43,502 bases of DNA from an uncultured Bacteroidales bacterium. Lineage in GTDB: Bacteria > Bacteroidota > Bacteroidia > Bacteroidales > UBA4417. The notes under the pieces are model-generated. The model was not told the origin of the DNA, made no database searches, and saw nothing but the letters and a program-made list of their open reading frames with translations. The stretch lies in NCBI GenBank assembly GCA_903946925.1, contig CAJAXK010000006.1:1-43502 (forward strand). The letters are read 5' to 3'. The translations under genes and the position numbers were made by a program. Position 1 is the stretch's first letter. Each line of letters begins with the position of its first letter. Shown piece by piece: positions 1-43,502 of the stretch.

Positions 1-1818
1 CTTGCGCCCCCGGAAGCTCCTCAAACTGGCCATGAAATATTTTCGGATAATTTTAGCATGAAAATTGGCAGCACTTCAAGCGGTTTTCAACAAATTACAG
101 TACAGGTTGGCGCTGTTTTTATCGCCTCCCTGCCCAATGAAGGATCTGTATCGGGTTCAATATTTTATGTGGATGCCAATGATGCCACACAACCATGGAA
201 TTTAGAAGCTTTCAAGGGATCACCAAAAGCAAAAATGCGTTACCGACGGTTGGGACCAGGCGATGACCGTACAAATTCGGGTTACAAAGAACCTGAAACG
301 GATTGGAAATTCATCATACCCTATTCATCCCCCCAATTTTTAATCGACAAACGGGATCCAGGTCATTATTATCCTTCAGTTAAATTACACGGTTGCCTGC
401 AACGTTACGAGAATCTGGAAAAAGACAAGGAACTGGAAGCCATTGTGAAGCTTACCAAAACAAACCCTGATTGGAACGACCTGCATATTGTGAACGGGGT
501 ATCCGTACCGACTGCCAACCTCAAAGCTGATGATGTAAAGGGTAAAAACATTTATACAAAATTCAGTACGTGCAACACAGTGAAAGGCATTGTGCTGGAT
601 GCAAACAACCGTCCGGTATTGGCGAAAAAGAAAGTTATCCTGGAGCCTCGCGGTTGGAGCATCCCTGAAGCAAAACCTGACGATATGTTTGTTTTTTCCA
701 ATCCTGCAAACGGGGAATATATTTTTAAAGAGAACGTTCCAAGCGGCGTTTACGATGTATATGTTTTCGGGCAACCTAAAAAAGATACTGTTGCCGTTTG
801 CAATTGCCGCGAGCGGGGGGAAGACGCCAATTATACCTATATCAAAAATATCGGAGGTTCACCGGATTTGTTTTTTACCATCGAAACAAATTTAACCCAC
901 ACAGATGATTTGGATGAACTATCCTTAGGAGATTACGGAGGAAGCGGGATAGGACAGGTAAAAACCACCACTACAAGCAAAATTGTTTATCATATTTCGA
1001 TGGCTGAACTTATTGGCAATAATGGCGAGAAAAACGTTCTGAAAGGTATTGATGAGTATCCTGTCGAATCGGCAAACAAAGTTACAAGTTTCAAGAGCCA
1101 GATACCGCAGATTACCGATGATGGCTGGAAAACCGAAGTTGAAACCGAATTTGATAAAAACAACCTGCATTACGGAAGTTTGCCTGTACTATCCGAGGCT
1201 CATCCAAAGGAAGGCGAACTTTTTAAGGCAACAGATAAATTTTTAATACTGCCCTTGTTTAAGTCGGCCTACAAAAAGCAAGACCTCGATTTATCCGAAA
1301 TACAAGATCAGGGAGCTAAGGACATGCTAAAAACGCTTAACGATATGGCCAACACATTAGGGCCGGCAACTGATAAGATGAACAAAGAAATGGATGGCAA
1401 ATACCTCGACACAGTGAGGGTTAAATCATTTACTTTCGGTGATTTGCTAAGTATTGCACAAGGAGCCAAACAGCTTTCGCTGAATGACAAAATGGTTCAA
1501 AAAATAGAACCTACGGTTAAAGAAGGTTTTTTGGCCATGCCATCTGAAACAGCCCAAGGAATGAAAGAAATGCAACAGTTTTGGCCTTCGGGCATGAGTA
1601 AAGATATGGAAAAAATGAGTAAAATGGGCAATGGCGGCATTGGCAATTTCGCTATGACCAGCAATTACAACCGGCCAGTAACCACCACTATTGAAAGGAA
1701 ATTCACCATCCGAAAATCAACCGAAAGCGAAATAAGGGAAACACAACCAAAGGAAACCTCGGAAATGTTCAGGGAAATCCCCAGGGAATTTTACAAAGAA
1801 ATAAAGATCATTTATTAG
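1..1818 (+). CDS. Hypothetical protein with carboxypeptidase-regulatory-like domain, 5' partial
   Basis: The reading frame is open from the first base of the window. The first ATG is at 58, but 19 sense codons precede it in frame, so the gene most likely starts upstream. Counting from that ATG, residues about 172-275 look like a carboxypeptidase-regulatory-like (CarboxypepD_reg) beta-sandwich: it opens with NTVKGIVLDANNRPV and continues with a NGEYIFKENVPSGVYDVYV strand pair. Such domains are common in Bacteroidota envelope proteins. The remainder is not recognised; the last ~200 residues are rich in Met, Lys and Glu. The stop lies 23 bases before a strong hairpin shared with the convergent porin operon. 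No function is proposed. Confidence 0.75.
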   Translation, partial: LAPPEAPQTGHEIFSDNFSMKIGSTSSGFQQITVQVGAVFIASLPNEGSVSGSIFYVDANDATQPWNLEAFKGSPKAKMRYRRLGPGDDRTNSGYKEPETDWKFIIPYSSPQFLIDKRDPGHYYPSVKLHGCLQRYENLEKDKELEAIVKLTKTNPDWNDLHIVNGVSVPTANLKADDVKGKNIYTKFSTCNTVKGIVLDANNRPVLAKKKVILEPRGWSIPEAKPDDMFVFSNPANGEYIFKENVPSGVYDVYVFGQPKKDTVAVCNCRERGEDANYTYIKNIGGSPDLFFTIETNLTHTDDLDELSLGDYGGSGIGQVKTTTTSKIVYHISMAELIGNNGEKNVLKGIDEYPVESANKVTSFKSQIPQITDDGWKTEVETEFDKNNLHYGSLPVLSEAHPKEGELFKATDKFLILPLFKSAYKKQDLDLSEIQDQGAKDMLKTLNDMANTLGPATDKMNKEMDGKYLDTVRVKSFTFGDLLSIAQGAKQLSLNDKMVQKIEPTVKEGFLAMPSETAQGMKEMQQFWPSGMSKDMEKMSKMGNGGIGNFAMTSNYNRPVTTTIERKFTIRKSTESEIRETQPKETSEMFREIPREFYKEIKIIY

Positions 1819-1841
1819 TACCCGATTGGATTTTTCAAAAT

Positions 1842-1878
1842 AAAAACCTGCCATAACGGATCCGATTGGCAGGTTTTT
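1842..1878. terminator. Bidirectional intrinsic terminator
   Basis: A perfect 12-bp inverted repeat (AAAAACCTGCCA / TGGCAGGTTTTT) with a 13-nt loop lies between the convergent gene ends at 1818 and 1922. The A-tract and T-tract on either side let it work in both directions. Confidence 0.85.
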
Positions 1879-1921
1879 ATTGTTTAGGTTTTCACTTCTT
1901 GGCTTAGAACAGATCTTGGTT

Positions 1922-3223
1922 TTAGAACTTGTAGGTAAATGCCAGCAGTGCCCTGATGTTTGCCACAGCCTTTAAATCGGCAAGTTCGGCTTTTGTGTTG
2001 GCAGTTAGTTTCCCATAATTGGCAAGTGTATGCTCAAGTTCAAAAGCTATATCGAGCTTGCCCGAAATAAATACAACACGGGGCGAAAGCCTGAATACAT
2101 TATCAATATTGGATCCACGTGCATAAAAAGTAGAGGTTTTAAGCGTTTCGGTAGTCCCCATATTTTTTGTATATCCCACAAATAACCCCAATTGTATTTT
2201 TTTGCCATGAGTGTTTGCATCTAACCAAATTGAACCGGTATTCATGTTCGAGAAATTTTTGTTCCCCGTTGCGGTATCGTTGATTTGGCTGACTGCGTAT
2301 CCACCAATCATAACCAAATCGGAGGCATTTTGAGCAAACACACCTTCGAGTTTTACCGTAAGCGGTTTGAACTTCAATTTTGCAAAAGCAATACCCGAAA
2401 TACTGCCTATTTTTTCCGATGATTCGTACTTTTTGTTTTTTGCATTGTTAACCGTATATAATTCAGGCATTAACGTTTTGTAATCAACACCAATTCCCAC
2501 TAAATGCTCGGTTGATTTGGGGTTGAACTGCATTTGGAAATGAAGGTTTGGAATAGCTGCATTTCTCAGAAACTTAGAACTTGAAACCGAAGCAGAAGTA
2601 TAAGTGTTATTTGCAAAAACGTATTCAGGCCCCATGTTGGTAAAATCGCGTTGGGCGAACAAAGCAGCAATCAATTTCAACCCACCCAATGTTTTACTAA
2701 AACGGACTTGTGGATTTCGTGAAAACGGCTGGAACGGTGCACCGGTATTAAACGAGATTACGCCAGGGAAAGATTCGGCTATAAACATCGGGTGCCAATA
2801 CTGGCCCACCAACAATTCTGTGGTTTTCCAGTTAAGCTTCACAAATGCGTGCCGCAACCTGAACCCATTTACATCGTCGAGGCCTGAACTTGCATTGCCA
2901 AAAAAGTCTGCTTCAATTATCCCAGAAGTTTTTGCACCAAAAGCATCAGGGCCAGTGATAGTGCCTTTTAACCTCGTTTGAATGGAAAGTATATTGAACG
3001 AAGGTTTAGCGTTTACATCCTTGCCATTGGCATCAGAAGAGATGTTATCAGGATACAACAAAAAATGCCCTTCGCGGATATTAACCGTTTGCCGTGTGTC
3101 GTAAAAAATATCGGTTTTTACAAACCCCGAAAAACTGATCCCGAATTTTGGTTCATCTTTCTTTTCCTGGGCACGGGTTACGAGTGATAACCCAATTATC
3201 AAAACTAAGATTAGATGTTTCAT
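1922..3223 (-). CDS. DcaP-like outer-membrane porin
   Basis: The protein has 433 residues. A signal peptide of about 18 residues (MKHLILVLIIGLSLVTRAQ) precedes alternating amphipathic strands, and the chain ends in an aromatic residue (FTYKF), as outer-membrane beta-barrels do. The segments GFVKTDIFYDTR, SRLKG-like IQTRLKG, EADFFG and LLVGQYWHPMF match the pattern of the DcaP-like family of trimeric porins, which pass small, often acidic organic molecules. It is the last gene of a three-gene operon, 31 bases after the acetate-type symporter, which suggests that it admits the same substrate through the outer membrane. The family call rests on pattern recognition; the substrate is inferred from context. 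Confidence 0.75.
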   Translation of the reverse strand: MKHLILVLIIGLSLVTRAQEKKDEPKFGISFSGFVKTDIFYDTRQTVNIREGHFLLYPDNISSDANGKDVNAKPSFNILSIQTRLKGTITGPDAFGAKTSGIIEADFFGNASSGLDDVNGFRLRHAFVKLNWKTTELLVGQYWHPMFIAESFPGVISFNTGAPFQPFSRNPQVRFSKTLGGLKLIAALFAQRDFTNMGPEYVFANNTYTSASVSSSKFLRNAAIPNLHFQMQFNPKSTEHLVGIGVDYKTLMPELYTVNNAKNKKYESSEKIGSISGIAFAKLKFKPLTVKLEGVFAQNASDLVMIGGYAVSQINDTATGNKNFSNMNTGSIWLDANTHGKKIQLGLFVGYTKNMGTTETLKTSTFYARGSNIDNVFRLSPRVVFISGKLDIAFELEHTLANYGKLTANTKAELADLKAVANIRALLAFTYKF

Positions 3224-3254
3224 TTTGTGTTTTTAAATTATTTGTCTCACAATA

Positions 3255-5177
3255 TTATTTGCTGAAATCCTTAGTAGAATTGTCTTTTTGTGTAAGCAAC
3301 GATATTACCACCAGTGTAATTACGGCTAATGGAATCGAAATGATTCCTGGATTGTCCAATGGAATAGGGGCATCTTTGGGGATGAGGCCATATTTTTCGT
3401 ACATGGTTGGCGAAAAAAGTATTATGCCAATGGAAGAAACTATACCCACAAAAATAGACCAGGCTATGCCCTTGGCGGTAGTCTTTTTCCAGAACAAAAG
3501 GAACAATATGGAAGGCAGGTTGGCCGATGCAGCCACGGCAAAAGCAAGCCCGACAAGGAAAGAAACGTTCATGCCTTTGAACAGGATGCCTAAAACAATG
3601 GCAAAAATACCAACCCCAACAGCAGCCAATTTCCCGGCTTTTACTTTTGCTTTGTCAGTCATTTTTACTTGTAGGTATTTGTCAATAAAATCGTGGGCAA
3701 TTGCACCTGATGATGCCACAATAAGCCCGCTTACAGTACCAAGTACGGTAGCAAAAGCTATTGCCGAAATAATCGAGAATATCCCAATACCAAAGGTTTT
3801 GGCTAACAAGGGCGCCGACATGTTACTGCTTTCCACATCCAACGCACCGTTTATCATTGAGCCAAGACCCATATAAAGGGTTAACACATAGAAAAACCCG
3901 ATAGCTGAAATGGCCACAATAGTTGATTTTCGGGCTGCGCGTTGGCTTGGCACGGTGTAATACCTGATTAAAATATGAGGTAAAGCAGATGTACCCAAAA
4001 ACAAAGCCAACATAAGCGACAGGAAATTGAGCCTGTCCCAAAACGTTGCGCCAACTGCTTTGGTTAGTTTGTAAAGCAGCCCTGGTTTCATTACATCAGT
4101 ACCTTTTGTGATTTTTTGATACCATACCGTTATTTTGTTCCCATCATCGGTAAAAGCTTTCTTCGAGAACCTCACAACTTCGCTCTTTTCAATAGCTTTG
4201 ATAAATTCAAAAGGGCCAACCGGGCCGGTTTTATCCACTTCTTTTCCATCAACTATTATTTTGCTGAGGTGGCCAACCTGATAGAATTTCTTTTCTGATT
4301 TGGGCGCACCGTTATATAGTTTTCCGCCATCGGCAGTAACAGTTATGTCAAGCATTTCATCAAGTGTGGCGTTGCCGTCCTTTACATTTAGTTTGTACCA
4401 GCAATCGCTTCCATTTTTGGTAAGTTTTACAAAAACCAATTTATCAACAACCTTGGTTGATTTAATGCTGTATGTTGTATCGGGAACGCTTACCACAGTG
4501 TCGTTGGTAACAATTGCGGCAGTTTGTGCAAATTTGTGGTAGTTCTCGTTAGGGGTGAGGGATAAACCGTTCTGTAAAATATAAACAGTTAAAATGGTTG
4601 AAAAAACAACCAACAATGCCCCTTTTATAAATTGCACGTATGTGGTGGATGTCATACCAGCGGTTGCTACAATAAATATTACGATTGAACCAACTATCAC
4701 AACTCCCATCCAATGCGGAAGGCCAAGCAACGGAACAACAAGGTCGCCGGCACCTACCATTTGAGGGATAAGATAAAATATGGAAACAATAAGCGTGCTT
4801 ATGGATGCGGCCAATTTGATATGTTTCGAGTTAAACCTCGAATCCAAGGCATCGGTAAAGGTATATTTTCCAAGTTTTTTGAGTGGTTCGGCAACCAAAA
4901 ACAAAGCCACAACCCAGCCTGCCAAATATCCTATCGAATAAAGGAAACCATCGTAACCCGAATAGGCAATCATGCCACAGATGCCTAAAAAAGATGCAGC
5001 CGACAAATAATCGCCGGCAAAGGCTATACCGTTAACAGCCCAATGTATGTTGCCGCCTGCGGCATAATAGTTTGCCGCCGATTTTGTTTTTCGGGCAAAG
5101 TAAAAAGATACCCCTAACACCAGGCCAACTATAAAAAGAAAAATTGCTATTGCTATGTTCGAAACTTCGTAAATCAT
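3255..5177 (-). CDS. ActP-like sodium:solute (acetate) symporter
   Basis: This is an inner-membrane protein of the sodium:solute symporter (SSS) family, closest in pattern to the cation/acetate symporter ActP. Seen in the sequence are the ActP-type start (FARKTKSAANYYAAGG, then GIAFAGDYLSAASFLG), many hydrophobic helices, and the hallmark GTSALPHILIRYYTVPS near residue 405. It has 640 residues where ActP has about 550; the excess is a polar insert at roughly residues 215-370 between two helices. It sits 18 bases after the DUF485 gene, the usual yjcH-actP arrangement, and is followed by a porin gene. Acetate is the likely substrate, but related proteins carry pyruvate or other short acids, so no gene symbol is given. 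Confidence 0.88.
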   Translation of the reverse strand: MIYEVSNIAIAIFLFIVGLVLGVSFYFARKTKSAANYYAAGGNIHWAVNGIAFAGDYLSAASFLGICGMIAYSGYDGFLYSIGYLAGWVVALFLVAEPLKKLGKYTFTDALDSRFNSKHIKLAASISTLIVSIFYLIPQMVGAGDLVVPLLGLPHWMGVVIVGSIVIFIVATAGMTSTTYVQFIKGALLVVFSTILTVYILQNGLSLTPNENYHKFAQTAAIVTNDTVVSVPDTTYSIKSTKVVDKLVFVKLTKNGSDCWYKLNVKDGNATLDEMLDITVTADGGKLYNGAPKSEKKFYQVGHLSKIIVDGKEVDKTGPVGPFEFIKAIEKSEVVRFSKKAFTDDGNKITVWYQKITKGTDVMKPGLLYKLTKAVGATFWDRLNFLSLMLALFLGTSALPHILIRYYTVPSQRAARKSTIVAISAIGFFYVLTLYMGLGSMINGALDVESSNMSAPLLAKTFGIGIFSIISAIAFATVLGTVSGLIVASSGAIAHDFIDKYLQVKMTDKAKVKAGKLAAVGVGIFAIVLGILFKGMNVSFLVGLAFAVAASANLPSILFLLFWKKTTAKGIAWSIFVGIVSSIGIILFSPTMYEKYGLIPKDAPIPLDNPGIISIPLAVITLVVISLLTQKDNSTKDFSK

Positions 5178-5195
5178 ATCCCCGGATTTTTAAGG

Positions 5196-5468
5196 TTAGT
5201 TCTTGTTCATTTTGTCTTCCATTTTTGTGCAGAAATAATTATAGATAAATCCCATAATTATTGCAAGCACAATCAATCCAAAGCCATAAACAATGGCAAT
5301 GTTTTGCCCACCTAACAACTCTAAACCCATAAGCTCAGGTTTGGTAAGGCCAATAAGCACAAAGCCGGCATATACCAAGGTGTAAATAAAAAACATTTTT
5401 ACCCCTAATTTGGCCTTCTTTTCGGCTGCTCTGTCAATTCCGGTTTTTACTGCAGGTTCGTGTAACAT
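5196..5468 (-). CDS. DUF485 (YjcH-like) membrane protein
   Basis: A 90-residue protein with two hydrophobic helices (about residues 24-43 and 55-78) separated by a short loop, the form of the DUF485/YjcH family. Members are nearly always encoded directly before an acetate-type SSS symporter, as here, and probably act as a small partner subunit. It is the first gene of the symporter-porin operon. A weak TAnnTTTA box lies on the minus strand at 5510-5517. The gene diverges from the Crp/Fnr regulator, which may control it. Confidence 0.87.
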   Translation of the reverse strand: MLHEPAVKTGIDRAAEKKAKLGVKMFFIYTLVYAGFVLIGLTKPELMGLELLGGQNIAIVYGFGLIVLAIIMGFIYNYFCTKMEDKMNKN

Positions 5469-5565
5469 AAAAACTTCTTTTAATTAGAAACTGTAAAATT
5501 AATTTTTGTTAAAGGTATCAAATTGGCCGATTGGTAAAACCTTAATTATATTGCTTTTAAACATT

Positions 5566-5578
5566 GTTGTATAACAAC
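5566..5578. promoter_or_regulatory. Small inverted repeat in divergent promoter region
   Basis: GTTGT-ATA-ACAAC is a perfect 5-bp inverted repeat with a 3-nt spacer in the 140-bp space between the DUF485 operon and the Crp/Fnr gene. It could be an operator, but the arms are short and no second copy was noticed. Confidence 0.25.
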
Positions 5579-5608
5579 TTATTTGTATTTTTATCAAAAA
5601 AACAAAAT

Positions 5609-6298
5609 ATGCGGTTCTCGAAGAAGATAAGCTGTGAAAGTTGTTTGCTGAACTGCGATATTTATTCAACCTTGTCGGAAAGTGGGAATAACTATCAATC
5701 AATCAACCCATTGCATGCGCATTTTAAAAAACATGATGTAATATGCAAACAAGGCACTGAAGTTACACATGCCCTTTTCCTTGTAAAAGGTTCAGCCAAA
5801 CTGTATATTGAAGGGATAAATAACAGGAATATCATCCTGTATATTTTGAAGCCGCCCGCTTATATGGGCTTACTTTCCTTTTTCGAAAACCCTAGGTATT
5901 CCTATTCAGTTTCTGCCCTTGAGGATTCTGAAGTTTGTTTTATTGAACTTGATTTGGTTAAAAAACTATATGTCGAAAACCACAATTTACTCTTGAGCTT
6001 GAATAAAGCCTTTGGCAAATCGGTTTCGATGATTATGAAAAAATTAATTTCCCTTAACCAAAAACAAATCAGGGGTAGGTTTGCCGAAAACTTGATATAT
6101 TTGTCGGAGATGAATGGCAGCCAAAAATATAATTTGGGGATGACCCGAAAAGAAATTGGCGAAATGATAGCCATTTCGGAGGAAAATGCCGTCAGGCTTT
6201 TTACCGAATTCTCGAAAGAAAACATAATTTCCTTAAAAGGCCGTGAAATAGAAATATTGGATATGGCCCTTATCAAAAAAATCAGTGAAGTTGGGTAG
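5609..6298 (+). CDS. Crp/Fnr-family transcriptional regulator with N-terminal cysteine cluster
   Basis: The 229-residue protein starts at the ATG at 5609; an upstream in-frame ATG at 5564 would add a low-complexity leader and overlap the presumed promoter region. It has a cyclic-nucleotide-binding-like barrel (about residues 30-140, with FKKHDVICKQGTEVTHALFLVKG) and a winged-helix DNA-binding domain (about 155-225, MTRKEIGEMIAISEENAVRLF). Cysteines 9, 12 and 16 form a C-x2-C-x3-C cluster, as in Bacteroidota Fnr-like proteins that may hold an iron-sulphur cluster or sense redox state. It diverges from the acetate symporter operon, which suggests it regulates that operon in response to oxygen or energy status. 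That role is inferred. Confidence 0.88.
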   Translation: MRFSKKISCESCLLNCDIYSTLSESGNNYQSINPLHAHFKKHDVICKQGTEVTHALFLVKGSAKLYIEGINNRNIILYILKPPAYMGLLSFFENPRYSYSVSALEDSEVCFIELDLVKKLYVENHNLLLSLNKAFGKSVSMIMKKLISLNQKQIRGRFAENLIYLSEMNGSQKYNLGMTRKEIGEMIAISEENAVRLFTEFSKENIISLKGREIEILDMALIKKISEVG

Positions 6299-6306
6299 GA
6301 TTTGAA

Positions 6307-6344
6307 GTGAAAAGTGAAGAGAGAAAAGTGTAAAGTGTAAAGTG
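6307..6344. repeat. Degenerate 7-nt tandem repeat (GTGAAAA-type)
   Basis: Immediately after the Crp/Fnr stop codon there are five 7-nt units in register (GTGAAAA, GTGAAGA, GAGAAAA, GTGTAAA, GTGTAAA) and a partial sixth. It belongs with the similar but unrelated-sequence arrays at 29904, 41902 and 43327. Confidence 0.7.
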
Positions 6345-6448
6345 ACGTTGATAGGCACAATTGGGGAACAAGGATATAAAGCTGATTGTTAACTAATTAT
6401 TGCAACATATATACTCGTTTGGGCTAATTGTAAGTAATCCATAATCCT

Positions 6449-7204
6449 ATGAGAATACAGTATTGTTCGGACCTCCACCTCGAATTAGGACAAAATAGCA
6501 AGTATTTTGAAACTACGCCTTTATCGGTAGCGGGCGATATTTTAATATTGGCCGGCGATATTGTGCCTCTGCACGATGAATATTTAACCAACCCATTTTT
6601 TGGTTTTGTTTCCAAAAATTACAAACAGGTATATTGGGTGCCGGGAAACCACGAATTTTACCATAAAAGCATATCGGATTACAGCCATTCCTACAATATA
6701 AGCGTTTACGAAAATATACATTTCGTGAACAATATTGAATTGGAATACTCTGGCATTAGGTTCATATTCAGTACGCTATGGTCGAAAATTACTTTGGGGA
6801 ACGAGAAAAATATTGAGCGGAATGTGGCCGACTTTGAACTCATTAGCCATGACAAAAAGAAATTTAATGCAGCCGCGTTCAACAAACTCCACAATGAAAG
6901 TTTAGGGTTTATAAAAAAAGTTCTGAGCACCAAGCACGAAAAAACCGTTGTTGTAACACATCATTTGCCTTCGGTTTTGTGCAACTCGCAGGTTCACAAC
7001 GCCAGTTTAATAAATGAGGCATTTTGCGTTGACCTTACGGATTATATAAAGGAATGTGGTGCAAATTTTTGGATACATGGGCACAGCCATTTTAATTATC
7101 ACCCATTAATTGTAGGCAATACCCTAATGCTCACCAACCAGCTTGGCTATATCCATTTGAACGAATCCAAAGGTTTTAGGCGCAACGCTTATTTTTCAAT
7201 CTGA
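6449..7204 (+). CDS. Calcineurin-like metallophosphoesterase
   Basis: The 251-residue cytoplasmic protein shows all motifs of the metallophosphoesterase superfamily: SDLHLE (Asp8, His10), AGDIV (Asp37), PGNHEFY (Asn67, His68), VVTHHLP and GHSHFN. These residues bind two metal ions and hydrolyse phosphate esters. The short compact form resembles bacterial Ser/Thr-phosphatase-like or nucleotide-hydrolysing members, and the substrate cannot be read from sequence. It stands alone between repeats, with 150 bases before it and a palindromic repeat element after it, so no operon partner is evident. Confidence 0.87.
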   Translation: MRIQYCSDLHLELGQNSKYFETTPLSVAGDILILAGDIVPLHDEYLTNPFFGFVSKNYKQVYWVPGNHEFYHKSISDYSHSYNISVYENIHFVNNIELEYSGIRFIFSTLWSKITLGNEKNIERNVADFELISHDKKKFNAAAFNKLHNESLGFIKKVLSTKHEKTVVVTHHLPSVLCNSQVHNASLINEAFCVDLTDYIKECGANFWIHGHSHFNYHPLIVGNTLMLTNQLGYIHLNESKGFRRNAYFSI

Positions 7205-7208
7205 TAAT

Positions 7209-7360
7209 TAGGCTATTCCGAAAAGTCTTTTTTCGCCACAAAGGCACAAAGTCTCTAAGTTGCACTAAGTTTATAACATCGAATAACAATGTTTTGTGAA
7301 TCTTTGAGTCATAGTGCCTTAGTGGCGTTTCTTTGTTTTCAGGTTTTCGGAGCGGGCCCA
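7209..7360. repeat. Imperfect palindromic intergenic element with ~9-nt internal repeats
   Basis: The ends are inverted relative to each other: TTCCGAAAA on the left and TTTTCGGAGCGGG on the right. Just inside, GCCACAAAGGCAC on the left mirrors GTGCCTTAGTGGC on the right. The interior has roughly 9-nt units of the CACAAAGGC / CACTAAGTT kind. A related element lies at 41931-42154. It fills the space between the convergent phosphoesterase and Cache-sensor gene ends. Confidence 0.6.
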
Positions 7361-7383
7361 ATATTCCCGTACCAGATGATGGA

Positions 7384-10245
7384 TCATGTAGTTATGCGAA
7401 AATCAATCTTTATTTTATTCTGGTAATCGGTTATTGACGATAATACTTTTTTTAGCATATAAAGCTCGATATCTATAAGCTTTTTTGTGTTTAACTTATT
7501 AGAAACAGGTGCATTGTTTTCAATCAATTCAATTTGGTTGCGAAAACGGAGGTTCATCAGGAAGTTATACACAAACACAATTTCATCAATAGTGCTTTCG
7601 CTAATAATGTGGTTTTCTTTCAGAGCAACCAGCCTTTCGATAGTATTTGAACACCAAATATTGTTTTGGAGCGAATAGGTACGGGCAAACATGATTATCG
7701 GCACCAAAGCACTCTTTATATCAATATTGTCGCCATGTTTATCCGAAAGGATATTTCCTGACGAAATGTGTGGGCTTTTTGTGTTGAAAGTGTTGTAGGC
7801 AAGGTGGTATAGGAACAAGGGATTCGATTTGATGGCTTCATCGATCCCTTTCTTTAGCTTTTCGATCAGCATTTCGTCGCCATACACACACCTGAAATCG
7901 AAGAAAATGGTAGCATCAAGCAGGTTTTGAGGTTCCGGTGTGGCTATCCAATTGTCGAAATATTTTTCCCAGGTGCCCAATGGCTTGCACCATGCTGGAT
8001 TTTTGGCCATTATGTTGCCCAGGCAAAAGGAATAACCGACAAAGTTCAGCGAATTGCAGACCCGTTCGCCAAGATTGTTGAAATACGCTAGAACCTCAAC
8101 TTCCTTTTCTTTTGTAACATTTTCGAAAACAATGGCATTATCCTGATCGGTAAAAAGCGTTTCCTCCTTACGCCCTTCGCTGCCTAAGCAAAGGAACGCG
8201 AAATTTACGGGTGGTTGCCCTATTTCGTCAATCGCTAACTCTATTATCTTTCGTATTATGGCATCAGAAAAAGCCGTAGTAATTTTAGTAACGTACTTAA
8301 TTGATACATCGCTTTTTATGCGAGGCTTTAACAGCAATTGAAGCGTACCATAGCATTGTTTCAAATCGTGGTTGGTTTCGGCTTTTCGAATTTTGGCAAT
8401 AAAAAACGAAAGCGAGTTCAAAAGCATCTTATACACATCATTGGTCCTCAACATCCCTTTCAATTGGCCTGAGCCATTTTTAACGGCAAGGTGGTTTATC
8501 CTTTTCTCCTCACATAGCGTAATCGCATCAATTACCGAGGTGTTTTCGGAAATATATGTTATTGGTGAACTCATAATCATATATGCAGGATTATCCAAAT
8601 TAAGGTTTAGCGCCAGGATCCTTTTCTGAATATCCGTATTTGTCACAATGCCTAAATAATCCTTTTCATTTTGCGTAAGCAACAAGCTTTCAGTTTTCTT
8701 ACGAGCCAACATTTTTATGGTGTCCCGTAAAGTTGCTTCTGCATCAAGGGTATATATGGGTTTAACATAGTCTTTAACAGACTGTTCTATCATAAAATCA
8801 TTAGATTTTAATTCAGCAATCAAATTATTGGTTTGCGTTTTGCCTTTTTCATGCTGGGTTATATCCTCAATAATGCAATCGCAGACCAAATCATCGGGAT
8901 TTTCGCCATCAATGGAAACAATGGAAAGGGCCACAATGGAAAAATCGCCATTTGGCTTGTTTATTTTCAGCACCTTGCCTTTTACAAATCCGTTTTCTTC
9001 GAGTGATCCGAGCAGGTCTTTCCTGTCGGCAGCCTCGTTAATTAAACCAACAAAATGTATTCCCGACAAATCTTTAAGGCTTTCGTATCCTAATATCCTG
9101 ATGGCTGTTTCGTTAGCAAAAATAAATTTGCCTTTTGTATCGAGCCGAGCCTTAAAAAAACCAATATCCAAAGTGTTGATCAGTTTTTGATAATCGAAGC
9201 TGGTAACACTCGAACTTTTGTCTATCGAAATGTCTTTCACTATCAGAATGTTTACTTCCTTACCTGAAAAAACAGTAGTTGACGAAGTAATCAGGGATTC
9301 AACTACCCCGCCATTTTTCTTGTTAAGATTTAATTCAAACTGACCTTCCTTAATCGTGTTTTTCGAAAAGGCTTCAATTATTGCTTCGTTATTGCTCTTG
9401 CTAACAATTTCATTCAATGAAAGATTTACAAGTTCGGCGGGCAGATAGCCGGTCATTTTGCTTATCACACTGTTCGAGAAACTGATTTTGCCATCAAGTA
9501 CCATAATCAAGCCTTCGGTTGCAGCTTCTACAAGTGTCCTGAATTTTTCTTTTGCTTCGTGCAAATCGTTTTCGGCACCCTGCCTTTTTTGCTCTATTTT
9601 TAGGCTTTGCCTGAAAATGTACAAGAGCAAAAATGCAATTAGTATGGAAATCCCTATCGAAACCCATAACATCCTGTTAGTTAGGGCCGAAATTTCTTTT
9701 TTAACATCTTCGATATAAACACCCGTCCCAATTACCCATCCCCAGGGTTTAAATAGCTTAACATAAGATAGTTTGGGGACAACATGCAGCGAGTCGTCCT
9801 TCCACTGCCACATGTAATCAACATAACCGTGCTCCGATTTTTTTACCGTTTCCACAAATTCAACAAACAACCTTTTACCATGTGGATCTGTTATCCCTCT
9901 TAAATCTTTACCATTCAAATCACTCCTGAAAGGGTGCATTACCATGTTGGGTGTCATATCTGTTATCCAGAAATAATCTTTATCGTCGAAGCCATACCGC
10001 ATATATTCTATCCGCGAAATAGCGGTTTTCTGGGCTTCCTCCTTTGTGATAATACCAGCATGGGCATCACGCTCATATTTTGAAATAATACTCCACGCCG
10101 AGTTGGTCAACTCTTTGATCATCTCGCGTTTGCCATTCATTATATTTTCCTGATAGCGGGGTATTATTATCAAAAAAATGGTCAGGATAAACAACAGAAT
10201 GGCCAGGATAGCCGGTAGGATTATTCGCAAATAAAATTTTTTCAT
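7384..10245 (-). CDS. Membrane sensor: Cache, two PAS, CBS pair and DUF294 nucleotidyltransferase
   Basis: The start at ATG 10245 gives 953 residues; the frame also extends five codons to a TTG. The domains in order are: membrane helix ~5-29; periplasmic sCache_2 sensor ~35-190 (DYFWITDMTPNMVMHPF, then PWGWVIGTGVYIEDV); second helix ~192-212; PAS ~235-350; PAS ~355-475; two CBS motifs ~500-625; DUF294 nucleotidyltransferase-like domain with GSEGRKEETLFTDQD near residue 690; and its helical C-terminal domain ~800-945. The G-S-x-G-R and DxD residues of the GlnD-type nucleotidyltransferase are intact. CBS-DUF294 proteins are commonly encoded beside ActP-like symporters and are thought to regulate acetate use. 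Some sCache_2 domains bind short carboxylates. The role as acetate sensor is inferred. Confidence 0.87.
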   Translation of the reverse strand: MKKFYLRIILPAILAILLFILTIFLIIIPRYQENIMNGKREMIKELTNSAWSIISKYERDAHAGIITKEEAQKTAISRIEYMRYGFDDKDYFWITDMTPNMVMHPFRSDLNGKDLRGITDPHGKRLFVEFVETVKKSEHGYVDYMWQWKDDSLHVVPKLSYVKLFKPWGWVIGTGVYIEDVKKEISALTNRMLWVSIGISILIAFLLLYIFRQSLKIEQKRQGAENDLHEAKEKFRTLVEAATEGLIMVLDGKISFSNSVISKMTGYLPAELVNLSLNEIVSKSNNEAIIEAFSKNTIKEGQFELNLNKKNGGVVESLITSSTTVFSGKEVNILIVKDISIDKSSSVTSFDYQKLINTLDIGFFKARLDTKGKFIFANETAIRILGYESLKDLSGIHFVGLINEAADRKDLLGSLEENGFVKGKVLKINKPNGDFSIVALSIVSIDGENPDDLVCDCIIEDITQHEKGKTQTNNLIAELKSNDFMIEQSVKDYVKPIYTLDAEATLRDTIKMLARKKTESLLLTQNEKDYLGIVTNTDIQKRILALNLNLDNPAYMIMSSPITYISENTSVIDAITLCEEKRINHLAVKNGSGQLKGMLRTNDVYKMLLNSLSFFIAKIRKAETNHDLKQCYGTLQLLLKPRIKSDVSIKYVTKITTAFSDAIIRKIIELAIDEIGQPPVNFAFLCLGSEGRKEETLFTDQDNAIVFENVTKEKEVEVLAYFNNLGERVCNSLNFVGYSFCLGNIMAKNPAWCKPLGTWEKYFDNWIATPEPQNLLDATIFFDFRCVYGDEMLIEKLKKGIDEAIKSNPLFLYHLAYNTFNTKSPHISSGNILSDKHGDNIDIKSALVPIIMFARTYSLQNNIWCSNTIERLVALKENHIISESTIDEIVFVYNFLMNLRFRNQIELIENNAPVSNKLNTKKLIDIELYMLKKVLSSITDYQNKIKIDFRITT

Positions 10246-10278
10246 ATCGAACCCCGTCAAGATTGGTTAATACTGTTA

Positions 10279-10286
10279 CAAAGATA
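10279..10286 (-). promoter_or_regulatory. Possible -7 promoter box of the Cache sensor gene
   Basis: TATCTTTG on the minus strand matches the Bacteroidota -7 consensus TAnnTTTG, 33 bases before the ATG at 10245. No clear TTG -33 box is found at the right distance. Confidence 0.4.
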
Positions 10287-10730
10287 GCGTAAAGAATTTT
10301 GTTTTGGTTGGCTTCGCCCAAATGATGTCTGGTTTCAACGAGATACTTTTTGTGTAACACTATGGCTGCAATGTTTTCGTGCTTAAGGTTAATCGTGATT
10401 TGCTTGCAAAAAATAGTTTTTTTGGGGTTTATCTAATGTATAAGCTCTACCGCGATTTGAGTTGATTTAACTTTTTGTAGGCCAGAAAACCACAGTATTT
10501 TTGAAAATAATAGAACTGCCTTTTGAGATGAACCAAGTAAAACAAAATTAAATTACATTAAACCAAGTGTTTATGCTGTAGAGATATTTTTACAGGATAT
10601 CTTTCAACTTTAAATTAGTCGCGCTTTTTATGTTGCAATAACACACAAGCAGGCTAATTTTTGTTTTGAGTTTCAATTGTAACTTTTTCTGGCCGGAATG
10701 GAAATAGATTTTAAGGTAAAGCTGATTTTA
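10287..10730. other. Intergenic stretch between response regulator and Cache sensor genes
   Basis: No gene is supported here. It is AT-rich. It contains an inverted repeat AGATAT-N8-ATATCT around 10583-10602, which includes a 13-nt sequence (TTTTTACAGGATA, 10587-10599) repeated exactly at 13496-13508 upstream of the histidine kinase gene. Confidence 0.5.
10587..10599. promoter_or_regulatory. 13-nt motif shared with the histidine-kinase upstream region
   Basis: TTTTTACAGGATA lies here and again at 13496-13508. The two copies flank the kinase/regulator gene pair. Here it sits within a GATAT-N8-ATATC inverted repeat. It is a candidate response-regulator binding site or part of a shared repeat. 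Confidence 0.35.
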
Positions 10731-11348
10731 CTATATAATATCAAACTGAGCAGCCATCCGGATAAGGTTCGCAGTGTTCTTAACATCAAATTTTGAAAGC
10801 AGGCTATTACGGTGGGTATCAACGGTTGTAGCGCTGATGAAAAGTTTTTCGGCAATCTCTTTATTGGTCAGTCCTGCGGCAATCAACTGCAGCACTTCTT
10901 TTTCCCTTCGTGTAATCACCGGAATTTGTGAATCTTTGTTTTCCCTTACTACAGCGGCGGCTTCGTGGCTTAGATATATATCGCCTCGTACTACGGTGAC
11001 AATGGCATCAACTATTTCTTCCTTTGTTGCATTTTTTAATACATATCCTGATGCCCCATTTAGCATCATCTTTTGAATAAAGCTTTGCTGGTTAAAAGAA
11101 CTAAGCCCGACAATAAGAATTTCCGGATACTTGTCTTTTATCTCCTTACATAAGTCAATTCCGCTTTTGTCCGGCATGTTGATGTCCAGCAGTATCACAT
11201 CAGGCTGGTAATGGTTTAGAAAGGCCATGCACGAAGCGGCAGTCATCGCGTGGCCCATCCATTCGATATTTTTCTCGTGAAGCAGCATCGAACGGATACC
11301 TTCCACTACCATGTAATGATCGTCGGCAATAAATATTTTGATAGCCAT
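10731..11348 (-). CDS. NarL/FixJ (LuxR-type) response regulator
   Basis: The 205-residue protein has a receiver domain (residues ~3-120) with acidic pair Asp9/Asp10, phosphoacceptor Asp55 (DVILLDINMP), Ser83/Ser84 and Lys105. A LuxR-type helix-turn-helix follows (~140-205: TRREKEVLQLIAAGLTNKEIAEKLFISATTVDTHR, which I split here only for orientation at residues ~143-180). It is encoded 16 bases after the histidine kinase in the same direction, so the two form a two-component system. Likely targets are the neighbouring surface-protein genes or its own operon, but this is inferred from position only. Confidence 0.93.
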   Translation of the reverse strand: MAIKIFIADDHYMVVEGIRSMLLHEKNIEWMGHAMTAASCMAFLNHYQPDVILLDINMPDKSGIDLCKEIKDKYPEILIVGLSSFNQQSFIQKMMLNGASGYVLKNATKEEIVDAIVTVVRGDIYLSHEAAAVVRENKDSQIPVITRREKEVLQLIAAGLTNKEIAEKLFISATTVDTHRNSLLSKFDVKNTANLIRMAAQFDII

Positions 11349-11364
11349 TTTTAAGTGCAGAACT

Positions 11365-13320
11365 TTAAGTGTACATTTCTATTTGAACCGAAGTGCCTTC
11401 TCCTTCCTTTGACCTGATATCCAGTTTGCCTTTCAGAAACTCAACCCGGTTCTGAATATTTACCCATCCTATGCCTTTGTTATTTTTAAGGATACTTGTG
11501 TCGAATCCCTTGCCGTCATCTTCAACAGTAACCGAAAGCTGTCCGTTCGATTTTGTTACCTGTACGATTGCCGTTGTGGCATTGGCATGTTTCATCGTAT
11601 TGTTTATCAGTTCCTGTATGATTCGATAGAGTGTTATGGCTGTTGTCTGATCTATCGGAATACCATCCAAACCAATGGATTGATAGTTTATTTTCAATGC
11701 ACCGCTTTGATTGATATCGTTACAAAAATCGTTCAGGGCAGTATCCAGCCCAAACCGCACCAAAGCTTCGGGCATCATATTATGGGCCACCCGACGCATT
11801 TCCCTTATCGAACTGTCCAGCATCTCCATGCTGCGCTCAAAATCCTGATGGTTTTCAGGCGTCATTACCAAATTTCCTTTCATAGTTGTAAATGAGTATT
11901 TAATTCCGCTTAACATTCCCCCTAATCCGTCATGAAGATCTTTGGCCAGGCGGGTTCTTTCCTGTTCCTCCCCTTTTAATACTGCTTCGGTGGCAGTTAA
12001 TTGTTGCTGGGTTTCTAATTCACCAATGCGCTGTTGCTGTATTTTTTGTTTCTGTTTGAAGGTTCGGTAAGATAACAGTGAAATTAAAAGTAATGATGCA
12101 ACTCCGGCAATTAAAATAGAATTGAGTATATTTTTATGGTGAATTGAAAGTTGCTGTAATTTTTTATCTGCTTCTAATTTTTTTATCTGGTTTTCTTTTT
12201 TTTCTTTTTCATATTTCTTTTCAAGCTTTAATGTGTTATTCTGAATAGTTTCATTTAATATACTATCTCCCAGGAGCGTACTTTGTGTTGCATAATAATC
12301 TCCTTGTTTCATATCCTGCATAGAGTATGAAAGAGCGGAAAAATGCGCAAATACTTTTTGTCGCTGAATTCTCAGATTGAACCTGTACGACAACGACAAT
12401 GCCTCACTGGCATATTTTTCTGCCAGTTTATAATTCTTTTTAAATTGGTAATAGAACGATAAGCCCTTAGTCGCAATTAATTCGCTTTCATGCAATTCAA
12501 GTTCTTTTGAAAGAACCAAAGCTTTATCCATGTATAACTTCATTTTCTCAAAGTCCCCTTTTTGTAAGTAAACATCTCCCATATTCATGTACTGGCTTTG
12601 CTCCATATTCTTATCGCCGGTTTTTATACTTATCTCCAGTGCTTCTTTAAACAATGCTGTAGCTTTATCAAAATTCTTGGCAGAAAGGTAATTCAGTCCG
12701 AGATTAGTCAATGATGTTCCTAACATAGTCGGCTCATTTAATTTTCTAAGCTTAGCTACTGAACTTTCCCCATACTGTATCCCTTTTGTATATTGATGCA
12801 TCTGGTAGTAAAGAAGCTGAAGAATGTCTTCTCCAATCGCATCTATACCTTCATTCCCCAATTTTTGAAAGATGTGCTTTCCTTCTTCATAATACTTAAC
12901 AGCTGATTCATACTCACCTAAATTTCGGTAAGAAGTGCCCGTGTTAAACAATGTCTTGGCAAGGCTTAACGAGTCATTTGATTTTTTTGAAAGATCAACA
13001 GCCTGTAGATTTAACAAAAGGGAAGAATCATAATTTCCCTGCATATTCAGGATAAAAGTATAGTTATTGATAAAGGAAATAACTCCCTTGGTATAACCTA
13101 TCTTTTTGCTGAGTTCGCCAGCCCTTCGGTAATATTGTTTTGCTGTTTCCGGTTCATTTGTTTCGTACTGCTGGCCTATATTTATATAAAGTTTCACAGT
13201 ATTTGTGTCATTTTTGGCCATTGGCAGCAATCGAAGTAAACTATCCCTGTTCATTATTGATTGAGCTGGCAGCACGATCCATGCACATATCAGAACGGAA
13301 AATACAAAATATTTTTTCAT
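11365..13320 (-). CDS. TPR-containing sensor histidine kinase (HisKA_3 type)
   Basis: I use the ATG at 13320, giving 651 residues; the frame extends ten codons to a TTG, but the ATG begins a good signal sequence (MKKYFVFSVLICAWIVLPAQS). Residues ~30-330 hold about seven tetratricopeptide repeats on the periplasmic side, followed by a coiled coil, one membrane helix (~397-420), a HisKA_3 dimerisation/phosphoacceptor domain with ERTRLAKDLHDGLGG near residue 460, and an ATP-binding domain with the N-box ELINNTMKHANA near 573, DDGKGFD and GIGWVNIQNRV. The architecture is typical of Bacteroidota NarX/DesK-like kinases. The signal is unknown. It is co-transcribed with the downstream response regulator. 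Confidence 0.92.
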   Translation of the reverse strand: MKKYFVFSVLICAWIVLPAQSIMNRDSLLRLLPMAKNDTNTVKLYINIGQQYETNEPETAKQYYRRAGELSKKIGYTKGVISFINNYTFILNMQGNYDSSLLLNLQAVDLSKKSNDSLSLAKTLFNTGTSYRNLGEYESAVKYYEEGKHIFQKLGNEGIDAIGEDILQLLYYQMHQYTKGIQYGESSVAKLRKLNEPTMLGTSLTNLGLNYLSAKNFDKATALFKEALEISIKTGDKNMEQSQYMNMGDVYLQKGDFEKMKLYMDKALVLSKELELHESELIATKGLSFYYQFKKNYKLAEKYASEALSLSYRFNLRIQRQKVFAHFSALSYSMQDMKQGDYYATQSTLLGDSILNETIQNNTLKLEKKYEKEKKENQIKKLEADKKLQQLSIHHKNILNSILIAGVASLLLISLLSYRTFKQKQKIQQQRIGELETQQQLTATEAVLKGEEQERTRLAKDLHDGLGGMLSGIKYSFTTMKGNLVMTPENHQDFERSMEMLDSSIREMRRVAHNMMPEALVRFGLDTALNDFCNDINQSGALKINYQSIGLDGIPIDQTTAITLYRIIQELINNTMKHANATTAIVQVTKSNGQLSVTVEDDGKGFDTSILKNNKGIGWVNIQNRVEFLKGKLDIRSKEGEGTSVQIEMYT

Positions 13321-13488
13321 ATAGGACCGGTTTTCGTTGTTTTCAATCAATACTGATAGCTCAATGTCATTGAGTTAAGGATTTGTTCCCGCTGATCTTT
13401 GTATGCATTGTTCTCGACATGCAAAATAAAACAAACAGGAAGTAGGGATGCCTCCCCTTTTTCCATGATTTTTAGCTTTTCAGGTAAA

Positions 13489-13508
13489 TATCCTGTTTTT
13501 ACAGGATA
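13489..13508. promoter_or_regulatory. Palindrome upstream of histidine kinase gene
   Basis: TATCCTGT-TTTT-ACAGGATA is a perfect 8-bp inverted repeat located 168 bases before the kinase start. Its right half plus loop is repeated exactly at 10587-10599. It may be an operator for the two-component system. Confidence 0.4.
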
Positions 13509-13561
13509 CCGAACCCACTAATATAGTCAGATATTTGCATTTGACATTACATTAGCAAGAA

Positions 13562-13916
13562 ATGAAGAATAATCATTTTTTAAGCGTAACAGGCAAATCG
13601 GTATCACGATTGAAAAGGACTCTTACCATTTTTCTTTTAAGAAGGATATCCTTGAATAATAATCGGTTCAAGCTATTATCCCAAGCCTTCGGTGTGACAT
13701 TGATTAAGACTTCTTTAATGTTACCTTTCTATTTGCGATCAATTGTTTCCGGTAATAACACAAGCGCAATGTTAAACTGTGAATACTCCGGAAGTGGGGT
13801 AATTGATAATTATTCCCAGCATCTGGATGCAAATGGTTCGGAGTTATCGATGTTTGTCCCAGATAGCCATCAATACCGAAGGCAGTGCACCTGAGAATTC
13901 AGTCACCAAAGGATGG
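13562..13916 (+). pseudogene. Decayed fragment of an SAMLDV/LIPR-type surface protein
   Basis: A 110-codon frame opens at 13562, but the intact part of the signal is spread over frames. A start-like segment (KRTLTIFLL) resembles the leader of the giant protein downstream. SAML at about 13769 is followed, one frame over, by TVNTPEVG, a stop, and LIIIPSI. That order mirrors the SAMLDV...LIPRI units at the beginning of the giant protein. Further on, IAINTEGSAPENS resembles VTINTDNSAPDPS from the same protein. I read this as a frameshifted remnant of a related gene's N-terminus. The similarity is short and the call is tentative. Confidence 0.35.
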
Positions 13917-14138
13917 AAATTTTGGTAAGAAAGTATTATTAATCTGAATATATTTAAATATGTCAATAATTAGATGTAAATTTACTTACTGATATGTTCT
14001 AATCCAGTCAGTTTCTAATCCGCTTTCTTTATATCCATTTCACTCGTCTGCTACACTTGCCAGTTCTGCATTTATCTTTCTGAATTGAATCCGTATTCTA
14101 CCCGGAAGGAGGAGTTTTTACATTAAAAAGCAAAGCAA

Positions 14139-17100
14139 ATGAAAAACCTAAGGACCCTGATTATTCTTTTACTGATTACAGTTGGGATTAGTGTAACAGC
14201 GCAGGTTACCATTAATACGGACAACAGCGCTCCCGATCCTTCGGCGATGCTCGATGTGAAATCTGATAACCGTGGGTTACTGATCCCGCGGATTTCAACT
14301 GCTGCCAGGGACCTGATCCCTTCACCCGCGACAGGACTTTTAATCTATAATTCGACGACAAACCGGTTCGACTATTATAATGGCAGTTTCTGGCATCAGT
14401 TGGGAACAGCTTTTATTTCATCTACAGCCGGGACTGTAAACCCGGGCGGCGGTGTCGCAATTAATGTTTTGCCCGATATACTTCCTGATAATTCTGCTAT
14501 GCTGGATATCAATGATCCAGGCAGGGGTATTTTGATTCCCCGGATTTCGACTTCCGCGCGCGACCTGATTGCATCACCTGCAACCGGGTTGATTATTTAT
14601 AACACGAGTACCAATCTGCTTGATTATTACAATGGAGCCCAGTGGATAGCATTATGCTCTGTTTCTACCGGTATTCCGGGTGCCGGAGGAAGCCAGGCCG
14701 TAGTAGGAGTGGCCGTGAATACTGATAATTCAAGTCCTGACCCTTCCGCTATGCTTGATGTAGCATCAGCTGATAAGGGAGTTTTAATACCAAGGCTTAC
14801 AAATGCACAGCGCGACGCTATACTTCCTGTTACGGGCCTTGTTATCTACAATACATCAGCAAATTATATTGAGTTTTATAATGGTTCAGCCTGGTACCAG
14901 CTGATCACAAATCTTATTGTTCCCCCGACAGGCGGAACCCATGTCGCATCATCGAATCAGATTATTTGGAACTGGAATATTGTTGCCGGCGCTACTGGTT
15001 ATAAATGGAATACAGTCAATGATTACGCCACTGCGACCGATATGGCCTCCGCCATAACAAAAACCGAAACCGGGCTTGTATGCGCAACACCTCATACACG
15101 CTATGTGTGGGCATATAATGACTGTGGGTTTTCTTCGGCGCTGATATTAACAAAAACAACCCTGGCTTGCGGTACTTGCGCTTCTCCATTGGTTGATGCC
15201 CGCGACGGTCAATCTTACAATACTGTGCAAATTGGCACCCAATGCTGGATGGCTGAAAACCTGAACTTCGGCACCATGATTCCTGACGCCAACAACATGA
15301 CAAACAACAGCATTACTGAAAAGTATTGCTATGAAAACAATACTGCCAACTGCGATACCTATGGCGGACTCTATCAATGGAAGGAAACGATGGGATACAG
15401 CACAACACAGGGAGTGCAGGGCATTTGCCCTGCAGGCTGGCATATACCAACGAATGATGAATGGACAGTATTAACTGATTTATTGGGTAGTGAGCCTGTT
15501 GCCGGTGGTGAAATGAAAACAACAGGCACAATTGAAGCTGGAACGGGTTTGTGGCATGACCCGAACACAGCGGCAACAAATTCAAGCTGGTTTTCTGCAC
15601 TTCCGGGCGGCTACCGCCAGGATGGAGGTGGTTTCACCCATCTGGGTAACTACGGCAACTTTTGGACTTCTACGGAGGTCATTACCGAATACGTGTGGTT
15701 CCGGAACCTGCTTTTTCATAACGCATTTGTGTCCAGCGGCTACGGTGTTGTTGAGGCATTAGGTTACAGTGTTCGTTGCCTGAAAGATACCCCGCCACCT
15801 GTATGGAGTTGCGGCGATCCTCTGCCTGATACCCGCGACAATCAAACTTATAATACAGTTCAGATTGGTACGCAATGCTGGATGGCTGAGAACCTGAACA
15901 TCGGCACAACAATACCAGGCGGTACAGACATGGCAAACAACAGCATTATCGAAAAATATTGCAATGAAAACAATGCCGCCAACTGTGATACTTATGGCGG
16001 GCTTTATCAATGGAATGAAATGATGGGGTACACTACAACACCCGGAGTGCAGGGCATTTGCCCGACAGGCTGGCATGTACCCACAGATACAGAGTGGACA
16101 GTATTAACTGACTATTTAGGCGGTGAAAGCATTGCCGGAGGTAAAATGAAAACAACGGGTACAATTGAAGCCGGCACGGGTTTGTGGTATGCTTCTAACA
16201 ACGGTGCCACAAATTCAAGTGGGTTTTCTGCAATTCCCGGCGGCTACCGCTACGGCCCTGATTTGTTCAACACTGTGGGTGGCAATGCCAACTTTTGGTC
16301 TTCTTCGGAGTACAATACAAATGACGGGGTATGCCGGGAACTGCTCGCTACTATTCCCAATGTGAGCCGTTTCAGCATTAGCAAGGGCGTCGGTTTTAGC
16401 GTTCGTTGCGTAAAAGATATCCCACCAACTGTATGGAGTTGTGGCGATCCTCTTCCTGATACCCGCGACAACCAATCATACAATACAGTTCAGATTGGTA
16501 CGCAATGCTGGATGGCAGAGAACCTGAACATCGGTATGACAATACCAGGTGCAACAGACATGGCCAACAACAGCAATACTGAAAAGTATTGCTACGAAGA
16601 TAACGCAGCCAATTGTGATACATACGGCGGACTTTATCAATGGAACGAAATGATGCAATATGTCACTACACCCGGAGTTCAAGGCATTTGCCCGACAGGC
16701 TGGCATATACCGGTCGATGCAGAGTGGACATTATTAACCGCTTTTTTAGGCGGTGAAAGCATTGCCGGAGGTAAAATGAAAACAACGGGTACTATTGAAG
16801 CCGGCACAGGTTTGTGGTTTGCTCCGAACACAGGGTCCACAAATTCAAGTGGTTTTTCTGCCCTTCCCGGTGGCAACCGCTATGGCAATGGTAGTTTCTA
16901 CGATAAGGGATTACGTGCATTCTTTTGGTCTTCTACGGAGGACCAGCCGAATTTCTCGTATCGCCGCATCCTGAATTACGATAACACCGCAGTAAACCGT
17001 GACTACTTTTGGGAGAACAGTGGTTATAGTGTTCGTTGCGTAAAAGATATCCCACCGCCTGCCTGGAGTTGCGGCCAACCTCTTTCGGTAACTCACACTG

Positions 17101-20100
17101 CCGGTGATATTGCCCCGGTAAATAAAACAGTTGCTTATGGAACTGTTGAAACGAACCTTACCGGAAGCAATCAATGCTGGATAACCCAAAACCTTGGTTC
17201 TGATCATCAGGCTGTTTCTGCCACCGATGCCACCGAAGAATCTGCAGGCTGGTACTGGCAGTTTAACCACAAACAGGGGTATAAGCACGATGGTACAACA
17301 CGGACACCCAATACAGCCTGGATTTCATCAATCGATGAAAACAGCGACTGGCTGACTGCTAATGATCCATGTGCCTTATTATTAGGCGCCGGCTGGCGAC
17401 TCCCTACCAGCACCGAATGGACGAATGCCGATGCAAACGGTGGTTGGAACAACTATAATCAAACCTACGCAAGCTTGCTGAAGTTGCATGCAGCCGGCTA
17501 CCTCGACTACTACGATGGTAGGCTTCTCAACAGAGGTTCCGGCGGCTACGACTGGAGCAGTGCACAGGACAACAGCACCAACGGGTGGAACCTGAGCTAC
17601 GGAAGTAGCGTCAGCGACATGTACGCCAGCAGTAAGGCGTTCGGCCTTAGTGGCCGTTGCCTGAAAGATACTAATCCACCTGTCTGGAGCTGTGGCCAGC
17701 CACTCCCGGTTACACATACTGCCGGTGATGTTGCCCCGGTAAATAAAGCTGTAAGCTATGGAACCGTCGAAACCAATCTTACCGGAAGCAATTTCTGCTG
17801 GATCACACAGAACCTTGGTTCCGATCATCAGGCTATTTCTGCCACCGATGCCACAGAACAATCAGCTGGCTGGTACTGGCAGTTTAACCGCAAGCAGGGA
17901 TTTAAGCACGACGGAACAAACCGTACTCCGAATACAACCTGGATAACTTCGATCAACGAAAACAGCGACTGGTTAGCAATTAATGATCCATGTTCTTTAC
18001 TGTTAGGCGCCGGCTGGCGTCTTCCCACCAGCGCGGAATGGACGAATGCCGATGCCAATGGGGGTTGGATGAATTATAATGATACCTATGCCAGCGTATT
18101 GAAGTTACATGCTGCAGGGTATCTCGGATACAGCAATGGTTCACGTAGCGGAGCGGGTTCTTATGGCCTTTGCTGGAGCAGTGCACAGCATAGTACTACC
18201 TTTGGGTGGGACCTGCACTTCACTAACATCAGCATCAGTAATACCTCCGATAAGGCGAATGGCTTTAGCTCCCGTTGCTTGAAAGATACCCCTCCACCTG
18301 TATGGAGTTGCGGTCAGCCTCTTCCGGTAACTCACACTGCCGGTGATGTTGCCCCGGTAAATAAAGCTGTAAGCTATGGAACCGTCGAAACCAATCTTAC
18401 CGGAAGCAATTTCTGCTGGATCACACAGAATCTGGGTTCCGATCATCAAGCTGTTTCTGCAACCGATGCCACCGAAGAATCTGCGGGCTGGTACTGGCAA
18501 TTTAACCGCAAGCAGGGGTATAAGCACGATGGTACAACGCGCACGCCAAATGCAAGCTGGATAACTTCAATCAGTGAGGACATTGACTGGCAGATATGGG
18601 ATGATCCATGTGCTTTATCGTTAGGCAGCGACTGGCGTTTGCCCACCAATAGCGAGTGGAACAATGCGGATGACAGCGGGGGCTGGAACAACTCCGATCA
18701 AGCCTACGCAAGCGTGCTGAAATTACATACTGCCGGATACCTCAATCACAGCAATGGTGTGCTCCTCAGCAGAGGTTCCACAGGTTTGTTATGGAGCAGT
18801 TCGTATATCAACAATAATTATGCATGGAGCCTGGGCATCAACAGTACCGGCAGTGCTACGTACAGCAACACTAAGCACTATGGCTTTAGTGTTCGTTGCA
18901 TGAAAGACATGAATCCTCCTGCATGGAGTTGCGGTCAGCCTCTTCCGGTAACACACACTGCCGGAGATATTTCTCCGGTAAATAAAACAGTTGCTTATGG
19001 AACTGTAGAAACGGTACTTACAGGAAGCAATAAATGCTGGATAACCCAAAACCTTGGTTCTGATCATATGGCTGTTTCTGCCACCGATGCCACCGAAGAA
19101 TCTGCAGGCTGGTACTGGCAGTTTAACCGCAAGCAGGGGTATAAGCACGATGGTACAACCCGCACACCCAACACAGTCTGGATTTCATCAATCGATGAAA
19201 ACAGCGACTGGCTGACAGCTAACGATCCTTGTACTTTATTGCTTGGCGCCGGCTGGCGACTTCCTACCAGTGCCGAATGGTGGAATGTCAATGCAAACGG
19301 TGGTTGGCCCAACTTTGATCAAACCTACGCAAGCGCGCTTAAATTGCATGCAGCCGGCTTCCTTAACGCCAGCCATGGTTGGCTCTACAACAGAGGTTCC
19401 GAAGGCGGCGGCTACGACTGGAGCAGTACACAGGAAAGCAGCACCAACGGGTGGAACCTGAGCTACGGCAGTGGCGTCAGCAGCATGTACGCCAGCAGTA
19501 AGGCATACGGCTTTAGCTCCCGTTGCCTGAAAGATACCCCTCCACCTGTATGGAGTTGCGGCCAGCCTCTTTCGGTAACGCACACTGCCGGCGATATTTC
19601 TCCTGTAAATAAAACAGTTGCTTATGGAACTGTAGAAACGAACCTTACCGGTAGCAATAAATGTTGGATCACCCAAAATCTTGGCGCCGATCACCAGGCA
19701 GTTTCTGCCACCGATGCCACAGAACAATCTGCAGGCTGGTACTGGCAGTTTGACCGAAAGCAGGGATTTAAGCACGATGGAACAACCCGTACACCAAACA
19801 CAACCTGGATTTATACTTATGGCATAAGTGAATATGAAGACTGGCTGCCGGCAAACGATCCCTGTACTTTATTGTTAGGCAACGGCTGGAGGTTGCCAAC
19901 CCATGGGGAGTGGAATAGTGCCAATGTTAACGGGGGCTGGAACGGCTTCAATCAAGCCTATGCAAGTGTGCTGAAACTGCATGCGGCAGGATACCTCGAC
20001 TACCACAATGGTTCGCTACTCAACAGTGGTTCGCTAGGCTTTTATTTTAGCAGTTCGCAGGTCAGCCCCGATTACGGCTGGAGCCTTCTGATAGGCAATA

Positions 20101-21716
20101 GTGGCAGTAATATGTACAGCAACAGTAAGTATTACGGCTTTAGCAGCCGCTGCCTGAAAGATACCCCTCCACCTGTTTGGAGTTGTGGCGATCCTCTGCT
20201 TGATACCCGAGACAATCAAACTTACAACACCGTGCAGATTGATACCCAATGCTGGATGGCAGAGAACCTGAACATTGGCTCGATGACACAAGGTGGTACT
20301 GCAATGACTAACAACAGCATTACTGAAAAGTATTGTTATCAAAACAATACTACCAATTGTGATACCTACGGCGGACTATACCAGTGGTATGAAATGATGC
20401 AATATGCCACTATTCCGGGAGTGCAAGGCATTTGCCCGGCAGGCTGGCATTTACCGGCCGATGCAGAGTGGACAACATTAACTACCTTTTTAGGTGGCGA
20501 AAGCATTGCTGGTGGTAAAATGAAAACTACGGGTACCATTGAAGCCGGCACGGGTTTGTGGCATGATCCGAACACCGGGGCCACCAATTCAAGCGGTTTG
20601 TCTGCTCTTCCCGGCGGCATGATGATTCATGACGGTAGTTCCACCAGTATGGGTAACTATGCCAACTTCTGGTCTTCAACCGAATATTATCCTGATTATG
20701 CTAAGTACCGGCTCTTGTACCATAGTCACGCCATTGTTGACAATTACGGTGGTTACGAGGGTTATGGTTTAAGTGTCCGTTGCGTTAAGGGCGAATATAT
20801 TAACCTTCCTCCTTTTCAACCTGCAAGTCCTATTCCCCAAGACAACACACACAATCATTCGGCGAACACAATACTTTCCTGGACATGCACCGACCCGGAA
20901 AATGACCCATTGAATTATGATATATATTTTGGAAAAAATTATTTCCCGGTTCTTGTTGCTTCCGGGCAAACAGCAACGAGCTACAACCCTGGCATACTTG
21001 AAAACAACACTGTCTATTCCTGGATGATTGTTGCACATGATAACCATAGCAATACAACCGAAGGGCTGTATTGGAGTTTTACAACAGCTCCTTCATGGCA
21101 GTGTGGCGCACCAATAACTGATGCACGGGACAACCAAACTTACTCCACTGTTCAGATTGATACCCAATGCTGGATGGCAGAGAACCTGAACTTCGGCACG
21201 ATGATACCAGGCGCCAGTGAAATGGCAAACAACAGCCTTATTGAAAAATACTGTTATGATGACAACATAGCCAACTGCGATGTTTATGGAGGACTATATC
21301 AATGGAATGAAATGATGGGGTACAGCACAACACCCGGAGTGCAAGGCATTTGCCCGGCAGGCTGGCATGTACCAACGCAAGATGAATGGTATGGGCTTAC
21401 TGATTATTTGGGAGGTGAGCCTGTTGCCGGAGGTAAAATGAAGGCGACAGGTACTATTGAAGCAGGCATGGGTTTGTGGCTTGCTCCGAACACTGGGGCC
21501 ATAAATACAAGCGGGTTTACTGCGATACCAGGTGGTTATCGCCTATATGGTGGTATTTTCGAAAGTCCGGGCTATCACTCCTTCTTTTGGTCATCTACTG
21601 AATATGATGTAGATTATGCGAGAGACCGGGGCTTGTACTATAATGTAGCCAGTGTTATCAGTGGAACCTTACAGCACAAGGTCGCCGGATTTAGTGTTCG
21701 TTGCCTGAGGGATTAA
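14139..21716 (+). CDS. Giant secreted protein with ten tandem Fib_succ_major lectin-like domains
   Basis: The protein has 2525 residues with a signal peptide (MKNLRTLIILLLITVGISVTAQ). Three SAMLDV...LIPR...RD units follow (~residues 28-90, 115-172, 195-255; each ending in a YYNG-x-x-W pattern), then a fibronectin-III-like domain (~262-344). Ten domains of the Fib_succ_major type come next, with C-type-lectin/formylglycine-enzyme-like features: CWMAENLN or CWITQNLG, GICPAGWHIP or GAGWRLPT, FWSSTE or WSSAQ, and a terminal VRCLKD. In DNA positions, subfamily A copies are at 15178-15788, 15804-16418, 16434-17048, 20178-20789 and 21096-21713; subfamily B copies are at 17064-17669, 17685-18287, 18303-18908, 18924-19535 and 19551-20162. 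A second fibronectin-like domain lies at about 20800-21090. No type IX sorting tail is present. Binding or adhesion is likely; the ligand is unknown. Confidence 0.9.
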   Translation: MKNLRTLIILLLITVGISVTAQVTINTDNSAPDPSAMLDVKSDNRGLLIPRISTAARDLIPSPATGLLIYNSTTNRFDYYNGSFWHQLGTAFISSTAGTVNPGGGVAINVLPDILPDNSAMLDINDPGRGILIPRISTSARDLIASPATGLIIYNTSTNLLDYYNGAQWIALCSVSTGIPGAGGSQAVVGVAVNTDNSSPDPSAMLDVASADKGVLIPRLTNAQRDAILPVTGLVIYNTSANYIEFYNGSAWYQLITNLIVPPTGGTHVASSNQIIWNWNIVAGATGYKWNTVNDYATATDMASAITKTETGLVCATPHTRYVWAYNDCGFSSALILTKTTLACGTCASPLVDARDGQSYNTVQIGTQCWMAENLNFGTMIPDANNMTNNSITEKYCYENNTANCDTYGGLYQWKETMGYSTTQGVQGICPAGWHIPTNDEWTVLTDLLGSEPVAGGEMKTTGTIEAGTGLWHDPNTAATNSSWFSALPGGYRQDGGGFTHLGNYGNFWTSTEVITEYVWFRNLLFHNAFVSSGYGVVEALGYSVRCLKDTPPPVWSCGDPLPDTRDNQTYNTVQIGTQCWMAENLNIGTTIPGGTDMANNSIIEKYCNENNAANCDTYGGLYQWNEMMGYTTTPGVQGICPTGWHVPTDTEWTVLTDYLGGESIAGGKMKTTGTIEAGTGLWYASNNGATNSSGFSAIPGGYRYGPDLFNTVGGNANFWSSSEYNTNDGVCRELLATIPNVSRFSISKGVGFSVRCVKDIPPTVWSCGDPLPDTRDNQSYNTVQIGTQCWMAENLNIGMTIPGATDMANNSNTEKYCYEDNAANCDTYGGLYQWNEMMQYVTTPGVQGICPTGWHIPVDAEWTLLTAFLGGESIAGGKMKTTGTIEAGTGLWFAPNTGSTNSSGFSALPGGNRYGNGSFYDKGLRAFFWSSTEDQPNFSYRRILNYDNTAVNRDYFWENSGYSVRCVKDIPPPAWSCGQPLSVTHTAGDIAPVNKTVAYGTVETNLTGSNQCWITQNLGSDHQAVSATDATEESAGWYWQFNHKQGYKHDGTTRTPNTAWISSIDENSDWLTANDPCALLLGAGWRLPTSTEWTNADANGGWNNYNQTYASLLKLHAAGYLDYYDGRLLNRGSGGYDWSSAQDNSTNGWNLSYGSSVSDMYASSKAFGLSGRCLKDTNPPVWSCGQPLPVTHTAGDVAPVNKAVSYGTVETNLTGSNFCWITQNLGSDHQAISATDATEQSAGWYWQFNRKQGFKHDGTNRTPNTTWITSINENSDWLAINDPCSLLLGAGWRLPTSAEWTNADANGGWMNYNDTYASVLKLHAAGYLGYSNGSRSGAGSYGLCWSSAQHSTTFGWDLHFTNISISNTSDKANGFSSRCLKDTPPPVWSCGQPLPVTHTAGDVAPVNKAVSYGTVETNLTGSNFCWITQNLGSDHQAVSATDATEESAGWYWQFNRKQGYKHDGTTRTPNASWITSISEDIDWQIWDDPCALSLGSDWRLPTNSEWNNADDSGGWNNSDQAYASVLKLHTAGYLNHSNGVLLSRGSTGLLWSSSYINNNYAWSLGINSTGSATYSNTKHYGFSVRCMKDMNPPAWSCGQPLPVTHTAGDISPVNKTVAYGTVETVLTGSNKCWITQNLGSDHMAVSATDATEESAGWYWQFNRKQGYKHDGTTRTPNTVWISSIDENSDWLTANDPCTLLLGAGWRLPTSAEWWNVNANGGWPNFDQTYASALKLHAAGFLNASHGWLYNRGSEGGGYDWSSTQESSTNGWNLSYGSGVSSMYASSKAYGFSSRCLKDTPPPVWSCGQPLSVTHTAGDISPVNKTVAYGTVETNLTGSNKCWITQNLGADHQAVSATDATEQSAGWYWQFDRKQGFKHDGTTRTPNTTWIYTYGISEYEDWLPANDPCTLLLGNGWRLPTHGEWNSANVNGGWNGFNQAYASVLKLHAAGYLDYHNGSLLNSGSLGFYFSSSQVSPDYGWSLLIGNSGSNMYSNSKYYGFSSRCLKDTPPPVWSCGDPLLDTRDNQTYNTVQIDTQCWMAENLNIGSMTQGGTAMTNNSITEKYCYQNNTTNCDTYGGLYQWYEMMQYATIPGVQGICPAGWHLPADAEWTTLTTFLGGESIAGGKMKTTGTIEAGTGLWHDPNTGATNSSGLSALPGGMMIHDGSSTSMGNYANFWSSTEYYPDYAKYRLLYHSHAIVDNYGGYEGYGLSVRCVKGEYINLPPFQPASPIPQDNTHNHSANTILSWTCTDPENDPLNYDIYFGKNYFPVLVASGQTATSYNPGILENNTVYSWMIVAHDNHSNTTEGLYWSFTTAPSWQCGAPITDARDNQTYSTVQIDTQCWMAENLNFGTMIPGASEMANNSLIEKYCYDDNIANCDVYGGLYQWNEMMGYSTTPGVQGICPAGWHVPTQDEWYGLTDYLGGEPVAGGKMKATGTIEAGMGLWLAPNTGAINTSGFTAIPGGYRLYGGIFESPGYHSFFWSSTEYDVDYARDRGLYYNVASVISGTLQHKVAGFSVRCLRD
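17064..20162 (+). repeat. Five tandem ~610-bp subfamily-B coding repeats
   Basis: Repeats start at the TGG of a W-S-C-G-Q-P motif at 17064, 17685, 18303, 18924 and 19551, each about 610-620 bp apart. Their first halves are nearly identical at DNA level: about 90 bases are the same in copies 2 and 3 (from about 17721 and 18339), and copies 1 and 4 share long stretches. Their last ~170 bases are much more variable. Confidence 0.9.
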
Positions 21717-21908
21717 GTGCGTTCAATAGCTCACTAAACGACTGGGAACGCATAATCTTATCCGCACCGGTTTAGCTTTGCTGAACTCAATCGTTCGCTT
21801 GTAACCGGAGCGTAAAGAATAAAGATTGTTTGTAATATTGATGTTCGTTGATGGAAACATGCTCTCTAAAAGATGGAATTACTATATTTACAAGCACAAA
21901 ACAATAAA

Positions 21909-23360
21909 ATGAAAAGGCATTTCACTTACAAAGGGTTTAAAATCATTATTGCCGTTTTTCTATGGTTTGTATTGGCATTGCAGGTACTGGCGCAAAACCG
22001 GGATGTTAGCATCACCATCCACCTCCGCGGTGTTTTGGAAAGCAAAATAAGCCTGATGGGCTTATCGGGCACAAAAGCTTTTAAAACAATTGTGGAAGTG
22101 CAAGGCATAAAGAATGGGGAAACTGCAATACTAAAAGTTCCAAAAGAAAACCTGCCCGGGGAGTTTGTGCTGCGCTTCGATTACAAAGAGAAAAAGGAAA
22201 GCACGCCTTACCCTTCGGAGAAAAACATCATCATAAACGACCAGGACCTGGAACTCTGGGCGAGCCCCATGCAGGTCAACAATCCCGACAGCACCTGGTT
22301 GCAGAAAGGGGAGAAGGAAAATGCAGCATTCGTGATGTTCATGAAGGAAAATGGACGGCAAAAAGAAAAACTTGGCTTGTTGCAGCAATTCCTCGCGAAC
22401 TACGATGATACAAAATCAAAATTCTATCTGCAGGGCATTGAAGAATATGAAATACGGAGGCTGGCTTACAACCAATGGCTGAATGCCCGCGTAAAAGATG
22501 ACCGGAAATTATTCGTGAGCAGTCTCTACAGGTTCCAGTTTGTCCCCGAAGTGCCCTGGGTAGGAACCGAAAAGGAAAGGGCATTCAGTGTGATCAGCCA
22601 CTATTTTGATGGAATTGATTTTAACGACGCGGTCATCACCAAAACATCGCAGATGAATGAGTGGATGAACAGCTATGTGAACCTGCACATGCAGATGGCC
22701 ACCACCACTGCCCTGCGCGATTCGCTTGTTGCCTCAGCTGCCCGCACTGCCGTTGAAAAAGCCAAGCTTGGGAACCCAATAGTTTATGGCTGGATGGTGG
22801 ATTATTTTTTTCGGGGTTTTGAGAGCAACAATCTGCCAACAGGAATGAAGGTGCTGCAACCTTACCTTGACGACCCCAATTGCCTTACTTCGAAAAGAAT
22901 GGAGATAGAGCGCAGGATAAAAGGCATGGAAAAATTGGTGAAAGGAATCAAGGCACCTAACATTGAGCTAAAGGAAACTAATGGAACCCTTTTCAAACTA
23001 TATGATTTTAATCCGGCTTCTCCCTATATCCTGCTTATTTTCTGGTCAGCTGATTGCAGCCACTGTGTGGAAACTGTTAACGCAATATTCCCCTGGCTTC
23101 AGCAAGTTGAGAATAAACAGAAACTACCTGTTGTGGCAATAAGCCTTGATGAAACAGAGACAGAAATTAAGGTCTGGGAGCAGAAAATTTTGCAGCTCGT
23201 AGGTTGGAAACACCTTCGGGCAGCGGATGGTGTGCGAAGCAAAGTAGCCAATGATTATTTTATCCTGGCCACTCCTGTTATGATTGTGCTTGATACAAAA
23301 ACGAAGGAGATTGTAGCAATGCCGGGTAACCTGAATGAATTAATGACGGTGAAAAAGTAA
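21909..23360 (+). CDS. Secreted thioredoxin-fold (TlpA/redoxin-like) protein
   Basis: I choose the ATG at 21909 (483 residues), which begins a clear signal sequence ending ALQVLAQ; the upstream ATG at 21873 adds 12 unlikely residues. An N-terminal beta-rich region (~25-130) resembles the DUF4369/DUF5106-type domains found before redoxin domains in Bacteroidota. The C-terminal ~140 residues form a thioredoxin fold with FWSADCSHC (Cys383 and Cys386) and the cis-proline segment ATPVMIVLD. It probably reduces or forms disulphides in the periplasm or on exported proteins. The neighbouring giant protein carries conserved cysteines in every repeat and could be a client; that link is inferred. It stands about 190 bases downstream of that gene, same strand. 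Confidence 0.85.
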   Translation: MKRHFTYKGFKIIIAVFLWFVLALQVLAQNRDVSITIHLRGVLESKISLMGLSGTKAFKTIVEVQGIKNGETAILKVPKENLPGEFVLRFDYKEKKESTPYPSEKNIIINDQDLELWASPMQVNNPDSTWLQKGEKENAAFVMFMKENGRQKEKLGLLQQFLANYDDTKSKFYLQGIEEYEIRRLAYNQWLNARVKDDRKLFVSSLYRFQFVPEVPWVGTEKERAFSVISHYFDGIDFNDAVITKTSQMNEWMNSYVNLHMQMATTTALRDSLVASAARTAVEKAKLGNPIVYGWMVDYFFRGFESNNLPTGMKVLQPYLDDPNCLTSKRMEIERRIKGMEKLVKGIKAPNIELKETNGTLFKLYDFNPASPYILLIFWSADCSHCVETVNAIFPWLQQVENKQKLPVVAISLDETETEIKVWEQKILQLVGWKHLRAADGVRSKVANDYFILATPVMIVLDTKTKEIVAMPGNLNELMTVKK

Positions 23361-23518
23361 ATTCAGGATCATTATCTCAGTTGTTAAGGATTGAAATGAT
23401 TTGTTGTTGAAAGTTATCATAACTAATAGCGAAAATGCATTAGGATATATGCATATAAAAGAACATTTTAACTTACCTCTGCGAAAACAAGTGTTAAAAA
23501 TACTAAACTAAGAATATT

Positions 23519-25015
23519 ATGAAAGATCTCGATACAGTAGTGATAAAAAGAATTTCCAAGATAGGGTTATGTTGGGTAGCTACACTTTGCCTTTTATTGA
23601 GTACGATAGTGCCGGCAAAAGCCGGGATTGTTGTAACAAGCGGTTCGACTCTGCGGGTATCTGCAGGTACTACCCTGGTTAATTCCGGGGCAATAACGCT
23701 TAAAAGCGGAGGTGCAATTACAAATCTCGGGACAATTAATGTTTCAGGTAATCTTGATAATCAAAATGCTTCATTAACAGATCTGGGCAGCGGCACCTTC
23801 CTGTTTAACGGGGCGTCGCTTCAGAATGTCAACGGGCAGAATACCTTTGGAAATATAACTATTAACAATGCAGCCAGTATTACACTTAACGGAAATACAA
23901 ATGTTAATGGAACCTTAACCTTTACAGAAGGACTTATAATGATTGGGGCGAATAACTTGCTCCTTGGACCTTCTGCATCGGTATCGGGATCTCCATCATC
24001 AATGGCCATGGTTGTGGCAACTGGTAGCGGTGAGTTCCGCAAATCATTTGCTTCTGCCGGTAGTTTTACATTTCCGGTTGGTGATAATACAGGTGCAGCA
24101 GAATATTCCCCTGTAGCAATTGTATTTACCGGTGGAAGTTTTGGCAGTGATAATTACGCTGGTGTTAGCCTTGCGAATGCGGCATATCCTACTTCTACCG
24201 GAAATTACCTGAATCGTTATTGGGCAATTTCTCAAAGCGGTATTGCAGGATTTACCTGCGATGCTATATTTCAATATCAGGTAGCTGATGTCATTGGATC
24301 TGAAAGTCAACTATTTTTAGAAAGGGTTTTACCTGAGCCTCCTGTATATCTCAATGCTGCCAATACAAGTCTCCACCAGTTAACAGCAACCGATTTAACA
24401 GGCTTCGGTACTTTTACAGGAGCACAGTTCCTTGCAATAAAAACACTCAACCTTACTTTGTTTCTTGAGAGTCTTTATGACGGTGGCAGTATAATGCGCA
24501 AAGCTCAGAATGCTTCCGGTCATCAATATGCAGGTACAATTGCGGATCAGGTTAGCATAGAATTCCACAACACAACTATTCCATATACTCTTGCCGGAGG
24601 CCCTTACATTGTTAATGTTAATACGGATGGAACCGCAACTTTTACGGTTCCCTCTTCCCTTAGCTCGAATTATTACATAGTTGCAATGCACCGTAACAGT
24701 ATCGAAACCTGGACAGGTGTGCCGCTTTCATTCAGCGGATCGACAGTCGATTACAACTTTACCACTTCTGCCAGCCAGGCTTTCGGTAGTAACCTTAAAC
24801 TGATCTCAGGCAAGTATGTGATTTACGGAGGGGATGTGAACCAGGATGGCGTTGTGGATGCGGGTGACATGATCCCGCTGGATAATGATGCTGCTAACTT
24901 TGCAAATGGCTATTTATCAACAGATACTAATGGAGATGGCTCTGTTAATTCAAATGATCAAACAATTCTGCAAAATAACAGTACATTGTTTATAGGTAAA
25001 ATAATTCCTCAGTAA
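23519..25015 (+). CDS. Secreted beta-solenoid protein with C-terminal dockerin-like calcium repeats
   Basis: The 498-residue protein has a signal peptide (ending VPAKA before G). Residues ~37-165 consist of short repeats rich in G, T, N and V (SGSTLRVSAGTTLVNSGAITL and similar), typical of a right-handed beta-solenoid. A beta-sandwich region follows, with a pattern also seen in Bacteroidota surface proteins (RYWAISQSG). The last ~62 residues contain two EF-hand-like calcium loops, GDVNQDGVVDAGDM and TDTNGDGSVNSND, arranged as in type I dockerin domains. Dockerins bind cohesins, but no cohesin was recognised in this window; in Bacteroidota such domains often occur outside cellulosomes. The substrate or partner is unknown. 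Confidence 0.8.
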   Translation: MKDLDTVVIKRISKIGLCWVATLCLLLSTIVPAKAGIVVTSGSTLRVSAGTTLVNSGAITLKSGGAITNLGTINVSGNLDNQNASLTDLGSGTFLFNGASLQNVNGQNTFGNITINNAASITLNGNTNVNGTLTFTEGLIMIGANNLLLGPSASVSGSPSSMAMVVATGSGEFRKSFASAGSFTFPVGDNTGAAEYSPVAIVFTGGSFGSDNYAGVSLANAAYPTSTGNYLNRYWAISQSGIAGFTCDAIFQYQVADVIGSESQLFLERVLPEPPVYLNAANTSLHQLTATDLTGFGTFTGAQFLAIKTLNLTLFLESLYDGGSIMRKAQNASGHQYAGTIADQVSIEFHNTTIPYTLAGGPYIVNVNTDGTATFTVPSSLSSNYYIVAMHRNSIETWTGVPLSFSGSTVDYNFTTSASQAFGSNLKLISGKYVIYGGDVNQDGVVDAGDMIPLDNDAANFANGYLSTDTNGDGSVNSNDQTILQNNSTLFIGKIIPQ

Positions 25016-25394
25016 TCTTTCATTAAGAATGAATTCCTTTTTGCCAGGGCAGAGGGATGAATTTTTTTATTAAAATACCGATGACTGACCAATTACAACT
25101 ACATCATAGCAAAAAATTATTTTGATGTGCCGGATTACCTCATTGGCATTAATCTATCTGCTTATATTTAAACCCATTTGGCAGCTAACCGGAAAGTGAT
25201 GATTGTTGTTCAATAAAAAAGTAGTCGTGGAGTTCAGATTTGTGTAATACAGATTGCTTCCAATTCGGATACCGGATAAAGCGCCACGCTGATAATATGA
25301 CTTTGTTCAAATTTTATATCGTCCTATTCCTAGCACCACTGCTCCAGAAAATAGGAAATTTGTAACTTGGTCATAGCTTGGTACGGCAACCATT
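25016..25394. other. Intergenic stretch without recognised gene
   Basis: AT-rich sequence with stops in all frames. It follows the dockerin-protein gene and abuts the transposase remnant. It may include further decayed insertion-sequence DNA, but I could not recognise any coding remains. Confidence 0.4.
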
Positions 25395-25797
25395 CTAAAC
25401 CAATTTCCTAGTCATTCTTATTCCTAATGTTTTTGATATCAATTGTTTGTAAATCCTTACCACTTTTTGTGCCTTCTTTTCCTGGTTTTCATCAAACACA
25501 TTTATGCGCTTTTCGGTAACCAAGCGGTTGTAAAATTATCCATATAGAGGGAATACCATGGGATCGTCGGTGAAGGGGAGTTCAAACATGGATTGATCGT
25601 GATTGGTAGCTTTAGCGATAAGTATTTTCTGTACAAGGTTCAGATGATTGGTAGTCAGTCAGTTCAAGTAACCTACATTCAATATGGCCCTTTGGCACAC
25701 TTTATTGTCAAAAATGCGGTAGTTCTTCATCAACAGGTAATAACCCCGAATAGATTTTCGTTTCAATATTGGTGCGCTTGGATACTTTGAAATGCAA
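25395..25797 (-). pseudogene. Remnant of an IS1634-type (IS4 superfamily) transposase, N-terminal part
   Basis: Read on the minus strand from a degraded start (TTG at 25797), the fragment gives HFKVSKRTNIETKIYSG, a frameshift, then YYLLMKNYRIFDNKVCQRA, ILNVGYLN, a TGA stop (25659-25661), LNLVQKIL, MFELPFTDDPMVFPLYG, a TAA stop (25536-25538), and FYNRLVTEKRINVFDENQ. This matches the N-terminal pattern of IS1634-family transposases (YYRLVESYR...VCHRTILNVGF, FYNRLVSEKRI). With one frameshift, two stops and no catalytic domain it is dead. The open frame on the opposite strand at 25593-25790 is its shadow. Confidence 0.65.
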
Positions 25798-26007
25798 GGC
25801 TGAAAAGTAAACACCTAATTCGCTGATTGTCAATACTCCCTTGAGGACTACAAATCATTTTGGAAAAATCTTGGCATTGAATATCAGTCTCTTGTAAAAT
25901 CCAATGACCTAAACTGACCCTTTTTAACTAAAAAAGGCTGTTTTAGGCTGTTTTTTAGTAATTTTTAGTTGGGTGGCTGCAAGTTGGGTTATGTAGAACA
26001 GGCATAA
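25798..26007. other. Intergenic stretch, possible insertion-sequence end
   Basis: No gene. It contains a short direct repeat GGCTGTTTTA / GGCTGTTTTTT near 25930-25955, upstream of the transposase remnant, which could be a leftover terminal region of the element. Confidence 0.3.
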
Positions 26008-26040
26008 AAAAACCGCCTAAAGTTAACTCCGGCGGTTTTT
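26008..26040 (-). terminator. Intrinsic terminator of the FKBP gene
   Basis: AAAAACCGCC / GGCGGTTTTT is a perfect 10-bp inverted repeat with a 13-nt loop, starting 18 bases after the FKBP stop. Flanking A and T tracts would allow function in both directions. Confidence 0.85.
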
Positions 26041-26058
26041 GTCTGATATCAAATACAC

Positions 26059-26643
26059 TTACATTATCTCCAACAACTCCACCTCAAATATTAAAGCAGC
26101 ATTTGGCCCTATTGATTTGCCGGCGCCCTGGCTACCATAAGCAAGGTTTGAAGGGATAAAGAATTTATATTTTGCACCTTTCGACATAAGTTGTAAGCCT
26201 TCGACCCAACCTGAGATTACTTGCGTAACTCCAAAAGTTGCAGGCTCGCCACGGCTAACCGAACTATCGAAAACAGTTCCATCAATCAAAGTTCCGGTAT
26301 AATGTACTTTCACCTGGTTTTTTGCAGTGGCCTTTACACCTGCTCCTTCGGCAATAACTGAATACTGAAGTCCACTTGGGGTTTCGATTACGCCGGGTTT
26401 GTTTTTGTTTTCGGCCAGGAACGCTTTTCCGGCTTCGCTGTTGTTGCCTTCTGCTTTTTGCTTCATGCCTTCAAAAAAATCGCCTAATATTTTGTTAACC
26501 TCATCGGGCGACATGGTGATTTCCTCATTATTCAAAATAGCATTAAGCCCTTTTGTAAAATGCTCGATATCAAGTGCGTCAACACCCGAATTTTTTAAGT
26601 TGCTGGCAATGCTCAAGCCTAATGCGTAGCTGATGTCTTTCAT
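26059..26643 (-). CDS. FKBP-type peptidyl-prolyl cis-trans isomerase
   Basis: The 194-residue protein has an N-terminal helical dimerisation domain (FKBP_N, ~1-75: SYALGLSIASNLKNSG, then LSPDE-like MSPDEVNKILGDFF) and a C-terminal FKBP isomerase domain (~90-194) with VHYTGTLIDGTVFDSS, GWVEGLQLM, IPSNLAYG and LIFEVELLEI. It catalyses proline isomerisation in protein folding. Unlike FkpA and Mip it has no signal peptide or lipobox, so it probably acts in the cytoplasm. It is a single-gene unit with its own terminator, divergent from glycyl-tRNA synthetase. Confidence 0.92.
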   Translation of the reverse strand: MKDISYALGLSIASNLKNSGVDALDIEHFTKGLNAILNNEEITMSPDEVNKILGDFFEGMKQKAEGNNSEAGKAFLAENKNKPGVIETPSGLQYSVIAEGAGVKATAKNQVKVHYTGTLIDGTVFDSSVSRGEPATFGVTQVISGWVEGLQLMSKGAKYKFFIPSNLAYGSQGAGKSIGPNAALIFEVELLEIM

Positions 26644-26742
26644 AAAATGATTTTTTGTTTAAGCCTGCGAAGGTAAAACTTTTATGGTTTGCCGGACATG
26701 AATTTTCAATGTAAGTAGAACATGCCGGGAAACTTGAGCAAC

Positions 26743-26775
26743 TTTTGCCGATAAATTTTTTTTGGCTACCTTTGC
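26743..26775 (+). promoter_or_regulatory. Bacteroidota-type promoter of glyQS, very close to the start codon
   Basis: TTTTG (26743-26747) is followed after 19 bases by TACCTTTGC (26767-26775), matching the TTTG / TAnnTTTG consensus and spacing. The ATG is at 26779, so transcription would begin at or within a few bases of the start codon. Confidence 0.7.
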
Positions 26776-26778
26776 GCC

Positions 26779-28302
26779 ATGGCACAGAACGAAGAAATTT
26801 TCAAAAAAATTATATCCCATGCCAAAGAGTATGGGTTTGTATTCCCCTCAAGCGAAATATACGATGGCCTTAGCGCAGTGTATGATTATGGCCAGAACGG
26901 GGTTGAACTAAAAAATAACATCCGGCAGTACTGGTGGAAATCAATGGTGCAACACCATGAAAATATTGTTGGCCTGGATTCGGCAATATTTATGCACCCT
27001 ACCATCTGGAAAGCATCCGGACACGTTGATGCATTCAGTGATCCGCTTATTGATAACCGCGATTCGAAAAAACGCTACCGTGCCGATGTGCTTATCGAAG
27101 ACCAATTGGCAAAATGGCAGGATAAAATTGATAAGGAAGTTGAAAAAGCAGCCAAACGTTTTGGCGACACTTTCGACAAGGATCAGTTTGTGGCTACAAA
27201 TGCACGGGTGTTAGAATATAAGGAAAAGATTGACACTGCAAGCCGCCGATTTTATGGGGCCATGGAGCGCAACGACTTGGCAGATGTAAAGAAACTAATA
27301 GAAGAACTCGAAATAGTTTGCCCTGTTTCGGGTAGCCGCAACTGGACCGATGTACGCCAGTTCAACCTGATGTTCAGCACTTCAATGGGTTCGGTGAGCG
27401 AAGATGCCAATGTTATTTACCTTCGTCCGGAAACCGCCCAGGGCATTTTTGTAAATTACCTGAACGTACAAAAAACCGGCAGGATGAAAATCCCTTTCGG
27501 GATTGCACAAACAGGAAAAGCTTTCCGCAACGAAATTGTTGCCAGGCAATTTATTTTCCGTATGCGTGAATTCGAGCAAATGGAAATGCAGTTTTTCGTC
27601 CGCCCCGGTACCGAACTCGAATGGTTCGAGAAATGGAAAGAAACCCGTTTGAACTGGCATCTTTCATTAGGAATTCCTGCTTCAAAATACCGTTTCCACA
27701 AACACGAAAAACTGGCACATTACGCCAATGCTGCCGCCGATATTGAATTTGAATTCCCGATTGGGTTTAAAGAACTTGAAGGGATACATTCACGCACCGA
27801 CTTCGATTTAAAGGCACACCAGGAGTATTCGGGTAAAAAAATCCAGTATTTCGATCCTGAGCTTAACGAAAATTATGTTCCGTATGTTATAGAAACCTCG
27901 ATTGGACTCGATCGTACATTCCTGGCAATGCTTAGTTTTGCTTATACCGAAGAAAAACTCGAAGACGGTTCAGAACGTGTGGTGTTGCGCTTGCCGGCAG
28001 TTTTAGCCCCGTTTAAATGTGCCATACTTCCTTTGGTCGCAAAAGATGGGCTTCCTGAAAAAGCCCGTGAAATCATGGATGTGCTCAAGTACGATTTTAT
28101 GTGCCAGTACGAAGAGAAAGATTCAATTGGCAAACGCTACCGCCGCCACGATGCTATTGGAACCCCTTATTGCATCACTGTTGACCACCAAACCCTTGAG
28201 GACAACACGGTAACCATCCGCGACCGCGATACAATGAAACAAGATCGTATCCCAATTGAAAAAATTGCCGAACTTGTAAGGATAAAGGTTAAAGGGAATT
28301 AG
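26779..28302 (+). CDS. glyQS: Glycine--tRNA ligase, alpha2 type
   Basis: The enzyme attaches glycine to tRNA-Gly in the cytoplasm. At 507 residues it is the homodimeric class II form found in Bacteroidota, not the alpha2beta2 form. It shows SSEIYDGLSAVYDYGQNGVELK near the N-terminus, CPVSGSRNWTDVRQFNLMF around residue 180, the motif-2 region GKAFRNEIVARQFIFRMREFEQME, and a C-terminal anticodon-binding domain (~395-507: LPAVLAPFKCAILPL..., RYRRHDAIGTPYCITVD) ending in the usual IRDRDTMKQ motif. It is transcribed alone from a promoter immediately upstream. The call is secure. Confidence 0.96.
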   Translation: MAQNEEIFKKIISHAKEYGFVFPSSEIYDGLSAVYDYGQNGVELKNNIRQYWWKSMVQHHENIVGLDSAIFMHPTIWKASGHVDAFSDPLIDNRDSKKRYRADVLIEDQLAKWQDKIDKEVEKAAKRFGDTFDKDQFVATNARVLEYKEKIDTASRRFYGAMERNDLADVKKLIEELEIVCPVSGSRNWTDVRQFNLMFSTSMGSVSEDANVIYLRPETAQGIFVNYLNVQKTGRMKIPFGIAQTGKAFRNEIVARQFIFRMREFEQMEMQFFVRPGTELEWFEKWKETRLNWHLSLGIPASKYRFHKHEKLAHYANAAADIEFEFPIGFKELEGIHSRTDFDLKAHQEYSGKKIQYFDPELNENYVPYVIETSIGLDRTFLAMLSFAYTEEKLEDGSERVVLRLPAVLAPFKCAILPLVAKDGLPEKAREIMDVLKYDFMCQYEEKDSIGKRYRRHDAIGTPYCITVDHQTLEDNTVTIRDRDTMKQDRIPIEKIAELVRIKVKGN

Positions 28303-28415
28303 TTTCCCCCCTTTGGCTATCAAGGATTTTTAAACTGTCCAATGTTGACTTTAACATTCCCCTATTTAGTCATATTTGACTTCAAGAAACTGGAATGAAG
28401 GATCAACATTTTGGT

Positions 28416-29297
28416 TTATAGTGGTTTCGGTTCAGGTTTATTTAACGCTGAAAGCGAAGCAATCCCACTTATCCCACCCAGGTTCATTGTATCGAGTGCA
28501 GAGCTTGGTACAATTATCATCGAACCTATTTTTAAACCTTCACCAATGAGGTTCATAGCCCTCAGTTGAAGTGCTACCGGGTTGCTCATGTAGGATTCGC
28601 TTGCTTTCGCGAACTTTTCTGCAATTTCGGTTTCGGCTGTTCCCAGAATAACCCTTGCTTTGCGCTCCCTTTCGGCCTGTGCCTGTTTGCTCATGGCATC
28701 CGACAAACCCTGCGGAATGGTGATATCTTTTATACCCACAGTCTGACAAGTAATTCCCCAGGGATTCGTGTTTTCATCCAACAATTTTTGTAAGTCTTCA
28801 GCTATTTTTACCCTTTCCTGCAATAAATCGGCTAATTCGTGGCGACCGATAATATCCCTCAAGCCGGTTTGGGCAATATATTGAACAGCGGTCATGTAAT
28901 CGGCCACTTCGAGTGCTGCTTTTTCAACATCCCATACAGTCCAGTACAAGGTGGCAACCACATTCACAGGCACTGTGTCTTTTGTTAAAGTTTGATCTGC
29001 CTTAAAATCAGTTACCCTGACCCTTTGATCAATATAATCAATTACATTGTCTATAATCGGAACAATAAAAAATATACCCGGGCCTTTCAATCCAATATAT
29101 TTCCCCATCCGCAACAGTACCGCCTTTTCCCATTGGTCAGCAATTTTTATTGAACTGCTAATAAGGATTGTTAGAATTAGGAGAACAACAAAGAGTTTAA
29201 TGTCAAGATAATTGACATAGAGCAGAACTGCCAACAACGCAGACACGACTACCAAAACAGTAATCGAAATTGAATTAAATAGATTCTTGGTTTTCAT
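28416..29297 (-). CDS. Slipin (stomatin-like, SPFH/band 7) membrane protein
   Basis: The 293-residue protein has two hydrophobic N-terminal helices (~10-27 and 33-52) and an SPFH/band-7 domain (~50-215) with EKAVLLRMGKYIGLKGPGIF, VRVTDFKADQTLTKD, VPVNVVATLYWTV and LRDIIGRHELADLL. An alanine/glutamate-rich coiled coil follows (~215-250, SKQAQAERERKARVILG). Slipins oligomerise in the membrane and organise protein or lipid domains. Typical partners are NfeD-type proteins, and none is encoded here. Instead it follows a GntR regulator by only two bases, so the regulator probably controls the operon itself. Confidence 0.92.
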   Translation of the reverse strand: MKTKNLFNSISITVLVVVSALLAVLLYVNYLDIKLFVVLLILTILISSSIKIADQWEKAVLLRMGKYIGLKGPGIFFIVPIIDNVIDYIDQRVRVTDFKADQTLTKDTVPVNVVATLYWTVWDVEKAALEVADYMTAVQYIAQTGLRDIIGRHELADLLQERVKIAEDLQKLLDENTNPWGITCQTVGIKDITIPQGLSDAMSKQAQAERERKARVILGTAETEIAEKFAKASESYMSNPVALQLRAMNLIGEGLKIGSMIIVPSSALDTMNLGGISGIASLSALNKPEPKPL

Positions 29298-29299
29298 AA

Positions 29300-29680
29300 T
29301 TATTTGTTGTTAAGGTTATTATTTTGCAATCCTTCAATCACATCTTCTTTCGAAAATCCATACGTATAGGCAACAGTTAGGAATTCTTTGCAGATGTCCT
29401 GCATTTTTTTTTGTTTTTCTTCTTCGCTTAGCACAATTCCATTTGCATTGATAAATGTTCCGGATCCTTGCTGAGTATCAAGGATACGCAGGATTTCGAG
29501 TTCTTTATAGGCTTTGGCTATGGTATTCAGGTTTACCTTAAGTTCTACTGCTAATGCCCGAACTGTTGGAAGCTGTTCCCCGGTTTTTAAGTTACCGGAA
29601 GCAATCCCAAATTTTATCTGGTCAATAATCTGCCTGTAGAATGGTGTTCCGCCGCTCGGGTCAAGTATGAAGTTAATCAT
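29300..29680 (-). CDS. GntR-family regulator, YtrA-like
   Basis: I use the ATG at 29680 (126 residues, MINFILDPSGGTPFYRQI), which is where YtrA-type proteins begin; the frame extends 21 more codons across the promoter. The winged-helix domain spans ~10-75 (IDQIKFGIASGNLKTGEQLPT, VRALAVELKVNLNTIAKAY, GSGTFI). The short C-terminal tail (~75-126) lacks a large effector domain, as in the YtrA subfamily, whose members usually repress their own membrane-protein operon. Here the next gene, two bases on, is a slipin. Confidence 0.9.
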   Translation of the reverse strand: MINFILDPSGGTPFYRQIIDQIKFGIASGNLKTGEQLPTVRALAVELKVNLNTIAKAYKELEILRILDTQQGSGTFINANGIVLSEEEKQKKMQDICKEFLTVAYTYGFSKEDVIEGLQNNNLNNK

Positions 29681-29697
29681 TGTAGTAGTGGTATATT

Positions 29698-29743
29698 GTA
29701 TTAGTATAATAGTACAAAGGTACAACATAATTTTAAAATCCAA
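29698..29743 (-). promoter_or_regulatory. Promoter and candidate operator of the GntR-slipin operon
   Basis: On the minus strand TTG (29741-29743) and TACCTTTG (29715-29722) are separated by 18 bases, a good Bacteroidota promoter. Directly downstream, 29698-29715 is an imperfect 18-bp palindrome (GTATTAGTATAATAGTAC, symmetric at 14 of 18 positions), well placed for repression by the GntR product. Confidence 0.6.
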
Positions 29744-30015
29744 TCAAAAACCGAAAAAATATTTTTCTAAAAAATTAGTGCCGCAATTTTGCAAAAAGAA
29801 TAATCAAACAAATAGTTTTTGTCAGTAATAGAAATATTTCAAAATATGTTCATCGCCATTAATCCTATACCATTTTTTTTATTGATTTCATCAACACTCT
29901 TAACTTTTCCCTTTGACCTTTTCCCTTTGACCTTTGACTTTTGACTTTTTCCCTTTGACCTTTTCCTTTTGCCCTTTCCTTTTTCCGGTTTATCCAGTTA
30001 CGGAAGAATTGCAAA
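29744..30015. other. Intergenic stretch with heptamer array
   Basis: No gene is supported. Its second half is the degenerate 7-nt repeat array described separately. The open frame across it (KGKGQREKVKSQRSKG) is a product of the repeat. Confidence 0.6.
29904..29986. repeat. Degenerate 7-nt tandem repeat (CTTTTCC / CTTTGAC type)
   Basis: About twelve units follow one another in perfect 7-nt register over 83 bases: CTTTTCC, CTTTGAC, CTTTTCC, CTTTGAC, CTTTGAC, TTTTGAC, TTTTTCC, CTTTGAC, CTTTTCC, TTTTGCC, CTTTCCT and a partial unit. Two unit types partly alternate. It lies just after the methyltransferase stop codon region. Confidence 0.85.
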
Positions 30016-30444
30016 TCACCATACAAATGGAATAACCCTTTTTGTTTGCTGCATATAAGCTTTATACCCAGGATGATGCCCGCATAACAACTTTTCCTCA
30101 AACAGCATTTTTATCACCAAACCAATAACAAGTATTATACTGATTGTCAATTTAATATAATCGAACTGAACCCAAAGTATGGCAGCCGCAAAAATAAATA
30201 TTGAAGTGTACATAGGATGGCGGATAACCTTATAAGGCCCTTTTGTTATTAGTTTTCCCTCTTCGACCGGGTATGGCACAACGTTAAAATTGCCCACCTT
30301 CATAACAAACATGGCCCAAAATGCCAGGAAACCGGAAATGCCTAATAATAAAAATGTCCACCACGGCAATAAATGCCATTTAGTAAAAGCGGCCAACAAA
30401 AAAAGGCAGCCAAATTGCACAACAACAAGTATTTTTCCTTTCAT
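30016..30444 (-). CDS. Isoprenylcysteine methyltransferase-like membrane protein
   Basis: The 142-residue integral membrane protein has about four hydrophobic helices and the signature GPYKVIRHPMYTS near residue 70, followed by a helix and then EEKLLCGHHPGYKAYMQQTKR near the C-terminus. These are the cofactor-binding motifs of the ICMT/PEMT-like methyltransferase family. The methyl acceptor is unknown in most bacterial members. Its ATG overlaps the stop of the preceding IPExxxVDY-like gene by four bases (ATGA), so the two are translationally coupled. Confidence 0.85.
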   Translation of the reverse strand: MKGKILVVVQFGCLFLLAAFTKWHLLPWWTFLLLGISGFLAFWAMFVMKVGNFNVVPYPVEEGKLITKGPYKVIRHPMYTSIFIFAAAILWVQFDYIKLTISIILVIGLVIKMLFEEKLLCGHHPGYKAYMQQTKRVIPFVW

Positions 30445-30944
30445 TGGTCTTCGGATAAGGGCATGATTAAATTTTGTTTTTCCGATTCTATTTTTTTCTG
30501 CTCTGTAAGGTGCAACTCGATATCGATCAAAATTGAAGGAATTCCAGCAATTGAATTTTGGTCAAGATTAGCTGCTATTTGAACCGCAGAGATGGATTTG
30601 ACATGTAAAACGAGTTGGGCTATTTTATGGCTGGGAATGGCACCCAAGGCAATGAGGAAATAATTAAACTGCTTGTGGGAAGGCAACAAAATTGTACCGG
30701 CATTGCTGTTACCCAACAAACAGAAATCACTTCGGTAGTCATCGTTCTGACAATGGAAAAACTTAAAATCCACCAGCTTTTTCGTTTTCTCGAAATATAC
30801 CGGTAAATCAGCTTTACGGACTAAATTAAGCGAAGTTTTTTGGTTAATAAAATGTGCCATTTGAATTATCGACATATTGGTTACTATGCCAATAAAGGCA
30901 TCTGCCGGTTCTGCGGCTGTGTCGAGGCGTTGTGGGCGAGGCAT
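30441..30944 (-). CDS. IPExxxVDY-family-like protein
   Basis: The 167-residue protein resembles the Bacteroidota IPExxxVDY family: FIGIVTNMSIIQMAHFINQKTSLNLVR in the first third, an F-x-F-x-H/C region, and ILLPSHKQFNYFLIALG where the family has IPExxxVDYFLII. The eponymous residues are largely replaced (LPS for IPE, FNY for VDY). The family's function is unknown. In many Bacteroidota the gene lies between rnc and pyk, but here it is about 6 kb away and coupled to a methyltransferase gene. A -7 box on the minus strand lies at 31011-31018. Confidence 0.6.
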   Translation of the reverse strand: MPRPQRLDTAAEPADAFIGIVTNMSIIQMAHFINQKTSLNLVRKADLPVYFEKTKKLVDFKFFHCQNDDYRSDFCLLGNSNAGTILLPSHKQFNYFLIALGAIPSHKIAQLVLHVKSISAVQIAANLDQNSIAGIPSILIDIELHLTEQKKIESEKQNLIMPLSEDQ

Positions 30945-31010
30945 TTTTAAGGGATTGACAAGATGTAAAAAAATGAAAACTAATTAGAAATACACTCTTG
31001 AAACTACTTG

Positions 31011-31018
31011 CAAAGATA
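31011..31018 (-). promoter_or_regulatory. Possible -7 box of the IPExxxVDY-like operon
   Basis: TATCTTTG on the minus strand fits TAnnTTTG, 66 bases before the ATG at 30944. No good -33 TTG was found. Confidence 0.45.
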
Positions 31019-31112
31019 GGAAGGATTGAACTTCCTATTCTTGCATTTTATTGTAAATTTACCATTAACTTTCACCAACCCCAAAACAGGTTATTTACTA
31101 TTCTCTTGTGAA

Positions 31113-32765
31113 ATGAAAACAATATATGCAGCCACATTTGTTTTGTTTTTTTATAATGTAGCAGTAGCTGCAAAGCAAGATACTTTAACAATATCGCGAA
31201 ACCTGAGAATTGCAGAAAGCCTTATTTCAAACAATCCAGACTCGGCTTTGTCTATTACCAGCAAAGCGTACGCAGACGCATTAGGCATCGAAAACGATAC
31301 TTTAATTGTAAAATCCCTTAAAATTACCGGGCACATTTATCTTGTTTCAGGTAATAATAAGTTAGCAATAGATTACTATTTTAAAGCCCTAAATAAGATT
31401 GATGATTCCTATATCAAATTCGCACCACAGTCATTGTCCAACATAAAAGTATATTTATACAGTTCAATAGCAGTGTGTTATTTTTACCTTAACCTTGTAC
31501 CTTATGCCACCGAATTTATGAATAAGTCGTTTCGCGAGATAGATTTAGCTAACAAAAAAAAGGCTGGTACTATTTCTGAAAAGTCAATCCTCAAACTACT
31601 TTATAATATTGGTTCAATGCAGCTTGAAGCCAAAAAATCCGACAGTGCAATGGTTTACATGAAAAAGGTATTGGCCTTGAGTAAAAAAAGTAACGACAGC
31701 ACCATTATGGCAGCCACACTGGCTAATATTGGAATCATATTCCTCGATAAAAAGATGTATGAAAATGCATATCAATATTTAATGCAATCATATGTTATCA
31801 GGAGTAAAATGGGTGATAATTATGGTATTGCAAGCGCATGCAATAATCTGGCCAAATACTATAACGAAAAAGGTGATTATGCCACTTCTATATCCTACTT
31901 TAACCAATCCTTGGATGCAAGCCACAAATCGAACTCGGCGCGTTCGTACAAGATAGCAATTAAAGGCTTGGTAAACGCATATACGCAATTGAAAAATTTA
32001 ACGAAACTTGTCGAGAACCAAAAAATACTAGATTCGCTAAATTCTACTGTATTTAATTCCGAAATCGCTAGGGAAGTAACCAGTTTTGCCCAACAATATG
32101 AATTCGATCTTAAATTCAAACTGGCTGATCTTGAACATAAAAAAGACATTAAAGCACAACACACTAAAGTATTGATCTTTATTTTACTATCAGCATTCTT
32201 CCTCATGTTAAGTATTATCGTTTTACTTTTATTTAAAAACCAACGCAACAAAACCCGTAATGAACAGCTCAAGCTTGCACAAATGGATCTGGAAAGTAAA
32301 AACCTGAAACTTGAAAAAGAGCGTTTGCAGCTTAACCTCGATTATAAAAACAGGGAACTCACAACAAATGTAATGTACCTGATGCAAAAAAATGAACTGG
32401 TTAATAATGTTGTAAAAAGATTAAAGGAAGTAAAGAATGTGCTTCCTGAAAATACGAAAGCTGGCTTCAGATTTATTATGAATGATCTGCAGCAGAGTGC
32501 CGATTCAACCGGGTGGAAAGAATTTGAACTCAGGTTTCAGGAAGTACACCAGGAGTTTTACGCTAACCTTCTCGAAAAATATCCTAATCTGACCCCTAAC
32601 GAGAAAAAGCTAGCTTCATTTCTACGCATGAATATGACCTCTAAGGATATTTCAGCCATAACCACACAATCAGTCGAAAGCATTAAAATTGCCCGTACAA
32701 GGCTCCGTAAAAAACTGGGATTGCCGCAGGATGCCAATCTGATAACTTTTCTTGAGAGAATTTAA
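31113..32765 (+). CDS. TPR-transmembrane-HTH regulator
   Basis: I start at ATG 31113 (550 residues), which opens a signal sequence (MKTIYAATFVLFFYNVAVAA); the frame extends 29 codons upstream. Residues ~30-320 hold about six tetratricopeptide repeats (for example ANIGIIFLDKKMYENAYQYL and ACNNLAKYYNEKGDYATSI). A membrane helix follows (~352-376), then a charged coiled coil and a LuxR-like helix-turn-helix (~491-550: LTPNEKKLASFLRMNMTSKDISAI, SVESIKIARTRLRKKLGL). Such membrane-bound TPR-HTH proteins are common one-component regulators in Bacteroidota. The secreted-protein gene just downstream is a plausible target; that is inference. Confidence 0.87.
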   Translation: MKTIYAATFVLFFYNVAVAAKQDTLTISRNLRIAESLISNNPDSALSITSKAYADALGIENDTLIVKSLKITGHIYLVSGNNKLAIDYYFKALNKIDDSYIKFAPQSLSNIKVYLYSSIAVCYFYLNLVPYATEFMNKSFREIDLANKKKAGTISEKSILKLLYNIGSMQLEAKKSDSAMVYMKKVLALSKKSNDSTIMAATLANIGIIFLDKKMYENAYQYLMQSYVIRSKMGDNYGIASACNNLAKYYNEKGDYATSISYFNQSLDASHKSNSARSYKIAIKGLVNAYTQLKNLTKLVENQKILDSLNSTVFNSEIAREVTSFAQQYEFDLKFKLADLEHKKDIKAQHTKVLIFILLSAFFLMLSIIVLLLFKNQRNKTRNEQLKLAQMDLESKNLKLEKERLQLNLDYKNRELTTNVMYLMQKNELVNNVVKRLKEVKNVLPENTKAGFRFIMNDLQQSADSTGWKEFELRFQEVHQEFYANLLEKYPNLTPNEKKLASFLRMNMTSKDISAITTQSVESIKIARTRLRKKLGLPQDANLITFLERI

Positions 32766-32918
32766 GATAGTAAGCGGGTAAGTCACCCATTATTGTGAAG
32801 CAAATCGCATTGTAGCATATTGATAATGTGACCAATATGCAATTGTTAACCTTTTGTACCCATTGAAAATTATATATTTCAAATCGTGTCCAGTACTTTT
32901 GACCCCGTTAACACTGGA

Positions 32919-33119
32919 ATGAAAATGGAAAAACAAATTACGGAATCAGATCCTGATTTAAAATCGCTTGAAATATTCTCAATATCATTGGAGAACAGAA
33001 ACCGGGCACTTCAAAAAATCCTGCTAAAACTCCAGCAAAACTCTGAAATATATTCCGGGCTCAAAAATGCAGATACACTAAAAAATACAGAAACAAATTC
33101 TGACATTCATAATTCGTAA
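32919..33119 (+). CDS. Possible small hypothetical protein
   Basis: A 66-residue frame from the ATG at 32919 (or 77 from a GTG at 32886). It is polar and largely helical (SLENRNRALQKILLKLQQN could form an amphipathic helix), with no signal peptide and no recognised domain. It ends 26 bases before the secreted delta-60 protein gene, same strand. It may be a real small gene or a chance frame. Confidence 0.35.
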   Translation: MKMEKQITESDPDLKSLEIFSISLENRNRALQKILLKLQQNSEIYSGLKNADTLKNTETNSDIHNS

Positions 33120-33145
33120 ACTAAAAAATTAAAAACAAACCAAGT

Positions 33146-36040
33146 ATGAAAAACACACTACTTTGCATTTTATTACTGATAAGCGTTTTTGTTAATGCGC
33201 AGGCTCCGGCTATTCCCGACAGCACTTTTAACGGAACGGGCCGGAAAATTTTTTCAATTCAGAATTATACACTTAGTTTTGGCGACAATGTAGCTGTACA
33301 GCCTGATGGAAAAATAATTATGACCGGTGCAGCCATGTCTTTAGGAGGAGAGGCAAATCTGGCCGTGGTTCGAATGAATACAGATGGTAGTTATGATAAT
33401 ACTTTCGGAACTTCAGGAACTTCAATTGTCGACCTCGGTGTGTTGGACGCTCAGGGGGGATTCGAACCTGAGATTTATATTCAGGCTGATGGTAAAATTG
33501 TTATTTGTGGATATACAATGGAAGTTCCAATGGAAAATGAAATGCTGGTATGCAGACTCTTACCAAATGGTTCGCTTGATGCAGGCTTTGGAACCGGAGG
33601 AAAAACCTGGGTAAGTGTATTGGATCCAACTATGCCTCATAACGCTTATGCTGTTACTGGTGATGCAGCAGGGAATATCTATGCCTGTGGTTCTGTCCGC
33701 ACGGGCGGTTTGCCTTTCAACCAGTCAGCTATAGTAATTAAACTCACCCCAAGCGGCCAGCTTGATCCTACATTTTCGGAGGATGGTAAAATAGCCTTAA
33801 CTCCTTCAACCTTAAATAATTGGGCGTTTGGCATTGCAGTTCAGGCAGATGGGAAAGTTATAGTTGGTGGCTATTCAGGTTTACCTGCCGATTTTATGGC
33901 CCTAAGGCTGCTTCCTGATGGGACTTACGACCCAACTTTTGGCACCAACGGTATAACAAAGGTTGATATTGCCGGCACAAATACAGCAGATGAATGTAAA
34001 GGGATGACAATAGCTCCTGATGGAAAAATACTTCTTGCCGGGCACACTTATTACGAAGCTACAACTGGTTACGCAGCTGCTATGGTGAGGCTTACAGCTG
34101 ATGGCATGCCCGACAATACTTTTGGTAACAACGGAAAGTTCGTTTATCCCGTTGCAAATACTATGTACGATATTGAAAATATGTACAATGTTGTAGCGCA
34201 GCCTAATGGCAAATACCTTTTGAGCGGTGATGCAATGAAGAACGGCAATACAGATTTTGCTGTACTTAGCATTAAACCTGATGGCACGCTAGATCAGAGT
34301 TTTAATCAAACGGGTGTTCTTACTATTGATGTAACAGGTACCGGAAAGGCGGATTTGGGCTATGGTCTGGCATTGCAGGCTGATGGAAAAATATTAGTGT
34401 CGGGTAATACCCAGATATCTGAATATTCAAACCAAACATACTCAATTATGAGGATATTAAACAGTGAGCTCATGGCTGCGTTTTCAGCCGCTCCTACTCT
34501 TGCATGCATAGGACAACAAGTACAATATACAAATGGATCTATAGGCAATAACCTTTCTTATAACTGGTATTTTGAAGGGGGAACACCTGTTACATCTACC
34601 ATGCAAAACCCTCTCATAACCTACAACTTGCCAGGTATTTTCGATACAAGACTTGTCGTTTCTAATCCTAATACGGCAGATACACTTGTAAAAAACAATC
34701 TGGTCGAAATACGTAATTTACCAGTTGCCCCATCTGTTCCAACCGGGCTCACCCTGGTGTGTGGCACACAGAGTCTTCAATATGAAACACAGGCAGTTGA
34801 TTTTGCTTCATCCTATACCTGGGTTGTCACTCCTGCTGCTGCCGGAACTCTGTCCGGAAACAACACAACGGTAACATTTACTTCTTCACTTGGTTACACG
34901 GGACCATACACTGTTAAAGTTCAGGCTACCGGACTGTGTGGTAGTAGCCCATGGTCACCTGAACTATCCTGTCACTTATATGCTATGCCGGCAGTATTCT
35001 CAATGTTGGGGGGTGGGAATTATTGTCAGGGAACCAATGGTGTAACAATTTCACTTTCAGGTTCTGAAACCGGTGTAAATTATGAACTTTACCATAACGG
35101 AATCTCCACAGGTCAAATTCAGGCCGGAACAGGCAATCCGGTATCCTGGCCTCCGGTAACATTGGATGGAAACTACACTTCAATGGCGTTCAGTGATTTT
35201 TGTTCTGATCAAATGACCGGACAATCCGTTGTAACGATGATTTCGATTCCGGTTCAGCCTGATATTCCTATTGGCGCTATTCAGGCTTGTAAAGGCTTGT
35301 CAGGCAATTATCATACTTACAATGTACCTTCTGCTGCTTCGTATAACTGGACTCTTGATCCTTCCAATGCTGGCGTACTTTTACCAAATGGTACCGAGGT
35401 AACAGTTAATTGGAGTTCAACCTATACAGGAGTTGCCCAACTGAAGGTAAATGCTGAAAATGAATGTGGAATAAGCCCGGCTTCCCCGGCTCTTTCAATT
35501 ACGGTGTATGACGTTCCTGTGCCGGTAATAACCGGGCAGCAGGTTGTTTGCACAGGTTGGACAACCAGCTATGAAACAACAGCAAATGCAGGAAATAGTT
35601 ATAACTGGACAGTTGCAGGTGGAACTATTGTTTCAGGTGCAGGCACCCCGCAGATCGAAGTTTTATGGAACGTTTCCGGAACGGGAACAATACAAGTGGA
35701 TGAGATCAATACAGTAAATTGTACAGGTACATCTCAAGTTTATAATGTATTGGTTGATCCATGCGTAGGAATTGAAGAAAATCAAACAAATACAACATTA
35801 AACATTTATCCAAATCCTAGCTCATCAACCATAACCATTTCTCCGGTTCTTGAGTATCCATTACCAAGTATAATAATGGTGCTGGACATTACTGGTAGGA
35901 AAGTTTTGCAAACCGAAATTCCGGCAAACTCAGCCCCTAACTACGAAATGAATATTAGCGCGCTTTCAAAAGGAATATATTTGTTACACGTTATAAATGA
36001 TGGAAAAACCGTAAAACAGATGAAACTTGTAAAAAAATAG
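33146..36040 (+). CDS. Secreted delta-60-repeat / PKD protein with type IX sorting domain
   Basis: The 964-residue protein has a signal peptide (MKNTLLCILLLISVFVNAQ). Residues ~25-440 hold about seven delta-60 repeats (for example LPNGSLDAGFGTGGK, PSGQLDPTFSEDGK, PDGTYDPTFGTNGI), which are propeller-like units. A PKD domain follows (~450-530: YNWYFEGGTPVTST, NTADTLVKN), then several Ig/PKD-like beta domains. The last ~75 residues are a type A C-terminal sorting domain (LNIYPNPSSSTITI ... DITGRKVLQ ... LSKGIYLLHVINDGKTVKQMKLVKK, given in parts), so the protein should leave through the type IX system and be anchored or released at the surface. It ends before a strong terminator. Confidence 0.9.
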   Translation: MKNTLLCILLLISVFVNAQAPAIPDSTFNGTGRKIFSIQNYTLSFGDNVAVQPDGKIIMTGAAMSLGGEANLAVVRMNTDGSYDNTFGTSGTSIVDLGVLDAQGGFEPEIYIQADGKIVICGYTMEVPMENEMLVCRLLPNGSLDAGFGTGGKTWVSVLDPTMPHNAYAVTGDAAGNIYACGSVRTGGLPFNQSAIVIKLTPSGQLDPTFSEDGKIALTPSTLNNWAFGIAVQADGKVIVGGYSGLPADFMALRLLPDGTYDPTFGTNGITKVDIAGTNTADECKGMTIAPDGKILLAGHTYYEATTGYAAAMVRLTADGMPDNTFGNNGKFVYPVANTMYDIENMYNVVAQPNGKYLLSGDAMKNGNTDFAVLSIKPDGTLDQSFNQTGVLTIDVTGTGKADLGYGLALQADGKILVSGNTQISEYSNQTYSIMRILNSELMAAFSAAPTLACIGQQVQYTNGSIGNNLSYNWYFEGGTPVTSTMQNPLITYNLPGIFDTRLVVSNPNTADTLVKNNLVEIRNLPVAPSVPTGLTLVCGTQSLQYETQAVDFASSYTWVVTPAAAGTLSGNNTTVTFTSSLGYTGPYTVKVQATGLCGSSPWSPELSCHLYAMPAVFSMLGGGNYCQGTNGVTISLSGSETGVNYELYHNGISTGQIQAGTGNPVSWPPVTLDGNYTSMAFSDFCSDQMTGQSVVTMISIPVQPDIPIGAIQACKGLSGNYHTYNVPSAASYNWTLDPSNAGVLLPNGTEVTVNWSSTYTGVAQLKVNAENECGISPASPALSITVYDVPVPVITGQQVVCTGWTTSYETTANAGNSYNWTVAGGTIVSGAGTPQIEVLWNVSGTGTIQVDEINTVNCTGTSQVYNVLVDPCVGIEENQTNTTLNIYPNPSSSTITISPVLEYPLPSIIMVLDITGRKVLQTEIPANSAPNYEMNISALSKGIYLLHVINDGKTVKQMKLVKK

Positions 36041-36057
36041 CAATCAAACACTTTAAC

Positions 36058-36092
36058 AAAAAAGGCCTGCCGTATTTAGGCAGGCCTTTTTT
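36058..36092 (+). terminator. Intrinsic terminator of the delta-60 protein gene
   Basis: AAAAAAGGCCTGCC / GGCAGGCCTTTTTT is a perfect 14-bp inverted repeat with a 7-nt loop, 17 bases after the stop codon. Confidence 0.9.
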
Positions 36093-36289
36093 GTTTATTC
36101 TTAATATTGCAACCAACCCAACCATTGAAAACAGAATGAGTATTAGAAACAAATTAGCGGAGAATCCCCAATGCGTAAAATGCAAATAATTCGATGATTA
36201 TACAAATGACGATTCAACAGTACAACTCATTGAATATCTATTATAAATGATACAGTTTATGATAAACCATGTTTAAGAACAAACTCACC

Positions 36290-37717
36290 CTAAGCATAAT
36301 CAAGCTTAACGGTATTGGTTTGTCCAGCCACATAAATTGGGGTGCTGGCAACTTTTATAAGTAAGTCACCTTTTTTAATGCGTCCTTGGGCAATCAGTTG
36401 TTCGGTAATAGCTTTAAATGTTTTGCTGGTGGAACTAACTATTTTATCGAAATACATGCCTTTTATTCCCCAAACAAGGTTTAACTTGCATAATAAGAAA
36501 TGGTTACCAGCAAAAATGAAAATTTCCTGTTTTGGCCGTTGGCTGCTTATCCGCTGTGCCGAATACCCTGTAATAGTCATTGCAATGATGGCATCGGCAT
36601 TCGATTCTATTGCCAGGCTACAGGCTGCCGACAGCACTGAGTCGGAAATAATTCGCTTTTTGTCAGCGGGGTTGGCATAATGTGGCTTATTATAAAGTTC
36701 TTCGGTTTGCTCTACCTCCCAAATAATTTTCTGCATGGTTTCCACTACCTCTTCAGGGTATAAACCAACAGAAGTTTCACCGCTGAGCATAACAGCATCG
36801 GCGCCGTCCATAACCGAATTGGCAACATCGTTCACTTCGGCACGTGTAGGTCTAATGTTGTTTATCATGCCCTCCATCATTTGCGTTGCAACAATTATTG
36901 GTTTCGAAACCTGGTTGCATTTCCGGATAAGCTTTTTCTGCACCAAAGGAACTTGCTCCAAAGGAAGCTCAACACCCAAATCGCCACGGGCAACCATTAC
37001 CGCATCAGCTTCGGCAATTATCCCATCCATGTTTTTAACAGCCTCAGGTTTTTCTATTTTAGCAATAATGCCCGGAATATTTTCTATAACACCTAAGTCG
37101 GTTATTGCTGATTTTAAATAAATTATATCTTCGGCCTTACGCACAAACGATAAAGCTATCCAGTTTAGTTTATGTTCGAGGATGAAGGCAAGGTCGCGTT
37201 TATCTTTTTCGGTAAGCGATGGTAGCGAGACAACTGTATTAGGCAGATTAACACCCTTTTTGCTTGATAATACACCACCGTGTATCACTTTTACTTTCAC
37301 TTCATCAATGCCATTGGTTTCGATGACCCTGAAAAGCAGCTTCCCATCATCGAGCAGCAGATCCTCGCCTGATTTTACGTCACGAGCAAATTCGGGATAA
37401 GTAATAAAAAGCCGATCGGCAGTACATGCACACTCGTTAGTGGTAAAAACAAGTTCGTGCCCATCGGGCATCATTGCCTGGTTGTCGGCAAATGTGCCGA
37501 TGCGGATTTTAGGTCCCTGCAAATCGCCCAACAAAGCCACATGGGTTCCCAATTCATCATTCAGCGATCGTACATGTTCAATCACCGACAAATGGTCGTT
37601 GTAAGCACCATGCGAAAAATTTAAACGAAATACATCTACACCGGCTTTAATGAGTTTCAGCAACATTTCGCGGCTTGCACATGCTGGCCCAACAGTGGCT
37701 ACAATTTTTGTTCTCAT
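36290..37717 (-). CDS. pyk: Pyruvate kinase
   Basis: It converts phosphoenolpyruvate and ADP to pyruvate and ATP, the last step of glycolysis. The 475 residues match the usual length. Seen are MRTKIVATVGPACASREML at the start, VFRLNFSHGAYNDH, GDLQGPKIRIG, IAKIEKPEAVKNMDGI with the catalytic lysine, VARGDLGVELP, IVATQMMEGMI, RPTRAEVNDVANSVMDGADAVMLSGETSVG in successive parts, and a C-terminal allosteric-type domain (~345-475). It is encoded nine bases after the cation transporter, in the same direction. Confidence 0.96.
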   Translation of the reverse strand: MRTKIVATVGPACASREMLLKLIKAGVDVFRLNFSHGAYNDHLSVIEHVRSLNDELGTHVALLGDLQGPKIRIGTFADNQAMMPDGHELVFTTNECACTADRLFITYPEFARDVKSGEDLLLDDGKLLFRVIETNGIDEVKVKVIHGGVLSSKKGVNLPNTVVSLPSLTEKDKRDLAFILEHKLNWIALSFVRKAEDIIYLKSAITDLGVIENIPGIIAKIEKPEAVKNMDGIIAEADAVMVARGDLGVELPLEQVPLVQKKLIRKCNQVSKPIIVATQMMEGMINNIRPTRAEVNDVANSVMDGADAVMLSGETSVGLYPEEVVETMQKIIWEVEQTEELYNKPHYANPADKKRIISDSVLSAACSLAIESNADAIIAMTITGYSAQRISSQRPKQEIFIFAGNHFLLCKLNLVWGIKGMYFDKIVSSTSKTFKAITEQLIAQGRIKKGDLLIKVASTPIYVAGQTNTVKLDYA

Positions 37718-37726
37718 ACTAAAGTG

Positions 37727-38644
37727 TTAAAATTTATGGTTCCTTACTGAATCTTGTATTTCGATATAAAGGGTCCCAATTTCTGGAATTGCTTTTTTAA
37801 GCTCAAGTTTCAATTTCTCAATCATATCTTCGGCTTCGGAGCCTTTCATATCGTCGTTTATATCAACCGATATTAAAACCAGATAGCTGCTGTCACCCAT
37901 AACCATGGTTTGCAGGCGATTGATGTGCTTTACATTTTTAAATTTGTGAATAATATTACGGATTACCTGCCGGCGTTCGCGAGGCATACTTTCGCCGACA
38001 ATAAGGTTTTTAACCTCGGCAATAAGTAAAATGGAAACCGCCAGGAGCAGCAGCCCTACGGTAATACTTCCTACGGCATCGAACATGGGGTTGACCAACC
38101 ATGCTAAAAGTGTTGATATTAGTACGATAACCATACCGGCCATGGCAGCCGAATCTTCAAGCACCACCACAACAAGGCTTACCTGGGTTGATGCCTTTAT
38201 GGCTTTAAAAAATGGCAGTTTTGTGGTTTTGCGGAATTCGCTGAAAGCCACCTGGAACGATTTGGCTTCGATAAGTATAGAGCTGATCAGCACAGCAAAA
38301 ATCCAGTAAACGTTTGTAAGTTCTTCAGGGTGAAATAGCTTATGGAACCCTTCGTAAATGCTGAACATTGCACCTACAAAAAACAATAGAACCGCTACCA
38401 TCAACGACCAAAAAAACACTTCGTTGGCATAACCGAAACTGTGCATTTCGCTTGGCAGTTTTTTGGCTTTTTTATGCCCGATAAGTAAAAGTATCTGGTT
38501 AAAACTATCGGCTGTGGAATGTATTGATTCCGCTAACATGGCAGCACTTCCGGTGATGAAAGCCACTATATATTTGATAATGGCAATCAGTAAGTTGCCT
38601 GCCAATGCAAAAATAATTGCTTTGTTTGATCCGTGGGCGCTCAT
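37727..38644 (-). CDS. Cation diffusion facilitator transporter, ZnT9-like
   Basis: The 305-residue inner-membrane protein has about six helices and a C-terminal cytoplasmic domain (~205-305). The metal-site helix 2 has His42 and Asp46 (AESIHSTADSFNQ), as in other CDF exporters. In helix 5 the usual HxxxD is replaced by VVVLEDSAAMAG, a variant known from the SLC30A9/ZnT9-like branch. It also shows FGYANEVFFWSLMVAVLLF, characteristic of that branch. It probably moves zinc or another divalent cation by proton exchange. It lies between rnc and pyk, and only nine bases precede pyk. Confidence 0.9.
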   Translation of the reverse strand: MSAHGSNKAIIFALAGNLLIAIIKYIVAFITGSAAMLAESIHSTADSFNQILLLIGHKKAKKLPSEMHSFGYANEVFFWSLMVAVLLFFVGAMFSIYEGFHKLFHPEELTNVYWIFAVLISSILIEAKSFQVAFSEFRKTTKLPFFKAIKASTQVSLVVVVLEDSAAMAGMVIVLISTLLAWLVNPMFDAVGSITVGLLLLAVSILLIAEVKNLIVGESMPRERRQVIRNIIHKFKNVKHINRLQTMVMGDSSYLVLISVDINDDMKGSEAEDMIEKLKLELKKAIPEIGTLYIEIQDSVRNHKF

Positions 38645-38734
38645 TCAGCAAAATTTGGATGTTAAATACGAAAAAAGGATTTCAGGATTGACCGATACAA
38701 ATATTCGGCATATTTTTAAAGGCTTTTTAAAAGG

Positions 38735-38752
38735 TTCAGGGGAAGCCCTGAA
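38735..38752 (-). terminator. Possible terminator after rnc
   Basis: TTCAGGG-GAAG-CCCTGAA is a 7-bp stem with a tetraloop, four bases beyond the rnc stop codon and followed on the minus strand by CCTTTT. The T-tract is short, so termination may be partial. Confidence 0.4.
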
Positions 38753-38755
38753 AGC

Positions 38756-39490
38756 TTATTGCTTTCCGCTTTCAATTTGCAGCAAGGCTTTCATTGCGGC
38801 ATCCTGCTCAGCACCTTTAATAGAGTAGTCGTGGCCTTTTCCCATCGAAACCTTATCAACAAGCACATCCACCTCATACTGCTTATTATAGCCCTGCCCA
38901 GCTTCGTTAACGGTTAAAAACTCAACAGTGCGTTTTTCGCGCTGCGACCATTCGATGATACGGCTTTTATAATTGGTATTGTTGTTTTCGATTTCGGTAA
39001 GGTCGAAATGTTGCTTGATAATTTTGTCAACAATTACCTTTCGTGTAAAATTGTAGCCTTTGTCGAGATAAATTGCCCCAATCAATGCCTCGAAAGCATC
39101 GCCTTTCATCGAACGATAAACATTGTTGGTTTCGGAACTTACTGTGATCAGGGAATCAATGCCCAATTTTTGGGAAAGCTTGTTCAACTGAACACGGCTT
39201 ACAATGCGCGAACGCATTTCGGTCAAGAAGCCTTCATCTTTAAAAGGGAACATTTTGAAAAGGTGGTCGGCCACAATGGCGCTTAGTATGGCATCGCCCA
39301 AATATTCGAGCCGTTCGTTGCTCATACGGTTGCCATTGTTGAGTTCAATGGCTTGTGATTTGTGGCGGAGTGCCAGTTTATACAAAAAAATATTTCCGGG
39401 ATAATACCCGAAAATATTTTTAAGTGCTACGAAAAGATGTTTGTCTTCAGAGAATGAAACCCTGATATGTTTAATGACGTGGAATGTCAA
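38756..39490 (-). CDS. rnc: Ribonuclease III
   Basis: It cleaves double-stranded RNA in rRNA maturation and mRNA turnover. The 244 residues contain the RNase III domain (~20-160) with the signature NERLEYLGDAILSAIVADHLF (shown as a family hallmark near residue 58; catalytic Glu/Asp in ERLEYLGDA), SKGDAFEALIGAIYLD-like MKGDAFEALIGAIYLD, and a C-terminal dsRNA-binding domain (~170-244: NYKSRIIEWSQ ... YSIKGAEQDAAMKALLQ). The start appears to be TTG at 39490, two bases after the fabF stop; the first in-frame ATG lies ~55 codons in, inside the catalytic domain. It is co-transcribed after acpP-fabF. Confidence 0.94.
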   Translation of the reverse strand: MTFHVIKHIRVSFSEDKHLFVALKNIFGYYPGNIFLYKLALRHKSQAIELNNGNRMSNERLEYLGDAILSAIVADHLFKMFPFKDEGFLTEMRSRIVSRVQLNKLSQKLGIDSLITVSSETNNVYRSMKGDAFEALIGAIYLDKGYNFTRKVIVDKIIKQHFDLTEIENNNTNYKSRIIEWSQREKRTVEFLTVNEAGQGYNKQYEVDVLVDKVSMGKGHDYSIKGAEQDAAMKALLQIESGKQ

Positions 39491-39492
39491 AA

Positions 39493-40746
39493 TTATTGGT
39501 CAAATTTCTTAAAAATAAGTGTGGCGTTGTGGCCACCAAAACCAAAAGTATTGCTTAAAGCTGTGTTTACAGTGGTATGCAATGCTTTGTTGAACACATA
39601 AGTTAGGGATTGGTTCACCTCCGGATCGTCAGTAAAATGGTTGATTGTTGGAGGGATAATACTATTTTTAATAGCAAAAATGGATGCCATTGCTTCAACA
39701 ACGCCAGCAGCACCTAACAAGTGCCCTGTCATTGATTTTGTTGAGTTCACATACACTTTTGAAGAATGCTCGCCAAACAATTTTGCAAGAGCGGCAGTTT
39801 CGGCTATATCCCCAAGTGGGGTCGATGTGCCATGTGTATTAACATGGTCAATGTCGTTTATCGTTAAACCTGCATCTTGAATAGCCGACCGCATTGCATT
39901 CAACGCTCCTAAGCCTTCCGGATGCGGTGCTGTAATGTGATGGGCATCAGCACTCATACCAGCTCCGGCCACTTCGGCGTAAATTTTTGCGCCTCTTGCA
40001 ATGGCATGTTCCAATTCTTCAAAAATCATTGCGCCACCACCTTCGCCCATTACAAATCCATCGCGGTCCTTATCAAAAGGACGGGAAGCGGTTAAAGGGT
40101 CGTCGTTGCGTGTGGAAAGTGCATGCATGGCATTAAAAGCTCCCACACCCATAATATTTATGGCTGCCTCGGAACCTCCGGTAACAAATGCATCGGCCAT
40201 GCCAAGCCTGATATAGTTGAACGCATCTATCAATGCATTGGCTGAAGAAGCACAAGCAGAAACAGTTGCAAAGTTTGGCCCCCTGAACCCATAGCGGATC
40301 GAAATCTGGCCTGCTGGGATGTCGGCAATCATTTTGGGAATCATCAACGGGCTGAACCGAGGTGTACCATCACCCAAGGCAAAACCAGAGATTTCATCAA
40401 AAATGGTGGTCATGCCCCCAATTCCTGATGCCCAGATAACACCAACACGGTCAAAGTTCAAGGTATCGGAAATCAACCCCGAGTCTTCAACAGCTTCGTT
40501 GGCGCATACCATGCCATACAGTGTAAAAGGATCGAACTTCCTAACCTCTTTCCTGTCGAAAAAAGCAGATGGATCGAACCCTTTAAGTTCGCAAGCAAAC
40601 TTTGTTTTGAATTTTGTTGTATCAAAACGTGTGATTGGACCAGACCCACTAACTCCATTGACCAAGCCACTCCAGAATTCCGGAGCGGTATTGCCTAATG
40701 GAGTTAGCGCGCCAAGGCCGGTAACTACTACTCGCCTTAACTTCAT
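39493..40746 (-). CDS. fabF: 3-oxoacyl-ACP synthase II (KAS II)
   Basis: It condenses malonyl-ACP with acyl-ACP in fatty-acid elongation. The 417-residue length is standard. Seen are RRVVVTGLGALTPLGN at the start, the nucleophile region TVSACASSANALIDAF with Cys near residue 165, HVNTHGTSTPLGD with the first catalytic His, NSTKSMTGHLLGAAG with Lys and the second His, and SNTFGFGGHNATLIF at the end. It follows acpP by 14 bases and is followed two bases later by rnc, a conserved bacterial order. Confidence 0.97.
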   Translation of the reverse strand: MKLRRVVVTGLGALTPLGNTAPEFWSGLVNGVSGSGPITRFDTTKFKTKFACELKGFDPSAFFDRKEVRKFDPFTLYGMVCANEAVEDSGLISDTLNFDRVGVIWASGIGGMTTIFDEISGFALGDGTPRFSPLMIPKMIADIPAGQISIRYGFRGPNFATVSACASSANALIDAFNYIRLGMADAFVTGGSEAAINIMGVGAFNAMHALSTRNDDPLTASRPFDKDRDGFVMGEGGGAMIFEELEHAIARGAKIYAEVAGAGMSADAHHITAPHPEGLGALNAMRSAIQDAGLTINDIDHVNTHGTSTPLGDIAETAALAKLFGEHSSKVYVNSTKSMTGHLLGAAGVVEAMASIFAIKNSIIPPTINHFTDDPEVNQSLTYVFNKALHTTVNTALSNTFGFGGHNATLIFKKFDQ

Positions 40747-40760
40747 CGAATGGATTTTAC

Positions 40761-40997
40761 TTATTTCGCGTTGCTTTCGAGGTAAGTGATAGCATCACCT
40801 ACTGTACTGATTTTTTCAGCCTGATCATCAGGAATAGCAATGTTGAATTCCTTTTCGAATTCCATGATCAGTTCAACGGTGTCCAGTGAATCGGCACCCA
40901 GGTCGTTGGTGAAACTTGCTGCAGGGTTTACTTCTTTTTCATCAACTCCCAGCTTATCAACGATAATAGCTTTTACTCTTGTTGCAATGTCGGACAT
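40761..40997 (-). CDS. acpP: Acyl carrier protein
   Basis: The 78-residue acidic carrier holds growing fatty acids on a phosphopantetheine arm. The attachment serine is Ser37 in [20 protein letters not shown]. The length and four-helix pattern are normal. It is the first gene of the acpP-fabF-rnc operon. Confidence 0.97.
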
Positions 40998-41026
40998 TGT
41001 TAAACGCTTTAATTGGTTTTAGCTTG

Positions 41027-41057
41027 CAAAGAAATAACAAATTCGCCGATAAAACAA
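41027..41057 (-). promoter_or_regulatory. Possible promoter of acpP-fabF-rnc
   Basis: On the minus strand a TTG at 41055-41057 is followed after 20 bases by TTTCTTTG (41027-41034), one mismatch from TAnnTTTG, giving a leader of roughly 25-30 bases before the acpP ATG. Confidence 0.4.
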
Positions 41058-41311
41058 TATTTACCCATATTATTTTACTTGTTTCCCGGTTTTATTGTTG
41101 TAAATGAATGGATTACATTATTATTTATTCAATCTGATTTTAAGTCGGAAGGTGCTGGATTAAGCAATTTTAAACACATTAAGAAGTTATTTTACTAATA
41201 TGTCGCATAGATTTTGTTATTTTGAAGGAAAAATTACCAGAGCGGGTTTGAGTTTCAGGCCCATCATCCGAAATGTTTAGAATCAGATTCTTCTGTTGTA
41301 TCTACTTTATT
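41058..41311. other. Remaining divergent intergenic region between acpP and purN
   Basis: AT-rich with no supported gene. It must contain the purN promoter, but I could not identify a box with good match and spacing. Confidence 0.4.
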
Positions 41312-41899
41312 ATGAACCCTAAAAGAATAGCCATTTTTGCATCAGGTAACGGTAGCAATGCCCAACGCATAGCAGAGTACTTTACTGGATTTAGTTCAGT
41401 GGAAATTTCAGCAATTTATTGTAATAACAAGAATGCGTTTGTTTTGGAAAGGGCAAAAGCACTGAACATACCTTCGATGCTTTTTGACAAGGATACTTTT
41501 TATAATTCCAACTCGGTTTTGTTGGATTTAAAGCAGAAAGGCATTGACTGGATTGTTTTGGCTGGTTTTTTATGGCTTATCCCGGCTGATATTTTAAAAG
41601 CTTTTCCCCAAAGGATAATAAACATACATCCCGCTTTATTGCCTGCTTATGGTGGAAAAGGCATGTATGGCATGAAAGTCCACGAATCGGTGATTGCTTC
41701 GGGCGAGACCGAAAGCGGGATAACCATCCACTTTGTAAATGAAAATTACGATGAAGGGGATATTGTTTTTCAGGCACGGTGTGCAATTAACAAAGGTGAT
41801 ACTGCGGAAATGTTAGCCGCGAAAATCCATGGATTGGAGTATGAGCATTTCCCATTGGTATTAGAAAAGTTATTTACTGAGGAGGTTGTTGGTTATTAG
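41312..41899 (+). CDS. purN: Phosphoribosylglycinamide formyltransferase
   Basis: It transfers a formyl group from 10-formyl-tetrahydrofolate to GAR in purine synthesis. I use the ATG at 41312 (195 residues: MNPKRIAIFASGNGSNAQRI); the frame extends 13 codons upstream. The phosphate-binding GNGSN loop, IINIHPALLPAYGGKGMYG with the catalytic Asn and His, and HFVNENYDEGDIV with the catalytic Asp are all present. The divergent purN/acpP arrangement is common in Bacteroidota. Confidence 0.95.
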   Translation: MNPKRIAIFASGNGSNAQRIAEYFTGFSSVEISAIYCNNKNAFVLERAKALNIPSMLFDKDTFYNSNSVLLDLKQKGIDWIVLAGFLWLIPADILKAFPQRIINIHPALLPAYGGKGMYGMKVHESVIASGETESGITIHFVNENYDEGDIVFQARCAINKGDTAEMLAAKIHGLEYEHFPLVLEKLFTEEVVGY

Positions 41900-41901
41900 T
41901 G

Positions 41902-41928
41902 AATAGAAAATAGAAAAATAGAAAATAG
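41902..41928. repeat. Short degenerate 7-8-nt repeat (AATAGAA type)
   Basis: Units AATAGAA, AATAGAAA, AATAGAA and a partial unit start three bases after the purN stop codon and run up to the palindromic element at 41931. Confidence 0.6.
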
Positions 41929-41930
41929 TT

Positions 41931-42154
41931 GAGTCCACTACGAAAAGTCTTTTTTGCCCCAAAGGCTCAAAAACTCTAAGTTTACTCATAAATGCTTGTT
42001 TTTAAAGGAATTTGTTTCGACAGGCTCAACACATCGCGTGATATCGCTTCGCTAAGTTCACTAAGATTATAGTGCTGATCAACTACACTCTGTGTGCCTC
42101 TTTGTCCTCTGTGCCTCCGTGGTTTTCTTTTTTTAGGGTTATCGGAGCGGACTC
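41931..42154. repeat. Second palindromic intergenic element with ~9-nt internal repeats
   Basis: The ends GAGTCC (41931-41936) and GGACTC (42149-42154) are inverted. CGAAAAGTC on the left faces TATCGGAGC on the right. The inner right side has ~9-nt units (CCTCTTTGT, CCTCTGTGC, CTCCGTGGT) and the inner left side has AAAGGCTCAAAAACTC-like units in opposite sense. The middle contains TTTCGACAGGCTCAAC. The left 17 bases match the element at 7209 closely. It separates the convergent purN and buk genes; 42155-42234 holds nothing recognised. Confidence 0.6.
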
Positions 42155-42234
42155 ATAGTGAGGACTTTTAACTCCGCAGTTTCTAATAGACTTTTGCTTA
42201 TAACTATTTTCGATTCCTTACCAAGCTATAACAA

Positions 42235-43311
42235 TCACACATACTCCTTCACTTCAACTTCGCCTTTCAATACCATAAATCCGTTCATGGCCAAGGCACG
42301 CATTTCGTCCTCGCCGGGATAAATATAAACAGGTGCAAATTTGAAAACCCTTTCGATAATAAGGTTGGTAATCCATTTGCTGTGGGCCACGCCTCCGGTG
42401 AGCAATATGGCATCAACATCGCCTTTAAGCACAGGAACCATGGAGCCGATGCTTTTGGCTACCTGATATGCCAATGCCTCTAAAATAAATTTTGCTTTTT
42501 CGTCGCCATTTTGGGCGCGTTTTTCGGCTTCATAAGCACTGTTGGTGCCAAGGTGGGCAACAATCCCACCATTTCCTACCACCATTTTAATTATTTCTTT
42601 TTCCGAATATTCGCCACTAAAACAAAACCTCACCAAATCGCCGGTTGGCAATGTACCACTACGCTCGGGCGAAAAGGGGCCTTCTCCATCAAGGCCCTGG
42701 TTTACGTCAATTACCTTTCCTTTGCAGTGTGCGCCGGTTGTGATGCCACCACCCATGTGGACAACTATAAGGTTCATGTCCTCGTAGCGTTTCATTATGC
42801 TTTTGGCATGTTGGCGGGCAATGGATTTCTGGTTTAAGGCGTGAAAAATCGAAATGCGTTTAAACAGGGGATGTCCTGAAACACGGGCAATTTCATCTAA
42901 TTCGTCAACAACCACAGGGTCGGCAATATACGCTTTGGCATTGGGCAGTGAACGGGCTATTTCATCGGCAATAAGGCCTCCAAGGTTACTTGCATGTTCT
43001 TTAATCGGATGCTCGTGCAAATCCGATTTCATGGCATCGTTTACAATATAAACACCCGATGAAATTGGTTTCAGCATCCCGCCCCGGCCAACAACAGCCT
43101 GTATTTTATCAAGTTGTATTTCGGCTTCTTCCAATTCCTTGTAAATTATCTCTTTACGGAATTGAAATTGGTCAGCCACATGTTCAAACTGGGCAAGTTC
43201 TTCGCTGGGATGCGTGATGCTCTTTACAAAAATAGGGTTCATGTTCTGATACACCGCTATTTTTGTGGAGGTAGATCCCGGGTTTATTGCTAGAATGCGA
43301 AAATCGTCCAT
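42235..43311 (-). CDS. buk: Butyrate kinase
   Basis: It interconverts butyryl phosphate (or branched-chain acyl phosphates) and the free acid with ATP formation, in the acetokinase (ASKHA) fold. The 358-residue length fits. Seen are ILAINPGSTSTKIAVYQ at the N-terminus, AVVGRGGMLKPI, VVHMGGGITTGAHCKG with the nucleotide-binding glycines, DGEGPFSPERSGTLPTGDLV and AILLTGGVAHSKWIT. A phosphate butyryltransferase gene is the usual neighbour and would lie beyond the right end. The call as butyrate rather than isobutyrate or related acid kinase is by family, not by substrate evidence. Confidence 0.94.
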   Translation of the reverse strand: MDDFRILAINPGSTSTKIAVYQNMNPIFVKSITHPSEELAQFEHVADQFQFRKEIIYKELEEAEIQLDKIQAVVGRGGMLKPISSGVYIVNDAMKSDLHEHPIKEHASNLGGLIADEIARSLPNAKAYIADPVVVDELDEIARVSGHPLFKRISIFHALNQKSIARQHAKSIMKRYEDMNLIVVHMGGGITTGAHCKGKVIDVNQGLDGEGPFSPERSGTLPTGDLVRFCFSGEYSEKEIIKMVVGNGGIVAHLGTNSAYEAEKRAQNGDEKAKFILEALAYQVAKSIGSMVPVLKGDVDAILLTGGVAHSKWITNLIIERVFKFAPVYIYPGEDEMRALAMNGFMVLKGEVEVKEYV

Positions 43312-43326
43312 GTTTGTTGTTGTTTC

Positions 43327-43361
43327 AGTTATTGGTTATTGGTTATCGGTTAATGGTTATT
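43327..43361. repeat. Degenerate 7-nt tandem repeat (GGTTATT type)
   Basis: Five units in 7-nt register (AGTTATT, GGTTATT, GGTTATC, GGTTAAT, GGTTATT) begin 16 bases upstream of the butyrate kinase ATG, in its leader or promoter region. Confidence 0.75.
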
Positions 43362-43396
43362 TGTAATGTAGCATGACATATTTGACACTTTTAGCC

Positions 43397-43454
43397 GATC
43401 CTTAAAGAAGGGCTTTTATCAGCCCTTCTCCCCCTTAAGGGGGCCTTAAGGATC
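43397..43454. repeat. Nested three-stem inverted repeat
   Basis: Outer arms GATCCTTAA (43397-43405) and TTAAGGATC (43446-43454) enclose two hairpins: AGAAGGGCT / AGCCCTTCT (43406-43429) and the palindrome CCCCCTTAAGGGGG (43430-43443). The whole can fold as a three-way junction. It lies upstream of buk; it could be a small mobile palindromic repeat or a terminator region of a gene beyond the window. Confidence 0.7.
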
Positions 43455-43502
43455 CATTTCGTAGCACTAGTTCGTTGACATATTGAAAAGTAGTTACCAG
43501 TC

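Follow-up and report, generated by a model that had tools for sequence, protein, structure and literature searches.

Which process diversified the lectin-like repeats of a giant Bacteroidales protein, and is that process still at work? The protein is encoded in the window, by which we mean the whole 43,502-nucleotide stretch of DNA analysed here; the array lies on contig C6 of genome G000. A preliminary description, made from the letters alone, had pointed to codons in the repeats that look derived from AAY and had likened them to the targets of diversity-generating retroelements (DGRs), which comprise a reverse transcriptase (RT), Avd and an A-rich template (TR). In the explanation we favor, a DGR would have written the binding-site codons of these FISUMP domains in the past: copying of an A-rich template by the RT, with bases inserted at random wherever the template has an adenine, would have turned AAY into NNY codons in the variable region (VR) of each domain. 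We consider it very probable that the ten domains of the window are DGR-written lectin domains that have outlived their DGR.

The array gene encodes N-terminal repeats followed by three A-type FISUMP domains, five B-type FISUMP domains (B1-B5) and two further A-type domains. The N-terminus reads as signal-like. The B-type repeats (206-209 residues each) form a block between A-type domains 3 and 4, and the 3' end of their VRs encodes a conserved RC(L/V)(K/R)D. The features are listed here with the NNY counts of the individual B-type domains; the codon test on the five A-type domains was pooled.

14139..21716, + strand: array gene, an ORF encoding a 2,525-aa protein
15225..15785, + strand: A-type FISUMP domain 1 (PF09603)
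15858..16415, + strand: A-type FISUMP domain 2 (PF09603)
16488..17045, + strand: A-type FISUMP domain 3 (PF09603)
17064..17684, + strand: B-type domain 1, VR core about 17502-17648, NNY at 17/18 template-AAY codons
17685..18302, + strand: B-type domain 2, VR core about 18123-18266, NNY at 16/18
18303..18923, + strand: B-type domain 3, VR core about 18741-18887, NNY at 16/18
18924..19550, + strand: B-type domain 4, VR core about 19362-19514, NNY at 16/18
19551..20177, + strand: B-type domain 5, VR core about 19995-20141, NNY at 16/18
20232..20789, + strand: A-type FISUMP domain 4 (PF09603)
21150..21710, + strand: A-type FISUMP domain 5 (PF09603)

The whole protein matches PF09603 (8e-182) and TIGR02145 (7e-237). 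All five A-type domains exceed the curated Pfam cut-off for PF09603. B1 alone scores 24.7 bits against a cut-off of 41.65 (TIGR02145) and 20 against 33.9 (PF09603), and the B-type repeats are best classified, from their sequence, as a divergent branch of FISUMP/Fib_succ_major. Matches of Pfam Imm71, DUF6745 and several NCBIfam entries on P0001 all fell below cut-off and were set aside. Downstream (3') of the array, an ORF at 23519-25015 (+) of the window has a Dockerin_1 match of 25.4 bits (cut-off 22.9).

An AlphaFold2 model of the B-type domain, built from 128 family members (alignment A3, 128 of 139 listed repeats), reached a pLDDT of 95.7. It replaced a first model from 19 sequences with a mean pLDDT of 50.3, which was discarded; alignment A2 held 19 of 21 rows (L045 was out, having a stop, and L074 was left out). 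The best Foldseek match in the PDB was the Lcl C-terminal domain (8q4e, E 3e-3), with none at E <= 1e-3. VIA returned Bd2740 (Z 8.1), Lcl (Z 7.7) and 4eps (5.9), and the rest were mostly C-type lectins, together with SenA/EgtB/FGE enzymes, whose fold is akin to that of C-type lectins; at Z 5-8 these matches are middling. Among PDB chains, there was no sequence match at E <= 1. The B-type domain is thus predicted to adopt a C-type-lectin-like fold, as had been supposed for Fib_succ_major domains.

Scanning the contigs of relatives with B1 (best 80 of 315 relatives) gave 77 loci that were kept. RTs were searched for in the 34 genomes of these loci and matched in 24, and the RT loci inspected were 30 given and 31 fetched stretches, a part of the matching rows. 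By motif reading, some of the fetched loci encode RTs with IGN-TSQ and YxDD, which we take to be DGR RT motifs. A profile scan placed A-rich copies of the B-type VR beside RTs, as B-type templates, in five genomes (G006, G012, G015, G022 and G061); A-type templates adjoin RTs in G001, G006 and G022. Beside the B-type template, G006, G015 and G061 have a full-length RT; the RT is interrupted in G012 and truncated in G022 (G095 in the DGR-RT profile search), where it matches positions 19-174 of 363 only. In cassette L142 the order is target, an ORF of about 171 residues, template, Avd (PF22296 1.2e-14, also phrog_3206) and RT (phrog_1423 1.9e-98).

In the core, target and adjoining template differ at adenines and nowhere else: 20/52 A and 0/98 non-A mismatches in G006, 20/53 and 0/97 in G015, 27/60 and 0/90 in G022, and 22/54 and 0/96 in G061. 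For G012, the closest domain lies on a different contig and has 24/52 A and 2/98 non-A mismatches against the template. Two A-type cassettes behave likewise (L131, 19/58 A and 0/131 non-A; L145, 44/69 A and 0/124 non-A). A longer A-type alignment in L151 (G022) has 5/127 non-A mismatches, all outside the core. The A-type template of L127 has no target in the fetched stretch, and the A-type comparison leaves out the G006 A-type template (L114/L135). These cassettes indicate that DGRs in related Bacteroidales write the B-type FISUMP domain.

The ORF that separates target and template, about 171 residues long (L142:2432-2944, +; L135:4559-5068, -; L151:4418-4921, -) is an observation in its own right. 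It had no Pfam match in the two copies tested and weak PHROG matches. It occurs in 6 of 13 searched genomes, which are those with a FISUMP template (G001, G006, G012, G015, G022, G061), is interrupted by a stop in G022 and G061, and was found in none of the four own-genus genomes searched. It is a candidate for an unrecognised DGR accessory protein.

How do the relatives' templates relate to the repeats of the window? The G015 template has 18 AAY codons, which correspond to B1 residues 148, 149, 155, 156, 160, 162, 169, 173, 176, 178, 180, 183, 185, 187-190 and 193. The B-type templates of the five genomes carry 17-20 such codons each, of which 17 or 18 recur in G015. Across 142 near-complete B repeats (the 77 relative loci plus the window), column entropy reaches at least 3.2 bits at all 18 of these sites and elsewhere only at residues 15 and 116 and at 203 and 204, which are rich in gaps. 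Among the five B copies of the window, at least three different residues occur at 16/18 AAY sites versus 30/180 other sites (Fisher p = 8e-10) or, restricted to the VR, versus 13/38 other sites (p = 1e-4). Several template sites occupy alternate residues of the predicted strands 173-179 and 184-190 (176/178; 185/187), as would be expected of one exposed face.

The likeness to DGR targets noted in the preliminary description therefore extends to a codon-for-codon match between relatives' templates and the variable sites. Its codon sets were quoted exactly, both after the conserved G-Y/F-L (148, gac/gga/aat/aac/gac; 149, tac/tac/cac/gcc/tac; 150, tac/agc/agc/agc/cac; 151, gat/aat/aat/cat/aat) and after Trp175 (176, aac/gac/agc/aac/agc; 177, four ctg and one ctt; 178, agc/cac/ggc/agc/ctg; 179, tac/ttc/atc/tac/ata). 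Of these positions, 148, 149, 176 and 178 are AAY in the G015 template; 150, 151 and 179 are AGC, GAT and TTC there. Three of the differences it cited between copies 1 and 4 (aac/ccc, tat/ttt and aat/gat at 129, 131 and 132) lie upstream of the template-homologous stretch. The protein is, by reading, rich in N/S/T over its whole length, so AAY-like codons might simply have been picked by eye in an N-rich repeat. We give such an artefact a negligible probability, as the close site match to the templates of five genomes, the family-wide hypervariable columns and the VR/TR comparison within the cassettes all speak against it.

The codons at these sites also carry a fingerprint. The B repeats have NNY at 81/90 template-AAY codons (five copies at 18 sites). 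K/E/Q/M/W, residues that cannot arise from AAY via changes at adenines, take up 2/90 of these sites versus 139/873 elsewhere. To control for residue identity, we took the NNY share among residues able to use either third base. In the B repeats 38/45 such residues have NNY, where the remainder of the repeats would predict 30.7 (p = 0.008). When the AAY sites were taken from other templates, p was 0.008 (G006), 0.009 (G012), 0.003 (G022) and, not significantly, 0.18 (G061), and the residue-independent result for the B repeats is moderate only. The five A-type domains have NNY at 106/120 sites of the L127 template, 43/51 versus 30.3 after residue control (p = 5e-5), and the two A-type templates with checked targets gave 36/40 versus 23.0 and 44/54 versus 30.9. 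Three single FISUMP domains (two on contig C374, one on C214) served as a control and had NNY at 49/72 sites, 13/24 versus 14.3 expected (p = 0.79); the two checked-target templates again gave no excess there. Variable columns that are not AAY in the template have a lower NNY share of 208/303.

These counts bear on the strongest rival, ordinary diversifying selection, by which templates would have evolved onto the same binding residues and NNY would reflect residue preference. Binding residues such as Y, N, S and D are mostly encoded by NNY anyway. Other VR positions vary as well: first and second positions of non-AAY VR codons differ at 180/752 versus 361/2720 in the N-terminal part, a higher variation that could come from selection alone. 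The differences between B1 and B4 are likewise not limited to adenines. Against this reading, the NNY excess survives residue control in both domain types, single FISUMP domains of the same genome lack it at the same sites, non-AAY variable columns fall short of it, DGRs write B-type relatives, and the fingerprint fades with distance from the template (see below). We regard ordinary selection as an improbable explanation and favor writing of the sites by a DGR.

Is that DGR still in the genome? The assembly spans 6.17 Mb in 498 contigs, with completeness given as 100%. Of its three RVT_1 matches, two are RTs of group II introns (each 370 bits on TIGR04416) and the third is a retron III-A RT with a PRTase partner. 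On contig C153 (L003), the retron RT and PRTase-type ORF adjoin an ORF that reads as a type I restriction-modification methylase. Neither these RVT_1 matches nor a DGR-RT profile built from relatives revealed a DGR-type RT in the 6.17 Mb; at E <= 1e-25 the profile found only group II RT. DNA searches of the assembly with the B1 VR, a relative's TR and an A-type VR (E <= 10) returned no recognisable template; the matches listed were domain copies and weak hits of fewer than 30 bases, the latter taken as a group. Four bAvd matches all remained below the curated cut-off (best 35.4 versus 40 bits). The earlier remark that the window holds neither RT nor template thus extends to the assembled genome. 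The window VRs mismatch known templates at 22-39 of 87-96 non-A bases, so none of these can be named as cognate, and against relatives' templates their mismatches are not restricted to adenines.

Other sources were considered. In 15 further genomes of the genus, a single RT, that of G036, scored as a DGR RT (9e-151). Its neighbor reads as a protein of FGE-sulfatase type, no FISUMP template was found in the cassette contig (L138), and G036 was rejected as the source. RT matches in G037, G040 and G048 (E 1e-27 to 1e-33) score near the own group II RT and are, by score alone, not DGR. Among viral contigs (IMG/VR), B1 found two loci on a single contig, compared with 77 loci kept from bacterial genomes, where the best 80 of 315 relatives were retained.

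The repeats themselves indicate when writing took place. In a FastTree tree of the N-terminal parts of 71 domains, the five B repeats of the window group together as a single clade (support 0.976); their nearest neighbors are mostly repeats of G001 and G002 and not those of same-genus G036. At the first and second positions of AAY codons the five copies differ at 206/360, close to the 631/1008 of freshly written VRs from different loci (pair range 0.39-0.78), and their synonymous divergence is 34%. Because the AAY positions differ at this higher rate, the binding sites outpaced synonymous sites after duplication, a pattern that would be expected from DGR writing or from very strong selection. 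Base usage at the AAY sites is broadly like that of fresh VRs, with first-position T at 0.23 versus 0.39. From these data we infer that a DGR acted on the array gene itself around the time of its duplication.

Writing appears not to be recent. Synonymous divergence among B copies is about equal in the VR and the N-terminal part (75/220 versus 341/1017). In a narrower core it is slightly lower (44/171 versus 269/810), and on these data some old post-duplication writing cannot be told from none. For the A-type domains the values are 81/192 in the VR and 197/561 in the remainder. The VR backbone differs between B copies at 29% of positions versus 20% for the N-terminal part. Since the backbone has diverged to much the same extent as the remainder of each domain, it has most plausibly drifted along with it, with no recent rewriting. 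Copies 1 and 4, which had been offered as close at the DNA level, bear this out: in the C-terminal part 20/31 of their differences involve an A, with no restriction to adenines, and codon positions 1, 2 and 3 contribute 12, 9 and 10, with no restriction to the first two. The missing adenine restriction therefore counts against recent DGR activity. Among the options the preliminary description had listed (absent, distant, past or selection), "past" fits best, and its interpretation as a whole is partly supported and correct in this modified form.

Genome G015 is a positive control for what recent writing looks like. There, the VR of the cassette on C29 and two remote domains, on C200 and C90, agree at 91-92/96 positions of the backbone, and the N-terminal parts of the three are 32-37% different; a near-identical backbone over diverged N-termini means recent writing in trans. 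In G006, the remote B domains L286, L293 and L294 have a common VR backbone (3-6/96 different) that is 13-16/98 off the known G006 template, pointing to a putative second template, unassembled or lost.

A DGR in trans could in principle also be rewriting the window repeats today, from an RT and template that are unassembled or carried on a plasmid or prophage. The trans-writing from C29 to C200 and C90 in G015, the 498 contigs of the own assembly and the G006 remote domains, which illustrate that a template can be absent from an assembly, lend this some credit. Recent writing from one template would homogenise the VR backbone, which here is at 29% against 20%, and the synonymous divergence is alike in both parts of the domain. 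The own genome, with its completeness given as 100%, yielded no DGR RT and no recognisable template, and the only RT scoring as a DGR RT in the 15 other genomes of the genus has a target of FGE-sulfatase type. We consider current rewriting very improbable. The array looks like a former DGR target rather than a member of an intact DGR system, and the loss of the DGR is probably real and not an assembly gap.

If the array has since been under ordinary mutation, the diversity at AAY sites and the NNY fingerprint would persist while the rest of the VR drifts. A series of 198 distinct VRs, leaving out those with fewer than 15 of 18 AAY codons, shows a decay. Over bins of rising non-A mismatch to the nearest template (0-0.03, 0.03-0.1, 0.1-0.2, 0.2-0.3, 0.3-0.4 and over 0.4; n = 8, 11, 44, 57, 40 and 38), the NNY share falls through 1.00, 0.96, 0.955, 0.88, 0.80 and 0.75 (rho -0.73), and adenine mismatch rises from 0.42 to 0.51 only (rho 0.43). 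The window repeats sit at 0.25-0.41 non-A mismatch. The series contains related sequences, the nearest template is not always the cognate one, and template diversity inflates mismatch. As the G006 remote domains are off the known template yet alike, template diversity confounds non-A mismatch as a "clock", and we therefore rely on it only alongside the NNY decay and the within-genome comparison.

In the genome of the window, five long ORFs together encode 18 or more near-complete B domains (five on C6, seven on C293, three on C271, two on C112 and one on C57); such domain counts are lower bounds, as 16-20 candidates per genome at most were scored in searches with A2 and with DNA. The residue-controlled NNY excess is seen in the C6 and C293 arrays (46/56 versus 36.2). 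C271 (12/22 versus 13.1), C112 (11/19 versus 13.1) and C57 (4/6 versus 3.4) were scored as having no excess; pooled over all own-genome B arrays, the count is 111/148 versus 97.7 (p 0.009). The C293 ORF (L162 874-11535, -) is a second giant, with 3,554 residues and Fn3-like repeats (by reading) alternating with its seven B-type domains.

Outside the cell, the array protein would most likely present ten different ligand-binding sites, one fixed set. A wider reading, which we put forward tentatively and hold to be rather unlikely, is that DGRs diversify a single-domain lectin and that copies of useful variants enter giant proteins with many lectin domains, where they are kept as a heritable repertoire. 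Such copies might, with the same reserve, escape rewriting, so that the repertoire outlives the retroelement. A B variant common to L054, L075 and L295, from three genomes, supports the archive reading because its AAY codons were kept (1-4/36 first and second positions differ) while synonymous codons diverged (5-7 of 20-21 differ), as would be expected had the specificity been preserved once it was written. L054 and L075 are solo-domain proteins with similar N-termini. Three further variant pairs shared across genomes are unclear (4/36 versus 3/27; 5/36 versus 1/20; 10/36 versus 7/17).

These observations suggest that DGR output may be storable: written lectin domains pile up in large proteins, persist, and decay measurably in a genome with no detected element. 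This offers a route to former DGR targets without an RT, which RT-anchored surveys overlook, and the array is a ready natural set of binding-site variants for ligand testing.

FISUMP domains were already known as DGR targets. One source gives nine Fib_succ_major target proteins from human-gut metagenomes (PMC4159848, Table 2), another describes Bacteroides uniformis phage DGRs with Fib_succ_major/DUF1566 targets (PMC8143477), and a third also mentions Fib_succ_major as a target (PMC8934634). The name "FISUMP" had no match in the open-licence PMC literature, in which we found no account of stacked, decaying, RT-less orphan VR domains. Further reports state that a single template can be used for several VRs, part of them within the same ORF (31/271 multi-VR DGRs; PMC6642488), that such multi-VR DGRs and apparent trans writing occur (PMC6642488, PMC10907252), and that annotated VR regions have C-lectin folds and some DGRs are scored inactive (PMC8144416).

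By fold, the B-type domain resembles the DGR variable proteins Treponema TvpA (2y3c; VIA Z 6.6, rmsd 4.8 over 152 residues) and Thermus TaqVP (5vf4; VIA Z 6.0, rmsd 3.4 over 137 residues), neither of which matches it in sequence (PDB chains, E <= 1). The Lcl C-terminal domain (8q4e/PF07603), the best Foldseek match, has 17% identity, and Lcl_C is a weak Pfam match on repeat B4. With the Fib_succ_major/DUF1566 DGRs of PMC4159848 and PMC8143477, the array shares the target family, the C-type-lectin-like fold, the change of AAY to NNY and a VR placed C-terminally in the domain. It differs from them in that its genome yielded no DGR RT, recognisable TR or above-cut-off Avd, and in carrying ten VR-bearing domains per chain with a drifted backbone. 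In the multi-VR and remote-VR systems of PMC6642488 and PMC10907252, the DGR resides in the same genome, whereas the VRs of the window are orphaned and decayed.
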